Assembly: GCA_018969485.1 (NCBI GenBank)
Contig: JAGWYG010000011.1
Location: forward strand, 1-60,692
Source: Chloroflexota bacterium
GTDB lineage: Bacteria; Chloroflexota; Chloroflexia; Chloroflexales; Roseiflexaceae
Reading direction: 5' to 3'
Length of the DNA: 60,692 bases
Shown here: positions 1 to 60,692 of the stretch, in pieces
Layout of the letters: the number at the start of each line of letters is the position of its first letter
Position numbering within the stretch: position 1 is the first letter of the stretch
Notes under the pieces: model-generated
What the model saw: the letters and a program-made list of their open reading frames with translations, nothing else
What the model was told of the DNA's origin: nothing
Databases searched by the model: none
Program-made: the position numbers and the translations under genes

Positions 1-150
1 CCTTCGCGTCTCCCGTCCCTTCGTGTCTTCGTGTCTTCGTGTGAACCCGTCTCCCGTCCCTTCGTGTCTTCGTGTCTTCGTGTGAGCCCGTCTCCCGCCC
101 TTCGCGTCTCCCGTCCCTTCGTGCCTTCATGTGACTCCCGCGCCCCGTCG
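1..150. repeat. Imperfect tandem repeats, CTTCGTGTCTTCGTGTG family
   Basis: Short imperfect repeats built on CTTCGTGTCTTCGTGTG alternate with CCCGTCTCCCGTCCC-like spacers. Read on the other strand this is the ACGAAGACACGAAG family that also lies near the right end of the window (59480-59690), so the two window ends carry the same repeat in opposite orientation. No gene is supported before the helicase start at 257. A TAGAAT at 172-177 could be a -10 element for the helicase, but no good -35 is visible. Confidence 0.75.
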
Positions 151-256
151 CCGCGCGTCAATGGTAGAATGGCATGCAGTCCGTCGCCACCACGCCGGCA
201 ACCGGGGCAGCCTGCCACCCCGCCCCGATTCACCGATATACGGAGACCCATGCCGC

Positions 257-2185
257 ATGGCCGAACTCGCCAGCCTCAACGACGCGCAGCGTGACGCCGT
301 GACCGCACCGATCGGGCCAACGCTGGTCCGGGCGGGCGCCGGCAGCGGCAAGACGCGGGTGCTGACCCTGCGTATCGCGTATCTGATCGAGCGGCATGCC
401 ACACCAGCGTCGCAGATCGTCGCGCTGACCTTCACCAACAAAGCCGCGCGCGAGATGCGCGAGCGTCTGGCGCGGACGCTGCACCAGCGGGCGCGTGGCC
501 TGACCATCGGCACGTTTCATGCCGTGTGCGCGCGGGTATTGCGCGCCGAGATCGCCGGCAAGCTCGGCCATTACACGGCGGCGTTCAGCATCTACGCCGG
601 CGACGAGCAGCTACAGCTTGCCGCCGCGGCGCTGCACGCCGCCACCGAGCGGCCACCCGAGGCGCTGGAGCCGATCGACCTGCTGCGCCGCATCTCGCAT
701 GCCAAGAGTCGCATGCTGACGCCCCGGCTGGCGCAGCGCTTCGCCCGTACACCCGCCGAGGCGTTCGTCGCGGCGCGCTACCGCCACTACCAGCGGGCGC
801 TGGAGCACGCCAATGCGCTCGACTTCGACGATGTCATCCTGCTGGCCCACCGGCTGTTCAGCGAGCACCCCGATGTGCTCGAGGACTACCAGGCGCGCTG
901 GCGGCACGTGCTGGTCGATGAGTACCAGGACACCGACGCCAGCCAGCATGCGCTGGTCGAGCTGTTGACCCGGCCGACGCCATCGCGGCCGCGCTCGCTC
1001 TTCGTCGTCGGCGACGGCATGCAGTCGATCTACGGTTTTCGCAACGCCGATCACACCATCATCGGACGGTTTGCCGAGGAGTTTCCCGAGGCGCGGGTGA
1101 TCGAACTGACCGCCAACTATCGCAGCCGCCAGGCGATCCTCGACGCGGCCTACGCCGTCATTCGCCACAGCCGGGTCGTCCAGCCGATGGCACTGCGCGC
1201 CGCGGCGGGGCGCCCCGGGCGCGAGGCGCCGCTGCAGATTGTGGATGCGCGCGACGGCGATGATGAAGCGCAGCAGGTCGCCCGGACCATCGCCGGTCTG
1301 CTCGGCCGTGGCCGGCGCGCCAGCGAGATCGCGGTGCTCTACCGTACGCGCCACCTGAGCCGGGCCTGCGAGACGGCGCTGCGCCGGGCGCGGGTGCCGT
1401 ACGCCGTGCGCGACAGCGCCAGTTTCTACGATCGGGCGGTGATCCGTGATGCTCTGGCGTATCTGCGCGCGATCGCCAATCCCGCCGATGCGCTGAGCCT
1501 CAGCCGCATCGCCAATACGCCGGCGCGCGGCCTGGGCGCCCAGTCGCTGGCGGTGCTCTCGACGCATGCCGCCCGTGCCGGCACGACGCTGTGTGCCGCG
1601 CTCGATGATCCGGCGCTGCTCGTGGCGTTGCCCGGCAAGGCCGCGGCGGGTGCACGCCAGCTGGCACAGCTGCTGGCGCGCTGGCGCCAGTTGGCGCGGA
1701 GCATGCCGCCGGCAAACCTGCTGGCCGACGTGCTCGAGCAGAGTGGCATGATGGCAGCCCTCAGCCAGCGCCTCGAAGGTGATGCGCTGGCTGATGCGCG
1801 TACGCACCTGCAGGAGCTGATGCAGGCTGCCGGCGAGCATGACACGCTGGCCGCCTTTCTGCAGGACATCGCGTTGATGCTGGCCGAGAGCGACGATGAC
1901 GAGACGCGCGAGCGCGTGCAGTTGCTGACCATCCATGCCGCCAAGGGACTCGAGTGGCCGATCGTGTTCGTCGTGGGGATGGAAGAGGGGCTGCTGCCGC
2001 ACGAGCGCAGCGTGCTGAGCGAGGCGGGCGTCGAGGAGGAGCGGCGCCTGTGTTACGTCGCGCTGACCCGGGCCGCCGAGCAGCTCTATCTCTCGTGGGC
2101 GGCACACCGTGGGCGTGGCACGACGGCCCGCCCTTCGCGCTTCCTCGACGAAATCCTGCAGTATGGCCGCGAGCGCGCCGGCTGA
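257..2185 (+). CDS. UvrD/PcrA/Rep-type superfamily 1A DNA helicase
   Basis: ATP-dependent 3'-5' DNA helicase of the UvrD/PcrA/Rep family, expected to act in repair or replication restart. The 642-residue protein has the Q motif (LNDAQRDAV, 7-15), Walker A AGAGSGKT (26-33), motif Ia LTFTNKAAREM, motif II VDEYQDT near 220, motif III GDGMQSIYGFR, motif IV ANYRSR, motif V TIHAAKGLEW and motif VI YVALTRA near 600. It is shorter than typical PcrA (about 720) and ends soon after motif VI, so the C-terminal RNA-polymerase-binding extension is missing. The ATG at 257 was chosen because homology starts there; the open frame continues upstream into repeats. It is convergent with the fbp operon, whose last stop lies 15 nt away. 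Which of UvrD, PcrA or Rep it corresponds to cannot be settled by eye. Confidence 0.92.
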   Translation: MAELASLNDAQRDAVTAPIGPTLVRAGAGSGKTRVLTLRIAYLIERHATPASQIVALTFTNKAAREMRERLARTLHQRARGLTIGTFHAVCARVLRAEIAGKLGHYTAAFSIYAGDEQLQLAAAALHAATERPPEALEPIDLLRRISHAKSRMLTPRLAQRFARTPAEAFVAARYRHYQRALEHANALDFDDVILLAHRLFSEHPDVLEDYQARWRHVLVDEYQDTDASQHALVELLTRPTPSRPRSLFVVGDGMQSIYGFRNADHTIIGRFAEEFPEARVIELTANYRSRQAILDAAYAVIRHSRVVQPMALRAAAGRPGREAPLQIVDARDGDDEAQQVARTIAGLLGRGRRASEIAVLYRTRHLSRACETALRRARVPYAVRDSASFYDRAVIRDALAYLRAIANPADALSLSRIANTPARGLGAQSLAVLSTHAARAGTTLCAALDDPALLVALPGKAAAGARQLAQLLARWRQLARSMPPANLLADVLEQSGMMAALSQRLEGDALADARTHLQELMQAAGEHDTLAAFLQDIALMLAESDDDETRERVQLLTIHAAKGLEWPIVFVVGMEEGLLPHERSVLSEAGVEEERRLCYVALTRAAEQLYLSWAAHRGRGTTARPSRFLDEILQYGRERAG

Positions 2186-2200
2186 CGCGGCGCGGGCGGC

Positions 2201-3217
2201 TCAGTCGGCGGCGTATGCCATCACCGGATCGCTGACGCGCAGCGCAACGCGCATGCCCGGCCGCAGGTCCGGCCGCGGCAGCGTCCGGGCGCACAGGATC
2301 GTCGCATCGGCGAGCCGCAGGCGGAGCAGCTGATCATGGCCGAAGAAGCTGATCTGCTCGATCGCCACCCCCGCCGCATCGTGGCGCACGTCGATCGCCT
2401 CGGGGCGAACCAGCACGTCGACGGCGCCGAAGATCGGCGACAGCAGCGGCAGCGTCCCCAGCGCGCAGCGTGCCACATGCCCATCAGCCTCGCCGCGCAG
2501 CAGGTTCGCCTCGCCGATGAACCGCGCGATCTCGCGGCTGGCGGGACGGGTATAGACCTCGTGGGGGCTGCCGATCTGCTCGATGCGGCCGTGGCGCATC
2601 ACCGCCACCGTATCGGCGATGCTCAGCGCCTCTTCCTGGTCGTGCGTCACAAAGCATGCCGTCGCCGCAGCGCGTCGCAGGATGTCGCACACCTCCGTGC
2701 GCATCTCGGCGCGCAGGCCGGCGTCGAGGTTCGAGAACGGCTCATCGAGCAGGATGGCCGCCGGCTGGACCGCCAGCGCACGCGCCAGCGCCACCCGCTG
2801 CTGCTGGCCGCCCGAGAGCTGATGCGGCATGCGCCGGGCGCATTCGGGCAGGCCGACCAGGTTCAGTAGCTCGCGCACCCGCGCGGCGCGCCCGCCGCCC
2901 CGCGGCATGCCATAGGCGATGTTGTCGGCCACATCCAGATGCGGGAACAGGGCGTGCTCCTGGAATACCATGCCGATGCGGCGGCGCTCTGGTGGCGTCG
3001 AGGCGCCCGGGTGCGCCACGACCGCCCCGTCGATGACGATCTGACCGTGATCAGGGTGCTCGAAGCCGGCCAGCAGGCGCAGCAGGGTCGTCTTGCCACA
3101 GCCACTCGGGCCGAGCAGGGCGACGAACTCGCCCCGTCCCACCTGGAGCGAGACCGAGTCGACGGCGCACACCGTGCCGAAACGACGGGTCAGGTCGGTG
3201 CATGCGATCGCGGTCAT
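2201..3217 (-). CDS. fbpC: Iron(III) ABC transporter ATP-binding protein, FbpC-like
   Basis: ATPase that energises import by the permease encoded just upstream. The 338 residues carry Walker A GPSGCGKTT (36-44), the Q-loop region MVFQEHALFPHL, the signature LSGGQQQR, Walker B ILLDEP and the H-loop THDQEEA. A C-terminal TOBE-like region of about 100 residues includes VLVRPEAIDV. The permease stop lies 3 nt before this ATG, so the two are almost certainly co-transcribed and translationally coupled. The family also transports other ligands (molybdate, thiosulfate, polyamines). Iron is inferred from the binding protein and the double-length permease in the same operon. Confidence 0.9.
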   Translation of the reverse strand: MTAIACTDLTRRFGTVCAVDSVSLQVGRGEFVALLGPSGCGKTTLLRLLAGFEHPDHGQIVIDGAVVAHPGASTPPERRRIGMVFQEHALFPHLDVADNIAYGMPRGGGRAARVRELLNLVGLPECARRMPHQLSGGQQQRVALARALAVQPAAILLDEPFSNLDAGLRAEMRTEVCDILRRAAATACFVTHDQEEALSIADTVAVMRHGRIEQIGSPHEVYTRPASREIARFIGEANLLRGEADGHVARCALGTLPLLSPIFGAVDVLVRPEAIDVRHDAAGVAIEQISFFGHDQLLRLRLADATILCARTLPRPDLRPGMRVALRVSDPVMAYAAD

Positions 3218-3220
3218 GGT

Positions 3221-4831
3221 CTAGCTTTCTCGTAACAGCAGGCGCAGCGACAGGATGGAGACGGCGACCAGCACGAGTGATGGTGCTGCGGCGTGTGCGA
3301 ACAGTGCCTCGCTGCTGGCGCTCCAGATCTCGGTCGCCAGCGTCGCGAAGCCGTTCGGCGCCAGCAGGAGCGTCAGCGGCAGCTCTTTCATCGTCGTCAG
3401 GAACACCAGCGCACCGCCCGCGACGAATCCGGGTGCCAGCAGCGGCGTCGTGATGCGGCCGAATGCGCGCGCGCCATCGTCGCCGAGCGTGCGTGCCGCT
3501 TCCTCGAAGCGTGGATTCAGCTGAAGCATGCGGCCGCGCAGCGCGCCGACGGCCTCGGGGACGAAGCGTACCACATAGCCGAACACGAGCATCGCGAAGG
3601 TCTGATAGAGCGCCGGCAGATAGCGTGCGCCGAAATGCACCAGCGCCAGCGCGATGACGATCCCGGGCAGGGCATAGCCGATGTAGGACAGCCGCTCGAG
3701 CGCCCGGCTCAGCCAGTGTGGATAGCGGACGCTGAGGAGCACGATCGGCAGCGCGGCGATCACGCAGGCCAGGGCAGCGCCGAGCGCCACCAGCACCGAG
3801 TTGATCGTCTGCTGTACCAGCGAATCGATCGCGAGCGTGCCGTAGCGCACCGCAGTGACGACCCAGCCGAGCATCGCGCCGAGCGGCAAGACGACCGCCA
3901 GGCCCACGATCAGGGCGCAGTAGAGCAGCGCCAGCCAGCGCCAGCGCCCCAGCGCCACCGGCGGCTGCTGCCGGATGGCGCCGGCACCGGCACGGAAGTA
4001 CCGCGCTGTGCCACGCGTCCACGACTCGGCCAGGATGATCACCAGCGTCACCGCGACCAGCAGCAGCCCGAGCACGGCGGCTGCCTCGCGATTGAATGAT
4101 GCACGGTAGTGCACGAAGATGACGCGGGTGAGCGCGTCGTACTGCATCAGCGATACGGCGCCAAAATCGCTGAGCGTGTAGAGTGCGACCAGCAGCGCTC
4201 CGGCGGCGATGGCGGGGCGCAGTTGTGGCAGGCTGATGTGCATGAACGTCTGCCACGGCCGGTCGCCGAGCGCGCGCGCGGCTTCCTCCAGCGCCGGATC
4301 ACTCCGGCGCAATGCGCCGCGCACCGTGACCAGCACGTACGGGTAGCCGAACAGGGTGAGCGCCAGCGCCGCGCCGCCGAAGCCATAGATTGCGGGCAGG
4401 CGCTCGACGCCCAGCGGCGCCAGCAACTGCTGTGCGGCGCCCCGTGGCCCGAGTACCGCGATCAGGGCGAAGCTGCCGATGTACGAAGGGATGACCAGCG
4501 GAATGACGCTCAGGATGCGCCAGATGCGCCGCCCCGGCAGATCGCTGCGCTCGGTGAGCCAGGCCAGCGGCAGCGCGATCACGACCGAGGCGGCGGCAGT
4601 CGTGACGGCCAGCGCCACGCTGCCGGCCAGGACGTTCCAGGTGCTGTCGCGCTGGAGGACTGCCAGGGCGCGATCGTAGCTCAGCGCGCGCATCAGCAGA
4701 TAGGCCAGCGGCAGGCTCAGCGCGGCGGCGATGAGCACACCGCTGCCCGCCAGCCACGCCGGGATACCGACGCGCTTCATGCCCGCGCCGCGCCACATTG
4801 GGCGTGGCGCGGTGCTCCGCTGCGCTGACAT
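3221..4831 (-). CDS. fbpB: Iron(III) ABC transporter permease, FbpB-like, two fused halves
   Basis: Integral-membrane channel of the transporter, 536 residues. It is a double-length permease with two homologous six-helix halves, each with an EAA loop for docking the ATPase: EEAARALGDRPWQTF in the first half and EEAARTLGDDGARAF in the second. This tandem arrangement is typical of SfuB/HitB/FbpB. The start was placed at the ATG at 4831 because AGGAG sits 6 nt before it; the frame stays open upstream to 4912 without a better signal. It lies between fbpA (4931-6094) and fbpC. Confidence 0.9.
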   Translation of the reverse strand: MSAQRSTAPRPMWRGAGMKRVGIPAWLAGSGVLIAAALSLPLAYLLMRALSYDRALAVLQRDSTWNVLAGSVALAVTTAAASVVIALPLAWLTERSDLPGRRIWRILSVIPLVIPSYIGSFALIAVLGPRGAAQQLLAPLGVERLPAIYGFGGAALALTLFGYPYVLVTVRGALRRSDPALEEAARALGDRPWQTFMHISLPQLRPAIAAGALLVALYTLSDFGAVSLMQYDALTRVIFVHYRASFNREAAAVLGLLLVAVTLVIILAESWTRGTARYFRAGAGAIRQQPPVALGRWRWLALLYCALIVGLAVVLPLGAMLGWVVTAVRYGTLAIDSLVQQTINSVLVALGAALACVIAALPIVLLSVRYPHWLSRALERLSYIGYALPGIVIALALVHFGARYLPALYQTFAMLVFGYVVRFVPEAVGALRGRMLQLNPRFEEAARTLGDDGARAFGRITTPLLAPGFVAGGALVFLTTMKELPLTLLLAPNGFATLATEIWSASSEALFAHAAAPSLVLVAVSILSLRLLLRES

Positions 4832-4930
4832 GCTGCTCCTCTCGGGCGGCAGCCGTGCTGCCGCCGTGCATGCGCGGCCGGGGTGCGTCGTGACCGAACC
4901 CCGGCCGCGCATTCCATCTCCGCGGTGATG

Positions 4931-6094
4931 CTACGGCAACACCCCGGTGTCCTGCAAGAGCTCCAGCGTGCCGGCGAGATCGCCCAGATCGTTCAGATCA
5001 ATGTCTGGCGTCTCGATGTCGGCCAGCGGCATCAGCGCCGGGTTGGCGCTGATGCCCGCGACCACCGGATACTCGTAGGTGCTGTCGCTGAAGTATTGCT
5101 GTGCTTCGGCGCCAAGAAGGTACGCGACGAACGCTTCGGCCGCCTGTGCCTTCCGGCTGGTGGCGATCACGCCGACGCCGGCGACGTTGATCAGCGCGCC
5201 CACATCACCACCGCTCAGGTAATGATTACGCGCCGGAAATGCCTCGCCCTGCTCGGCGATGAAGCTCCACAAGTAGTAGTGGTTCACGAATCCCACATCG
5301 ACTTCGCCGGCAGCGACCGCCTGCACGATCGCGCTGTTCCCTTCGTAGACCTTCGGCTCGTTCGCCAGGATGCCTTCGAGCCAGTTGCGCGCCGCATCCT
5401 CGCCTTCGGTGACGCGGTAGGCGGTGACGAAGGCCTGGAACGACCCGTTGGTCGGCGCCCAGCCGATGCGACCACGCCATGCCGGGTCGGTGAAGCCGTC
5501 GATTGACGTCGGCAGGTCGGCTTCCTGCACCGCGGCGCTGTTGTATACTACCACGCGCGCCCGCCCTGATGTGCCGACCCACAGGTTGTCGGACGACCGG
5601 AACCGGCTGTCGACGGGTTCGAGCAACGCGGCGGGGAGTGGCGCGAGACGTCCCGCGGCCGCGAGCGCACCCAGTGCGCCGGCGTCTTGCCCGTAGAATA
5701 CGTCTGCCGGGCTGTTGTCGCCCTCCTCGAGGATCAGAGCGGCCATCTCGGCGGTGTCGCCGTAGCGTACCGATGCCTGGATGCCGGTGGCAGCGCTGAA
5801 CTGCTCGATCAGCGGGCCGACGAGCTTCTCGGAACGCCCTGAGTAGATGACCAGCGGCTCGCTGTCGGCGACTGGCTCGGGGCGCTGGACGGCGGTGGCT
5901 TCGGGTGCGGCGGTGGCTTCGGGTGCGGCGGTGGCTTCGGGTGCGGCGGTGGCTTCGGGTGCGGCGGTGGCGCCGGGTGCGGCGGTGGCGCCGGGAACGG
6001 CGGTGGCGCCGGGTGCGCCGCTGCCGCAGGCGCTGATCAGTGCGATCAGCAGCAGCATGGTGGCAGGAACGGTCCAGCGGGGGGCGTTACGCAT
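4931..6094 (-). CDS. fbpA: Iron(III)-binding lipoprotein, FbpA-like
   Basis: Extracytoplasmic solute-binding protein that captures the ligand and delivers it to the permease. Residues 1-23 form a lipoprotein signal with lipobox LISAC and Cys23. They are followed by a low-complexity linker of seven GATA[AV]P/EATAAP hexapeptides (18-bp tandem repeat, about 5890-6015) that would tether the binding domain to the surface. The domain starts near residue 80 (PLVIYSGRSE). VNHYYLW, with two adjacent tyrosines, matches the iron-coordinating pair of FbpA-type proteins. It is the first gene of the operon, with a strong promoter just upstream. Substrate is inferred from the tyrosine pair and not tested. 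Confidence 0.9.
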   Translation of the reverse strand: MRNAPRWTVPATMLLLIALISACGSGAPGATAVPGATAAPGATAAPEATAAPEATAAPEATAAPEATAVQRPEPVADSEPLVIYSGRSEKLVGPLIEQFSAATGIQASVRYGDTAEMAALILEEGDNSPADVFYGQDAGALGALAAAGRLAPLPAALLEPVDSRFRSSDNLWVGTSGRARVVVYNSAAVQEADLPTSIDGFTDPAWRGRIGWAPTNGSFQAFVTAYRVTEGEDAARNWLEGILANEPKVYEGNSAIVQAVAAGEVDVGFVNHYYLWSFIAEQGEAFPARNHYLSGGDVGALINVAGVGVIATSRKAQAAEAFVAYLLGAEAQQYFSDSTYEYPVVAGISANPALMPLADIETPDIDLNDLGDLAGTLELLQDTGVLP

Positions 6095-6138
6095 GTCGCC
6101 TGGCTCCTGGAGTTTAGTACGAATGAAACGACGGTATT

Positions 6139-6167
6139 AGTATACCTTAATTACCACACTTTGTCAA
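6139..6167 (-). promoter_or_regulatory. Consensus sigma-70 promoter of the fbp operon with overlapping dyad
   Basis: On the minus strand TTGACA (6162-6167) and TATACT (6139-6144) are separated by exactly 17 nt. A short inverted repeat, GGTAT-N4-ATACC (6133-6146), overlaps the -10 and is a candidate site for an iron-dependent repressor. The region is conspicuously AT-rich compared with its surroundings. The repressor identity is inference only. Confidence 0.75.
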
Positions 6168-6210
6168 GCACAATCTTGCGTAACCGATCACACGGGAGGG
6201 GGAGACGACC

Positions 6211-7704
6211 ATGAGTGACGCGCCAGTCTATCGCAACCTGATCGGCGGCACCTGGCACGCCGCAGCCAGCGGGGCGACCTTTGCGAACCACAATCCAGCC
6301 GACACCGCCGACATCGTAGGCTACTTTGCCGATTCCGACGAGCGCGATGTCGTGGCAGCGGTGGCCGCGGCGCAGCAGGCCTATGCCAGTTGGCGGCTCG
6401 TTCCGGCGCCGAAGCGTGCCGAAATCCTGTACCGGGCCGGGCAACTCCTGATCGAGCGCAAGGAAGCCTGCGCGCGGGACATGACGCGCGAGATGGGCAA
6501 GGTGCTGAAGGAGACGCGTGGCGACGTGCAGGAGGCGATCGACATGATGTTCTTCATGGCTGGCGAGGGCCGGCGGCTGCACGGCCAGACCACGCCATCA
6601 GAGATGCCCAACAAATTCCAGATGTCGGTGCGGCAGCCACTGGGCGTCTGTGCCCTGATCACGCCGTGGAACTTCCCGATGGCGATCCCATCGTGGAAGA
6701 TGCTGCCGGCGCTGATCATCGGCAACACCGTCGTGATCAAGCCGGCGTCCGACACACCGCTGTCGGTCTACCATCTGGTGCAATGCCTGACCGACGCCGG
6801 GCTACCGCCGGGCGTAGTGAACATCGTCACCGGCAGCGGCGGCAAGGTCGGCGAGCCATTGATGCGCCATCCCGACGTGAAAGTCATCTCCTTCACCGGA
6901 TCGACCGAGATCGGCAGCCGCGTGGCGCGGGTCGGCGCCGAGGGCATGAAGCACGTATCGCTCGAGCTCGGCGGCAAGAACCCGATGATCGTGATGAACG
7001 ACGCCGATCTCGATCTGGCGGTCGAGGGGGCATTGTGGGGAGCATTCGGCACCACCGGGCAGCGCTGCACCGCCACGTCGCGCCTGATCGTGCAACGAGG
7101 CGTCGCGGCCGAACTGACGGCGCGGCTCGCGACACAGGCCGCGGCGCTGGCGGTCGGGCCCGGGCTCGATGAGCGCAACCAGGTGGGGCCGGCGATCAAC
7201 CGGGGACAACTCGAGACGGTCGAGCGCTACGTGCAGATCGGCGTGGCCGAGGGAGCCCGGCTGGTGTGCGGTGGTGCGGCGCTGCGTGATGGCCCATACG
7301 CCCGTGGATTCTTCCACCAGCCGACGATCTTCGCCGATGTGACCCGGCACATGCGACTGGCGCAGGAGGAGATCTTCGGGCCGGTGCTGTCGATCATCAC
7401 CGTCGAGGATTTCGATGAGGCGATCGACGTGGCCAACGACGTGCCCTACGGTCTGTCGTCATCGATCTACACCCGCGACGTCAATGCTGCGTTCCGCGCG
7501 ATGCGCGATCTGTACACCGGCATCGTGTACATCAACGCGCCCACGATCGGCGCCGAGATCCACCTGCCATTCGGTGGCACCAAGGGTACGGGCAATGGGC
7601 ACCGCGAAGCCGGCCAGCAGGTACTCGAGGTGTTCAGCGAATGGAAGTCGGTGTACGTCGACTTCTCGGGGAGCCTGCAGCGGGCGCAGATCGACAACAA
7701 CTGA
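6211..7704 (+). CDS. NAD(P)+-dependent aldehyde dehydrogenase
   Basis: Oxidises an aldehyde to the carboxylate with NAD(P)+. The 497-residue protein has the family layout: FTGSTEIG in the cofactor fold, general-base Glu252 in LELGGK, catalytic Cys286 in GQRCTA, and [10 protein letters not shown] near the C-terminus. [13 protein letters not shown] near the end resembles semialdehyde dehydrogenases acting on lysine or keto-acid intermediates, but the substrate cannot be read from sequence. A strong purine-rich Shine-Dalgarno (GGGAGGGGGAG) precedes the ATG. It is divergent from fbpA across a shared 116-bp regulatory region and stands alone on its strand. Confidence 0.92.
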
Positions 7705-7721
7705 TCGCTCGGCCAGCGGAT

Positions 7722-7761
7722 GCTCCGGGGCTGTGGCGCCGGCGTGCCGCAGCGCCGGAGC
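7722..7761. terminator. Long hairpin between convergent genes
   Basis: Arms 7722-7736 and 7747-7761 can form a stem of about 15 bp with a single mismatch and one G-T pair around a 10-nt loop, between the stops of the aldehyde dehydrogenase and the kinase. There is no T-run on either side, so if it terminates transcription it is an atypical bidirectional terminator. Confidence 0.45.
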
Positions 7762-7795
7762 CATCCGACCGCTGCGCGGTCAATTGGTGCCGGCG

Positions 7796-8422
7796 TCACA
7801 GCCCGGCGGCCAGTCGCACCTGCCGCGCCACCGCCTGCTGCGCGATCGGGTCGTTGGCCAGATCGAACGCATCGGTGCCGATGACCAGCACCGGGCACGC
7901 CTGCCAGGCAGCCATCCAGTCGTGGTAGCCCCGTTCGAGATACGCCAGGTACTCGGTGGCGATGCCGCGCTCGGCATGACGGCCACGGCGGGCGATGCGC
8001 TGCTGCAGCGCACCGATCGGTGCGGTGAGCAGCACCAGCAGCGTCGGCGGCGGCAGATCGGCGGTGCTCGCGCGGAACAGCCGCTCGTAGATGCGGAAAT
8101 CACGCTCGCTCAGCATGCCCTGACGCCACAGCGTCGTGCCGAATACTGCGTAATCCTCGTAGATGCTGCGCTCCTGGCACACGGGCCCGGCATGCGCCAG
8201 GATGGCACGATGCTGCTCGAGGCGCTGCGTCAGGAATGCGATCTGCGAGTGAAACGCCCAGCGCGACGGATCGACATAGTAGTCAGCCAGATAGGGATGA
8301 TCGGCGACCGATTCGGGAAACGGCTGAAGACCGGCGGACGCTGCCAGCAGCGACACCAGCGTACTCTTGCCGGCGCCAATATTCCCGGCGATCGAGACAT
8401 GGATGCGGGGGAGCGCACTCAT
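7796..8422 (-). CDS. Deoxynucleoside kinase (dNK family)
   Basis: Phosphorylates deoxynucleosides for salvage of DNA precursors. The 208-residue protein has the P-loop GNIGAGKST (13-21), the acidic substrate motif PESVADHPYL, the ERS motif in QERSIYEDY, and a lid region with arginines (QQRIARRGRHAE). This matches bacterial deoxyadenosine/deoxyguanosine kinases; base preference cannot be assigned. Its ATG overlaps the stop of the HAD gene by 4 nt (ATGA), so the two are translationally coupled. Confidence 0.88.
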   Translation of the reverse strand: MSALPRIHVSIAGNIGAGKSTLVSLLAASAGLQPFPESVADHPYLADYYVDPSRWAFHSQIAFLTQRLEQHRAILAHAGPVCQERSIYEDYAVFGTTLWRQGMLSERDFRIYERLFRASTADLPPPTLLVLLTAPIGALQQRIARRGRHAERGIATEYLAYLERGYHDWMAAWQACPVLVIGTDAFDLANDPIAQQAVARQVRLAAGL

Positions 8423-9114
8423 GATGCCGTGCCGAAGACCGCCGCAGCCAGCGCCGCAGGATCGGTGAGGTCATCGAGGATGGCATCCGGCGCATGCGCT
8501 GCCAGTTCCTCGCGGCCGAACGGCCCCGTCGCCACCGCCACCGTCCGTGCGCCGGCAAAGCGGCCGCAGGCGACATCATTGGGCGTATCGCCGATCACGA
8601 CCGCATCCGACGCGGCGAACGGGCGTCCCAGCGATGCGGTAGCGCGTTGCAGCGCGATCGCCGGCAGCGCATTACGCTGATGATGATCGCTGCCGAAGGC
8701 GCCGATGGCCAGTTGCAGATGCCCGGTCAGGCCGACGAGGCGCAGCTTGAGCGCGGCCACCGGCTGCAGGTTGCCGGTGAGCACCGTCTGGACCACCGGC
8801 AGCGCGCCCAGGTGGCGCAGCGCCGCGGCAGCCCCCGGGAGCGCCCCACCGCGCGCGGCGAGCTCCTGCGCCTGCGCCTCGAGCAGCGCCAGATACTGTG
8901 CGGCGAACTCCGGCAGGCGTGCCAGCAGTTCCGTCGCGTCGCGATCGGGAAACGTCTCGAGGATGATCTGCTGGTCGGTCTTGCCCGCATAGCTGCGGCG
9001 GTCATCGTGCGACGGCCGGCCATACACCCGGGTCAGCGCCGTGCGCATCGCCGCCCCGGCCACTCCACCGCTGTACAGCAGGGTGCCATCGATATCCCAC
9101 AACACCAGCTTCAT
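8419..9114 (-). CDS. HAD-family phosphatase, phosphoglycolate phosphatase-like
   Basis: Predicted small-molecule phosphatase of 231 residues. It has the nucleophile motif DIDGTL (7-12, with Asp7 and Asp9), motif II LTGN and motif IV GDTPND. A helical cap lies between motifs I and II, as in phosphoglycolate phosphatases and beta-phosphoglucomutases. The ATG at 9114 was chosen because the protein starts there with MKLVLWDIDGTL, preceded by GGGGAG. A longer open frame upstream reads antisense-like arginine-rich sequence within ruvA and was discarded. It sits 10 nt after ruvA and overlaps the kinase downstream. Confidence 0.87.
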   Translation of the reverse strand: MKLVLWDIDGTLLYSGGVAGAAMRTALTRVYGRPSHDDRRSYAGKTDQQIILETFPDRDATELLARLPEFAAQYLALLEAQAQELAARGGALPGAAAALRHLGALPVVQTVLTGNLQPVAALKLRLVGLTGHLQLAIGAFGSDHHQRNALPAIALQRATASLGRPFAASDAVVIGDTPNDVACGRFAGARTVAVATGPFGREELAAHAPDAILDDLTDPAALAAAVFGTAS

Positions 9115-9124
9115 GCCACTCCCC

Positions 9125-9709
9125 TCAGGCCCCACCGAAGTAGCGGAGCGTCTGGCGCAATCGTTCATCGAGCTCGGTCGGCGCATCGGCGGGCAGCGCC
9201 GCGACCGCCGTCGCAGCTTCGGCCTGGCTGAAGCCCAGCGACACCAGCAATCCGGCAAGCTCGGCATCGAGCGCCGCCGTCGCCGACGGCGCAGCCGATG
9301 CCGCCGCCGGCCCGAGCTTGCCGCGCAGTTCCAGCACCAGGCGCTCCGCCGTCTTCTTGCCGATCCCCGGGACGCGCGCCAGGCGGGCCAGATCGCTGGT
9401 AGCGATCGCCTGGCGCAGTGTCGGCGCATCGAGCGACGAGAGCAGCGCCAGCGCCACCTTTGGCCCGACGCCGCTGACGCCGATCAGCGTCTCGAACAGG
9501 CGGCGCTGCTCGGCATCGGCAAAGCCATACAGCGTCAGCGCATCCTCGCGCACCTGCAGCGACGTCGCGAAGGCCACCACCGTGCCGGCCGCGCCGAGCT
9601 CGCGCAGCACCGGGCGCGGCGCCAGCACCAGAAAGCCCACGCCATGCACCTCGACCACCGCATGATCGGTGCCGAGCTCCTGCAACACACCACGCAACGA
9701 GGCGATCAT
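9125..9709 (-). CDS. ruvA: Holliday junction branch-migration protein RuvA
   Basis: DNA-binding subunit that holds the four-way junction for the RuvB motor. The 194 residues show the N-terminal OB-fold (MIASLRGVLQ), two helix-hairpin-helix motifs (LIGVSGVGPKVAL and LARVPGIGKKTAERL), and the C-terminal domain III (LVSLGFSQAEA) that contacts RuvB. Length is normal for the family. The ATG at 9709, with GGGAG 8 nt upstream, gives the conserved MIASLRG start; a longer frame to 9757 lacks homology. No ruvB or ruvC is next to it. Confidence 0.95.
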   Translation of the reverse strand: MIASLRGVLQELGTDHAVVEVHGVGFLVLAPRPVLRELGAAGTVVAFATSLQVREDALTLYGFADAEQRRLFETLIGVSGVGPKVALALLSSLDAPTLRQAIATSDLARLARVPGIGKKTAERLVLELRGKLGPAAASAAPSATAALDAELAGLLVSLGFSQAEAATAVAALPADAPTELDERLRQTLRYFGGA

Positions 9710-9772
9710 CGCGTCACTCCCGGGCATCTGCCATGCCGGCGCCCACCGGCCGGCCACCCCACATCAGCGGCG

Positions 9773-10240
9773 TCAGCCAGGCGCCAGCCCGGCGAGCAGG
9801 CGCGACGCCTGGCGCAGCACCTGGCGCACCCGCTGCCGGCCGATGCGCTGCCAGGCCGCGCGCAGCGTAAACCAGCGCACCCGCACGATCGCTTCGGCAG
9901 CATTCGGCGACAGCACCGCGTCCAGCGCCCGCACCAGAAAGTACGTCACCTGCTTCTCGCGCGGCGGCCGGCGCCGCGGCGTCACGTAGCGCACGCGGGC
10001 CACCTCCGCCTGAACGGCGCCGTGCACCCCAGTCTCCTCGGCCACCTCGCGCAGCACCGCGTCCTCGGCCGTCTCGCCGCGCTTGATCCGCCCCTTGGGC
10101 AGCGTCCAGAGCCCGGTGCGCTTGCGGATCAGCAGCACGGCAGTGTATCCCGCGGCCGCCTGGCGATACACCACCGCGCCGGCGGCACGGATCGGCCGGC
10201 CAGACCCGGTTGGGCGCAACAGCTCTGCCGCGTCGCTCAC
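9773..10240 (-). CDS. NUDIX hydrolase
   Basis: Hydrolase of nucleoside-diphosphate-linked substrates. The 155-residue protein contains a complete Nudix box, beginning GRIKRGETAEDAV and ending LREVAEETGV, with the metal-binding REVAEE core. LWTLPKG directly precedes it. The C-terminal basic region (RIGRQRVRQVLRQA) is unusual but short. The start is a GTG at 10240 with GAGGAG about 9 nt upstream. It follows gyrA by 12 nt and probably belongs to its transcript. Substrate is unknown. Confidence 0.88.
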   Translation of the reverse strand: MSDAAELLRPTGSGRPIRAAGAVVYRQAAAGYTAVLLIRKRTGLWTLPKGRIKRGETAEDAVLREVAEETGVHGAVQAEVARVRYVTPRRRPPREKQVTYFLVRALDAVLSPNAAEAIVRVRWFTLRAAWQRIGRQRVRQVLRQASRLLAGLAPG

Positions 10241-10252
10241 CGCCGCAACTCC

Positions 10253-12745
10253 TCACGCCTCGTCGGATGCCGGCGCCGGCGCTTCGAGGCCAATCAGCAC
10301 GCGCTCGCTCCGCCCTTCCTCCTCGTCGGGCTCGTCAGTACACAAGCCAGCCAGCCGATCGCCCTTGCCGACATTCAGGATCGTCACGCCCTGGGTGATC
10401 CGGCCGAGTTGCGAGATACCGGCGACGCTGGTGCGCATCACGATGCCCGCTGCGGTGATCAGGGTGAGCAGCATGTCGGGGCCGACCACCCGTGCCACCG
10501 CGACGCGGTCGCGGTCGCGCAGCTTGATGGTGATCACGCCGCCGGTCGCACGCCCCTTCACCGGGTACTGCTCGAGTGGCGTCTGCTTGCCAAACCCCTG
10601 CGCCGTCACGACCAGCAGCGTCATGCCGGCGTGCACCAGATCCATGCCGACGACCTCATCGGCGGCGTCGAGATTGATGCCATTCACGCCGACCGCCGGC
10701 CGCCCCATCTGGCGCACCTGATGCTGGGCGAAACGGATCGTCTGCCCCAATGCCGTCGTCATGAGGATATCCTCGTGGCCGTGGCTCAAGGTCACCCAGC
10801 CGAGCAGGTCGCCGTCCTCGAGGCCGATGGCGATCAGGCCGTTTGAGCGCACCTGGGCATACTCGCGCAGCAGGGTGCGCTTGATCTTGCCACGGCGCGT
10901 CGCCATCACCAGGTACTCGGCCTTGTCGAAATCGGGGACGGCCAGCACCGTCGTGACCAGTTCGCCGGGCTCGAGGGCGATCAGGTTGACCAGCGGCAGC
11001 CCGCGGGCAGTGCGGCTGGTGTCGGGCACCTCGTGGGCCTTGAGTTGGTAGACCTTGCCGCGATCGGTAAAGAACAGCAGATCGTCGAGCGAGTTGCACG
11101 CCAGAATGTGCCGCACCACGTCCTGCTCGCGCGTCGGTGCGCCGATGATGCCGCGCCCGCCGCGGCGCTGGGTCCGGTAGATATCGGGCGACTGACGTTT
11201 GATGTAGCCGCGGTCCGTCAGAGTGATCAATATCGAGACATCAGGCACCAGGTCTTCGTCGCTCAGGTCGCCGGTGGCATCGGGAACGATGCGGGTGCGC
11301 CGGCCGTCGCCGTACTTCTGGCGCAGCATGCCCAGGTCGTCCTTGATCAGGTGCGCGACGCGCCGCGGGTTGGCCAGGATGTCCTCGAGTTCGGCGATGG
11401 TCCGGATGACGGTGGCATATTCCTCGTCGATCTTCTGCCGCTCAAGCGCCGCCAGCCGGCGCAGTTGCAGATCGAGGATGGCCTGGGATTGCAGATCGCT
11501 CAGCCCGAAGAATTCCATCAGGTTGGTGCGGGCACGTTCGGCCGACTCGGCATTGCGGATCGTCTGGATGATCGCGTCGAGGCGATCGATGGCGATTTTC
11601 AGGCCCTCGAGGATGTGGGCGCGGGCACGGGCGCGCTCGAGATCAAAACTGGTGCGACGCCGGATGACATCGCGCCGGTGGTCGATGTATTCCTGTAACA
11701 GGCGCTTGAGCGTCAGCAGCCGCGGCTGCATGCCCCGCTCGACCAGCGCCAGCATGTTGACGCCGAAGGTCGTCTGCATCTGGGTGTGCTTGAACAGCGC
11801 ATTGAGCACCTTCTTGGGCTGGCCATCCTGTTTGAGGATGATGACCAGCCGCATGCCGTTGCGGTCGCTCTCGTCGCGCACATCACGGATGCCCTCGACC
11901 TTGCGCTCCTTTGCCAGTTCGGCGATGCGCTCCTGGAGCCGCGCCTTGTTGACCTGGTAGGGCAATTCGGTGACGACGACGTGGAACGCGCCACGCGCGG
12001 CTTCTTCGATGTGGGCGCGCGCGCGTAGCGTGATGTGCCCGCGACCGGTCGCGTAGGCGTTCTTGATGCCTTCGTCGCCCAGGATGATGCCGGCGGTGGG
12101 AAAGTCGGGGCCGGGCAGGAATTGCATCAGATCCTCGGTGCTGGCGTCCGGGTTGTCGATCAGATGCACCAGCGCCTGGCAGACTTCGCCGAGGTTGTGG
12201 GGTGGAATGTTGGTGGCCATGCCGACGGCGATGCCGCTGGCGCCGTTGAGCAGCAGGTTGGGCAGCCGCGATGGCAGCACCGTCGGTTCGCGGTAGGTGC
12301 CGTCGAAGTTGTCACGAAAGTCGACGGTGTCACGCTCGATGTCGAGCAGCATCTCCTCGGCGATCGGCGTGAGCCGGCACTCGGTATAACGCATCGCTGC
12401 CGGTGGGTCGCCGTCGACGCTGCCGTAGTTGCCTTGCCCGTCGACCAGCGGGTAACGGATGTTCCAGGGTTGCGCCAGCCGGACGAGCGCATCGTAGACC
12501 GACTGGTCGCCGTGAGGGTGCATCTTGCCGAGGATGTCGCCGACAATACGCGCACACTTCTTGTAGGGCAGATTGGCGCGCAATCCCAGATCCCACATGC
12601 CGTAGAGGATGCGCGTCTGGACCGGCTTGAGACCGTCGCGGGCATCGGGCAGGGCACGCGAGATGATTACACTCATGGCGTAGTCGAGGTAGGCCGTTCG
12701 CATTTCGTCGGTGATGTTGCGTGGCCTGATGATCCCGATCTCCAT
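10253..12745 (-). CDS. gyrA: DNA gyrase subunit A
   Basis: Breakage-reunion subunit of DNA gyrase, 830 residues. It has the N-terminal winged-helix/tower region with catalytic Tyr120 in MRYTE, the HPHGD segment (76-80), and a C-terminal beta-pinwheel of repeated blades. The GyrA-box [10 protein letters not shown] is present, which supports gyrase over topoisomerase IV. The position equivalent to E. coli Ser83 of the quinolone-resistance region is Gln81 ([10 protein letters not shown]). The ATG at 12745 has GAGGAG 7 nt upstream. A consensus promoter and a palindrome lie about 80-120 nt upstream. Confidence 0.96.
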
Positions 12746-12821
12746 CGCATGCTCCTCAGTCGCCGGGTGGCGCAGCCGTGACGGCACCCGGTCGACAGTT
12801 CAATTGCTGGTGTAACACTTC

Positions 12822-12867
12822 ATTATACCGCGGGGAGCGTGGTTTGTCCACTGAAATGCGGACAAAC
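12822..12867 (-). promoter_or_regulatory. gyrA promoter overlapped by an 8-bp palindrome
   Basis: On the minus strand TGGACA (12845-12850) and TATAAT (12822-12827) are 17 nt apart. A perfect inverted repeat with 8-nt arms, GTTTGTCC (12842-12849) and GGACAAAC (12860-12867), 10 nt apart, covers the -35. It has no following T-run, so it fits an operator better than a terminator. Confidence 0.75.
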
Positions 12868-12870
12868 GTT

Positions 12871-13635
12871 CTATCTGGAGGGTGGGATATCGGTGGGCGG
12901 GCTGATGCCGGCACGCTGCCCGGCTGACGGCAGCCCACGCACTGCCACCGGACCAAAGCCGAGGTAATCGCATGCGGTGAGCTGATAGTATACCCCGGCG
13001 ACGCGGCCTTGCGTCGCGGTGGCCCAGTCGTCCGGACGATGCAGATGGCCATAGACGCAGGCGACCGCGCCGGCGGCGGCGATCCGCTCCGAGAAGGCGG
13101 TCGGTCGCCCGGAGACGAATGGCGGGAAGTGGAGCATCACGATGATCGGCAGCACGCCGTCGGCGAGGCGCCGGGCATCGGCGAGCGCGGCATCGAGCCG
13201 TACGATCTCGCGCTCGTAGTACGACCGGTCGCGGCTCTCCTGAAAGCCCGGCGTGTCGGGGGTCGTCCACCCGCGGCAGCCGCAGATGACGACGCCGTCG
13301 TGCCGCGCAGCATCGGCCTCGCGCAGGCTGATGCCTGGTGGCATCATGCGCCGCGTGCGCCGCGTGCGCTCGGCGCTCCACCAGTAGTCGTGGTTGCCGC
13401 GCGAAATGATCTTGCGCCCCGGCAGCGCGTCGATCCAGCGCAGGTCCTCAAGCGCGTCGTCGAGTTTCATCGCCCACGAGATATCGCCGGCGATCAGGAC
13501 CAGATCGTCGTCGGCGACCCGCTCGCGCCACGCCCGGGCGATGCGCGTGCTGTGATCGCGCCAGCGCGCGCCGAAGATGTCCATCGGCTTGGGGCGGGCG
13601 TGCGACAGGTGCAGATCGGCGAGGGCCCAGATCAT
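12871..13635 (-). CDS. Calcineurin-like metallophosphoesterase
   Basis: Predicted phosphohydrolase of 254 residues with the full set of metal-binding signatures: ALADLHLSH at the N-terminus, IAGDISWAMK, RGNHDYWW, MLHFPP and YGHLHRPDD. This pattern fits the YkuE/COG1768 type of small phosphoesterases; the substrate is unknown. The gene lies 42 nt after the sigma-factor gene on the same strand, and its stop abuts the gyrA promoter palindrome. Confidence 0.87.
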   Translation of the reverse strand: MIWALADLHLSHARPKPMDIFGARWRDHSTRIARAWRERVADDDLVLIAGDISWAMKLDDALEDLRWIDALPGRKIISRGNHDYWWSAERTRRTRRMMPPGISLREADAARHDGVVICGCRGWTTPDTPGFQESRDRSYYEREIVRLDAALADARRLADGVLPIIVMLHFPPFVSGRPTAFSERIAAAGAVACVYGHLHRPDDWATATQGRVAGVYYQLTACDYLGFGPVAVRGLPSAGQRAGISPPTDIPPSR

Positions 13636-13677
13636 GGCGTGGATGGGCGCGGCATCCGCTCGGGGCGGATGCGCGCG

Positions 13678-14835
13678 TCACTCGAGGTAGCCACGCAGCC
13701 CATGGCCGTAGTAGGGATGTCGCAGCTTGCGCAGCACGCGCGCCTCGATCTGCCGGATGCGCTCGCGCGTGATGCCAAACTCGCGCCCGACTTCCTCGAG
13801 GGTGCGGTAATGACCATCGTGCAGGCCATAGCGCAGCTGGATGATGCGCCGCTCGCGCTCGGGCAGCTTCTGGAGCACGATCTCGATCTGCTCGCGCAGA
13901 ATGTGATTCGATGCGCTCTCCATCGGCGTCGCCTCACGGCCGTCCTCGATGAAATCCGCGAGGACCGAGTCGCCCTCGGTGCCCACTGGCGTCTCGAGCG
14001 AGATCGTCTGTCGGGCAGCCTCGAGGACGCGGCGCACCTTCTCGGCGGGAATGGCGAGATCCTCGGCGATCTCCTCGGGGGTCGGATCGCGCCCGGTGGC
14101 TTGCTGGATGCGACTGCTCGATCGCATCACCCGGTTGATCGTCTCGCCGACATGCACCGGCAGTCGGATCGTCCGGCTCTGGTCGGCGATCACCCGGGTG
14201 ATCGCCTGGCGGATCCACCACGTCGCGTACGTGGAGAACTTGAAACCGCGCCGGTAGTCAAACTTCTCGGTGGCTCGCATCAGCCCGATGTTGCCCTCCT
14301 GGATGAGGTCGAGCAACGACATGCCGCGGCCGATGTACTTTTTGGCAATCGATACGACGAGGCGCAGGTTCGATTGAATCAGCCGCTCGCGTGCCAGCAG
14401 GCCATCCTGCACGAGCCGCGCGAGCTGGACGCGCTCGGCGGGGCTGCAGGTGGCTACCGTTTCGAGTGCGACGTGCGCCTGCTCGCCGCGCTCGAGTTGC
14501 TGTGCCAGGATGATCTCTTCCTGTGCGGTCAGCAGGCTGACGCGACCGATCTCGCGCAAATAGACGCGTACCGGGTCGTCGATGCCGACCTGTTCGGCAT
14601 CAAGGTCGGTATCAATGTCGGTGTCGTGTGAATCATCACTGGCGAGCAATGCGTCGTTGGCCGCGCTGAGCAACGCACTGATATCGATCGCGACCGCTCC
14701 GTTCCGCCCTTCGGTCGGTTCGGTTGGATCGCCGTGCTCGTTCAGGTAGGAAGGGTACGCGTGGCTGGACGCAAGACCAGTGGTCGGGGAGTCTCCACAC
14801 GCAGCCGTGAGCGGGTCTCGAGACTTTGTCACCAC
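13678..14835 (-). CDS. rpoD: Primary RpoD/SigA-family sigma factor, GTG start
   Basis: Sigma factor that directs RNA polymerase to housekeeping promoters. Region 1.2 is [12 protein letters not shown]. Regions 2.1-2.4 include [29 protein letters not shown] and [13 protein letters not shown]. Region 3 includes [12 protein letters not shown], and region 4.2 includes [19 protein letters not shown]. No ATG occurs before region 2, and the promoter at 14877-14905 excludes the longer frame to 15066. The start is therefore one of two adjacent GTG codons at 14835 and 14832, giving about 385 residues. The short region 1 and the acidic [14 protein letters not shown] stretch resemble SigA-type group 1 or 2 factors; which group cannot be fixed without the genome. 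Confidence 0.9.
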
Positions 14836-14876
14836 CTCACCAGCCTTTTCGTGTCGCGGGCTCGTCTGGTGAGTGC

Positions 14877-14905
14877 AATATATCACAAAACCGTCACTTC
14901 GGCAA
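14877..14905 (-). promoter_or_regulatory. Sigma-70 promoter of the sigma-factor gene
   Basis: On the minus strand TTGCCG (14900-14905) and TATATT (14877-14882) are 17 nt apart. The predicted transcript starts about 35 nt before the GTG start. This fixes the N-terminus of the gene well inside the longer open frame. Confidence 0.7.
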
Positions 14906-15028
14906 ATCGGGCGTCCGGCTGCGCAGCGCGCAGCATGCGTCGACCGTGCCCGGCCGGCTGCCTCCCGCCGGGAGGCCGGTCGCCGGCGGGAGGGCTGATC
15001 GTCCCAGAGGCCTGGGGCAGCAGCGGCA

Positions 15029-16078
15029 TCACTGGCTGAGCGGCACGCGCCGATGACCGCCGGCATGCGACTCGAGGATGCCCAGCATGATGTCGACGGT
15101 CTTGCGCGCCTCGCGCCCGGACGATACCAGGTCGCCGCCGTGTTCGAGCACCCGGATCAGTTCGCTCACCGCACCAAGCTGGTAGGCGGCCATGTAGTGA
15201 TCGTGTGGCACGCTGGTGCGCGACCACTGGCCATGATCGCCGACCTGGACGACGACGAGGCTGCCGTCGGTGACTTCGATGCGGGCCGAATCGCAGAACA
15301 GATCGAACTGAATCCCGGCGAACGGCGTCTTCATGCTATGGTAGAAGGCGCGGACACCATTCGCGAAGTGCACATAGGCCGATGCTGCCGGATCGGTGGC
15401 CGGATCGTGCCCACCATCGCTCTGATATGCGGTGTAGTGATCAAAGCCCGGCTCGAGGTCGGCGATGACCCATGCCGGATCCGAGGCGGCGAATGCGCAC
15501 ATGATGTCGATGACGTGGGTGCCGTTGCGGAACAGCATGGCGCGCGGGCCGACCATCTGGCAGTGGATGGCGCGCAGTGCGCCGTAGCGCCCGCTGCGCA
15601 CCAACTGCTGGGCACGGGTATAGATCGGCGACCAGCGGCGGGTGTGCTCGATCGACAGCAGCACGCCGTGCGCTTCGGCAGCGGCGATCATGCGATCGGC
15701 GTCGGCGCGGGTTGTCGCGATCGGCTTCTCGCAGAGGATCGCGCGGGCACCGCTGGCGGCCGCCGCGACGGTGATGTCGGCATGGAGATGGTCGGGCGTG
15801 CAGACGCTGACCAGATCGAGACGCTCGTCGGCGAGGAGTGCGCGATAGTCGGTGTAGCCACGCACCTCCGGCCAGACATCGCGCCATGTCTGCTGAAACT
15901 GGGCGATCATCGCCGGGCGAACATCACAGACGGCGACGACGGCTGCCTGGGGGTGCCGGTGATAGGCGGCGGCGTGCGAGCCGGGCATCGCGCCGGCGAG
16001 CGGCACATCGCCCGGCTCGGTGGGCCGGCGCGCGGCGATTCCGGTCAGACCGATGATTGCGGCAGCGTAGTTTGGCAT
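15029..16078 (-). CDS. Gfo/Idh/MocA-family oxidoreductase
   Basis: NAD(P)-dependent sugar or inositol oxidoreductase-like protein, 349 residues. The N-terminal Rossmann half includes [24 protein letters not shown] and the family EKP motif ([15 protein letters not shown]). The C-terminal half contains [11 protein letters not shown], the usual position of the catalytic His/Asp region. The N-terminus ([19 protein letters not shown]) carries an insertion before the usual glycine-rich loop, so cofactor binding may be altered. The ATG at 16078 has only a weak AGGA upstream. It is divergent from the secreted protein at 16190. Confidence 0.85.
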
Positions 16079-16189
16079 CGGGGATCCTGATGCAGGATGG
16101 TGCGACGCTTCGTTGCGGCGCCCGGCCACCACGCCGGGGCGCGGCCAGTATACGACGTCGGGGCAATGCATGCCAGAGATGAGGACGTG

Positions 16190-18304
16190 ATGGTCGGAAG
16201 CACGGCACGGTGGGCCCGGCTGGCGGGGGTCGTCAGCCTCATCATGATCGGTGCGCTGGCTGCCATGTGGTTTGTGCCACAGCGCGGCCTGACGCCCCCC
16301 GATGAGCAACCGCGTGATGTCATCGGGACTGCATCGCAGTCGCCGATCGGAACGAACGTCGGCAAACTGGGGTCGCCCGAGATGCTCTGGCTGGTCGATC
16401 AACGACCGACTGCGGGCAACTGGCTGACGCAATGCGATGAGTCGTGCGGCTACACCTGGGATACCGGCGAGCAGCGCGATCTGGTGCTGGACGAGCACGG
16501 CTGGGTGGTCTCGTTCGGCAACCGGCCAGGCCGGCGCTTCACACATGTGGCCCTGGCCCTGTTCAATGGTGCTGGACGGACGTTACCCGCAGGTGATTGG
16601 GTCATCCGCTATGATGGACGCGCCCAGATCGATTACGATTTCGCGCCGTTCGCGGTGCCGGTATCGCGCAGCCCGGGGCGCGATGTGATCCGCATCACGC
16701 CCGAACACGACTCGTTGCTGCGCATCCGGATCAGCCAGATCGATCCTGCCAACCATCTGCGCAACCTGCGGGTGCTGCCGCCCGGCGGGATCTGTGGCGA
16801 TTCGCCGTTTGCCTATGCGGCCGGCGCCGCCGACTGCCCCGCCGGCACGTTTCATGCGTTCGAGCAGCTCGGCGATGCGCTGCGTTTCCATCCGCTCCTG
16901 CTGCGCGCGCTGCAGCCATACCGCACGCTGCGGTTCATGCAGTTTCAGGGTACGGTCGAGGTGCTCGACGCCGAGCCGTGGGCCAGGCGCAGCCGTGTCG
17001 AGGACGCGCTGTGGGGTGATGGCTGGACCAGGATTCCGCCGATCGAGCTGATCTTCGAGGTGTCGAACCTGCTGGGCGCCGAACCATGGGTGAATATGCC
17101 GTACTGGGCCGACGATGCGTATGTCCGCGCGTTCGCCCGGCTTGCGCGCGAACAACTGGTGACGACGCTGCCGATCTGGGTCGAGTATTCCAACGAGGTC
17201 TGGAATGGTGCCTATCCCTTCTCGCTGTCGGGAAACCAGATCGAGGCATGGGCGGTTGCGCGCTGGCCGGGCGACACGTTCAACGGTGAACCGATCTCGC
17301 GCTTCACCAAACGCATGAACTATGTGGGGATGCGCTCGGCACAAATCTGCGCGATCTGGCGTGAAGTCTGGGGAGCGGACGCGGAGCGTGTGCGCTGTGT
17401 GATGCCCGGCGGGCCGTTCGGGTTCGCCGGGAGCGAAGCGCTGGCGTGCCCGCTGTATGCCGCCGAACGCGGCGGCCAGTCGTGCGCGGCGCAGATGTCG
17501 GCGCTGGCGGTTGCGCCGTATTTCGGCGGCTACATCAGCGATCTGCCGGCGAGCCAGGGCGGCCACTTCGAACAGCTGCGCACATGGATCAGGAGCCCGA
17601 ATGGTGGGCTCGATGAGCTCTTCGAAGAGCTTCGGACCGGCTCGCTGCTCGATTCGCCCGACGCGCCGGACGGGGCGATCGCGGCGGCGATGGCGATTGC
17701 CGCCGAGAACCGTGCGGTCGCGCAGCGCTATGGGATCATGCTGGTGGCCTATGAGGCCGGTCAGCACCTGACGCCGGTGTCGCCGCTGGGCACGTCGTGC
17801 GACGACTGGAATGCCGATCCGGGATGCCCGCCCTACCGCGAGATTCAGGACCTCTTCGTCGCAGCGAACCGCGATCCGCGGATGGGGCAGCTGTACCGCG
17901 ACTATCTGACCGCCTGGCGTGCCGCCGGCGGGACGCTCATGATGCATTATCAGGCGATCTTCCGACCATACGGCCGCTTCGGCTCGTGGGGTGCCCAGGA
18001 GGCGGCGACGCAGCAGGGAAGTGAGGCGGTGAAGTATCAGGCGATCCGTGCGTTCATCGCAGCAAATCCATGCTGGTGGAGCGGATGTCGTGTCGTTGCG
18101 CCACCACCGACGGTCGCGCTGCCGACGGCGACCGCGCTCCCCGGTGCGCCGACGGCGACGCCAGCGGCGCCGGGACCACCGACGGCGACCGCGCTCCCCG
18201 GTGCGCCGACGGCGACGCCAGCGGCGCCGGGGATGGTTCCAGCGCATCGCCTCGGCATACCGTTCCTGCAGGGCGCGCCGCGGGATGCGGGTATCAGCGC
18301 CTGA
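16190..18304 (+). CDS. Secreted or membrane-anchored glycoside hydrolase-like protein
   Basis: Large extracytoplasmic protein of 704 residues with a membrane segment or signal anchor at about 10-28. WVEYSNEVWN, with an Asn-Glu pair at a strand end, resembles the catalytic acid region of (beta/alpha)8 clan A glycosidases, and similar proteins are often labelled cellulose-binding. This is an analogy from motif and layout, not a firm assignment. Several cysteine pairs (CDESC, CDDWNADPGC) fit an exported protein. Near the C-terminus a Pro/Thr/Ala linker consists of two 57-bp direct repeats (about 18117-18231), followed by about 26 residues. The ATG at 16190, with GAGG upstream, was preferred to an upstream in-frame start at 16097. 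Confidence 0.6.
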   Translation: MVGSTARWARLAGVVSLIMIGALAAMWFVPQRGLTPPDEQPRDVIGTASQSPIGTNVGKLGSPEMLWLVDQRPTAGNWLTQCDESCGYTWDTGEQRDLVLDEHGWVVSFGNRPGRRFTHVALALFNGAGRTLPAGDWVIRYDGRAQIDYDFAPFAVPVSRSPGRDVIRITPEHDSLLRIRISQIDPANHLRNLRVLPPGGICGDSPFAYAAGAADCPAGTFHAFEQLGDALRFHPLLLRALQPYRTLRFMQFQGTVEVLDAEPWARRSRVEDALWGDGWTRIPPIELIFEVSNLLGAEPWVNMPYWADDAYVRAFARLAREQLVTTLPIWVEYSNEVWNGAYPFSLSGNQIEAWAVARWPGDTFNGEPISRFTKRMNYVGMRSAQICAIWREVWGADAERVRCVMPGGPFGFAGSEALACPLYAAERGGQSCAAQMSALAVAPYFGGYISDLPASQGGHFEQLRTWIRSPNGGLDELFEELRTGSLLDSPDAPDGAIAAAMAIAAENRAVAQRYGIMLVAYEAGQHLTPVSPLGTSCDDWNADPGCPPYREIQDLFVAANRDPRMGQLYRDYLTAWRAAGGTLMMHYQAIFRPYGRFGSWGAQEAATQQGSEAVKYQAIRAFIAANPCWWSGCRVVAPPPTVALPTATALPGAPTATPAAPGPPTATALPGAPTATPAAPGMVPAHRLGIPFLQGAPRDAGISA
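18117..18231 (+). repeat. Two 57-bp direct repeats coding a PT/AP linker
   Basis: Two nearly identical 57-bp units each encode 19 residues ending GAPTATPAAPG. They lie inside the C-terminal linker of the glycosidase-like protein and keep the reading frame. Confidence 0.85.
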
Positions 18305-18615
18305 CGAGCTGTGCCGCATGACCGGGCAGACGCCACCATGGCGCACGCCGGATTGGCGCACGCGCGCCGAGCATCGTGGGCGCGGGGCACCCGGCGCGCG
18401 TGGCACCGGCTACCGGGATGCTGGTCACCGGCGCGCGGGCGCGGCACCATGCGTTCTGCGCCGAGACCAGGCCCCGATGCCGCATGGCACACGCCGGGCG
18501 GGTGCGCCTGTCGTGGCGCGCCCGCCGCCCGCGGTCGTGGAGATGTGGATATGCCGCCGGAGCACAGGCCGGCGTGCCCGCCGACCCGCGCTCCGCGGAT
18601 GACCGCGGCGATGGG
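18305..18615. other. Intergenic region between convergent genes
   Basis: This 311-bp stretch separates the stop of the secreted protein from the stop of radC exon 4 on the opposite strand. No gene, terminator with a T-run or repeat could be supported; the open frames here show no homology I recognise. Confidence 0.6.
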
Positions 18616-18677
18616 CTACCAGCGCCCGATGCCGCGTTCACGCAAGCTCACATACCGATTCGCTCCGATCACAATGT
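18616..18677 (-). CDS. radC: radC exon 4 (C-terminus)
   Basis: Sixty-two nt directly after the 3' end of intron C. The last base of exon 3 (C) plus AC from this exon makes the His codon. The exon then reads IVIGANRYVSLRERGIGRW and a TAG stop, which is the standard RadC C-terminus. This segment is not an independent gene; it makes sense only as the final exon. Confidence 0.9.
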
Positions 18678-18733
18678 GTCGAGTAGGCACAGAGCGCGGT
18701 GCGTGGTGGTACACGCCCGTCTCTCCATACCCC

Positions 18734-20065
18734 TCACCGAACCGGACGTGCATCTTTCGACGCATCCGGCTCTCCAGTCCTACGGTGGTGATCTGACGCG
18801 CCGCTCCTGTCTCCCCTCACGGTGATTCGTGCAGTCGTGCCGCGCACGCTGCGTGACTGTGCCTGGAGGATGAGCCGATGCCCACCACGATAGCAGTCGA
18901 CTGGCGTCGTGCGCAGCGCACGCGCGCCTGGTCCGACGACTCCACTCAGCCGACGCGCGGCCGTCCGGTGCGTGCAGCGCGTCTTGCTGGCGAACCAGCG
19001 CATCAGCCTCAGCCTGACATACCGCTCGCGCGCATGCCGGAGCGCGCGAGGCGTCGTCGCGGTGCCATGGTGTTCGGCCACAGCGACCAGCCGATGCAGT
19101 GCCCGCCGCACCGCAGCAACGCTGCGCCCGGTGGTGGCACGCCGCGTCAGCGCCTTGATTCGCCGACGCAGCCGCCGTTCGTCCGGATGGCTCCACGTGA
19201 TCGTCGTGCCACGGACGGCAGCGCCGCCGGTGCCGGCCGGCACGCGGGCGATGCGCACGGCCCGCTCGGGCAGCGTCAGCCCGAGGCGACCGGCGCACGC
19301 CTGGCGGAGTGCCTGGCACCGTCCGAGCGCACCGCTGCGCGATCCCGACCAGACTGCCACGAAGGCGCTGCCGCGCTGCCCTGGACGCGGGCCGTGCGCC
19401 GCGGCATCACGCGCACCAGCCGACCACCAGGCATCGATCTCGCGCAGGCAGAGTTGCCACAGCAACGCCGCGAGGCCGTCGTCGGGATGGGCCGCCTGCG
19501 GCGCCGCTGCCCGCTGCGTGCCGGCGGGAGCGGCGCGCAGCACCTGCCAGACCGCCGCGATGAACCGGGCGTCGGCGACGCGCTGGCGCAGCAGCCGCAG
19601 CGCGACGCGGGGCCGAAGCGTGCCAGCGCACGCAGCCAGATCGCCATGGATGACCCAGCATGCGGCGCGCGGCGCCGGGGGCGCGGCGCCAGCGTGCCCC
19701 GCGTCGCTCGGGATGGGCAGGCGGCACGTGGTGGCTGTACCGGCGCGCCCGATGATGATTGGCTCGAGCACCAGCTGAATCATCAGCCGGCGCTGCGCCA
19801 GACCAGCCACATGCGGTGCAGCCGCGCGCACTCCGGCGACGCCGGGCCGCATCGGCCGCTGCTCGTGCACATGCCCGCCACCCATCAGCCGGCACAGCGC
19901 GCGTGGCTGCGCCAGCCGTGCCGCAGCAACCTGCATCAATGGCGGCCAAGTCAACAGATCCGCGAGATTCGAAAACCGATGTGAGGGATCCGCGACAGCA
20001 CGTCGCGCCAGCCGTCGTCGCAGCCCCGAGACCTGCATCCGACACAATTCCGTCGGCGTCATCAT
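18734..20065 (-). CDS. Intron C-encoded protein: reverse transcriptase/maturase relative without active site
   Basis: Open frame in domain IV of intron C. The N-terminus (TELCRMQ, then HRFSNLADLLTW) matches group II intron proteins. The RT region keeps the first catalytic Asp (HGDLAAC, about 140-146), but the PQGG region reads HPDD and YADD reads AVWS (about 237-240, nt 19346-19357). The GFRP region is lost. A basic maturase-like segment follows (RRIKALTRR, RLRLMRWFASK). The start is one of two adjacent ATGs at 20065 and 20062 with GGAGG upstream. The frame lacks a stop where such proteins normally end and runs through domain V to 18734. It probably cannot support reverse transcription; a splicing role is possible but unproven. 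Confidence 0.75.
   Translation of the reverse strand: MMTPTELCRMQVSGLRRRLARRAVADPSHRFSNLADLLTWPPLMQVAAARLAQPRALCRLMGGGHVHEQRPMRPGVAGVRAAAPHVAGLAQRRLMIQLVLEPIIIGRAGTATTCRLPIPSDAGHAGAAPPAPRAACWVIHGDLAACAGTLRPRVALRLLRQRVADARFIAAVWQVLRAAPAGTQRAAAPQAAHPDDGLAALLWQLCLREIDAWWSAGARDAAAHGPRPGQRGSAFVAVWSGSRSGALGRCQALRQACAGRLGLTLPERAVRIARVPAGTGGAAVRGTTITWSHPDERRLRRRIKALTRRATTGRSVAAVRRALHRLVAVAEHHGTATTPRALRHARERYVRLRLMRWFASKTRCTHRTAARRLSGVVGPGARALRTTPVDCYRGGHRLILQAQSRSVRGTTARITVRGDRSGASDHHRRTGEPDASKDARPVR
18739..18772 (-). ncRNA. Domain V of group II intron C
   Basis: 34-nt hairpin beginning GAGCCGGATGCG and ending CACGTCCGGTTC, with a GAAA tetraloop, the catalytic AGC triad at the base and the usual bulge. 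This is the most conserved element of the ribozyme and is intact here. Confidence 0.95.
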
Positions 20066-20648
20066 ATGAGCCTCCGCGTGAACGACATCGGCCGTAGAAC
20101 CTGCCGCCCTTCGCCACGTACCGGGCTTTCCCCGGCGCAGACTACTCCGGCGGCTCCGCCAGTGTGCAGGCATCGAGGCGTCATACCCGCCGTGCCCCCA
20201 CTGGGGACAACCTGCACACCTTCCCGTGTTGTGTGTATCGCCGTCATCGCATGAAGGAAGACGCGCCCTATCCGCCATGCCCTGCACCAGGCAGGGGTGA
20301 CAGCCCCGATCCGATGCTCCTGCCGATCGGATCGTGCCCCTGGATCCCCGGGCGCTCCCGCAGGCAGGCTGTCGCTCGCCCATCGTGTCCAGCCACACGG
20401 GCGAGATGATGATATCCGGCGGGTCAATCGGGCGTTCACACCTGTTCGTCATCAACACACTCAGCCTGGCAGTCGGCGACCGCGCCGGACGGCAGTCGCC
20501 ACCACGTGTTCCCAGGGCTTCGGACCATGGGGGGTATCACACCCATCGCCCGCCTGGTCAGGCTCGGGTCCGGCAGGAACCCGGCTCGTCACCGAGCATT
20601 GCGACACACACCTGAGGGGGCAGCCTGCGCCACCCCACCACGGCGCAC

Positions 20649-20745
20649 GATCCAGAACATCGACATCGAGGAGCTTGCCTGCCTCGATGACCTGTGCAGT
20701 CACTGCTGCATCTTCGGGCGATGGCGTCGGATCGCCACTGGGATG
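20649..20745 (-). CDS. radC: radC exon 3 (JAMM motif and helix)
   Basis: Ninety-seven nt between introns B and C. It reads [15 protein letters not shown] and then [17 protein letters not shown] plus one base of the next codon. This is the strongly conserved RadC block holding the second zinc-ligand His and the Ser/Asp part of the JAMM motif. It begins exactly where exon 2 ends in VHN. Confidence 0.95.
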
Positions 20746-20786
20746 GTCGGGTAGGCGCATGCCGTCACCGGCGCGCACCCCCCTGA

Positions 20787-20820
20787 GAACCGGACGTGAC
20801 CGTTTCCGGTCATCCGGCTC
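20787..20820 (-). ncRNA. Domain V of group II intron B
   Basis: 34-nt domain V hairpin with a GAAA tetraloop, beginning GAGCCGGATGACC and ending CACGTCCGGTTC. It differs from that of intron A only in the tetraloop (GAAA against GCAA). Confidence 0.95.
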
Positions 20821-20894
20821 AAGCCTCTCGAACGCCCCATGACGGGACGCGACCGACGGCCGTGGCGCGTGCCACGGCCAGCATGCCTGCACGA

Positions 20895-20990
20895 TCATGC
20901 GGTGTCGCCGTCGCATGCCACCTGCCGTCGCACCGATCGTGTGACGGGCAGCGAGCCATGGGAGGCCGCACCGGCACCGGCTGGTGCCAT
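20895..20990 (-). pseudogene. Relic N-terminus of intron B protein
   Basis: A 31-codon frame starts at an ATG preceded by GGAGG and reads [13 protein letters not shown], resembling the start of the intron A protein (MTAALPAGATSHGV). After about 15 residues the similarity ends and the frame soon stops. The rest of the protein gene is deleted. This shows that intron B once carried the same type of protein. Confidence 0.7.
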
Positions 20991-21608
20991 CAACTGCCCT
21001 GCCTCCATCCGACGGTAGGTCACCGGGCCTCGTGCCGAGAGACCAGGTGGAAGTCTGCCCGCTTTCGCGTGGGGTGATCTTGCGGATCGCGCAACCCCTA
21101 TCCTGGTGATTACCACCAGGCATTCGCTTGCTCCACCATCCGTTACCCGCACCACGTTCGCCACACCTCGCGGCTGGCGCACCCTGACGGGAGCGATACG
21201 GGCTTACCGTGTTCATCGCATGCAACCGGATGGGTGAGGTCCGCTCTCTTCGCCGGTGGTGTCGTCGGTCCGTGTCAGGGCACATAACAGACCCTGAACC
21301 CACCACAGCGCCAACTGGCGCGAGCCCCGGTCGCATCGCGGGCTCATGCATCGTCGCGGCGTTTATCGAGCGTTCGCCTGTGCTGACCATACCATCCACC
21401 CTTGCCCCGCGCCGCCGGATGCGGGCGGCGACACCCCGACCTCACGGCCATGGCTGCCAGTCGCACGACTGCGGGATACGTCGTCGGCGGGCTTCGCCGC
21501 GGTGCGTTGCCACACCCCGCCGCCGCCCCAGGGTACTGCTGACGGAACAGCAGGCTCAATCACCCGTACGGGCGTCGAGCAATTGCACGCGACGCCTGCA
21601 CGTCGCAC

Positions 21609-21658
21609 GTTATGCACGATGATCATGGCTGCGCTGTTGAGGCGCAGCGCTTCCTTGA
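21609..21658 (-). CDS. radC: radC exon 2 (50-nt mini-exon)
   Basis: Fifty nt between introns A and B. With the last T of exon 1 it reads FKEALRLNSAAMIIVHN, matching the RadC segment before the JAMM motif and ending with its first histidine. The exon ends on a codon boundary. Confidence 0.94.
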
Positions 21659-23173
21659 GTCGGGTAGGGAGCCAGCGTCGCCAGTGCCTCCCCCCCTGAG
21701 AACCGGACGTGACCGTTGCCGGTCATCCGGCTCAAGCCTCGCGAACGCCCCCGATGGGGACGCGGCTGCCCGCTGGAGGTCTGCGCCGGCGCGGCCTGCC
21801 GGCGCCGTATGGTATGGATCGTGCCCTGACCGGCCAGGCCGTGGAGCCGCGAGGCGCACGATGGCGGCATCGCGCGCGCGGTAGAGCGCCAGGCCGTGGC
21901 CAGCATGCTCGCCGTGAAAACCGCGCGTGCCATCGGCACGGCAGAAGTACCGGGCGAAGATCCAGCCATGGGACTTGTTGGGGTGACGGCGCTTCGCCCA
22001 GCGCCACACCACCTGGCTCAGCGCGTGGTCGACGTCGGCGAACGCCCGCCTGCCGGTGACGAACCGGTGTTGGCGTGCCCAGCGGCGCAGCGGCGGATTG
22101 AGCACCTGCACCAGGCGCCCGGCCGAACTGCCGCGGTTGCACCGCACCAGCGCGCGCAGCTGCGTCAGGAGCTGGCGCATGCTGGTACGCGCCGGGCCGA
22201 CGACGAGCCGGCCGCGCACGCGTCGGATGTGCTGGCCGAGAAACTCGAATCCGCCGCTGACGGGTCGGATCACGAGGCCGGCGCGATCGGGCGCGAGGCC
22301 GCAGGCATCCAGGGCCTGCCGCACCCGTGGCATGATCAGCGCCTCGAGCGCCTCGCGCGAGGCGCCGGCGACGATGAACTGCCCGGCGTGCCCAAGCAGG
22401 ACGTGGGCATGCTGATCGTCGGCCAGCATCGGCGCGGATCGGCGCAACTGCCGTGCGACATCGTCGAGCAGCAGATCGACCAGCAGCGGGGCGATGATCC
22501 CCGGCACGCCGCCGGAGTCGCCGCCGGCGCTTCCGGCGCCGAGAAGCTGCCCCGACCGCGACCAGGCGCGTCGCAGCAGCGGATCCAGCGGCATGCGCGC
22601 CAGCCAGTGTGGGCTGAGGCGCGCCGCACCTGCGGCCAGATCGCCGATCAGGACCCAGCGCAGCTGCCGCTGCGTGGCCAGCAGCGCGTGCGCGCGCGCG
22701 ATCATCGTCGCACGATCCGGCAGGCCAGCCGGCGCGCCGACGACGGGCTCGAGGGCGAGGCGCTGCAACCAGAGCATCGCCCGATCGCGCAGCGTCGGCA
22801 CCCCGATCCGGCGCACCGTCCCATCTGCCTGCGCCACCATGATCCGGCGCACCGGCGCTGGCCGATAGCCATGCCGCCGCAGGCGCCGCACCGCCAGCGC
22901 CCGCGCCGCCACCGTCGGCCAGAGCTCCCGATCCATGCCCGCGACGCACCCATCGGGCGCGTCGGCCGCGCGGGCCACCGCCAGCGCCCGACCGCTGAAC
23001 GAGTGGGTCAGCAACCATTGCAGCGCCCGGACCCTGCCGGGTCGCCCCTCCTGAGTAGCCTTCACGATACGAGCCTGGAGCCGTCGCACGACGTGATCGA
23101 CGCGTGCCCGATCGATCGGGCGCCGGTCGCCCACCCCATGGGAGGTGGCACCAGCAGGCAGTGCTGCCGTCAT
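21623..23173 (-). CDS. Intron A-encoded protein: maturase-like reverse transcriptase with YADD lost
   Basis: 517-codon frame in intron A starting at an ATG with AGGAGGA 7 nt upstream. The N-terminal RVT_N-type region is clear (VVRRLQARIVKA, ALQWLLTHSFSGRAL). In the RT core the first Asp is kept (IGDLAAG, about 176-182), PQGG reads GVPG (222-225) and YADD reads HAGQ (262-265, nt 22379-22390). The GFRP block is eroded. Downstream features are well kept: GFEFLG (308-313), VLNPPLRRWARQHRF near 357 and RWAKRRHPNKSHGWI near 391, which are the thumb and maturase parts. The frame has no stop at the usual end and runs through domain V into exon 2. The protein is probably RT-dead but possibly still a splicing cofactor, perhaps serving intron B too. 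Confidence 0.85.
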   Translation of the reverse strand: MTAALPAGATSHGVGDRRPIDRARVDHVVRRLQARIVKATQEGRPGRVRALQWLLTHSFSGRALAVARAADAPDGCVAGMDRELWPTVAARALAVRRLRRHGYRPAPVRRIMVAQADGTVRRIGVPTLRDRAMLWLQRLALEPVVGAPAGLPDRATMIARAHALLATQRQLRWVLIGDLAAGAARLSPHWLARMPLDPLLRRAWSRSGQLLGAGSAGGDSGGVPGIIAPLLVDLLLDDVARQLRRSAPMLADDQHAHVLLGHAGQFIVAGASREALEALIMPRVRQALDACGLAPDRAGLVIRPVSGGFEFLGQHIRRVRGRLVVGPARTSMRQLLTQLRALVRCNRGSSAGRLVQVLNPPLRRWARQHRFVTGRRAFADVDHALSQVVWRWAKRRHPNKSHGWIFARYFCRADGTRGFHGEHAGHGLALYRARDAAIVRLAAPRPGRSGHDPYHTAPAGRAGADLQRAAASPSGAFARLEPDDRQRSRPVLRGGGTGDAGSLPDSRKRCASTAQP

Positions 23174-23786
23174 CTGCAATTCCTCCTGAGACGGTTCGTC
23201 AGACATTCTCGTGATGCGAGACCCGGCGGACGTCTGCCCGCTTTCGCGTGGGGTGATGTTGCTCGCGCGCAACCCCTATCCGGGCGATTACCGCCCGGCA
23301 TTCGCGTGTTCCGCCATCCTGTCCCCGCAGCGCCATCGGGTGCCCTCGCGGTGCCCTACCCGCGCGACGCCAGTGACGCGGGAGCGCTACGGGATTGCCG
23401 TGTTCAGCCCGAGAACCCGGATGAGTCTGGTCCGCTCTTTCCGCCGGCGGTCTGATGTGTCCACGACCGGGGAAGATCCCGCCCCGGTGCCGACCGCAAT
23501 GCCTGTCTGGCGAGGCCGGTGCGCATCGCTGGCCTGTGCTCGGTGACGGCGTGTGCGAGCGTTCGCATGTGCTGACCATTCCCATCCCTCCTTGCCCCTA
23601 TCCGCCGGATGCTGGCGGACACAGCCGCGCCTCGCGGCGCCGCTGCCGGCCTGTCGGCCGCGGGATACGTCGTCGGCGGGCTCGCCACGGCGTGTTGCCA
23701 TGCCGCGGCACCGCCCAGGAGACTGGTGGTGGAACACCAGGCTCGCACGTGGCGAGCATGTCCTCAGGCCGCTTGACACGTCGCAC
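21659..23786 (-). mobile_element. Group II intron A in radC, with degenerate encoded protein
   Basis: 2128-nt intron in the sense orientation. The 5' end is GTGCGACGTG and the 3' end is CCTACCCGAC, with a candidate branch A at -7. Domain V is at 21700-21733. EBS1 is GGATCTT at 23473-23479 (intron nt 308-314), in a 9-nt loop closed by the 7-bp stem ACCGGGG/CCCCGGT. It pairs over 7 bp (including G-U pairs) with GAGATCT at the end of exon 1. It encodes the protein at 21623-23173. Removal joins RIGEI to FKEAL in frame. A second GTGCGAG at 23748 was considered as the 5' end but would break the RadC frame and sequence. Confidence 0.94.
21700..21733 (-). ncRNA. Domain V of group II intron A
   Basis: 34-nt hairpin beginning GAGCCGGATGACC and ending CACGTCCGGTTC, with a GCAA tetraloop. 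All positions expected for catalysis appear intact, so the ribozyme core does not look decayed even though the protein does. Confidence 0.95.
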
Positions 23787-24273
23787 AGATCTCACCGATG
23801 CGTACGACCGAACTGTGCAGGCTGCCGACGTAGACCGTCTGGATTCGCAGTACCCGGTTACGGGTGTCGAGGCAGATGGTGCGCAGCTGTTCCTGATCGA
23901 GATGGCTCATCTCGAGCTGTACCAGCTGTGCCGCGTCGGCGGCGTTGCGGATCTGCGGACGCTCCTGCGCCGCATGCAAGGTGAGGCGCCGTCCGATCTC
24001 GAGCGCCGCCTTGAGCTGTGCTGCCTTGGCGCTGCCCAGTCCACGCTTGCGGGCGAGCTCGGCGACGCTGATGCGCTGCAACCCATCCCAGCTTCCCACG
24101 TCGCGCAGCAGTTGCTGGGCGATGGTGGTGGCGCTGGCGCCGGCGATGCCGACGCGCAGCAGGATGGCGATCAACTCGGCGTCCGACAGTGCCGTCGCGC
24201 CGAGGGCGATCAGGCGCTCACGCGGCTTCTCGTGATCCGGCAGCTCGCGCAAGCGCACCGGGTGTTCCGACAT
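23787..24273 (-). CDS. radC: RadC (JAMM/MPN+ domain protein), exon 1 of a four-exon gene
   Basis: First exon of radC, a conserved gene named for DNA repair whose biochemical role is still debated. It encodes RLRELPDHEKPRERL, the helix-hairpin-helix region (GLQRISVAELARKRGLG) and the start of the JAMM domain (VYVGSLHSSVVRIGEI). It then runs directly into intron A. Unspliced translation stops at 23764 and lacks every metal ligand. Joined to exons 2-4 (21609-21658, 20649-20745, 18616-18677) it gives 231 residues, normal for RadC, with VHNHPSGD intact. The ATG at 24273 was chosen over 24291 because GGAGGA lies 7 nt upstream of it. Confidence 0.95.
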
Positions 24274-24292
24274 AGGCTCGTCCTCCATCACG

Positions 24293-24315
24293 CACGAGTG
24301 AGACTACGACTCGTG
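24293..24315. promoter_or_regulatory. Palindrome upstream of radC
   Basis: Perfect inverted repeat CACGAGT-N9-ACTCGTG located 20-42 nt before the radC ATG, in the intergenic region shared with the divergent zincin gene. It is a candidate operator. No regulator is identified, and a damage-response (LexA-like) role would be speculation. Confidence 0.5.
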
Positions 24316-24357
24316 ACACTTGCTTTACCGCCGGACCCGGGCGAGCGTGATGGGTGA

Positions 24358-24387
24358 TTGACGCCGCCGGGGCGTCGTCGGTATAAT
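24358..24387 (+). promoter_or_regulatory. Sigma-70 promoter of the zincin gene
   Basis: TTGACG (24358-24363) and TATAAT (24382-24387) are 18 nt apart. The expected transcript begins near 24394, leaving a leader of about 49 nt with GGGAG before the ATG at 24443. Confidence 0.8.
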
Positions 24388-24442
24388 CGCCACACCGTGG
24401 GCGCGCGGCCAGCGCGGCGCGCCATAGCTGACGGGAGCGCCG

Positions 24443-24808
24443 ATGCAGGCTGACGACTTCGACGACACCATCGCCGCGACCATCGCCGCACTGCCGCCGC
24501 ACTTCCGCCGCCATCTCGGCGGCGTCGCGTTCCAGGTCACCTTCAAGCCGAGCCGCGAACAGCGCCGCAGCCTGCGATTGCGCCCCTGGGAGACGATCTA
24601 CGGCCTGTATGAGGGTGTGCCGCTGACCGAGCGCGCCGGTGCCGATGTCGTCATGCCGGACGTCATCACCATCTTTCGCCGGCCTCTCGAACGTGATTTC
24701 CCGGATCCTGCCGAGCGACGCGAGCAGATTCGCCAGACCGTCCTGCACGAACTGGCGCATTACTTCGGCATCGATGACGACCGCCTGATTGAGCTGGATG
24801 CCTACTGA
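24443..24808 (+). CDS. Small zincin-like metallopeptidase (Zincin_1 family)
   Basis: 121-residue protein with the zinc-binding HELAHYFGIDDDRL near the C-terminus (HExxH plus a downstream Asp), typical of the Zincin_1/DUF1025 family whose members are of this size. The N-terminal half, with RLRPWETIYGLYEG and PLTER, fits the same family. Substrates of the family are not established. It has its own consensus promoter, is divergent from radC, and is followed after 46 nt by the M42 peptidase, possibly co-transcribed. Confidence 0.85.
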   Translation: MQADDFDDTIAATIAALPPHFRRHLGGVAFQVTFKPSREQRRSLRLRPWETIYGLYEGVPLTERAGADVVMPDVITIFRRPLERDFPDPAERREQIRQTVLHELAHYFGIDDDRLIELDAY

Positions 24809-24854
24809 GCGCGCGGATCGTACCGCGATGCCATCATCTCGAGAGGAGCGCCGC

Positions 24855-25913
24855 ATGGAGGCTACATCGGTCGCATTTCTGAAGCAGTTGCTGACCGCTC
24901 CCGGTCCATCGGGCGACGAGATCGCCGCGGCGCGGGTCTGGCGTGCCGAAGCCGGGACGTTCGCCGACGAAGTCCGCGCCGACGTGCGCGGCAACTCGTT
25001 CGCGATCCTGCATGGCGGCGCGCCACGTGTGCTGCTGGCCGGGCACATCGACGAGATCGGCGTGATGGTGAGCTACATCGACGATGACGGCTTCCTGTGC
25101 ATCGTGGGGGTTGGTGGCTGGGACCCGCAGGTGCTGGTGGGCCAGCGCATCCGGCTGCTGGGGCTGCAGGGCGACGTGATCGGGGTCATCGGCAAGCGCC
25201 CGATCCACCTGCTGCGCGCCGATGAGCGCAAGCGCGTCAGCGAGCTCGATGACCTGTGGCTCGACATCGGCGTCGCGAACCGCAGCGAAGCCGAGGCCCT
25301 GGTGCGCATCGGCACGGTCGGCGTGATCGATGCCGCGCCGGTGGACTTTCCGCATGGCCGGATCGCTTCGCGGAGCATTGACAACCGCATCGGTGCGTTC
25401 ACCGTGCTCGAGGCGCTGCGGCTGCTCGCCGCCGAGCGCCCGGCGGCGACGGTGGCGGCGGTGGCGACGGCTCACGAGGAGACGAGCTTCGCCGGCGCGT
25501 ACACGGCCGCGTTCGGTTTCGATCCACAACTGGCGATCGCGGTCGATGTGACGTTCGCCACCGATCACCCCAATGCCAGCCGCCGTTCGCACGGCTATGT
25601 CCGCCTGGGCAGTGGGCCCAACCTGTCGCGCGGTGGCGTGACGAGCCCGGTGCTGTTCGAGTTGCTGCTGGCCGCTGCGGCCGACCACCAGATTCCGTAC
25701 ACCGTCTCGGCGGGGCCGAATGCCAGCGGCACCGACGCCGATGCGATCAATCTGACGCGGGCGGGGGTGGCGACGGCGGTGGTGTCGATTCCGAACCGAT
25801 ACATGCATTCGCCCAACGAGATGATTCAGCTGAGCGACGTGACCCATGCGGCGCAGTTGATCGCCGCCGTGGTGCGCATGCTCACGGCGACGACCGATCT
25901 CGTGCCGCGCTGA
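24855..25913 (+). CDS. M42-family metalloaminopeptidase
   Basis: Cytoplasmic aminopeptidase of the M42 (TET/FrvX) family, 352 residues. Visible metal-site elements are LLAGHIDEIGVM, RSIDNRIGAF, TAHEETSFAGA (the catalytic EE pair) and SGTDADAINL, with the final His in YMHSPNEMI. The family forms dodecameric peptide-trimming shells. The start was set at ATG 24855 with GAGAGGAG 6 nt upstream; an earlier in-frame ATG overlaps the preceding gene and adds a non-homologous tail. It lies upstream of a cluster of three genes of unknown function. Confidence 0.92.
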   Translation: MEATSVAFLKQLLTAPGPSGDEIAAARVWRAEAGTFADEVRADVRGNSFAILHGGAPRVLLAGHIDEIGVMVSYIDDDGFLCIVGVGGWDPQVLVGQRIRLLGLQGDVIGVIGKRPIHLLRADERKRVSELDDLWLDIGVANRSEAEALVRIGTVGVIDAAPVDFPHGRIASRSIDNRIGAFTVLEALRLLAAERPAATVAAVATAHEETSFAGAYTAAFGFDPQLAIAVDVTFATDHPNASRRSHGYVRLGSGPNLSRGGVTSPVLFELLLAAAADHQIPYTVSAGPNASGTDADAINLTRAGVATAVVSIPNRYMHSPNEMIQLSDVTHAAQLIAAVVRMLTATTDLVPR

Positions 25914-25932
25914 TGATGGAGGCTGCCCGGCA

Positions 25933-27627
25933 ATGGAAGCACCGCTCGACACGCGGCGGGTGATGGCGCTGCTCGATGACGCGTTGACGCTGACGCTGCG
26001 CCGGCAGGTGCACGCGCCGGGCCAGCGCGATGACGGGGCGATCATCGCGCCGGATACCGGGCTGGCCGATGTCAGCCATGGCGGTACGGTGCCGCTGGTG
26101 GTGGGGTGCAGTCTGGTGGCGGTGGCGTGCGAGCGTGGCATCGCCGGCACGCCGGCACGGCGCGCCCTGCTGCTCGAACGCGCCGCCGCCGCCGCCGCCG
26201 CAGTAGCGCGCGCCCAGCGCCCCAGCGGCCTGATCGATCTGCTCTCGACCAATTACGACTCCAGCCCCGACACCGGCTTCGCCGTCCAGGCGCTGTGTGT
26301 CGTGCTCGAACTGGCTGCGCCATATGCCGACGATCCGGCGTGGCAGCCGCTGTTGGCCACCGTCCGCCAGGTCGTGCGCCGCGGTGTGGCGGGAATCTGC
26401 GCCGATGGTGGTTTCCATACCCCCAATCACCGCTGGGTGATCGCATCGGCCCTGGCCCAGGCGGCGGCAGTCTGCCCCGGGCTCGACGTCGCCGCGACGA
26501 TCGAGGCATATCTGGCCGAAGGCGTCGATATTGACGCCGACGGGGCGTTTCTCGAGCGCAGCATCGGGGTGTACGATGGCGTGACCGATCGCTCGCTCCT
26601 GCTGCTCGCCGAACGCTGGGACGCGCCGGATGTCCGCGAGGCGGTGCGGCGCAACCTGACGCTCGACCTGCATCTGCTGCATGCCGACGGGACGGCCGAG
26701 ACCGGCCTGTCGCGCCGGCAAGACCATGGGACGCGCCGGGTGCCGCTCGGCCTGGCGTCGTGCTACCTGCACGCGGCGGCGCTCGGCGATGATCCGCGCT
26801 TCGCGGCGGCGGCCCACCTGCTGTGGCGCAGCGCCGACGAGGTGGGGCTGGGCGACCTGATGTGGCTGGGCTGGGTGCTGCTGCGCTTCGGCGACATCGG
26901 CCCGGGCGACGCGCCGCTGCCCGACTCCTTCGTCCATCTGCTGCCGGTCAACGGCGCCTGGCGTGCGCGCCGCGGCGCGCTGAGCGTGACCGCCTTCCGT
27001 GACACCAGCCACCTGCTCGCGATGTCGTATGGCGCTGCCGAGCTGGTCAGCCTGCGCATCAGTCAGACGTATTTCGGCGTCGGGCGGTTTGTCGCGGACG
27101 CGCTGACCCCGGTCGACGGCGGGGTGGTGCTGCATGCATATGGGCGGCATGATCCACGTCGCCCGGCCTACGAGCTCCCACTGGGCCGGCCGGTGCCGCC
27201 CGCCACCTGGCAGCAGCAGATGTCCGAACGTCGGCTGCGCCGTGTCCCCCCCGCAGAATCGTCATTGACGCTGCATCTGCGCGAGGATGGCCTGGCGCTG
27301 CGCTATCGCACGCTCGACGGCCTCGACGGCGTGACAGCGCAGGTGGCGCTGGACGTTCGTCCGGGCGGCATCTGGGAGACCGACGGCACGGCGCTGATGC
27401 CGGTGGCGGGGCAAGTGATCTTCCTGCGACGGGGCCGGGGCGTGATGCGCTATGGCGACGATGCGATCATCATCGAGCCGGGCGCCGATGGGCATCGCAC
27501 CTGGCAGATGCGCCACGCCGAGCCGGCGCCCGATCTGGTGCGCATCGTCCTGACGTTTCGCACGCCGATCGACCACGCGTTTGTCCTGCGCGTCGGGTCG
27601 GCGTGGGCATTGCCGGATCCGTTGTGA
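25933..27627 (+). CDS. Unrecognised protein, alpha-helical toroid plus beta-rich C-terminus
   Basis: 564-residue protein I cannot name. The first 330 residues are helical with repeats of hydrophobic helix pairs and contain SGLIDLLSTNYDSSPDTGF, ADGGFHTPNHRWV and ERSIGVYDGVTDRSLL. The C-terminal 200 residues look beta-rich. That layout resembles heparinase II/III-type or other (alpha/alpha)6 polysaccharide-active enzymes, with conserved Asp/His/Tyr in the helical part, but no catalytic signature is certain. There is no signal peptide. GGAGG lies 10 nt before the ATG. Its stop overlaps the likely GTG start of the next gene, so the genes are coupled. Confidence 0.6.
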   Translation: MEAPLDTRRVMALLDDALTLTLRRQVHAPGQRDDGAIIAPDTGLADVSHGGTVPLVVGCSLVAVACERGIAGTPARRALLLERAAAAAAAVARAQRPSGLIDLLSTNYDSSPDTGFAVQALCVVLELAAPYADDPAWQPLLATVRQVVRRGVAGICADGGFHTPNHRWVIASALAQAAAVCPGLDVAATIEAYLAEGVDIDADGAFLERSIGVYDGVTDRSLLLLAERWDAPDVREAVRRNLTLDLHLLHADGTAETGLSRRQDHGTRRVPLGLASCYLHAAALGDDPRFAAAAHLLWRSADEVGLGDLMWLGWVLLRFGDIGPGDAPLPDSFVHLLPVNGAWRARRGALSVTAFRDTSHLLAMSYGAAELVSLRISQTYFGVGRFVADALTPVDGGVVLHAYGRHDPRRPAYELPLGRPVPPATWQQQMSERRLRRVPPAESSLTLHLREDGLALRYRTLDGLDGVTAQVALDVRPGGIWETDGTALMPVAGQVIFLRRGRGVMRYGDDAIIIEPGADGHRTWQMRHAEPAPDLVRIVLTFRTPIDHAFVLRVGSAWALPDPL

Positions 27628-28889
27628 ACGGCTGGCGCGCCTGGCGGCGCCCGACGCCGCGCACGCTGGCCTGGCTGACTGCGGGCGGCGCACTGCTCGG
27701 CGTCCAACTGGTCCGCGGTGCGCCGCTGGCATGGTCGCCCTGGCTGTATGTCGATGCCGTCGCGCTGGGCTGGGTGGCGCTGGTGGCCGGGGCGCTGGCG
27801 CTGCGGCCCACGGTTCGCCATCCGGGCGGCGCACCGCTGGCGCTGGCGCTGGCGGCAGCATGCGTGCCGCTGGTGCTGCTCCCGCCGCTGGCGCTGCTCG
27901 GCTGCATCGCGCGGCGCGGCGCGCCGCGCCGGGAGCGCGCCACGTGGCTGGCGCTGGCCGCAAGCACGGCGCTGATCGTCTGGCAGGGCGGCTGGTTCAG
28001 CGACGGCAGCGCACCGCCCGGCGCGGTATCGCCGGTGGCCTTCGCGGGCCTGGTCGCTGCCGCGACGGCGCCGCTGCTGGCGGCGCTCGCGCGGCGTGCT
28101 GCGGCCGACGACGCAGCGCCACTCGTCACGGTGATGTGGCTGGTGCCGCTGGTGCGCTCGTGGGCCTACGGCCCCTGGGATGCGGCGTGGTCGCTGCTGC
28201 CGCTGGCGATCGGTGCGGCGGGATGGTGGGCCAGCGCCGCACTGGCAGGCCGCCGCCCGGCGTATGCCAGCGAGCGGGCGTACCTGCACAGCTGTGTGCT
28301 GGCCGGGCTGGGGCTGGCCAGCGGTGCGGGCATGACGGCGGCGCTGCTCGCGCTGCTGGCAGCGCTGGCGATCGACAGCAGCCCGGCACACGGCTGGCGC
28401 GCGACGATGCGCCTCGTCCTGCTGCTGGCGAGCGCGTGGGCCATGAGCGGCGCGCTGGTCGCCGGCGGCGCGGCGCCGGTGCTGCCGCTGGTCTGGCTGG
28501 CGCTCGGCGCCATGCACCTGAACCGGCGGGATGCTGTGGCGCCGCGCCACGACTGGCGCGCGGTTCCGCTGACGCTGCTCGGCGTGATGGGCATCATGCT
28601 GAGCCTGCTCCCCGCCACCATCGAACATCTGCAGGCTGGCCTGACCGTCTTCGGCGATCTGGCGACCCGGCCGTGGATTGGGTTCGCGCTGCTCGATGCC
28701 GCACGCCGCGAGGTGATCGCCGCGCCGCTGCTGTTCATGCTGGCGCTGGGCGCCGTCATGGTGGCGATCAGCGCGCTGCTGCCGGCGGCGCCGCCGCCGC
28801 CCGAAGCCACCGCCGCGCCAGTGCCGGCAGTCTGGTGGCTCGACTGGTTCCGCCGTCCGGCGCGAGGGGCAGGCGATGACGCCGAATGA
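27624..28889 (+). CDS. Polytopic membrane protein of unknown function
   Basis: About 421 residues with at least ten hydrophobic segments separated by short basic loops, ending in a Pro-rich tail (AAPPPPEATAAP) and a charged C-terminus. The likely start is GTG 27624, which overlaps the previous stop (GTGA); an ATG at 27603 would overlap the previous gene by 25 nt. No transporter or enzyme motif was recognised. The composition is extremely Ala/Leu/Trp rich. The last 14 nt overlap the next gene. Confidence 0.65.
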   Translation: MNGWRAWRRPTPRTLAWLTAGGALLGVQLVRGAPLAWSPWLYVDAVALGWVALVAGALALRPTVRHPGGAPLALALAAACVPLVLLPPLALLGCIARRGAPRRERATWLALAASTALIVWQGGWFSDGSAPPGAVSPVAFAGLVAAATAPLLAALARRAAADDAAPLVTVMWLVPLVRSWAYGPWDAAWSLLPLAIGAAGWWASAALAGRRPAYASERAYLHSCVLAGLGLASGAGMTAALLALLAALAIDSSPAHGWRATMRLVLLLASAWAMSGALVAGGAAPVLPLVWLALGAMHLNRRDAVAPRHDWRAVPLTLLGVMGIMLSLLPATIEHLQAGLTVFGDLATRPWIGFALLDAARREVIAAPLLFMLALGAVMVAISALLPAAPPPPEATAAPVPAVWWLDWFRRPARGAGDDAE

Positions 28890-29628
28890 GCTGATCGAGG
28901 CGGTGGGGCACTCGCCGGCGTTGCTCGTGGGCTACCCTGCCGGGATCGCACTGGCCCTGGTCGCGCTGGTGCTGCGCTGGCGCGCCGTGCCGCTCCAGCC
29001 GGCCGCGCCGGCGGATCACGGCATGCTGGCGGCGACGTGGCTGGCGCTGGCGCTGAGCACCCCGCCGCCGCTCGCACCGTTGCGCTACGGTGCCGATCTG
29101 CTGGTGATCCTGCTGCTGCTGGAATGGCCACGCTGGCGCGTCGGCGGGGCCGGGCTCGGCGCTGCGCTCGGCGCCTACCCGGCGGTGCTGCTGGCGCTCG
29201 CGTGCCTCGCGACCAGCGGAGGCGGCCTGATGCCGGCGGGCGCATGGGTGCTTCCCGCGGCTGCCACGCCGGCACAGCAGGCGTGCTTCTGGCTGGGGAT
29301 CGCCGCCTGGGCGCTGGCGCTGCCGGGGCTGGTGCGCAACCCTGCCCCCGTGCCCGCCGCACCGCTGCACCAGGCGCTGGGCCTGCTGCGCGGCGCCGGC
29401 CACCTGGTGCTGGCAGCCGCCCCCTGGCTGGGGCTGATCGCCGCCCACGAGCCACCGGCGCCGTGGCTGCTGCCCCTGCCGGTCGGCGGCCTGGCGCTCT
29501 GGTGCGCAGGCGCAGCGCGCGCCCACCCGTCCGTGATCGCCATCAGCGAACGCCTGGCAGCCGCACTCGGCATCATCGCGCTGTCCGGCGCAGGCCTCTG
29601 GAGCCTGGCCGAACGCCTCGGCCGGTAA
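28876..29628 (+). CDS. Second polytopic membrane protein of unknown function
   Basis: 250-residue, very hydrophobic protein with about seven predicted membrane segments. ELIEAVGHSPALLVGYPAG at the N-terminus is mildly reminiscent of membrane subunits of respiratory-complex or hydrogenase families, but the resemblance is too weak to name it. It overlaps the preceding membrane gene by 14 nt, implying translational coupling and perhaps a shared complex with the soluble protein at 25933. Confidence 0.6.
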   Translation: MTPNELIEAVGHSPALLVGYPAGIALALVALVLRWRAVPLQPAAPADHGMLAATWLALALSTPPPLAPLRYGADLLVILLLLEWPRWRVGGAGLGAALGAYPAVLLALACLATSGGGLMPAGAWVLPAAATPAQQACFWLGIAAWALALPGLVRNPAPVPAAPLHQALGLLRGAGHLVLAAAPWLGLIAAHEPPAPWLLPLPVGGLALWCAGAARAHPSVIAISERLAAALGIIALSGAGLWSLAERLGR

Positions 29629-29667
29629 CCGCGCCAGCGCGACTACCGCCGCATACCCCCGGGACGC

Positions 29668-30507
29668 TCAGTTCTCGCCCGCGTCGTCGTCGTCATCGTT
29701 GGACTCCGGCTCGAGCTCCTCGAGCGGACGCATCTCATCGTCCTCCGTGCCAAACCCGTCGTCCTCGACCTCCTCGGGCTCATCAGGCGTCTCGTCGTCC
29801 TCGGTCTCCTCGCGGTACTCATCGACCGAGATCCCCGAGGGGTAGCCGCGCATCGCCCCCTCGCTCAGCGTCCCGGGGAACGATACCCGCCCGCGCTGGC
29901 TGGGGTCCTGGTAGATCTCGCGGATCAGAACGCGAATCTGCTGGCGCTGCAGATACGCCACGGCAGCGACATAACGGTTGCCGCCGCGCATCAATTCGGC
30001 GAGACGTTGCGCCAGCTTCGGCTCGATGCGCCCGATGACATGACCCTCGGAATCCACCACGTGCACCCGTGTGCCATCGAGGCGCACCTCGACGCGCTCG
30101 CCGGTGACCACAGGGGCCGGGCCGCGCGGCACGTCGATCAGCTGGGTCACCGCCGTCTTGCCGATCTCGGTGATGAACATGCGCAGATCGACCCGCGCCC
30201 GGCCGCTGCGGTTTGGCAGCGTCCCCGGCCGGGACAGCAACTCATCGAGGCGATCGATGTTCTTGCGGGCGATCGGGTTGTTCGGCGCCAGCTCGAGCCC
30301 CCGCCGGTAATAGTCGCGGGCTGTCTCCAGCTGATTCAGTTCGAACGACGCCTTGCCCAGGCGATTGAGCGTATCGACATCGGCACCGAGCTCGAGAATC
30401 TGGAGATTCACCTCGACGGCTGCGGCCCACTGGTTGTTCGCCGCCAGTTCGATCGCCTGATTCTGCAGGCGGTGACGCGCGCGGAATGTTTCTTCTTGCC
30501 TGGCCAA
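29668..30507 (-). CDS. TPR-repeat protein with acidic C-terminal tail, TTG start
   Basis: 279-residue cytoplasmic protein. Residues 1-95 contain tetratricopeptide-like repeats (AIELAANNQWAAAVEVNLQI and LETARDYYRRGLELAPNNPI). The middle part is mixed and includes RVHVVDSEGHVIGRIEPKLA. The last 60 residues are strongly acidic, ending in DDDDDAGEN. The start is a TTG at 30507 with AAAGGAG 7 nt upstream; no ATG fits. Acidic tails of this kind are seen in protein-interaction or chaperone-like factors; no specific partner can be inferred. Confidence 0.75.
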   Translation of the reverse strand: MARQEETFRARHRLQNQAIELAANNQWAAAVEVNLQILELGADVDTLNRLGKASFELNQLETARDYYRRGLELAPNNPIARKNIDRLDELLSRPGTLPNRSGRARVDLRMFITEIGKTAVTQLIDVPRGPAPVVTGERVEVRLDGTRVHVVDSEGHVIGRIEPKLAQRLAELMRGGNRYVAAVAYLQRQQIRVLIREIYQDPSQRGRVSFPGTLSEGAMRGYPSGISVDEYREETEDDETPDEPEEVEDDGFGTEDDEMRPLEELEPESNDDDDDAGEN

Positions 30508-30579
30508 CGGGCACTCCTTTGATAGACTCTGACGGTCGTGTACTCTCGCGACGGACGGGCTCCGGGATGCGGCGCGTGG

Positions 30580-31368
30580 TCAGCCGGCTGGGCACCACGC
30601 CGGCGCCGGGCTGTCGACGCAGACGATCAGCGCGCTCACCGCGACGGCATTATTGACCATGTGGGCCACGATGGCGGGGACCAGGCTGCCGGTCTGCTCC
30701 CGCGCGGCGGCCAGCGCGATCCCGATCGCGAAGGTCGTGGTCAGGAGCACCACGACGCCCTCGGTGGCCGAGAGCCCGTGCGCCAGGGCGAATGCCAGCG
30801 CGCTCAACAGGTACGCCAGCGTGCGGCTGTACGGCCGCACGGTGCTGAAGAGATAGCCACGGAACAGCAGTTCTTCGCCGAGCGGCGCCAGCAGCGCCGC
30901 GCCGATGAAGAACAGCAGATGGCCGAGCCGGTCGCCCGGCAGAAGCGGATAGAGCTGCGCCTGGTTCTGGGTGACGCCGGCGGCCTGGAAGAGCGCGCCG
31001 ATCAGCCCGTTGAGCAGCAGCAGCGCGATGCCCAGCGCGCCGCCGAGCACGATGTTGCGCCCGGTCTGCCCGGCGTGCAGGCCCAGCGCCGACCAGGGCT
31101 CGCGGCGCAGCCAGATGATGCGCACCAGCGGTACCGCGGCGAAGCACAGATTTTGCACCGCGATGACCGCCAGCATGCCGTCGGCACCGATCAGGCGCAT
31201 CAGCGCCTCGGGTGTCGATGCCTCCGGCGATCCGGTGCTGCCGAGCCGGAAGGCGACCAGCCCGACGGTAAGCACCGTCGCCAGCCCGACCGTGGCGATG
31301 ATGACCAGCAGCATGTCGAGCGCGATCTGCCAGGGTGGCACCCGACCGCGAACCGTCGTCGGATTCAT
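30580..31368 (-). CDS. CPBP-family intramembrane metalloprotease (CAAX protease/Abi type)
   Basis: 262-residue integral-membrane protein with about eight hydrophobic segments and the CPBP signatures APLGEELLFRGYLF (motif 1, EExxxR), ALAHGL (motif 2) and AHMVNNAVA (motif 3). In bacteria such proteins act in membrane protein maturation, bacteriocin immunity or unknown roles. The ATG at 31368 overlaps the miaB stop by 4 nt (ATGA), so it is translationally coupled to miaB; the longer frame upstream lies inside miaB and has no homology. Confidence 0.87.
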   Translation of the reverse strand: MNPTTVRGRVPPWQIALDMLLVIIATVGLATVLTVGLVAFRLGSTGSPEASTPEALMRLIGADGMLAVIAVQNLCFAAVPLVRIIWLRREPWSALGLHAGQTGRNIVLGGALGIALLLLNGLIGALFQAAGVTQNQAQLYPLLPGDRLGHLLFFIGAALLAPLGEELLFRGYLFSTVRPYSRTLAYLLSALAFALAHGLSATEGVVVLLTTTFAIGIALAAAREQTGSLVPAIVAHMVNNAVAVSALIVCVDSPAPAWCPAG

Positions 31369-32744
31369 GCGCGCTCCACTGGCCCGGCCAGGCTGCCGCG
31401 CAGCGACCACGGCCCGGTCGCGTCGATCTGCACCCGGACCAGTTGGCCGGTCATGTCGGCCGGATGGCTGAAGAACACCAGTTTGTTGCCCGGCGTCCGG
31501 CCGCGCCACTTGCCGCGGTGCTCGCCCTCGACGAGCACCTCGACGGTGGTGCCGAGGAAGTGCTGGTTGCGCTCGGTCGCGATCTGCTCCTGCTGCCGCT
31601 CGAGCGCCACGCGGCGCGCCTGCTTCTCGCCCTCGGGCACCGCCTGCGCCGGATCAGCCTCGAGCAGCGCGGCCCGCGTCCCGGGGCGCGCCGAGTATGC
31701 TGCGATATGCACCTTGTCGAAGCGCACCGCCCCGAGGAGCCGCTGCGTCCCGGCGAAATGCTCGGCAGTCTCGCCCGGGTGGCCCACGATGATGTCGGTG
31801 ACCATGGCGACGTGCGGCATCGCGGCGCGGATGCGCTCGACCAGGCTCAGGTAGCGCGCCACGGTGTAGCCACGCCGCATCAGCCGCAGCATATCGTCGT
31901 GGCCGGCCTGCACCGGCAGGTTGATCTCGGGCATGCAGCGCGGCAGGCTGGCCACCGCCTCGATCAGCCGATCCGTCATCCAGGCCGGATGTGAGGTGAG
32001 GAAGCGTAGCCGCACCAGGCCGGGAACCTCGTGCACGGCGTGCAGCAGTGTGGCGAGATCCGGCCGCCCGGGCAGATCGTGGCCCCAGGAGTCGACGATC
32101 TGCCCGAGCAGCGTGATCTCGCGGGCGCCACGTGCGACGATCCGCCGGACTTCGTCGACGATCTCGTCGAGCGGCCGGCTGCGCTCGCGACCGCGTCGCA
32201 GCGGGATGACGCAGAACGCACAGCTCATGTTGCAGCCGTACTGGATCGGGACGTGCACCGACACTGGCGGATGGCTCCAGTCGGCGACCGGCAGCGCCGG
32301 CTCGTCGAGTTGGTAGCGCGGATTGGGCGCCAGCGCCACGACGGCGTCGACTGCCGACGGGGATACGAAATGATCGACCATCGGGAGCCGCTCGCGGAAG
32401 ATGGACTGGTTGTCGGGGCCGACCATGCAGCCCCACAGGACGACGGTGGTGTCGGGCAATTCGCGCTTGAGCCGCTGGATCTCGCTCAGCTTGCCGATGA
32501 TGCGCTCCTCGGCCGAGGCGCGCACGCTGCACGAATTGAGCACGATGAACCCGGCATCGGATGGCTGCTCTGCCGGAGCGTAGCCAACCCCTTGCAGTGC
32601 CGCTTCGAGTCGCTCGGAATCCGAGATGTTCATCTGGCATCCGACGGTCCAGACGAAGTAGCGCCGCTCGCGCGGGGTGTCGTCGCGCGATGCGCCGACC
32701 TGTGGGGCAGCACCGGCAGGATAGAATGTCAGCATGTCACTCAT
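31365..32744 (-). CDS. miaB: tRNA-2-methylthio-N6-dimethylallyladenosine synthase MiaB
   Basis: Radical-SAM methylthiotransferase modifying A37 of tRNAs. The N-terminal UPF0004 domain has TVGCQMNISDSERL, LNSCSVRASAEERI and a third Cys in LWGCMVG. The radical-SAM cluster motif is CNMSCAFCVIP. A C-terminal TRAM domain is present (HFLGTTVEVLVEGEH). Length of about 459 is normal. The ATG at 32744 is favoured by homology, but the promoter at 32816-32844 would start the transcript only about 5 nt before an in-frame ATG at 32804, so an N-terminal extension of 20 residues is possible. Confidence 0.93.
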   Translation of the reverse strand: MSDMLTFYPAGAAPQVGASRDDTPRERRYFVWTVGCQMNISDSERLEAALQGVGYAPAEQPSDAGFIVLNSCSVRASAEERIIGKLSEIQRLKRELPDTTVVLWGCMVGPDNQSIFRERLPMVDHFVSPSAVDAVVALAPNPRYQLDEPALPVADWSHPPVSVHVPIQYGCNMSCAFCVIPLRRGRERSRPLDEIVDEVRRIVARGAREITLLGQIVDSWGHDLPGRPDLATLLHAVHEVPGLVRLRFLTSHPAWMTDRLIEAVASLPRCMPEINLPVQAGHDDMLRLMRRGYTVARYLSLVERIRAAMPHVAMVTDIIVGHPGETAEHFAGTQRLLGAVRFDKVHIAAYSARPGTRAALLEADPAQAVPEGEKQARRVALERQQEQIATERNQHFLGTTVEVLVEGEHRGKWRGRTPGNKLVFFSHPADMTGQLVRVQIDATGPWSLRGSLAGPVERA

Positions 32745-32815
32745 CAGACCACCATCGCATGGGCCGGTGCGCAGGACACGCACCGGAGCGTGCGCTGTCG
32801 CCATCGCATGTCGTC

Positions 32816-32844
32816 ATTATAGTCGCCAGATGGAACGATGGCAA
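32816..32844 (-). promoter_or_regulatory. Sigma-70 promoter of miaB
   Basis: On the minus strand TTGCCA (32839-32844) and TATAAT (32816-32821) are 17 nt apart, with the expected start near 32809. The rest of the gap between miaB and the LCP gene (to 33010) shows no other feature. Confidence 0.75.
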
Positions 32845-33010
32845 CCGGACACGCCGCAATTTGTGCTGCTGCGCCATGGTGTGATGCGGCCCGCGATGCG
32901 CCCGCCCTGCCCGGAACCACGCGGCTGATCGGTGTCCGGTGCCGGCGAGCGCCGCGCGGCCGGACACGGCGCTCCGGCATGCCCGCGGCGCCCGCCAGGC
33001 ACCGCGCCGG

Positions 33011-34315
33011 TCACCGCGGCGCCATGTCAGCGCCGAGGACGACCACCACGACCGTGCCCGCTGCCGTGATCATGTCCGGCGAACGATCGCGCGGCTCGAT
33101 TCCGATGCCGAGCCGTTCGGCGACGGCCCGGCTCGTCAGCGGCGCCGCGGGTGCCAGATACACCGTGCTGCGCGCGACATCCGCACGCGCCGCATCGGCC
33201 GGCGGCAGCACCAGCAACCCCGCCGCCGCCAACTCCTCGCTCACGCGGCGCGCCAGTCCGCTGGTCCCGGTTCCATTGAGCACCTGGATCTGCGCCTGCT
33301 CGTCGGCGGCGCTCCGTCCGGCGCGGAACTGGGCGGCGAGGCGCCGCACCGCGGCATGCTCCCAGATGATGTCGCTGCCCTCCATCGCGACGATCGGCAC
33401 CGTCTCCGGGGCGAGGGCGAACCGCTCCAGCAACGCCGGATCGAAGCGCCAGGCCAGCAGCGCCAGCGCCAGCAGCGCGTCGGCCCGATCGAGCGGAAGC
33501 GTCGTCCGCACGGCATCTGCCATGATCTCGGGGGCCACGCGCAGCAGGCCGATGGCGCCGAGCGGGGCGCGCCCGCGGAGTTGCGCGAGCAGCGCGGCGA
33601 CGACCTGCTGCTGCCGCTCAGCCCGGCCAAAATCACTGTCCGCGTGGCGCGTCCGCACATAGCGCAGCGCCGTGGCGCCATCCATCTGCTGTTCGCCGGG
33701 CTCGAACACGACGCGCGTCGTCTGGCGATCTGCTGTCGGGTAGGCGTCGTCGACGATCCGTCGCGGCACGGTGACGGTGATCCCGCCGAGCGCATCGACC
33801 ACCCGGGCAAAGGCTGTGAAGTCGAGTTGGAGCACGGCATCGACCGGCGTGTCGAGAAACGACGCGACCGTCGCTGCCGCCAGCGCCATGCCGCCCTGGG
33901 CGGGCGACGCCGCCGGTCCGTAGCGCTCCTGTGCGCTGACGCTGCCGTGCGCGTAGGCGGCGTTGATCTTGGCGTCGCCGTAGTCGGCGATGGTCACCCG
34001 GGTGTCGCGCGGCAACGACAGCAGCGCCACGCGACCGGTCAGCGGCTCGAGGCGCACCAGCAGCAGGGTGTCACTGCGCGCTGCCGCATCATCCAGCGAA
34101 TCACGCGCATCGACCCCCAGGACCAGTAGTGTCGTGCCGCCGAGGACCGTCGCTTGCGCCGCCCCCGGCCGCGGATCGGCGACGACTGCCGGGCGCAGCA
34201 GGCTGGCGATGCCGTGTAGCGCCAGCGCTATCACGCCGAATATCACGATGGCGCTGATGACGAATCGACGCAGCAATCGGGATGGCCGGCGCGCCACGCG
34301 CGGGTGTTTCCGCAT
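33011..34315 (-). CDS. LytR-CpsA-Psr (LCP) family cell-envelope protein with LytR_C domain
   Basis: 434-residue membrane-anchored protein. A basic N-terminus precedes one membrane helix (about 17-42). The LCP domain includes LLVLGVDARD, ARSDTLLLVRLEP, SLPRDTRVTI and KINAAYAHG, and the conserved arginines of RYVRTRHADSDFGR. The C-terminal domain (QIQVLNGTGTSGLARRVSEEL) is a LytR_C/VanW-adjacent type. LCP proteins transfer undecaprenyl-linked polymers to the cell wall; here the acceptor and polymer are unknown. The ATG at 34315 was chosen because TATACT with an extended TG lies at 34362-34367, just upstream. Confidence 0.9.
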   Translation of the reverse strand: MRKHPRVARRPSRLLRRFVISAIVIFGVIALALHGIASLLRPAVVADPRPGAAQATVLGGTTLLVLGVDARDSLDDAAARSDTLLLVRLEPLTGRVALLSLPRDTRVTIADYGDAKINAAYAHGSVSAQERYGPAASPAQGGMALAAATVASFLDTPVDAVLQLDFTAFARVVDALGGITVTVPRRIVDDAYPTADRQTTRVVFEPGEQQMDGATALRYVRTRHADSDFGRAERQQQVVAALLAQLRGRAPLGAIGLLRVAPEIMADAVRTTLPLDRADALLALALLAWRFDPALLERFALAPETVPIVAMEGSDIIWEHAAVRRLAAQFRAGRSAADEQAQIQVLNGTGTSGLARRVSEELAAAGLLVLPPADAARADVARSTVYLAPAAPLTSRAVAERLGIGIEPRDRSPDMITAAGTVVVVVLGADMAPR

Positions 34316-34405
34316 ATACTGTTCCCGGACGCCCAGTCCGCCGATGGATCGAATGCGCGGCAGTATACCACGAGTGCTGCCTGATTCGTGGAAGTGATCG
34401 CCCGG

Positions 34406-35347
34406 ATGAGCAAACCGTTCGGTATGGCCGGCCCCCCCGAGGCCGCTGCAGCACCAGCATTGCCGGAGCTCTTTGTCAACCCCTGGTGGGTGGCGGGCGC
34501 CGGGCTCGCCGCCGCGGCGAGCCTGTGGGCGCTTGGCCGACACCGGTGGCGTGCCGGGGTTGCACTAGGGATGCTCGGCACCGCCGGGCTGGGATACCTT
34601 GCCCTGGTCGAACCGCCGCGGCCCGTGCTGGAGCGCGTGACGCTCCGGCCGGCGGGTTGGCCGCACGCGCTCGCCGGGCTGCGCATCGGCCAGATCAGCG
34701 ACCTGCATCTCGGGCACCACTACGCGGAGGCGAACGTCGCGTGGGCGATCGCGGCGATGCAGCGCGAGCGGCCCGACATGATCGTGCTCACCGGTGACTT
34801 CATCGCGTTCGCCGACGCGATCCCGACGCTGGGCGCACGCCTTGCGGGGCTGAGTGCGCCGCTGGGGGTCTACGCGGTGCTCGGCAACCACGACGGTGAT
34901 GCGGAGGCGCGTGACGTCGTCACCGCCCTCGGGCATGCCGGCATCGTCGTACTGCGCAATCAGTCGCGCTGGATCGCTGTGCCGGCGGGCGGGTTCTGGC
35001 TGCTCGGCCTCGACGACATCTGGCATGGCCGCGACGATTTCGCGGTGATGCTCGCGGGCGTCCCGCCAGGCGGATGTCGTGTGCTGCTGGCGCATGCGCC
35101 GGACGTCGTCGACCTGGCGGCACGCCACCAGATCGCGGTGCAACTCTCGGGCCATACCCATGGCGGGCAGCTACGGCTGCCCCGGATCGGCCCATTCAGC
35201 CTGCCACGCCATGGAACGCGCTACCCCATCGGCGAGTATCGCGTCGGCCCGACGACGCTGTATGTCTCGCGCGGCGTCGCTGGCGCGCCGCTGCGCCTGG
35301 GTTGCCCGCCGGAGGCGACGGTGATCACGCTCATGGGAGGGGCCTGA
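34406..35347 (+). CDS. Membrane-anchored metallophosphoesterase, YkuE/YaeI type
   Basis: About 313 residues. Two hydrophobic segments near the N-terminus anchor a calcineurin-like phosphoesterase with IGQISDLHLGHH, VLTGDFIAF, VLGNHDGD, LLAHAPDVVD and LSGHTHGGQLRLP. The GHTHGGQ pattern is typical of YkuE/YaeI proteins, which hydrolyse UDP-diacylglucosamine or similar lipids in some bacteria. The start is ATG 34406 or GTG 34388, 6 codons earlier. Its TGA shares one base with the ATG of the next gene. Confidence 0.87.
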   Translation: MSKPFGMAGPPEAAAAPALPELFVNPWWVAGAGLAAAASLWALGRHRWRAGVALGMLGTAGLGYLALVEPPRPVLERVTLRPAGWPHALAGLRIGQISDLHLGHHYAEANVAWAIAAMQRERPDMIVLTGDFIAFADAIPTLGARLAGLSAPLGVYAVLGNHDGDAEARDVVTALGHAGIVVLRNQSRWIAVPAGGFWLLGLDDIWHGRDDFAVMLAGVPPGGCRVLLAHAPDVVDLAARHQIAVQLSGHTHGGQLRLPRIGPFSLPRHGTRYPIGEYRVGPTTLYVSRGVAGAPLRLGCPPEATVITLMGGA

Positions 35348-35784
35348 TGCTCGGCCGGCACGCCTGGCGCCGCGCCGCGCTGCTGGCGCTCGGCGATGCC
35401 GGCGTACTGGTCGGCTTCGCCGCGATCGGTCGCAGCAGTCACAGCGCTGCCGGCGGTCTCGCCGCGCTGGGGGCTACCCTGCTGACGGCCCTGCCATTCG
35501 TGATCGCCTGGTTCGTTGTGGCGCCATTCGCCGGTGCCTATCGGCCGGCGGTCCATCGGCCGGTGGCGGCGGCGCGGGCGACGCTGATCGCGGTGCTCGC
35601 CGCCGTGCCGCTCGGGCTGCTCATCCGCGCGATGATGCTGCAGCGCGCGATTCCGCTGTCGTTCGCCCTGGTCAGCCTGACGGCCATCGCGGCGATGCTG
35701 CTGTGCTGGCGCGTCGGCGCGGCGCTGATCGCGTCCCGCGTGCTGTCGCGCGCTGACGCGTCTGCGGCGGATGGCGCCGGATAG
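35347..35784 (+). CDS. DUF3054-like small membrane protein
   Basis: 145 residues with four hydrophobic helices (ALLALGDAGVLVGFAAIG, the stretch ending ALPFVIAWFVVAPFAG, ATLIAVLAAVPLGLLIRA, and the stretch ending MLLCWRVGAALIA). This layout and the F/VVAPF and LGLLIRA segments resemble DUF3054 proteins of unknown function. It overlaps the phosphoesterase stop by one base (TGATG), indicating coupled translation. Confidence 0.7.
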   Translation: MLGRHAWRRAALLALGDAGVLVGFAAIGRSSHSAAGGLAALGATLLTALPFVIAWFVVAPFAGAYRPAVHRPVAAARATLIAVLAAVPLGLLIRAMMLQRAIPLSFALVSLTAIAAMLLCWRVGAALIASRVLSRADASAADGAG

Positions 35785-35840
35785 ACTGGCCCGTGCTGCC
35801 CTCTGCGTCGCCGGCCACCGATCTGGCACGGAGGCACGCG

Positions 35841-36503
35841 ATGACGACGCACCTGTACCTGATCCGTCACGGCGAGGCATATGCCAACACCGAAGATATC
35901 ATCGGCGGCGTGGCGGGCTGTCGCGGGCTCACGCCGGCAGGCCGGCGGCAGGCGAAGCAGCTTCGGCGGCGGCTGGAGCGCGGCGCGATCGCCGCCGATG
36001 CGCTGTATTCCAGCACGCTGCCGCGGGCGCGCGAGACTGCCGGGATCGTGGCGCCGGCGCTGCATGTGCCGATCCAGTACGATGCTGCGCTGCAGGAATT
36101 GTGCGAAGGCGTGGCCGATGGCATGCGCCGCCGCGACGCGCGCCGGCAGTATCCGGCACTCAAGACCGTCCATACCAGGGTGTTCACTCCGGTGGCGCCC
36201 GGGGGCGAGAGCTGGGCCAGTGTTCAGCTGCGGGTGTCCGGGGCGCTCGAGCGCATCATCGCCAGCAACCTCGAGCGACGCATCGTCGTGATCTGCCATG
36301 GCGGCGTGATTCAGGCGTCGTTCGTTCACCTGATGCGGCTACTGCCACAGCTGCGGTCGAGCAACTCGTTCGAGGTCGGCCATACGGCACTGACTCACCG
36401 GTACCAGCACGTCAGGCGGGATGGGCGCGTCGTCTGGTATCTGGGCGCACACAACGATGATCGCCATCTCCACGGGCTGGAGGAAGGCTCAGGTGTGGCG
36501 TGA
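35841..36503 (+). CDS. Histidine phosphatase (PGAM-like), tandem copy 1
   Basis: 220-residue histidine-phosphatase superfamily protein with the phospho-His motif LIRHGEA near the N-terminus, STLPRARETA, and the second catalytic His in VVICHGGVI. It is the first of three tandem paralogues (also 36724-37383 and 37923-38570) that share the start MTTHLYLIRHGEA. The substrate is unknown; such proteins act on sugar phosphates, nucleotides or phosphoproteins. The ATG at 35841 was taken from the shared start; the frame upstream shows no homology. Confidence 0.88.
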   Translation: MTTHLYLIRHGEAYANTEDIIGGVAGCRGLTPAGRRQAKQLRRRLERGAIAADALYSSTLPRARETAGIVAPALHVPIQYDAALQELCEGVADGMRRRDARRQYPALKTVHTRVFTPVAPGGESWASVQLRVSGALERIIASNLERRIVVICHGGVIQASFVHLMRLLPQLRSSNSFEVGHTALTHRYQHVRRDGRVVWYLGAHNDDRHLHGLEEGSGVA

Positions 36504-36723
36504 GCGCAGGCTGATGGGCGCAGCCTGCAGTCGGTGAGGCGCTGCCGGCCATGCGCGCGCCGGCATGGGGAGCGCGGCGGGCGCAGGATACCAGCCGGAT
36601 CGGCAGCGTCCGCATGCCGGTGGGTGCTGCCGGTCTGCCGTGATCCGGGCCGCCGCGGCGGCGTGCCGGCCCCGGCAGTTGCAGCCGCCGGGCCACGGAT
36701 CGTCCTGCACAAGGAGGGGCACG

Positions 36724-37383
36724 ATGACGACGCACCTGTATCTCATCCGTCATGGCGAGGCGTTCACCAACGTCGAGCGCATCTTCGGTGGCATCAACGG
36801 CTGTCGTGGGCTGACGCTGCATGGCCGGGCCCAGGCCCATGCGCTCGCAGCCTATCTGGGATCGTCACGATCCCCGATCAAGGCTGACGTGCTGTATGCG
36901 AGCACGCTGCCGCGGGCGCGCGAGACCGCCAGGATCGTGGCGCCGGCGCTGAAGCTGAACGAGGACGATATCCGGTGGGATGACGCGCTGCATGAATTGC
37001 GCGAAGGTGTCGCTGATGGCATGTACGAGGGTGACGCGCTCCAGCAGTATCCCGGCTTCGGCACCGTCCATGCCGAAGTGTTCACCCCGGTGGCGCCCGA
37101 GGGCGAACGCCGGGCCAGTGTTCAGCTGCGCGTGTCTGAGGCGCTCGAGCGCATCATCGCCAGCAACCTCGAGCGACGCATCGTCGTGATCTGCCATGGC
37201 GGCGTGATTGAAGCATCGTTCTTTCATCTGATGCAGTTGCCGCCGCAGCTGCGTTCCAGAAACTCGTTTGGCGTTCACCATACCGCAATCACCCACTGGC
37301 GCCGACGCATCAAGGACGGGCGCATCGATTGGCACCTCAATGCGCACAATGACTATCGTCACCTCCAGGATCTGGAGGGGTGA
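36724..37383 (+). CDS. Histidine phosphatase (PGAM-like), tandem copy 2
   Basis: 219 residues, with LIRHGEA, STLPRARETA and VVICHGGVI as in copy 1. Copies 1 and 2 are identical over 69 consecutive nt (36243-36311 and 37141-37209), while the rest of each gene has diverged. AGGAGG lies before the ATG. The 220-bp gap before it holds nothing recognisable. Confidence 0.88.
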   Translation: MTTHLYLIRHGEAFTNVERIFGGINGCRGLTLHGRAQAHALAAYLGSSRSPIKADVLYASTLPRARETARIVAPALKLNEDDIRWDDALHELREGVADGMYEGDALQQYPGFGTVHAEVFTPVAPEGERRASVQLRVSEALERIIASNLERRIVVICHGGVIEASFFHLMQLPPQLRSRNSFGVHHTAITHWRRRIKDGRIDWHLNAHNDYRHLQDLEG

Positions 37384-37922
37384 CCGGCCATGCGCCCGAT
37401 GTCTGATGCGTTGTGCCGCGGCCGCCAGCAGGCCGCCGTTCAGGCTGGCGTGCCAGGGCTGGCGCATGCGGGTCGCCGTGATACGCCGCGGCAGTGCCGC
37501 CCGCATCCCCGGGCGCTGTCCCGGCGCCGCCGGTGATGGCGGGCATCGCAGGGCGGATGCGGCCACGCTGATCTGCGCGCCAGCCGGGACGCCGCGGCAG
37601 CGACAGTCTGGGGTGGTCACTGCGGGTCGATGAGCGCCGCCGCGACATGGCGTGCGCCCCGACGGCCAGAGCCGGTGCGTCGCGCCAATGTCGCCGGGCT
37701 GTGGTAGTCTGGTGATGGCTGCCGCGTAGCCGGCGGCCTGGTCGCCACGACGCGCGCCGGCATCGGTGTGTCGGCCGTGCGACCGGGCATGGCTGCGGCA
37801 GGCGGCGCGTACCGTGCCGGCCCGTCGCGCCGGATCAGTGCCGGCGGCCGTCCGGACGCCCAGGAACGACCGATGGCGCGGCACGTATCTGCTGGCTGGT
37901 CAACCAAGAGAACAGGAACACG
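37384..37922. other. 539-bp intergenic gap between phosphatase copies 2 and 3
   Basis: No gene supported. The sequence is GC-rich and lacks the phosphatase motifs, so there is no sign of a decayed fourth copy. AGGA precedes the ATG of copy 3 at the end of the gap. Confidence 0.5.
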
Positions 37923-38570
37923 ATGACGACGCATCTGTACCTCATCCGCCACGGCGAAGCGTACTCCAACGTCGAACCGATCGTCGGCGGCATGAAGGGC
38001 TGTCGTGGGCTCACGCCCACCGGATTGACTCAGGCGCAGGCGCTCGAACAACGCCTGGCACTCGGCGAGATCGCTGCCGATGTGCTGTATGCCAGCACCC
38101 TGCCACGAGCGGCGATGACGGCAGAACACGTCTCGCGTGCGCTGGGTCTGCCGATCCAGTGGGATGATGCACTCCACGAGATCAGGCCAGGGCTGGCCGA
38201 TGGGATGCACCTCAGTGCGGCACGCGAGCAATTTCCGGGGTTCGCTGCATTCTTTCGTGAACTGTTCACGCCATTGGCACCAGAAGGCGAGAGTTGGGCC
38301 AGCTTCCAGCACCGAGCATCCGAAGCGCTCGAGCGTATCATCGCCCGCCACACCGACCAGCGCATCGTCGTAGTCTGTCATGGTGGCGTGATCGAAGTGT
38401 CATTCTTTTATCTGATGCAGCTGGGACCACAGGTACGCGCCAGAAATTCGTTTCACGTACGGAATACTGCGATCACACACTGGCGCCGGGTCATCGAGCG
38501 GGATGGACGCGTCGAATGGCATCTCAATGCGCACAACGACCATCGTCATCTCGTTGGCCTGGACATCTGA
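37923..38570 (+). CDS. Histidine phosphatase (PGAM-like), tandem copy 3
   Basis: 215 residues with LIRHGEA, STLPRAAMTAEHV and VVVCHGGVIEV. It is the most divergent of the three copies and has lower GC at its 3' end than its neighbours. It is followed after 17 nt by the DUF2227 gene, probably on one transcript. Confidence 0.87.
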   Translation: MTTHLYLIRHGEAYSNVEPIVGGMKGCRGLTPTGLTQAQALEQRLALGEIAADVLYASTLPRAAMTAEHVSRALGLPIQWDDALHEIRPGLADGMHLSAAREQFPGFAAFFRELFTPLAPEGESWASFQHRASEALERIIARHTDQRIVVVCHGGVIEVSFFYLMQLGPQVRARNSFHVRNTAITHWRRVIERDGRVEWHLNAHNDHRHLVGLDI

Positions 38571-38587
38571 GTAGATGAGGCCAACTG

Positions 38588-39124
38588 ATGCCTGATGCGA
38601 CCACTCACGATCGGATCACGCTCATCAGCGGCATTGCCCTGGCACCGCTGGTCTACGGTGGTCTGACGGTCGTCGCAGCGGACGCCGCTGCGCTCGGGAC
38701 CAGTCTGTTCACCATTGCGCATATGGTCTCGGGCGTCCTGTTTTCACCCGATCTGGATATCGACTCGGCGATTCACCGACGATGGGGCATCCTGAGCTGG
38801 ATCTGGCGGCCGTACATGTGGATCATCCCACACCGTCATTTCTGGAGCCACAGCCTGGTTGTCGCGCCACTCCTGAAGCTGATCTACTTCTATGGCGTGC
38901 TGGTCGGCGCGTTCCTTGGCGTCAGTTGGTGCCTCGCCCAACTCGGCGTCGTCGTGCGCGATTACCACGTCATCATGACGCGCGCCATCATCGAGGGGAT
39001 CGCCGGCAACCCCCACCAGGCCGGCCTGCTCATCGGCGGTTTCATCACCGGGAACGCGGCGCACACCATCGCCGACTGGGCCAGCACGACCGGCAAGCGT
39101 CTGTGGCGTCGGTGGCAGCGCTGA
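38588..39124 (+). CDS. DUF2227-like putative metal-binding membrane protein
   Basis: 178 residues. THDRITLISG at the N-terminus, SPDLDIDSAIHRRWG and HRHFWSHSLV form a His/Asp-rich set of likely metal ligands between hydrophobic helices, as in the DUF2227 (predicted metal-binding) family related to membrane-bound LexA-like/YdjM hydrolases. The final segment GNAAHTIADW adds a further His. The function is unknown. Its TGA overlaps the next ATG by one base. Confidence 0.8.
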   Translation: MPDATTHDRITLISGIALAPLVYGGLTVVAADAAALGTSLFTIAHMVSGVLFSPDLDIDSAIHRRWGILSWIWRPYMWIIPHRHFWSHSLVVAPLLKLIYFYGVLVGAFLGVSWCLAQLGVVVRDYHVIMTRAIIEGIAGNPHQAGLLIGGFITGNAAHTIADWASTTGKRLWRRWQR

Positions 39125-39885
39125 TGGCGCCGCATGCCGCCGCGCCGACTTTGTTCACCACACGACACGGCCCGGTCGCCGCCGAGCAGATCGGCTGCGG
39201 GCCGCCGCTGATCCTCATTCACGGCAACACGATGACGGCGGCGAGCCAGCGGCGCCTGGCGCAGCGGCTCGCCGTGCATGGTCAGGTGACCAGCATCGAT
39301 CTGCTCGGGCACGGCGGGTCGGCACGACCGGCGGGGTTATTCTCGCGCGCGTACATCCAGTGGCAGGGCGAGGCCGTCGCCGACATCCTCGCCCAGCACG
39401 ACGCTCCGGTCGTGCTGGTGGGCATGAGCGTCGGCGGCATGGCGGCCGCCAACGCGGCCCTGATGCACCCTGGCCGGGTGCGGGCGCTCGTGCTCGACGG
39501 CATCGTGCGCTTCGTCGATGACGCCATCGTCGCCACACATCGCCGGCAGCTCGCCGGGCTGGCGCCCGAGTGGCACCGCGCGATGCAGCGCGCGCACGGG
39601 GCCGACTGGTGGCCCATGCTCGCCGACGGTGTCATCGCCGCGATGGCGGCGCTCGCCGCCAGCCATGCCGACGCCATCCCCGGCCTGGAGACGCTCGCGA
39701 CGCCGGTGCTGCTCTGCCAGGGCGGTGCCGACCCATTCTGCCCGCCCGAGCATCACGCCGCCATCGCGGCGGCGCTGCCACGCGCCCGGCAGGTATGCTG
39801 CGCCACCGCCGGCCACCTGCTGGCCTGGCACGCCGCCCCGGCATTCGACGCCGCCGTCGCGGCGCTGCTCGCCGAGCACCCCTGA
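39124..39885 (+). CDS. Alpha/beta-fold hydrolase
   Basis: 253-residue alpha/beta hydrolase. The oxyanion-region motif is LILIHGNTM. The nucleophile elbow is GMSVGGMAA with Ser, and GGADPFCPPEH holds the likely acid Asp. The catalytic His is probably in CCATAGHLLAW. The substrate is unknown. The start at 39124 overlaps the DUF2227 stop. Chemistry follows from family membership; no close homologue can be named by eye. Confidence 0.85.
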   Translation: MAPHAAAPTLFTTRHGPVAAEQIGCGPPLILIHGNTMTAASQRRLAQRLAVHGQVTSIDLLGHGGSARPAGLFSRAYIQWQGEAVADILAQHDAPVVLVGMSVGGMAAANAALMHPGRVRALVLDGIVRFVDDAIVATHRRQLAGLAPEWHRAMQRAHGADWWPMLADGVIAAMAALAASHADAIPGLETLATPVLLCQGGADPFCPPEHHAAIAAALPRARQVCCATAGHLLAWHAAPAFDAAVAALLAEHP

Positions 39886-40253
39886 GCCGGCCGCGCCGAG
39901 CGGGCGGCGGCTTGCTTCCGTTCGGGGGTAGGCTTCAGGGGTGCCCCTACGGAATCGCCCGCACGGTGGGGCGACCGGTGGGGGCGCCCGTGGGCAACCA
40001 TCCCGGGCACCCGCGCCGGTGGGGAGACCGACGCCCGGGGATTGTTGGGATGCCGCGGCGAGCCTGGCCAACTGCGGCGCCTGGCGCCCGTGCCTTGGCC
40101 GGACATCCCGGAAGCGCCTGGGCGTACGCCTGCCGCATCAGCAGGCGTTGTCGGAGGTGTCTATGGCCCCCCGAAGCGGCACGCCCCGGGGTGTGCCGCC
40201 CGGGTGGCGCCGCACGTGCGATTCGGACGCCCGCCGGAACGCAGCAGCCAGAC
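39886..40253. other. Intergenic region with repeat modules
   Basis: 368-bp GC-rich gap between the hydrolase and the end of metH. It contains a copy of each of two repeat modules that recur at 47640-47870 (39925-39975 and 40047-40172; see the repeat entries). No gene or terminator was identified. Confidence 0.6.
40047..40172 (+). repeat. Dispersed intergenic repeat, copy 1
   Basis: About 125 bp starting GATGCCGCGGCGAGCC and including CTGCGGCGCCTGGCG. It is clearly similar to 46471-46600 on the same strand and to 47755-47868 on the other strand. The three copies differ at many positions. In one frame all read L..LA..PWP-like peptides, but no stable protein is evident. Its nature is unknown. 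Confidence 0.65.
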
Positions 40254-43200
40254 TCACGCCAGCGCACGGGCATCGTCCTCGGCGCGTTCGCGCCCCGAGC
40301 CGATCGAGAAGTAGCGCGCCTCGGGGTGGTGCACCACCATCGCCGCCGTACTCTGCTCGGGCACCAGCTGGAACGCATCGGTCAGGCTCACGCCGATGCG
40401 TTCGGCGGGCAGCAGCCGGAACACCTTGGCATGCTCCTCGAGGTCCGGACAGGCCGGATACCCCCACGAGTAACGTTTGCCGCGCGCGTCGCCGAGCCCC
40501 AGGCTGCGACGCACCAGCCGGTTGGTGTACTCGGCCAGCGCCTCGGCCAGCGATACGCTCAGGCCATGAATGAAATACGACCGGCTGTAGTCACCCTGGT
40601 GCTGCAGCGTCTCGGTGAGCGCGTCGACGGCGGTGCCCATCGTGACGATCTGCAACGCCACCACATCGTCACCGGCGTCGTCATGGCCGTGGAAGTAGTC
40701 GGCGAGGCACAGGCGCTCGCGTTCCGGCTGCCGCGGGAACACCAGCCGCTCCAGTTCGCGCGTACGGTCGGCCGGATCGTAGATGATCAGCTCGTGGCCA
40801 GCCGCGCGGCACGGGAAGTACCCCAGCACCACCTGCGGCTGCAGCCAGCCATCGCGCTCGGCTTCGCGCACGAGATCGCGCACCTTCGTATCGAACTCGA
40901 CGACCAGCGCATCCCACTCGGCGCCCTTGGCATTGCGCGCACCCCACTGCAGCCGATACAGCGCATTGCGGTCGAGGCACTCGACGACATCCGCCAGCCG
41001 GATGCGGTCGATGACGCTCGCCCCCCAGAACGGCGGCGTCGGCACCTCGACATTGCGGCGCACCGCCGACCGGATCGCGCCGGCGTCCAGGTTGGCGCGG
41101 CCGACCTCGGCGAGCATCACGCGGCCGCGCTGACGCTGCTGCCAGACCGCACCAGCGTCGCGCTGCACGTCCGCCAGGAAGGCAGCGCGCTGCGCCGGGT
41201 CCACCAGGCGATCCATCGTCTCGAGGCCCTCGAAGGCGTCCTTGCAGTAGAACACTCCCGCCGCATACGGCGTGGTCTCGTCGATGAACGAGATGCGCTG
41301 ACCGTACTGCCGGTTGATCGCCGCGCCGCCCACCAGCACCGGAAAGCCCAGGCCGCGCCGGTGCAACTCCTGGACGCACAGCGGCATCTGCTTCGACGTG
41401 CTCACCAGCAGCGCCGACAGCCCGATCGCATCGGCACGGACTTCGATCGCTTTCTCGACGATGGTATTGATCGGCACCTGCTTGCCCAGATCGTAGACCG
41501 TGTAGCCATTATTCGACAGGATCGTGTTCACCAGGTTCTTGCCGATGTCATGCACATCGCCATAGACGGTCGCCAGCACCACGCGCCCCTTGCTGGTGCC
41601 CTCGACGCGATCCAGGTAGCGCTCGAGATGCGCCACCGTCTTCTTCATCACCTCGGCGCTCTGCAGCACGAACGGCAGGATCAGCTGCCCGGCGCCGAAC
41701 AGGTCGCCGACTTCCTTCATCGCCGGCAGCAGGACCGTGTTCAGGATATCCACCGCCGCCTGACCACGCGGCGTGACTGCCGTCGGTTCGGCCGGCGCCG
41801 CGGGCAGTTCGCTGCGGAACGCCACCAGCGTGACGCCCAGGCGTTCGGCCATCAGTTCATCGATGTCATCCTCGACCGCGTCTTTCTTGCGGTGCAGGAT
41901 CTTCCAGTGGATGCGGCGATCGGCCGTCATGCCGTCGGTCGGATCATGCTTCTCGCTTGTGCCGGCGTCGGTGTGCGCCTCGAAGAACTGGATGAAGCGC
42001 GCCAGGGCATCCTCGCGGCGGTTGAAGATCAGATCCTCGCAGATCGCGATCTGGTCCGGCGGGATCTCGGCATACGGCGTCACGTGGCTCGGGTTGATGA
42101 TCGCCGAATCCAGCCCGGCGGCGACGGCGTGATTGAGGAACACCGAGTTGAGCGCCGCCCGGGCGTGTGGCGCGACGCCGAAGCTCAGGTTCGAGACGCC
42201 CAGCGTCGTGAAGCACCCGGGGATGTGCTGCTTGACCGCACGGATGCCCTCGATCGTCTCGATCGCCGCGGTGCGCAGCTCTTCCTGCCCGGTGGTGATC
42301 GGGAAGGTGAGCACATCGAAGATGAGGGCATCGGCCGGGATGCCATACTCCTGCCGGGCGATATCGGCGATGCGCTGCGCGATGGCGAGCTTGCGCCCGG
42401 CCGTGTGCGCCATCCCGGCCTCGTCGATGGTCATCGCGATCGATGCCGCGCCATACCGCGCCATCAACGGCATCGTGCGGTCGATCTTGTCGCCGCGGCC
42501 GCCTTCGAGCGAGAGCGAATTGATCACCGCGCGCCCGGGATACATCGCCAGCGCCGCCTCGAGCACGTCCGCCTCGGTCGTGTCGATCACCAGCGGCAGT
42601 TCGATGTTCATCGTCAGCTTCTTCAGCAGCCGCGTCATCTGCTCGCGCTCGTCGGCCCGCTCGGTCATCGCGACACATACGTCGAGCAGGTGCGCCCCGC
42701 CATCGACCTGCTCGCGCGCCACCTCGAGCACGCCGTCGTAATCATCGCGCAGCAGCAGGCGCTTGACCTTGCGCGAGCCGAGCGTGTTCACCCGTTCGCC
42801 GATCACCGTCAGCGTACCGTCCTGGCGCAATGCGGCCGCGCGGACCCCCGACGATACGCTTGGGATCGCTTCGATCTCACGCCCCAGCGGCGCGCGTGAG
42901 CCGATGACGTCGCGCAGCCGCTGCAGGTGCGCCGGCCGCGTGCCGCAGCATCCGCCGACCACTGCCACGCCATAGTCGGCGACGAACTCGCCGAGGATGC
43001 GCGCGAATGGTTCGGGCTCCATCGGATAGACCGTTTCGCCCTCGACTTCGATCGGCAGGCCGGCGTTGGGGATGCACGAGATCGGCAGGCGCGAGTGTCG
43101 GCAGAGCAAGCGAATGGCCTCGCGCATGTGCTCGGGGCCAGTCGAGCAGTTCAGGCCGATGACATCGACCGGCATCGCCTCGAGCGTCGCGATCACCGCG

Positions 43201-43853
43201 GGAATCTCGGTGCCAAGCAGCATGCGGCCCGACAGATCCAGGAAGATCTGCGCCTGGACCGCCACATCGGGCCGGTTGAGCGCCATCTTGGCCTGGCGAA
43301 TGCCGTCGAGCGCCGCCTTCACCTCGAGGATGTCGACGCTGGTCTCGACCAGCAGCACATCGGCGCCACCCTCGATCAGCGCCGCCGCCTGTTCGGCGAT
43401 GATCGCCGAGAGCTCGGCGAAGGTGATGTCAGAGAGCGCGGGATCATCCGACGAGGGGAGCTTGCCGGTCGGCCCGATCGAGCCGGCGACGAAGCGCGGC
43501 CGCCCGTCGCGTGCGGCAGCGCCGTCGGCCACCTCGCGCGCCAGCCGGGCGGCGGCGAGGTTGATCGCGCGCACCTGCTCGCCGAGGCCCCACTCGGCCA
43601 GGCGCAGGCTGGTCGCCTGGAATGTGCACGTCTCGAGCACATCACAGCCGGCGTCCATGAATGACGTGTGGATCGCCCGGATGACGTCGGGGCGTGTGAG
43701 CACCAGATAGTCGCGACAGCCGTAGGTCGCTTCCCCACCGTAGTCTGCGGCGGTGAGCTCGAACGCATCGATGCTGGTGCCCATGGCGCCGTCGTAGATC
43801 AGCACCGATCGTTCGAGAGCGGCCAGATACCGCGAGGATGAACTGCTCGTCAC
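40254..43853 (-). CDS. metH: Cobalamin-dependent methionine synthase MetH
   Basis: 1199-residue enzyme that transfers methyl from methyltetrahydrofolate to homocysteine through cobalamin. It shows the complete module order. The homocysteine domain includes IYDGAMGTSIDAF and ends VVGGCCGTRPAHL with zinc-ligand cysteines. The pterin-binding domain includes VIGERVNTLGSRK. The B12 cap and binding domain has VYGDVHDIGKNLV, with the axial His. The activation domain has RLLPAERIGVSL and RYSWGYPACPDL. The start is a GTG at 43853 with GAGGAG upstream. The leader has an extended -10 at 43960 but no riboswitch that I can establish. Confidence 0.96.
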   Translation of the reverse strand: MTSSSSSRYLAALERSVLIYDGAMGTSIDAFELTAADYGGEATYGCRDYLVLTRPDVIRAIHTSFMDAGCDVLETCTFQATSLRLAEWGLGEQVRAINLAAARLAREVADGAAARDGRPRFVAGSIGPTGKLPSSDDPALSDITFAELSAIIAEQAAALIEGGADVLLVETSVDILEVKAALDGIRQAKMALNRPDVAVQAQIFLDLSGRMLLGTEIPAVIATLEAMPVDVIGLNCSTGPEHMREAIRLLCRHSRLPISCIPNAGLPIEVEGETVYPMEPEPFARILGEFVADYGVAVVGGCCGTRPAHLQRLRDVIGSRAPLGREIEAIPSVSSGVRAAALRQDGTLTVIGERVNTLGSRKVKRLLLRDDYDGVLEVAREQVDGGAHLLDVCVAMTERADEREQMTRLLKKLTMNIELPLVIDTTEADVLEAALAMYPGRAVINSLSLEGGRGDKIDRTMPLMARYGAASIAMTIDEAGMAHTAGRKLAIAQRIADIARQEYGIPADALIFDVLTFPITTGQEELRTAAIETIEGIRAVKQHIPGCFTTLGVSNLSFGVAPHARAALNSVFLNHAVAAGLDSAIINPSHVTPYAEIPPDQIAICEDLIFNRREDALARFIQFFEAHTDAGTSEKHDPTDGMTADRRIHWKILHRKKDAVEDDIDELMAERLGVTLVAFRSELPAAPAEPTAVTPRGQAAVDILNTVLLPAMKEVGDLFGAGQLILPFVLQSAEVMKKTVAHLERYLDRVEGTSKGRVVLATVYGDVHDIGKNLVNTILSNNGYTVYDLGKQVPINTIVEKAIEVRADAIGLSALLVSTSKQMPLCVQELHRRGLGFPVLVGGAAINRQYGQRISFIDETTPYAAGVFYCKDAFEGLETMDRLVDPAQRAAFLADVQRDAGAVWQQRQRGRVMLAEVGRANLDAGAIRSAVRRNVEVPTPPFWGASVIDRIRLADVVECLDRNALYRLQWGARNAKGAEWDALVVEFDTKVRDLVREAERDGWLQPQVVLGYFPCRAAGHELIIYDPADRTRELERLVFPRQPERERLCLADYFHGHDDAGDDVVALQIVTMGTAVDALTETLQHQGDYSRSYFIHGLSVSLAEALAEYTNRLVRRSLGLGDARGKRYSWGYPACPDLEEHAKVFRLLPAERIGVSLTDAFQLVPEQSTAAMVVHHPEARYFSIGSGRERAEDDARALA

Positions 43854-43959
43854 GATGACTCCTCGTCAATGAACCGGCGCGACCGGCCGGATACGCTGCT
43901 CCCGGCGCACCCGCTCGCGCCTGGCGCAGCAGCGCGCGGGCGACGGTGGGCGTCCCATC

Positions 43960-43968
43960 AGTATATCA
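43960..43968 (-). promoter_or_regulatory. Extended -10 promoter of metH
   Basis: TGATATACT on the minus strand is an extended -10 (TG-N-TATACT). No good -35 is present 17 nt upstream. The transcript would have a leader of about 100 nt, rich in GC hairpins, before the GTG start. Confidence 0.55.
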
Positions 43969-44025
43969 CGGGCGGTATGGCGCGCATCGCGGGATGCGGC
44001 TGCGCGCCACCAGGGACCAGCCGGC

Positions 44026-46158
44026 TCACGGCAGCGTCGGCACGCCGAGGTAGAGCCGCGTCGCATACTCCTTGACCATGCGGCGGGTGCTGAAGACCGG
44101 GGCGCACGTCGCGATCGCGGCCTTGCTCGTCGCCAGCCACGATGTCGGGACGCCTGCGTCGTCGCGGGTGAAGAAGCGTGGCACAACCTCGTGCTCGAGG
44201 ATGCGATACAGGTGATCGGCATCGTGCCAGTCCTGCTCCTCCTCGCTGCGGTATTCGCGCTCCTCGCCGATCGCCCAGCCATTGCTGCCATCGTACGCCT
44301 CGGGCCACCAGCCGTCGAGGATGCTGACGTTGACCACGCCGTTCAGGCTGGCCTTCTGGCCGCTGGTGCCGCTGGCTTCGTGTGGCCGGCGCGGCGTGTT
44401 GAGCCAGACGTCGACGCCCTGCACCAGATGACGGGCGACGCACATGTCGTACTCTTCGATGAAGACGATCCTGCCGTAGAATTCGGCTTCCATCGAGAGC
44501 CGGTACACCTGCTGGATGAACAGCTTGCCCGGATGATCGGCAGGGTGTGCCTTGCCGGCGAAGACGATCTGCATCGGCCGCCAGGGATCATGCAGCAGGC
44601 GCCGCAGCCGGTCGAGGTCGCGGAACAGCAGCGTGGCCCGCTTGTAGGTCGCGAAGCGCCGGGCGAATCCGATGGTCAGGGCATCATCGTGCAGCACGGG
44701 CGTGCCGACATCCCAGCCCATGCGGCGATGCCGCCGCGCCACCCGGTCGCGGGCAAACTGCACGAGGTCGGCGCGCAATTGCCCGCGCACCTGCCACAGT
44801 GCCGCGTCGGGAATCTGATGGACGCGCTCCCAGCGCGCGCGGTCGTCGAGCTCGCGCTCCCATCCGGCGCCGAGCGCCGCGTCGTACAGCGGGCGCAGCG
44901 CTGGCGCCAGCCAGGTGGCCGAATGCACGCCGTTGGTGATCGAGGTGATCGGCACCTCATCGCGCGTCGGCGCGCCCTGGTACAGCCACTGCCACATGCC
45001 GCGGGCGACGTGCCCGTGCAATGCGCTGACGCCGTTGTGCTCGCGCGAGCCGCGCAGCGCCAGCACCGTCATGGCGAAGGCCGGGCCCCATGGCTGCTGC
45101 TGCAGCGCGATCTGCATGAACTCGTCGCGAGTGATGCCCAGATGCGCGTAGTCGGGCGCAAAGTAGCGATCGATCAGATCGAGCGGGAATGCGTCATTGC
45201 CCGCCGGGACGGGGGTGTGGGTCGTGAAGACGGCCTGCTCGCGAATCTGGGCCAGCGCATCCGGCGCCGACATGCCGCTCGCGACGCGCTCACGCATCAG
45301 CTCGATCACCAGAAAGGCCGAGTGACCCTCGTTCATGTGCCAGACGGTCGGTGCCAGGCCGAGTTGGCGCAATGCGCGCACGCCGCCGATGCCCAGCACG
45401 ATCTCCTGCGCGACGCGCATCTCCTGGTCGCCACCGTAGAGCCGCGCGGAGAGCTCGCGGTCTTGCGGGCTGTTGGGGTGGATATCGGTATCCATCAGCA
45501 ACAACGCGACACGACCGACCTGCAGCCGGTAGACCTTGGCATAGATCGTGCGTCCAGGTAGCTCGACGGCGACGACGACTTCGTGTCCATCGGCGGTCGT
45601 GGCTGGAATGGCCGGGATGTCGGCGAAGTTGAGCCGCGTGTAGCTGGCGAACTGCCAGCCGCTCTGATCGAGCTCCTGACGAAAGTATCCCTGGGGGTAG
45701 ATGAAGCCGACGGCGACAAACGGCAGGCCCAGATCGCTGGCTTCCTTGACGTGGTCGCCAGCCAGGACACCCAGACCTCCAGAGTAGATCGGCAGCGACT
45801 CGTGAATGCCGAACTCGGCGGAAAAATAGGCGATCAGGTGGCTGGAGGCCGCGCCAAACGCGCGGTCGTGCCAGGTGTCCTGAGCGCCGAGGTAGGCATC
45901 GAGCTCCTGCATCACCGCATCATAGGCCGCGCAGTACGACGGATCGGCGGCGGCGGCATCGAGTGAGGATTGCCGGACGCTGCGCAGGAACTGGACCGGA
46001 TTGTGATACTGCTGCTCCCACAATGCCGGATCGATGCGGCGATACAGCTCCTGGGCTTCGGGATGCCACGTCCACCAGAGATTGTACGCCAGATCGCGCA
46101 GCCGCTCGATACGCGGCGGAGTCGGCGTGAAGAGGAGTTCCGAGCTGACGATTCGCAA
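44026..46158 (-). CDS. glgP: Alpha-glucan (glycogen) phosphorylase, DUF3417 type
   Basis: 710-residue phosphorylase releasing glucose-1-phosphate from glycogen. The N-terminal DUF3417 segment is RDLAYNLWWTWHPEA. Core motifs are YFSAEFGIHESLPIYSGG, GVLAGDHVKEASDLGLP, HMNEGHSAF and TTHTPVPAGNDAF. The pyridoxal-phosphate lysine is in SGTSGQKASLNG, where Gln replaces the usual Met. The start is a TTG at 46158 with AAGGAG 6 nt upstream, matching the family start RIVSSELLF; no ATG is available. A promoter with a repeated upstream element lies about 165-195 nt before it. Confidence 0.92.
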   Translation of the reverse strand: MRIVSSELLFTPTPPRIERLRDLAYNLWWTWHPEAQELYRRIDPALWEQQYHNPVQFLRSVRQSSLDAAAADPSYCAAYDAVMQELDAYLGAQDTWHDRAFGAASSHLIAYFSAEFGIHESLPIYSGGLGVLAGDHVKEASDLGLPFVAVGFIYPQGYFRQELDQSGWQFASYTRLNFADIPAIPATTADGHEVVVAVELPGRTIYAKVYRLQVGRVALLLMDTDIHPNSPQDRELSARLYGGDQEMRVAQEIVLGIGGVRALRQLGLAPTVWHMNEGHSAFLVIELMRERVASGMSAPDALAQIREQAVFTTHTPVPAGNDAFPLDLIDRYFAPDYAHLGITRDEFMQIALQQQPWGPAFAMTVLALRGSREHNGVSALHGHVARGMWQWLYQGAPTRDEVPITSITNGVHSATWLAPALRPLYDAALGAGWERELDDRARWERVHQIPDAALWQVRGQLRADLVQFARDRVARRHRRMGWDVGTPVLHDDALTIGFARRFATYKRATLLFRDLDRLRRLLHDPWRPMQIVFAGKAHPADHPGKLFIQQVYRLSMEAEFYGRIVFIEEYDMCVARHLVQGVDVWLNTPRRPHEASGTSGQKASLNGVVNVSILDGWWPEAYDGSNGWAIGEEREYRSEEEQDWHDADHLYRILEHEVVPRFFTRDDAGVPTSWLATSKAAIATCAPVFSTRRMVKEYATRLYLGVPTLP

Positions 46159-46323
46159 TGGTCGCTCCTTCTCGTCGAGGCATCGTCGGGTCGACGATGC
46201 ACCACGGTTCGCCCACACCGACGTCATCGTCAGTTCCGTGGCGCGACATGCTGTGCCGCGTCGTCCGCACCATCGGGGATCCTCGCGGCGGCGGGAGGAT
46301 GCGACGGGCGGCGTGCCGCCGCC

Positions 46324-46353
46324 ACTATACAACGCCACGCGCGTGTGGTGCAA
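46324..46353 (-). promoter_or_regulatory. Promoter of glgP within a direct repeat
   Basis: On the minus strand TTGCAC (46348-46353) and TATAGT (46324-46329) are 18 nt apart. The -35 and spacer lie in a 24-bp sequence that is repeated exactly 61 bp upstream (46393-46416), so the element may be a duplicated promoter or operator. Confidence 0.6.
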
Positions 46354-46416
46354 GCCGGGCATGCCAGCAGCGGCGGCTCGACCAGCCGATACACGCCACG
46401 CGCGTGTGGTGCAAGC
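46332..46416. repeat. Two perfect 24-bp direct repeats
   Basis: Identical 24-bp copies at 46332-46355 and 46393-46416, each containing the near-palindrome CCACGCGCGTGTGG. The spacing of 61 bp places the -35 of the glgP promoter inside the first copy. Confidence 0.85.
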
Positions 46417-46470
46417 GCCGTGGGCCGTGTGGGCCGTGGGGTGCGTTCGGGGGTGTGGTGTTTGGATGAC

Positions 46471-46600
46471 GCGGCGGGCCTGGCCGGCGGCGGCGCCCGA
46501 GCCCCGGCCGGCCATCCCGCACCGCCTGGACGGGCGCTCGCCGTATCAGCGGGCGGTATCGCGTGTGTCTACGGGCCAACCCTCCCCGGACGGCCGTGAG
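46471..46600 (+). repeat. Dispersed intergenic repeat, copy 2
   Basis: Shares with copies 1 and 3 a run including GCCTGG, CATCCCGCACCGCCTGGACG and CCGTATCAGCGGGCGG. It is the most diverged copy. It lies between glgP and the DUF151 gene. Confidence 0.55.
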
Positions 46601-46834
46601 CCGTGGGGCCCGGCGCTCCGGCCCCGCGCCGCGCGCGCCGCACCTGCCGTGGGGATCATGCGACGGCTGTGGGGAGGACGGCCAGCCTTCGGCGTGCGGG
46701 ACTGTACGCCAGGAACACCAGCGCCGCCCGGCGCATCGGGCCGCAGCAGCGCGCCGCGCGGCGGCGACGCCCGATGCGGCGGCACCGTACCGGCGCAGCC
46801 GGAGCCCCCGCTGCCACGCGTCGTGAACGGGCGG

Positions 46835-47437
46835 TCAGCTATCGTTCTTCCGCCGCTCGTCGTCGTCGAGATCCAGGGTGTTGATGAAATCGCGAAACAG
46901 CGACAGACCTTCCTCGGCGCTCGCCGCGGGTGGCGCAGGATTCGCCGACGGCTCCGGCTCGCTGGCAGGCAATGCCGCTGCGGCGGGCGCCGCGGGTGGC
47001 GCAGCCGCGTCGGCGTCGCCGTCGGCCGCATCCTCATCATCGAACAGGACGCCGGCCTGATCGAGCACATGGGTGGCGACGAAGATCGGCGCATCGCAGC
47101 GCACGGCGAGCGCGATGGCGTCGCTCGGGCGCGCATCGAGCGTGATCATCTGGTGGTCGCGTTCGGCTTCGATGCGTGCGTAGAACGTTCCCTCGCTCAC
47201 GTCGCTGACCAGCACACGGCTGATCGATGCGCCGAGTTGCGCGATGACGGTCTTCAGCAGATCATGCGTCATGGGACGCTGCGCTTCGTGCCCCTGGAGC
47301 GCCATGGCGATCGCGTCGGCCTCGAACGGGCCGATCCAGATCGGCAGGTATCGCCGATTCTCGGGCTCGCGCAGCACGACGACGCGGTGCTGTGTCAGCA
47401 GGCTGATCCGGATGCTGTCAACGGATACACGGATCAT
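46835..47437 (-). CDS. BFN/DUF151-family bifunctional nuclease-like protein
   Basis: 200 residues. The N-terminal 130 match the DUF151/BFN family: ILLTQHR-type start, YLPIWIGPFEADAIAMAL, ARPSDAIALAVRCDAPIFV. This is followed by a Pro/Ala-rich linker and a conserved-looking C-terminus (LFRDFINTLDLDDDER). Family members have been described as nucleases or as regulators of stress or B12-related enzymes in different species; I do not assign one. It is transcribed away from the EF-G paralogue across a 592-bp gap. Confidence 0.85.
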   Translation of the reverse strand: MIRVSVDSIRISLLTQHRVVVLREPENRRYLPIWIGPFEADAIAMALQGHEAQRPMTHDLLKTVIAQLGASISRVLVSDVSEGTFYARIEAERDHQMITLDARPSDAIALAVRCDAPIFVATHVLDQAGVLFDDEDAADGDADAAAPPAAPAAAALPASEPEPSANPAPPAASAEEGLSLFRDFINTLDLDDDERRKNDS

Positions 47438-47644
47438 GAATCGACCTTTCCGGCGCCATACCGGGGAGGCATCAACGGCGCCAGTTGCGATAGCCTCATC
47501 CGGTCATGACCAATATACTACCACGGCGCTTCATGGTGCGTCAAGACGCCGCCGGTTGCGCTCAGGGCGCCGTCAGCGTTCCTGGCGCTCTGCCTCAGGC
47601 GCTGTGTTCTGGCTGCTGCTGGCGGCGCAGCCGCCCCGATCCCC

Positions 47645-47700
47645 CACCGGCGACCGCAAGGGTCGCCCCACCGTGCGGGCGATCCCGTGGGGGCACCCCT
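47645..47700 (-). repeat. Dispersed intergenic repeat module 1, second copy
   Basis: Read on the minus strand this matches 39931-39974 over about 42 bp, including ATCGCCCGCACGGTGGGG. The sequence can form an imperfect hairpin and resembles REP-type elements. Confidence 0.6.
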
Positions 47701-47754
47701 TGCGGGTGCCCGCGATGATCCCAGTTCGGCGGCGGGGCTGCCCGGCGAGGCAGC

Positions 47755-47868
47755 GGAGACGCCATTCTGCTGCGGCACGCGCACGTCCAGGTGCTGCGGG
47801 ACGTTCGGCCAGGGCTCGGACGCCAGGCGCCGCAGCGGATGCGGTTCACCGCGGCATTCCAGCGACCC
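47755..47868 (-). repeat. Dispersed intergenic repeat, copy 3 (inverted)
   Basis: Reverse-complement copy of 40047-40172, with CTGCGGCGCCTGGCGTCC and CGTGCCGCAGCAGAATGG aligning to it. It reads CRGEP, LRRLA and PWPNVP in the same frame as copy 1, but no full gene is evident. Confidence 0.6.
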
Positions 47869-48029
47869 ACCCCCGAGCGTGGGGCGCTCCCGTGGCCCGT
47901 ACCACGCCTGCGTGGGTGATTCACGACCCGCGGGCACCACGCCCGGGATGCGCGCACCGGCCGCCGCACACACCCTGGGCGACGCACACCCCTCGGGGCG
48001 CAGGCGTGCGTCGCCACAGCCGCCGTGGC

Positions 48030-50117
48030 TCAGCCACGATCCTCGCGGCCGGCCTGGAGCGCCGCCGCGAGATGCGCCGGCAGGTCGGCGAAGTGGTCGA
48101 AGCGCATGGTGAAGCGCCCGCGCCCCTGCGTCAGCGAGCGCACGTCCGTCGCATAGCGCAGCACTTCGGCATACGGCACATGCGCCGTGATCGTCGTGCG
48201 TCCGTCGCCGTCGGGCAGCATGCCCAGCACCCGGCCCCGACGCGTCGTCAGGTCGCTCATGATATCGCCGGCGTGTGCATCCGGCACCACGACCTCGAGC
48301 TCATAGATGGGTTCCATGATCACCGGGCCAGCCTTGGCAGCAGCGAGGCGGAACGCCTCCTGACCGGCGATCTGGAACGCGATATCCTTGCTGTCGACCG
48401 GATGCATCTTGCCGTCGAACAGCTCAACCCGCACGTCGACCACCTGATTGCCCGTTGCGACGCCCTCGAGCATCGCAGCGCGCACGCCCTTCTCGACCGA
48501 CGGCACAAATGCGCGGTCGATCACGCCGCCGACGATGGCATTGACGAACTCCAGCGGATCAGTGCGCGCCGGATCGGGCGGCAGGGGCTCGATGCGCAGG
48601 CTCACGTCGGCAAACTGCCCGGCGCCGCCGGTCTGCTTCTTGTGGCGATACTGGGCCTCGGCCTTGCCGCGGATGGTCTCGCGGTACGGCACGCGGGGCA
48701 GTTCGAGCTCGACATCGACGCCAAACTTGCGCTTCATGCGTTCGGCGATCAGCTGGAGGTGCGGCTCGCTCAGGCCCGACAGCATCGTCTCACCGGTCAT
48801 CGCGTCACGCGAGATATGCAGCGTCGGGTCTTCCTCGACGATGTGATGGAGCGCACCGCCGAGCTTGTCGAGATCGGCGCGCGTCCGCGGTTTCACCACG
48901 ACGGTATGTGCCGTCGGCGGGAACGCGATGGGATCGAGCGCGAGCGTGCGCTCACGGCCGCACAGCGTATCGCCGGTGATCACATCACCGAGCTTGGTGA
49001 GTGCGCCGACCTCGCCCGGGCCCAGGCTCAGCACCGGCAGCGTCTCCTTGCCGCGCACCGCAAACAGCTGTCCGAGCCGTTCCTCGCGGCCGGTACGCGG
49101 GTTGACCACCGTGCTGTTGGCCAGCAGCGTGCCGCTGAAGATACGCACATAGCTGATCTTGCCATAGGGGTCGATGAGCGTCTTGAACACCAGTGCCGTC
49201 AGCGGTGCGGCGGCCTCGGGGGCGATCGTGGTGCGTCGCCCACCCTCGAGGGCCGACACCGGGCGGCGCGCCGCAGCGGGGAAGCTGTCGAGGATGCCGT
49301 TCAGCAGCTGCGCCATGCCCGCAACCTGCGCCGCCGAACCGCAGAAGACCGGCACGATGCTGCCGTTGGCGATGCCGCTGCGCAGCCCCTGCTGCAGCTC
49401 GTCGGTGGTCAGCGCATCCGCGCCACCCTCGAGATAGCGCTCGATCAGGTCATCATTGGTCGCCGCGATGCGGTCGATCAGCACCTCGCGCCACTGCTGC
49501 TCGAGGGCGTGCAGTTCGGCCGGAATGTCGGCCTCGATAAATGTGCCATCGTGGCTCGGCGCAATCAGCCAGGCGCGCTGGCGGCGCAGCGAGATGATGC
49601 CGGCGAACTCACGCTCGGCGCCGATCGGCAACTGCATCGGCACGACTGCTTCGTCGAGGCGTTCGCGCGCCTGCTCGACGGTGCGGATGAACGCTGCATG
49701 TTCGCGATCCATCTTGTTGACGAAGATGATCCGCGGCACCTGGGCCAGCCGTGCTGCCTCCCAGGCCAGTTCCGTGCCCACCTCGACGCCGCCGGCAGCG
49801 TCGAGCACCAGCACCACGCCGTCGACGACGCGCATCGCCGCCGCCAGATCGCCGGCGAAGTCGGCGTAGCCCGGCACGTCGATCAGCGTGATCTTGTGGC
49901 CGTTCCACTCGACGGGCGCCACGCCGAGGTTGATCGAATGCCGCAGGCGCTGCTCGTCGGGGTCAAAATCCGTCACCGTGGTACCATCCTCGACGCGGCC
50001 GGCACGCGCGACCGCGTGCGCCGTCAGCAACAGCACCTCGGTGAGGGTCGTCTTGCCACTGCCACCGTGGCCGAACACCCCGATGGTGTGGGTCCGTTCC
50101 GGAGGATACGATTTCAT
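48030..50117 (-). CDS. Elongation factor G-like GTPase (EF-G paralogue)
   Basis: 695-residue translational GTPase of the EF-G/FusA family. The P-loop is GHGGSGKTT (16-24), where canonical EF-G has AHIDAGKTT, so this belongs to the divergent EF-G2-type group. The DxxG element is DVPGYADF and the NKxD element is NKMD. Domains II-V are present, with PYGKISYVRIFSG, PVVEEDP-like HIVEEDPTLHI, GYRETIRGKAEAQYRHK-type domain IV and the C-terminal IMEPIYELEVVVPD. It keeps full length without gaps. The ATG at 50117 lies inside a 226-bp tandem duplication that also includes the end of fabG. The role relative to the main EF-G is unknown. Confidence 0.9.
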   Translation of the reverse strand: MKSYPPERTHTIGVFGHGGSGKTTLTEVLLLTAHAVARAGRVEDGTTVTDFDPDEQRLRHSINLGVAPVEWNGHKITLIDVPGYADFAGDLAAAMRVVDGVVLVLDAAGGVEVGTELAWEAARLAQVPRIIFVNKMDREHAAFIRTVEQARERLDEAVVPMQLPIGAEREFAGIISLRRQRAWLIAPSHDGTFIEADIPAELHALEQQWREVLIDRIAATNDDLIERYLEGGADALTTDELQQGLRSGIANGSIVPVFCGSAAQVAGMAQLLNGILDSFPAAARRPVSALEGGRRTTIAPEAAAPLTALVFKTLIDPYGKISYVRIFSGTLLANSTVVNPRTGREERLGQLFAVRGKETLPVLSLGPGEVGALTKLGDVITGDTLCGRERTLALDPIAFPPTAHTVVVKPRTRADLDKLGGALHHIVEEDPTLHISRDAMTGETMLSGLSEPHLQLIAERMKRKFGVDVELELPRVPYRETIRGKAEAQYRHKKQTGGAGQFADVSLRIEPLPPDPARTDPLEFVNAIVGGVIDRAFVPSVEKGVRAAMLEGVATGNQVVDVRVELFDGKMHPVDSKDIAFQIAGQEAFRLAAAKAGPVIMEPIYELEVVVPDAHAGDIMSDLTTRRGRVLGMLPDGDGRTTITAHVPYAEVLRYATDVRSLTQGRGRFTMRFDHFADLPAHLAAALQAGREDRG

Positions 50118-50532
50118 GGCTGGCTCACTTTCTGGTGATCATCGTCGACCCCATCGGCACATGCCGCACGCTGGTGAGGCCAGGTCGCCGCACCGCATCG
50201 CGCAGCGAAGCTCGTCGTGACCGGCCGCCCCGGCGATCCCGGCGGCGGCGCCAGGCTCAGGACATCACCATCCCGCCGTCGACAGCGACCGTCTGGCCGG
50301 TGATGTCGATGGTGCGGTTCCGTTGTGGAGGATACGATGTCATGGCTGGCTCGCGTTCTGGTGATCATCATCGACCCCATCGGCACATGCCGCGCGCTGG
50401 TGAGGCCAGGCCGCCGCACCGCATCGCGCAGCGAAGCCCGTCGTGACTGGCCGCCCCGGCGATCCCGGCGGCGGCGCCAGGCTCAGGACATCACCATCCC
50501 GCCGTCGACGGCGATCGTCTGGCCGGTGATGT
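50081..50532. repeat. 226-bp tandem duplication joining the ends of two genes
   Basis: Two copies, about 50081-50306 and 50307-50532, with the same order and a handful of substitutions. Each copy carries a version of the first codons of the EF-G gene plus Shine-Dalgarno, the intergenic region, and the last codons of fabG. Only the outer copies belong to complete genes; the middle part is a duplicated gene start and gene end without function. The gap 50118-50482 contains nothing else. Confidence 0.92.
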
Positions 50533-51235
50533 AGGCAGCAGCATCAGATGCCAGGAAGCACACCACCGCAGCGACTTCGGCAGCGCTGCCGTAGCGTTTC
50601 AGCGGGATGCTCTCGAGCGCCGCGCTGCGGGCGGCCTCGCCCAGCACGGCGGTCATGTCAGTGTCGATGAACCCTGGCGCGACCGCATTGACGGTCACCT
50701 GGCGCGACGCCACTTCGCGGGCCACCGAACGGGTGAAGCCGAGCAGGCCAGCCTTGGCGGCGGCATAGTTGGCCTGGCCGGCGTTGCCCGCCACACCGAC
50801 CACCGAGCTGATATTGATGATGCGGCCATGGGCGCTCTTGAGCAGCGGCCGCAGCGCCGCGCGCGTGCACAGAAACGCGCCCCGCAGGTTGGTGTCGAGC
50901 ACCGCGTCGAAGTCGTCATCCTTCATGCGCATCAACAGACCGTCGCGGGTGATCCCGGCGTTGTTCACCAGAATGTCAAGGCCGCCGGCCAGCGTCATGA
51001 TCTGCCTGATCAGGGCGTCGACCGATTCGCGGTCCGCGACATCGGCCTGCAGCACGTCGGCACGGCCGCCAGCCTCGCGGATCGTGGCGGCCACCTGCTC
51101 GGCCGCATCGCCGCGATCGCGATAGTTGATCACGACCCGCGCGCCGGCGGCGGCCAACGCCAGCGCAATCGCACGGCCGATCCCGCGGCTTGCGCCGGTG
51201 ACCAGCGCGACGCGGTTGGTCAGGTCAGGCTGCAT
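50483..51235 (-). CDS. fabG: 3-oxoacyl-[acyl-carrier-protein] reductase FabG
   Basis: NADPH-dependent ketoreductase of fatty-acid synthesis, 250 residues. It has the cofactor loop TGASRGIGRAIA, DILVNNAGIT, the catalytic Ser in INISSVVGVAGN and the YxxxK motif in YAAAKAG, and ends AVDGGMVMS. AGGAG lies 4 nt before the ATG. The 3' end lies in the tandem duplication. Related short-chain dehydrogenases share these motifs, so a role outside fatty-acid synthesis cannot be excluded. Confidence 0.9.
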   Translation of the reverse strand: MQPDLTNRVALVTGASRGIGRAIALALAAAGARVVINYRDRGDAAEQVAATIREAGGRADVLQADVADRESVDALIRQIMTLAGGLDILVNNAGITRDGLLMRMKDDDFDAVLDTNLRGAFLCTRAALRPLLKSAHGRIINISSVVGVAGNAGQANYAAAKAGLLGFTRSVAREVASRQVTVNAVAPGFIDTDMTAVLGEAARSAALESIPLKRYGSAAEVAAVVCFLASDAAAYITGQTIAVDGGMVMS

Positions 51236-51249
51236 GCGCTCCTCCCTTC

Positions 51250-52194
51250 TCAGTTCGCGATGTCGTAGAGCGTCTGGCCGTCGATCAGGACGATCGGCCG
51301 ATCTTTGGCCGCCTTGGTCGCGCCCGGGGTGAATTCGGTCGAAGTGATCACCACACCATGCCGGCACGACTCGCGCTTCATGTCCTGGATGAGCGACTCG
51401 ACCGGCCCAGGCGTGACGCGATCGGCGACGCACAGCCGCAGATGCCACGGCTGGCCCTCGTGGCTGAGCCACAGGTCGAGGTAGCGATCTTTGTGTGTGA
51501 AGCGGTAGTCCTTGAAGGTGAAGCCCTTCTTCTTGAACAGCGCATTGACGTACGACCCCAACTGCGGCAGCGAGAGGCCGCGCAGGTCCTCGACATTGCG
51601 CACGGTACCGGGCTTCTCGAGGCCACCGCCACGCGCCTCGACCTCGGCGCGCAGTTCGCGGTTGCGCACCTCGGCGCGCCCGGCGGTGGTGGCGCCGAAG
51701 GTGCAGAAGACGATCAGCGAGATGCCGATGAACCCGCCGGTGGTGATCCAGGCCTGTGCCAGCAGTACCTCGAGCACCCCCGGATCGAGGGTCGTCGGAT
51801 CGATCGGCGCACCGTCGGCGCCGACGCCGATCAGGCCCGAGGCGGCGGCAAGCTGGGCGCCGTAGGGTGTGACGTTGATCACGATCCCGAGCAGGACGCT
51901 CGCCACCAGCGCGCCGATCAGCCCGGTCATGAATCCGTGGAGCCCGAAGTGCCCGGGTACGCGGCGCGCCAGCAGCAGGCCGACGCCGACCGGGACAATG
52001 CCGGCGACGAAGGCGAGCACGCCGGCCTGGAGCAGCGTCAGTGGCATCAGGATGCCGGAGGCGATGCCGAAGAGCAGCACCGGACCCCAGCGCAGTTCAC
52101 GGAAGCCGGCGCCCAGATCGCTCAGCGTGCGCGCGACGATCCCGCGCGGTTCGGTGGGGCGCTCGCTCACCGGCTGACTTCCCTCGGTCGTCAT
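51250..52194 (-). CDS. Membrane protein with C-terminal Mrr-like nuclease fold
   Basis: 314 residues. The first 175 contain five or so hydrophobic segments (including TLLQAGVLAFVAGIVPVGVG and GFIGISLIVFCTFGATTAG). The last 110 resemble the Mrr/RE-like endonuclease domain: LFKKKGFTFKDYRF, YLDLWLSH, HGVVITSTEFTPGATKAA and LIDGQTLYDI are typical. The catalytic Gln-x-Lys of the family is missing from its expected place (HLRLCV), so nuclease activity is doubtful; the fold may serve binding. It is 14 nt upstream of fabG. Confidence 0.75.
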   Translation of the reverse strand: MTTEGSQPVSERPTEPRGIVARTLSDLGAGFRELRWGPVLLFGIASGILMPLTLLQAGVLAFVAGIVPVGVGLLLARRVPGHFGLHGFMTGLIGALVASVLLGIVINVTPYGAQLAAASGLIGVGADGAPIDPTTLDPGVLEVLLAQAWITTGGFIGISLIVFCTFGATTAGRAEVRNRELRAEVEARGGGLEKPGTVRNVEDLRGLSLPQLGSYVNALFKKKGFTFKDYRFTHKDRYLDLWLSHEGQPWHLRLCVADRVTPGPVESLIQDMKRESCRHGVVITSTEFTPGATKAAKDRPIVLIDGQTLYDIAN

Positions 52195-52212
52195 AGGTCG
52201 ATCCTCATCGCA

Positions 52213-52701
52213 TCATTGGTCGGAACGTGCGGGTGTTGCCGGGGCATCGTCGCGGACGAGTAGCTGATCGACGGCGGCGCGCAACATGCCCAGGTCGCTG
52301 AATGACCGGTAGACCGAGGCGAACCGGATGTAGGCGACTTCGTCGAGATCACGCAGGTGCTGCATGACGATGTCGCCGATGGTCGCCGAGGCGACTTCGG
52401 CGCTGTCGAGCGCGAGGAATGCCGCCTCGACGTCGCCGGCGAAGGCTTCGAGCTGCTGCGCCGAGATTGGCCGCCGGTAGCAGGCGGTCCGCACGCCGCG
52501 CATCAGCTTCTCGCGGTCGTAGGGCTCGCGCTCGCCGGTCTTCTTGACGACGGTGATGATGACGCTCTCGATGCGCTCGAACGTGGTGAACCGCCGGCCG
52601 CAGACGGCGCAGCGGCGACGTCGCCGGATGGTCTCGCCGGCGTGGAGCTTGCGAGTGTCGATGACGTCGGTCTCGTGATGGTGGCAGTACGGACAGCGCA
52701 T
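52213..52701 (-). CDS. nrdR: Ribonucleotide reductase repressor NrdR
   Basis: 162-residue zinc-ribbon/ATP-cone repressor. Zinc cysteines are CPYCHH and CAVCGRRF. The ATP-cone begins [16 protein letters not shown] and ends [10 protein letters not shown]-like. The length is normal. The gene appears to be leaderless: TATAAT lies at 52708-52713 on the minus strand, which would place the transcription start at the A of the ATG. Confidence 0.95.
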
Positions 52702-52707
52702 GCCGGC

Positions 52708-52716
52708 ATTATAGCA
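52708..52716 (-). promoter_or_regulatory. Extended -10 of a leaderless nrdR transcript
   Basis: TGCTATAAT on the minus strand is an extended -10 (TG-N-TATAAT). Its distance to the ATG predicts a transcript starting at the first base of the start codon. Confidence 0.65.
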
Positions 52717-52789
52717 TATGCGCCTGGCCCGGGCAGATCGTGGGCGTGGGCGCGCGGCGCACGGGCGTCAGGTGACGATGCGGATCTGC

Positions 52790-52795
52790 TACAAT
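52790..52795 (+). promoter_or_regulatory. -10 element of the PhyH gene
   Basis: TGCTACAAT contains an extended -10 (TG-N-TACAAT). No clear -35. The start would lie near 52802, about 28 nt before the ATG at 52831, which has GGAGG 6 nt upstream. Confidence 0.5.
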
Positions 52796-52830
52796 GCGTA
52801 CGATGACGCGCCGTCATATGGGAGGACGCC

Positions 52831-53733
52831 ATGACGACCCGCACATTGCCACCGCTGACGAGCAACGGGTATCCGCTGTCCGGCACGCCCCGCCGGCTCG
52901 GCTGGCTGGTGCCGAGTGACCCGCACGCGCCGCTGGCGGCGCTGCACGAGCAGTATCGCGCCCAGGGGTATCTGTGGCTGAAGGGGTTCTTCGATCCGGC
53001 GACGATCATCGCGCTGCGGCGGCGCTTCTTCGCGACGCTGGCGCCGTGTGGCCTGCTGCAGCCGGGGAGCGATCCCGCCGATGGGCTGGCGAATGCTGCA
53101 CCGATCGACCGCGGCCTGTACGACAGGCTGCTGATGGAGTTTGTGCGGACGGCGGCGTTTGAGGCGTTCTGTCTGCACGAGCGCCTGTGGCAGTTCTATG
53201 AGACGTTCCTCGGCGGTGCGGTGTATCTGCACAAACGGAAGATTGTGCGTAGCACGCAGCCGGGCAATACCTTCACGACGCCGGCCCACTATGACCTGAT
53301 CTACCTGCGGGGTGGCACCGACAGCGTGGTGACGAGCTGGATCCCGATTGGTGATGTGCCGGTCGAAATGGGCGGGCTGGTGTACCTGGAGCATTCGGAT
53401 CGCATGGGGCGCGCGCTCGAGGCCGAATTCGCCGTCCGGAATGCCGAGCTCTCGCCAGAAGAGCGCATCAATGCGTATAACAAGAATATGACCGAGGGCG
53501 GCTGGGTCGGCAAGGATCTGGCGGCGATGGCGGATCACTTCGATACGCGCTGGCTGGTGGCCGACTACGAGGTGGGCGATATGGTGGTGCATAGCGCCTA
53601 TATGATCCATGCTGCCACCAGTAACCAGCATCCGACGACGATCCGCCTGTCGACGGATATCCGCTACCAGCGGGTGCGCGATGAGATCGATGCGCGCTGG
53701 ACGCAGCACTGGTCGCTGAACGATATGCTGTGA
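52831..53733 (+). CDS. Phytanoyl-CoA dioxygenase (PhyH)-family Fe(II)/2-oxoglutarate oxygenase
   Basis: 300-residue member of the PhyH family of non-haem iron dioxygenases. The metal-binding HxD is in TPAHYDLIYL, and the second His is probably in DMVVHSAYMIH. IRLSTDIRYQR near the C-terminus supplies the arginine expected to hold 2-oxoglutarate. The substrate is unknown; family members hydroxylate lipids, natural products and small metabolites. It is divergent from nrdR. Confidence 0.85.
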   Translation: MTTRTLPPLTSNGYPLSGTPRRLGWLVPSDPHAPLAALHEQYRAQGYLWLKGFFDPATIIALRRRFFATLAPCGLLQPGSDPADGLANAAPIDRGLYDRLLMEFVRTAAFEAFCLHERLWQFYETFLGGAVYLHKRKIVRSTQPGNTFTTPAHYDLIYLRGGTDSVVTSWIPIGDVPVEMGGLVYLEHSDRMGRALEAEFAVRNAELSPEERINAYNKNMTEGGWVGKDLAAMADHFDTRWLVADYEVGDMVVHSAYMIHAATSNQHPTTIRLSTDIRYQRVRDEIDARWTQHWSLNDML

Positions 53734-53962
53734 TCGACTGCCGGCGCCCGGGTTGCGGTATCGGGCGCTCGGCGCCGGTGCTGCGCCCCGCCCGCACGGC
53801 GTGCCGGGTGGCGCCCCGGTGACGCGGCTGCTGCAATCACCGGGGCTGCGCCGCCCCGACGCCGACGATGGCCATGCGGGCCGTCGCGATGGTGCCGCGC
53901 AAAACAGCGCCGGGCTGGCTGATGGCGGCGGCGTATGGCGCGGTTACGAACAGGAGTACCTG

Positions 53963-55132
53963 ATGACGACGTCTGGCAGGATTGTTGCCCTGGCGACGGT
54001 GTGCCTCCTCGTGGCGTGTAGCGATGCCCCTGCCCGCCCGCCGGATGAGCCGGGCAGCTATGACGATCGCGATTCGTATGCTGATCCGGCGGGCGATGAT
54101 TCCGGATATCATCTGGCCAATGCGCAGGTCGATGCCTGGTTCGCGCGGTTCATCACGCCCGAAATGCCCGGCGGAGCAGCGCTGGTCGTCAAGGATGGCG
54201 CGATCATCCATCAGGCAGCCTATGGACTGGCGGATCTCGAGCAGCAGACCCCCCTGACGACCGCTCATGCGTTTCATCTGGCATCGATGAGCAAGCAGAT
54301 GACTGCGCTGAGTATCATGATGCTCGCCGAGCAGCAGAAACTCAGCTACGACGATCCCGTCGGCCGCTATCTCCCCGAACTACAGAAATTTGGCGATGCA
54401 TTGACGATTCGTCGCATGCTGAATCACACATCGGGGCTGCCTGATTACTCGGACGGTGTCATGGAGCCGCTCATGAAGCGATCTGACCATCCGACGAATG
54501 ATGATCTGCTGCAGGTGATCAAACGGAAGCGCAAGTTGCTCTATCCGCCGGGCGATCAATCGTACTACAGCAATGTTGGATACGATCTGCTGGCCATCGT
54601 CATCGAGCGCGTCTCCGGCATGACCTTCCCCGAGTTCGTGCAAACGCGCATCTTTGACGTTCTCGGCATGACCCACACGTTCTCGCTGCCCAACGACGCA
54701 CGGATGGCGCGTGACCTGATCGCGCTGAGCTACACCGGCAGCAGCGACGAGCCCGAGGTCTATCGCTCCGACGAGCTCGACGGCATCTACGGCTCTGGTT
54801 CGATCTATTCGACGATCGGCGACATGGCGCTGTACGACGAGGCGCTCTACGGCGACGTGCTGGTCTCGCGGCGCGCCTACGCGGAGGCGCTTGAGCCGGC
54901 GATGCTCAACGATGGCAGCAGCGACCCGTACGGATTCGGGCTGGAGCTCGGCCAGTGGCACGGGGATGCCTACGCGGCGCACTCCGGCGCGTGGCTGGGG
55001 TTCAACACCGACTACGTGCGGTTCCCGGCGCGGCACCTGTCGGTGATCGTGCTGCTCAACCGCGACTACGACTATCCCGACGACCCGCGGATCGCGCTGC
55101 AGGTCGCCGAGTTCTATCGCGCCGAACCGTGA
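53963..55132 (+). CDS. Serine beta-lactamase/D-alanyl-D-alanine carboxypeptidase-like lipoprotein
   Basis: 389 residues with a lipoprotein signal (LVAC lipobox, Cys near residue 19). The class C-type beta-lactamase fold has the SxxK motif in ASMSKQMT and the YxN motif in YYSNVGYD. The HxG-type KTG box is replaced by AHSGAWLGF. LRNHTSGLPDYSD-like (RRMLNHTSGLPDYS) is typical of the EstB/penicillin-binding family. It could be an esterase or a peptidase. AGGAG lies 6 nt before the ATG at 53963; the frame before it has no homology. Confidence 0.87.
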   Translation: MTTSGRIVALATVCLLVACSDAPARPPDEPGSYDDRDSYADPAGDDSGYHLANAQVDAWFARFITPEMPGGAALVVKDGAIIHQAAYGLADLEQQTPLTTAHAFHLASMSKQMTALSIMMLAEQQKLSYDDPVGRYLPELQKFGDALTIRRMLNHTSGLPDYSDGVMEPLMKRSDHPTNDDLLQVIKRKRKLLYPPGDQSYYSNVGYDLLAIVIERVSGMTFPEFVQTRIFDVLGMTHTFSLPNDARMARDLIALSYTGSSDEPEVYRSDELDGIYGSGSIYSTIGDMALYDEALYGDVLVSRRAYAEALEPAMLNDGSSDPYGFGLELGQWHGDAYAAHSGAWLGFNTDYVRFPARHLSVIVLLNRDYDYPDDPRIALQVAEFYRAEP

Positions 55133-55166
55133 CCCCGCGGCGGGCGGCGGCCACGGCGCGCCGCCG

Positions 55167-57611
55167 TCACGGCGTGATCTGCCCGACCACGCGCCCTGCG
55201 GCCTCGTCGGCGACGGCGATCACCAGCAGCGGCTTGCCGCCGACGTCCTCGATGGTGCGCACCGACGGATCGGATACCGCCAGCGCGGCGCTGGCCGCGG
55301 CCCGCGCCACCGCATCGCGCGTCGGCGACAGGATCACGATGCGCGGCGTGGTGCCATCGCAGGCGAGCCCATCGAACGCACCGACCGTCAGGCCGTCCGT
55401 GAGGAACGTCAGCACATCGCTGCGGCGGGTCAGGCGCGTATCGAGGCAGACGGGCACGTCGGCGGCGGCGGCGGCGCGGCTGATGCGCCCGGCCAGCGTA
55501 TCAGCCTGCTCGAACTCACGCACCACGCGGGTATCGCCGGGCATCAGCGCAAACACCAGCACGATGCTCCACAGCGCGCCGCCGGCGAGCAGCGGGACGG
55601 CCAGTCGCCGTCGCGGCGCCAGGCGATCCAGCGCCAGCGCGGCGATGATCGCCGCCGGCGCCAGCGCACCGAGGCTGCGCATCGCGTGGGGCGCGTTGGC
55701 GCTGAGAATGCCGGGCAATAGGCCGACCACCAGCCACGCACCCAGCAGCAGCGACAGGCGCTCGCGGCGCAGCGCCAGCAGTGCGATGCCCACCGCGAAC
55801 AACGCGCCCGCGACCGGGTCGAGCAGCGGGGCACCCGGCGCATGGTGCCGACCGTTGCGATCGCCCGCGACGTGCCACATCTCGAGATGTGGCACCAGGT
55901 TGCCGAGGATCATCGCGAGCGGCGCATGTCGTTCGGCGCTCGCCTGCTCGAGCAGCGCCACCATCGCCACACGGCGATTGTAGCCGTCCCAGTTGGTTGC
56001 GAGGAACTGCAGCAGCGGCGTGAGCACCAGGACGGCCGCCACGCCGGCGGCGCAGAGCGCCGGCAGGGCACGCCGCCAGGCCGTGCGGTCGGCGCCCAGC
56101 CGGAGCACCACGACGACCAGCAGCACCAGCGGCGCCATCCGGCCGGTGTGGTAGGCGTACACCGCCGCTGCGCCGGCGACGGCGCCGGGCACCAGCAGCG
56201 CGAAGCGGCGCGCCGTGCCGGCATCGGGCGCCAGCGCGCGCCACGCCAGGCCCACCGCGCTCAGCGTCAGCACCTGATCAAGCGTCGCCGGGAACGCCCA
56301 GCGGCTCATCGTCAGGCTCCACGACGCCGCGCTGATGATGCCGGCGGCGAGCAACGCGCCACGCGCGCCGATCAGCGGCCGCGCTGCCCACCACAGCGCC
56401 GGGACGGTGAGCGCGCCGCACACCGCGCTCACCAGCCGCGCCGACGCCACGCCCGGCCCGAGCCAGCCCATCACCGGCGCCATCAGATAGAACAGCAGCG
56501 CCGGCAGGTCGGCGCCGCTGACCACATAGACCGGCCGGACGTCGGGGTTGGTCCAGATCAGCAGCGCCAGCATGGCGTGGCGGGCCTCGTCGCGCCACAG
56601 GCCGACGGGCAGGGTTTCGAGCCAGAGCAGGCGCAGCACCAGCGCCAGCAGCGTGAGCGCTCCGACGATGGCGCCGTCGCGCCAGGTGGCCGGCAGCGGG
56701 CGCCAGGTGGATGGGCGGGCCAGCAGCGCCAGGCTCAGCGCCGCGGCGGCGAGCAGCGGCGCCGCCAGCACCAGTCCGAGGCGCAGCGCCGCCAGCGCCA
56801 GCACCAGCGTCAGCACCGCACCGATGCGGGCGCGGGCGGGGTGACGCTGCAGCACCGCGGCGGCGCCACGGGTGCCGCGCTGCACCCAGGGCCAGCCGAG
56901 CGCCAGCGCCAGCGGCAGCGTCGGCCACCACGGCCAGCCCAGCGTCGGCAGCCACAATCCGCCCTGTGCCGGCCACCACGCCAGGCCAGCGCTCAGCAGC
57001 AGTGCCGCCGCGCTCAGCCCGACGCCGGGCCAGCGCGGTGCCGCACACCGCCACAGCACCAATCCCAGCAGCAGCGGCAGCGTCGCCAGAAACAGCACGC
57101 GCAGCCCCTGCGCCGGCACCGGGCCCAACGCCCGTGCCCGAGCCGCGCTCAGCGCCAACCCCAGCACCCGCGCATCACCAGGAACCTCAAACGGCGCGAT
57201 CTGCAGCGCCAGCCCCGTCTCGTCGGCGGCGCGGGTAGGCACCAGCACATGGTACTGACGCCACTGGTCGGTGAGCCGGAAGGGCCCGATGCTGCGATCC
57301 GCATCGACCAGGCGCACCACCGGCGGTGTGGCACCGGCCGGGCGTTGCGACACCAGCCGCAGCCGCAGCAGCGCCGGCCGGCCATCGAAGCCATACCACA
57401 CCAGCGCCGCCTCGGGCGTCGACCAGCGGTAGGTCGTGCCCGACTGATGCTCAGCCTCGTAGAAGCCTACCAGCGTGCGGTCGCCGTCGGCCACGTCGCT
57501 CACCGGATCCGGCGCCACCATGAGCGCCGCGAGGCCCGCCAGCATGCCGGCGAGCACGCCGAAGAGCAGCGCGATGCGCCAGCCGAAGCGCGGCCCAGAA
57601 TCGACACGCAT
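55167..57611 (-). CDS. Polytopic glycosyltransferase-like membrane protein, ArnT/PMT type
   Basis: 814-residue membrane protein. An N-terminal membrane helix and about 150 residues of periplasmic beta-rich sequence precede a multi-helix core with LWRDEARHAMLALL, which holds the Asp-Glu of the PMT/ArnT lipid-linked-sugar glycosyltransferase superfamily. A C-terminal soluble domain follows (about 170 residues with LDTRLTRRSDVLTFL). The sugar and acceptor are unknown. It neighbours the isopentenyl phosphate kinase and a polyprenyl-phosphate phosphoribosyltransferase-like gene, which fits a lipid-linked sugar route. Confidence 0.75.
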   Translation of the reverse strand: MRVDSGPRFGWRIALLFGVLAGMLAGLAALMVAPDPVSDVADGDRTLVGFYEAEHQSGTTYRWSTPEAALVWYGFDGRPALLRLRLVSQRPAGATPPVVRLVDADRSIGPFRLTDQWRQYHVLVPTRAADETGLALQIAPFEVPGDARVLGLALSAARARALGPVPAQGLRVLFLATLPLLLGLVLWRCAAPRWPGVGLSAAALLLSAGLAWWPAQGGLWLPTLGWPWWPTLPLALALGWPWVQRGTRGAAAVLQRHPARARIGAVLTLVLALAALRLGLVLAAPLLAAAALSLALLARPSTWRPLPATWRDGAIVGALTLLALVLRLLWLETLPVGLWRDEARHAMLALLIWTNPDVRPVYVVSGADLPALLFYLMAPVMGWLGPGVASARLVSAVCGALTVPALWWAARPLIGARGALLAAGIISAASWSLTMSRWAFPATLDQVLTLSAVGLAWRALAPDAGTARRFALLVPGAVAGAAAVYAYHTGRMAPLVLLVVVVLRLGADRTAWRRALPALCAAGVAAVLVLTPLLQFLATNWDGYNRRVAMVALLEQASAERHAPLAMILGNLVPHLEMWHVAGDRNGRHHAPGAPLLDPVAGALFAVGIALLALRRERLSLLLGAWLVVGLLPGILSANAPHAMRSLGALAPAAIIAALALDRLAPRRRLAVPLLAGGALWSIVLVFALMPGDTRVVREFEQADTLAGRISRAAAAADVPVCLDTRLTRRSDVLTFLTDGLTVGAFDGLACDGTTPRIVILSPTRDAVARAAASAALAVSDPSVRTIEDVGGKPLLVIAVADEAAGRVVGQITP

Positions 57612-57612
57612 C

Positions 57613-58422
57613 TCAACACTCCTGACGGATGGTCGTGCCGTGCCCGGCGCGATCGTCGAGCAGTACTTCGCGCAGCACGCCCGGCTGCGGCCCGACGAGC
57701 CGCACCGTCAGATCCGGCAGGCTCGCCACCAGCGACCACATCGCCTCGAGCTTGCCACGCATACCGCCGGTGACGTCGACGCCATGCGAGGCACCCGCGC
57801 CGGCCAGCACCGCGGCGATCGAGCGGCGGTCGATCTGCCGAATCAGGCGCGCGGTCGGATCACGATGCGGATCGGCGGTGAATACGCCCGATTCGCCGAC
57901 CAGCACGATGCGGCACGGGCCGGCGCAGCGGCGGGCCAGCGATGCCAGGATCTGCTCGGTCGAGCAGATCGCCGACCCCTGCTGCGTATCAAATGCCACA
58001 TCGCCGTAGACCACCGGCAGCATCCGGCGCGCCAGCGCCAGGTCCACCGTCTCGGCCGCCCACGGCCCCAGCCGGCCGCCGGTGCTGCGGGCGCTCGCCG
58101 ACGGCTGGATCGAGAACGCCGGCAGGCCCGCCGCGAGCAAGGCGTCGACCACCATCCGGTTCAGCCGCTGGGCCGCGGCGGCGGTCATGGCGAATCCCAT
58201 CCAGTCGCCATCGGGCGCGATGCCGGTGTGAACGCCGAAGCGCCGGGCGTAGACATGCCCGAACGAGCCGCTGCCGTGCCCCAGCACCAGCGGCAGCGCC
58301 GGCCGCGCCGCGCGCACCGCCACCAGTTCGGCCGCCAGCGCGGCGATGGTCACGTCATCGGCCTGCTCGGTGCCACGCTTGTCGGTGATCACCGAGCCGC
58401 CCAGTTTGATCAGCGTCAGCAT
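57613..58422 (-). CDS. Isopentenyl phosphate kinase
   Basis: 269-residue amino-acid-kinase-fold enzyme that phosphorylates isopentenyl phosphate to the diphosphate, the last step of the modified mevalonate route known in archaea and some Chloroflexota. It has KLGGSVITDK at the N-terminus, LVLGHGSGSFGH with the substrate His, PVVYGDVAFD and VTGGMRGKL. The start was set at ATG 58422 with GGGAG 6 nt upstream, not the earlier 58434. Its start is 23 nt from the UbiA gene stop. Confidence 0.9.
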   Translation of the reverse strand: MLTLIKLGGSVITDKRGTEQADDVTIAALAAELVAVRAARPALPLVLGHGSGSFGHVYARRFGVHTGIAPDGDWMGFAMTAAAAQRLNRMVVDALLAAGLPAFSIQPSASARSTGGRLGPWAAETVDLALARRMLPVVYGDVAFDTQQGSAICSTEQILASLARRCAGPCRIVLVGESGVFTADPHRDPTARLIRQIDRRSIAAVLAGAGASHGVDVTGGMRGKLEAMWSLVASLPDLTVRLVGPQPGVLREVLLDDRAGHGTTIRQEC

Positions 58423-58444
58423 CACAGCTCCCATCGGCCGGCGG

Positions 58445-59398
58445 TCAGGCGGGGTACAGCGCGAACACCGTCAGGACGACCGCCCCGTACGCGAGGATCG
58501 ACAGCGCCAGCGGCCGATCGCGCAGCACCAACTCTTCGGGGCTGCCGCCGCCGCCACGGTGATGGATCAGGTACAGGTAGCGGAAGATCGCGTAGACGAC
58601 GAACGGCACGGTGGCCAGCATCACCGGATAGGGTTCGCGCGGCAGCGTGGTAGCGCTGAAGGTGAACAGCGTGTAGGCCATCAGCGTGAGCGCCGTCACC
58701 AGCGAGAGCATCTGGTCGAGCATCGGCAGCGAGTACTCTTCGAGGATCTTGCGGTGGCTGCCGGCGCTGCCTTCGAGCAGCACCAGTTCGGCGCGCCGCT
58801 TGCCCAGGCCGAGGAACAGGGCCAGCGAGCCCATGCAGATCAGCAGCCACGGCGTGATGCCGATGTCGAGGACGACGGCACCGGCGATGGCGCGCAGCAC
58901 GAACCCCGCGGCGATGGTGAAGACATCGAGGATGACCAGGTGCTTCAGCCAGTAGGTGTAGAGCAGCCCCTGGACCAGCAGGTAGATCGTGATGACGATC
59001 AGCAGGCCGGGATCGAAGCCCTCACGGCTGTCGAGCAGCGCGGCGCCGGCGAGTGCGATCGTGAGCAGCGACACCGCCGCGACGCCGGCTACGCGGCCGG
59101 GCAGTTCGCCCGACGCCAGCGGCCGGTGGCGCTTGTGCGGGTGCGCCCGATCCTTCTCGATGTCGGCCAGATCGTTGATCAGGTAGATCGCGCTCGCCGC
59201 CAGCGAGAACACGATGAAGGCACCGCACGCCAGCGCGATGGACTCCGGCTGCGTCCAGAGCCGGGCCTCGGAGAAGGCGATCGCGGCGAAGACGAAGCTG
59301 TTCTTGATCCACTGCTTCGGCCGCATCGTGCGAACCAGGGCGCGCAGCACGGCGACGCCACGCGCTGGCGCCTGCCTCGATCCATCGCTCCCGTTCAT
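58445..59398 (-). CDS. UbiA prenyltransferase, decaprenyl-phosphate phosphoribosyltransferase-like
   Basis: 317-residue membrane enzyme with about eight or nine helices. Both Asp-rich motifs are present: NDLADIEKDRAHPHK (NDxxDxxxD) in the first loop and DVFTIAAGFVLRAIAG in the second. KRHRPLASGEL and the length match the actinobacterial-type decaprenyl-phosphate phosphoribosyltransferases, which start the lipid-linked arabinose route. The substrate is inferred from family. It lies directly upstream of the isopentenyl phosphate kinase. Confidence 0.87.
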   Translation of the reverse strand: MNGSDGSRQAPARGVAVLRALVRTMRPKQWIKNSFVFAAIAFSEARLWTQPESIALACGAFIVFSLAASAIYLINDLADIEKDRAHPHKRHRPLASGELPGRVAGVAAVSLLTIALAGAALLDSREGFDPGLLIVITIYLLVQGLLYTYWLKHLVILDVFTIAAGFVLRAIAGAVVLDIGITPWLLICMGSLALFLGLGKRRAELVLLEGSAGSHRKILEEYSLPMLDQMLSLVTALTLMAYTLFTFSATTLPREPYPVMLATVPFVVYAIFRYLYLIHHRGGGGSPEELVLRDRPLALSILAYGAVVLTVFALYPA

Positions 59399-59769
59399 TG
59401 CCCCTCCCTTGTGTGCCTCCGCGGCATTCTAGCCCAGCGTCGGCAGCGGAGTCAATCGGCGTGGCGGGTGGCGGCCGTGCACCGTATACGAAGACACGAA
59501 GACGCGAAGGGCCGGGGCGACGGGATCACACGAAGACACGAAGGCACGAAGAGGCAAAGACGCGAAGGGACGGGAGGCGGGGGACGGTATCACACGAAGA
59601 CACGAAGGCACGAAGGGGCGAGGACGGGAGACGGGAGACGGGGGACGTATCACACGAAGACACGAAGGCGCGAAGGGGCGTCGCTCCTCGCTCCTCGCTC
59701 CTCACTCCTCGCTCCTCGCTCCTCGCTCCTCGCTCCTCGCTCCTCGCTCCTCGCTCCTCTCCTCTCAGG
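59399..59769. other. Intergenic region with repeats
   Basis: Divergent gap between the UbiA gene and rsmI. It begins with about 80 bp without a feature; the rest is the repeat tract described separately (59480-59760), ending where the rsmI promoter starts. Confidence 0.7.
59480..59760. repeat. ACGAAGACACGAAGG repeats followed by a GCTCCTC tandem tract
   Basis: Four copies of a unit around CACACGAAGACACGAAGGC at intervals of about 65 bp (59480-59690), separated by GGGACGGGAGACGGG-like spacers. A tandem 7-bp tract, GCTCCTC repeated about ten times (59689-59760), follows. The first family is the inverse of that at the left edge of the window. It is not coding; the frames within it are repeats of Ser/Arg or Pro. 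Confidence 0.9.
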
Positions 59770-59798
59770 TTGACCCATGCGATGGTCCGTAGTAAGAT
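59770..59798 (+). promoter_or_regulatory. Sigma-70 promoter of a leaderless rsmI transcript
   Basis: TTGACC (59770-59775) and TAAGAT (59793-59798) are 17 nt apart. The A of the ATG at 59805 is the expected start of the transcript. No Shine-Dalgarno is present before the ATG, in keeping with leaderless translation. Confidence 0.65.
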
Positions 59799-59804
59799 TG
59801 CGGC

Positions 59805-60542
59805 ATGTTGTATCTTGTGGCGACACCGATCGGCAACCTGGGCGACATCACGATGCGGGCGCTCGACGTGCTGCGCACGGTGGACTACATCGCCAGCGAG
59901 GACACGCGGCACACCGGGGTGCTGTTGCAGCATTTCGGCATCAGCAAGCCGCAGATCGCGTTCCACGAGCACAACGAGGCGCGCGCCGGCGCGCGGATCA
60001 TCGGGCTGCTGCACGAGGGGCGCGACGTCGCGCTGGTGAGCGATGCCGGCACGCCGGGCATCGCCGATCCCGGCTTCACGCTGGTGCGGCGCGCCATCGC
60101 CGAGGACCTGGCCTTCACCGTGGTGCCCGGGCCGTCCGCGCTGATCGGCGCGCTGGTCATGTCGGGGCTGGCGGTCCACAGCTTCACGTTCCGCGGCTTC
60201 GCGCCGCGCAAGCCCGGGCCCCGGCGGCGCTTCCTGGCCGTCGACGGCGCCGCGCCCCACACCCTGATCTACTACGAGAGCCCCTACCGCCTGGTCGCGC
60301 TGCTGCGCGATGCCCTCGCGGTCTTCGGCGACCGGCAGGCGGCGGTGGTGAATGATCTGACCAAGCGCTTCGAACTGGTGCAGCGCGGCAGCCTGAGCAT
60401 GCTCGTCGCCCACCACGAGGCCACCACCCCGCGCGGCGAGTATGTCGTCGTGATCAGTGGCGCCGGCGCCACGCGCGCCACGGGCACCGATGATGACGCC
60501 AGCACCGCTGCCGACGCCGAGGTGGTCGATGGCCAGGAATGA
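59805..60542 (+). CDS. rsmI: 16S rRNA (cytidine1402-2'-O)-methyltransferase RsmI
   Basis: 245-residue SAM-dependent methyltransferase that 2'-O-methylates C1402 of 16S rRNA. It has [13 protein letters not shown] at the N-terminus, [39 protein letters not shown] and FRGFAPRK, all diagnostic. The last 20 residues are a low-complexity Asp/Ala-rich tail. The end of the gene overlaps the start of the next by 14 nt. Confidence 0.95.
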
Positions 60543-60692
60543 CCGCTCGCCCGGCCGGCTCGGGCGGCGCGCCGCGCTGCTGGCGATCGCTGCCGGCGCC
60601 GGGGGGGCGGCCCGCGTCACCGCCGAACTCGTCGAGCGCAGCATCCATACGCTCTACGTCCCCGTGGTGCGGAGCGGCCCGGGGCCGACTGC
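60529..60692 (+). CDS. Start of a putative exported protein, cut by the window end
   Basis: Partial open frame starting at ATG 60529. [20 protein letters not shown] resembles a twin-arginine or Sec-type export signal (RR followed by a hydrophobic stretch with small residues). Nothing more can be said of the mature protein because the window ends at codon 54. It overlaps rsmI by 14 nt. Confidence 0.55.

What the first reader, a model, noticed from the sequence alone, without database searches (positions are those of the whole stretch)
22379..22390. Intron A protein has lost the YADD active site (HAGQ) but keeps maturase-type regions
The protein is recognisably a group II intron reverse transcriptase (RVT_N region, GFEFLG, LNPPLRRWARQ, RRHPNKS). 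YADD is replaced by HAGQ and PQGG by GVPG, while the frame stays open for more than 500 codons. That is the pattern expected if mobility was lost while splicing help was selected, similar in idea to organellar maturases.
Basis: partly seen in the sequence, partly recalled or inferred. Interest (0 to 1): 0.85.

Follow-up and report, generated by a model that had tools for sequence, protein, structure and literature searches.

The report
Reverse-transcriptase-dead intron maturase in bacterial radC
A bacterial DNA-repair-type gene (radC) is cut into four pieces by three self-splicing introns, and the protein encoded in the first one has lost the copying activity that made it a mobile element yet is still preserved by selection, most likely because the cell needs it to splice the gene back together.

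Summary
CAC GCC GGG CAG (HAGQ) lies at 22390-22379, in the place of YADD, inside a 516-codon intron protein. I extend it. The host gene is radC, interrupted by three group II introns (A, B, C); removing them restores a complete 231-aa RadC. A sister species has all three introns at identical sites, with HHGQ in place of YADD. Of 79 other relatives from a genome-collection scan, all keep YADD or a close variant. Between the two species the A protein is under purifying selection (omega 0.30, p about 6e-18), stronger in RVT_N plus domain X (0.20) than in the dead RT core (0.37). Wrong sense frames and ORF-less intron B show no such signal. No intact copy exists in the held genome (95.6% complete): the only three domain-V hits are these introns. 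Intron B is an ORF-deleted relative of A, so A's protein probably splices it in trans. Intron C carries a second RT-dead maturase, from another intron lineage, also under purifying selection. A 2015 review knew one bacterial RT-dead intron protein, O.i.I2, of another class and also in radC. This is a well-supported, rare bacterial parallel of organellar maturases. Splicing itself is inferred, not shown.

The parts
23787..24273 (-). radC exon 1 (ATG to ..VVRIGEI + first base of the Phe codon)
   Evidence: Pfam UPF0758_N and N-terminal part of RadC
21659..23786 (-). group II intron A (2128 nt; 5' GTGCGAC, 3' CTACCCGAC)
   Evidence: Rfam RF02012 at 23594-23741 and RF00029 (DV-DVI) at 21659-21735; exact removal restores the RadC frame; same site in the sister species
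23182..23187 (-). Shine-Dalgarno AGGAGG upstream of the intron A ORF, conserved in the sister species
21623..23173 (-). intron A protein (RT-dead maturase); frame runs through DV-DVI and into exon 2 before its stop
22880..23116 (-). RVT_N domain of the intron A protein
   Evidence: Pfam PF13655, 5e-17
22379..22390 (-). HAGQ in place of the YADD active site
   Evidence: HHGQ in the sister species
21944..22177 (-). GIIM / domain X (maturase) of the intron A protein
   Evidence: Pfam PF08388
23474..23479 (-). EBS1 of intron A (GGATCT), pairs with AGATCT at the end of exon 1
   Evidence: the sister species has AGATCT here, which also pairs
21609..21658 (-). radC exon 2 (FKEALRLNSAAMIIVHN)
20746..21608 (-). 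group II intron B (863 nt, ORF-less, relative of A)
   Evidence: RF02012 at 21404-21554 and RF00029 at 20746-20822; 69-77% identical to A over the RNA domains
20849..20990 (-). remnant of the ORF start in intron B (about [12 protein letters not shown], compare MTAALPAGATSHG)
   Evidence: A-B alignment runs to A nt 764, past the A start codon at nt 614
21283..21288 (-). EBS1 of intron B (GTTATG), pairs with CATAAC
20649..20745 (-). radC exon 3 ([16 protein letters not shown])
18678..20648 (-). group II intron C (1971 nt)
   Evidence: RF00029 at 18678-18774; restores the RadC frame; same site in the sister species
20340..20346 (-). EBS1 of intron C (GATCCAG), pairs with CTGGATC
18734..20065 (-). 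intron C protein, a second RT-dead maturase of another intron lineage (start at the in-frame ATG used here)
   Evidence: relatives with intact YADD in the same order (E 1.5e-40); omega 0.21; TIGR04416 E 0.006
18616..18677 (-). radC exon 4 (HIVIGANRYVSLRERGIGRW, stop TAG)

Best explanation
The intron A protein is a splicing-only maturase: a group II intron-encoded protein of probable chloroplast-like (CL, IIB) type that lost reverse transcriptase and endonuclease activity, and so retrohoming, but is kept because it helps fold and splice the intron out of radC pre-mRNA. Shown from sequence: three introns with conserved DV-DVI, branch A and EBS1-IBS1 pairings interrupt radC; splicing would restore RadC; the same arrangement is present in two species; A is RT-dead in both; its RVT_N and domain X are the most constrained parts; no intact homologue is in the held genome. 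Inferred: the protein binds its own intron and, because B is an ORF-deleted relative of A, also splices B in trans. Intron C probably uses its own RT-dead maturase. RadC production would then depend on at least one of these proteins.
For: Catalytic YADD, PQGG, the fingers block NSYGFR and HNH are lost while RVT_N and GIIM are kept. Purifying selection: omega 0.30, p about 6e-18; RVT_N+X 0.20 vs RT core 0.37, p = 6e-4. Intron B and the 5' part of intron A give omega of about 0.8 to 1.9 in all frames. RadC exons omega 0.033 and full 231-aa RadC after removal of the introns in both species; no second radC and no intact IEP in the genome. RNA domains conserved 90-96% (intron A nt 1-600) and 97% (A DV-DVI) against 77% in the A ORF. 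EBS1-IBS1 pairs in all three introns; in A the pairing is kept through a base change between species. Closest solved chains are group II maturase RTs in intron complexes: 6me0 by sequence (6.6e-69), 8fli and 6me0 by fold. The predicted model keeps the palm hairpin at HAGQ and has pLDDT about 90 in domain X. 79 of 79 scanned relatives keep YADD-like motifs; the A pair sits on a stem of 2.35 changes per column. Trans-splicing of ORF-less introns by a related IEP is known in bacteria (PMC4424553, PMC2882425).
Against: No RNA data: splicing, expression and binding are untested. Omega rests on one pair of species. The RT core is also constrained (0.37), so the selected function is not limited to domain X. 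The genome is a 247-contig draft, 95.6% complete, and an intact copy could be missing. The frame running through DV-DVI is odd for a tuned splicing factor. Self-splicing without protein is not excluded.
Confidence: 0.82

Rival explanations
1. The introns splice themselves, and the A protein is a decaying remnant that stays open by chance in GC-rich DNA.
For: Ribozyme cores are well conserved; other frames there are also long; the stem branch is very long; C. tetani C.te.I1 seems to work without an IEP (PMC4424553).
Against: Omega 0.30 in the sense frame, with a domain pattern that fits maturase function, and no such signal in the other sense frames or in non-coding intron RNA; the Shine-Dalgarno and start are conserved; the only indel in the A ORF between species is one codon.
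Confidence: 0.07
2. The introns are still mobile, using an RT supplied in trans.
For: One RVT_1 fragment lies on a short contig, C161. T. elongatus IEPs mobilise ORF-less introns in trans (PMC2882425).
Against: C161 shows no GIIM domain and no DV; the genome has no other DV; all three introns occupy the same sites in both species, which indicates vertical inheritance.
Confidence: 0.04
3. The A protein acquired another cellular role (for example regulating radC or acting elsewhere), and splicing help is secondary.
For: The RT core is still constrained (omega 0.37); long accelerated stem; domesticated group II-like RTs with repair roles exist (PMC12337344, title and abstract).
Against: Those proteins are described as reverse transcriptases, this one lacks the active site; the strongest constraint is on RVT_N and domain X, the gene still sits in its intron, and intron RNA is conserved.
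Confidence: 0.07

Closest known systems
O.i.I2 of Oceanobacillus iheyensis (group II intron in radC, ML class, IEP lacks YADD; PMC4424553)
   Same: Bacterial, RT-dead IEP with open frame, host gene radC, proposed maturase-only role
   Different: ML class there, CL-type here; the review infers selection from the absence of stops, here it is measured; here three introns in one gene with two RT-dead proteins. The insertion site of O.i.I2 could not be compared.
Chloroplast MatK (trnK intron) and other organellar maturases
   Same: RT motifs lost, domain X kept, housekeeping host gene, action on other introns proposed
   Different: MatK is in a group IIA intron and aligns only in motifs 5-7 (PMC4424553); here RVT_N and palm still align and the host is a bacterium
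Thermosynechococcus elongatus CL/IIB1 introns (TeI4h, TeI4c with ORF-less TeI3 introns; PMC2882425)
   Same: Probably related IEP type (solved chain 6me0); ORF-less derivatives spliced in trans by a related IEP
   Different: Those are mobile; the natural YAGD in TeI4h is a point change, not an RT rebuilt under selection; few lie within genes
Intact introns of the same IEP family in other Chloroflexota (L011-L018)
   Same: Same IEP family, 35-40% identical, similar RNA domains
   Different: Keep YADD/FADD, most of the PQGG block and HNH

Membership tests
Group II intron (RNA) | Domain V with AGC triad and GNRA-type loop; domain VI with bulged A | tested here: met
   RF00029 for A, B, C at 57-63 bits; sequences; A at -7 in all three, branching itself not tested
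Group II intron (RNA) | 5' GUGYG and 3' AY; EBS1-IBS1 pairing with the flanking exon | tested here: met
   (GTGCG and AC ends; 6-7 bp, one G-U in window intron A)
Group II intron (RNA) | Splicing of the host transcript | not testable with these tools
   RadC frame restored in silico; no RNA data
Group II intron-encoded protein | RT-0/RVT_N and domain X (GIIM) | tested here: met
Group II intron-encoded protein, mobile type (TIGR04416 equivalog) | Intact RT with YADD; curated score of 300 bits | tested here: not met
   HAGQ; 105 bits against the cut-off of 300; no RVT_1 match
CL (chloroplast-like) IIB class | IEP phylogeny with CL members; HNH in active relatives | tested here: inconclusive
   Closest solved chain is 6me0, taken from memory to be the T. 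elongatus intron; T. elongatus introns are CL/IIB1 per PMC2882425. Active relatives carry HNH. No class-wide reference tree was available.
Maturase-only (MatK-like) proteins | RT activity lost, domain X kept under selection | tested here: met
   loss of activity inferred from residues
Maturase-only (MatK-like) proteins | Binds and promotes splicing of introns, possibly several | not testable with these tools
   needs biochemistry

The most novel reading that the evidence does not exclude
A bacterial gene depends on a small, non-mobile splicing system: an RT-dead maturase from intron A serves A and the ORF-less B (perhaps C), and a second RT-dead maturase from a separate intron lineage serves C. 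This would be an independent bacterial parallel of the organellar step from mobile intron to shared splicing factor, possibly used to control RadC.
Probability: 0.4. Interest if true: 0.85.

Novelty: new variant of a known kind. Interest (0 to 1): 0.72.

Why it matters
Bacterial group II introns are thought to survive by moving; non-mobile, splicing-only forms are said to be rare and short-lived there, and the 2015 review found one RT-dead bacterial IEP. Here two lineages lost RT activity inside one gene, stayed under measurable selection in two species, and sit beside an ORF-less relative. That offers a tractable bacterial model for how a selfish intron protein becomes a splicing factor, the step proposed for organelles and for the origin of the spliceosome. 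It is also the second RT-dead bacterial case that I know of, and both are in radC.

Tried and rejected
Chance open frame: rejected by dN/dS and wrong-frame controls (one antisense frame gave omega 0.34, but it holds 6-7 stops and probably mirrors the sense frame's third positions). Intact copy elsewhere: none. A 3' splice site directly after CTAC: gives the wrong RadC frame; CTACCCGAC| gives the right one and puts the A at -7. Viral contigs: no relatives. Structure of the intron C protein: useless with two sequences (pLDDT 35). Intron C protein against the A-type profile: only E 0.002-0.05 in a four-sequence search, so it is not placed in the A lineage.

Full report
Observation. The four codons at 22390-22379 on the minus strand read HAGQ. 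The frame begins at ATG 23173 behind AGGAGG and stops at 21623. Pfam recognises RVT_N (5e-17) and GIIM (5.5e-13), not RVT_1; NCBIfam's group II RT/maturase model gives 105 bits against a cut-off of 300. In an alignment with nine relatives, HAGQ replaces YADD/FADD, GVPG replaces PQGG, the NSYGFR fingers block is largely deleted and the C-terminal HNH domain is absent. The Asp of the first palm motif (GDL for GDI) remains. Frame length alone proves little here, because other frames are also long.

Host gene. Upstream lies the start of radC. Three introns interrupt it: A 23786-21659, B 21608-20746, C 20648-18678. All start with GTGCG and end with CTAC(C/T)CGAC. Their removal restores a 231-aa RadC. 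Rfam finds domain V-VI of all three. EBS1 sequences at similar places (starting at intron nt 303-321) pair with the 5' exons of A (6 bp, one G-U), B (6) and C (7). The own genome has no other radC piece, no other domain V and no other clear GIIM protein. The only RVT_1 hit is a fragment on a 3-kb contig. In the class, radC is recovered as a single near-full-length frame in most genomes.

Sister species. G058 (the same contig appears as CAIQIY010000687.1, uncultured Chloroflexi, LaPlata MAG) has all three introns at identical radC sites; RadC differs at six residues. Its A protein is about 70% identical and has HHGQ at the active site. So the loss most simply predates the split, and the introns are inherited vertically.

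Selection. NG86: RadC 0.04, A 0.46. ML codon model: RadC 0.033; A 0.297 (LRT 74.5, p = 6e-18); RVT_N part 0.28, RT core 0.33, domain X 0.16 when fitted apart; with a shared synonymous rate, RT core 0.37 against RVT_N+X 0.20 (LR 11.8, p = 6e-4). Controls: the other two sense frames give 1.5 and 2.9; intron B and the first 600 nt of intron A give 0.8 to 1.9. One antisense frame gives 0.34, but it carries 6-7 stops and probably mirrors third positions. Only two species are available, which limits the estimate.

RNA conservation. Between species, intron A nt 1-600 is 90-96% identical, its DV-DVI 97%, its ORF 77%. Intron C nt 1-583 is 89-92%, its ORF region 66%. Domain V of C shows a U-A to C-G change that keeps the stem (read by eye). 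The ribozyme parts of A and C are therefore preserved more strictly than the proteins.

Intron B. B aligns with A over nt 1-764 (69%) and the last 145 nt (77%). The alignment runs past A's start codon, so B keeps a stub of the ORF. B is an ORF-deletion relative of A, as in T. elongatus (PMC2882425). The review states that bacterial ORF-less introns nearly always live beside a related intron whose IEP may act in trans (PMC4424553). This is the basis for proposing that A's protein splices B.

Intron C. Its frame has no Pfam match but a two-sequence profile finds IEPs of 571 aa in the same order (G014, E 1.5e-40; G015; also G059 in the same family). These carry YADD, PQGG and HNH; the C protein has lost the fingers block, PQGG, YADD and HNH but keeps the N-terminal TELCRMQVS..RFSNLADLLTWPPL stretch. 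Its omega is 0.21 (p = 7e-23), with wrong sense frames at 1.7 and 2.5. It is a second, separate RT-dead maturase.

Structure. AlphaFold2 on 51 sequences gives pLDDT 72 overall and about 90 in domain X; the palm hairpin (strands 258-262 and 265-270) survives around HAGQ. Foldseek ranks 8fli and 6me0, group II intron complexes, first; phmmer gives 6me0 at 6.6e-69.

Phylogeny. The two A proteins sit among Chloroflexota IEPs (SH-aLRT 86, open fork) on a stem of 2.35 changes per column. Of 79 other loci from the genome scan, all have a YADD-like motif. The letter make-up of the A pair is unusual, so the exact place is uncertain.

Comparison with the known. Zimmerly and Semper (PMC4424553) list O.i.I2 as the only known bacterial IEP without YADD and other motifs, of ML class, with RadC exons. 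The present case looks like an independent CL-type parallel in the same host gene, with a second RT-dead protein and an ORF-less intron alongside. Later searches of open papers found no further bacterial case, but most subscription papers are not held. The author names are from memory; the identifier is the citation.

Verdict. Splicing, protein binding and trans action remain inference.

Noticed in passing
window 18734-20065 (-): The intron C frame is a second RT-dead maturase from another intron lineage, under purifying selection.
   Followed up: yes
L158 1-443 and L159 about 7690-7792 (G057, same family): radC of another genus is also split, at HPSG|D, by a group II intron with an HNH-type tail; the assembly breaks inside it.
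   Followed up: partly
L099 and L091 about 5363-7627, L051 5363-7620: YADD-intact introns of the same IEP family sit antisense in radC-like genes at the HNHPSG motif, in two Nitrospira and one proteobacterium; this motif looks like a recurrent insertion target.
   Followed up: partly
window 21623-21760 (-): The intron A frame runs through domains V-VI and 36 nt into exon 2; the sister frame is open there too.
   Followed up: partly
L019 (G062:C3305): An A-type intron protein with FADA in place of YADD but PQGG intact, possibly an early stage of the same loss.
   Followed up: no
L001 (G000:C161): The only RVT_1 match of the genome is a fragment with an intact first palm motif and an altered rest; no GIIM, no domain V.
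   Followed up: partly
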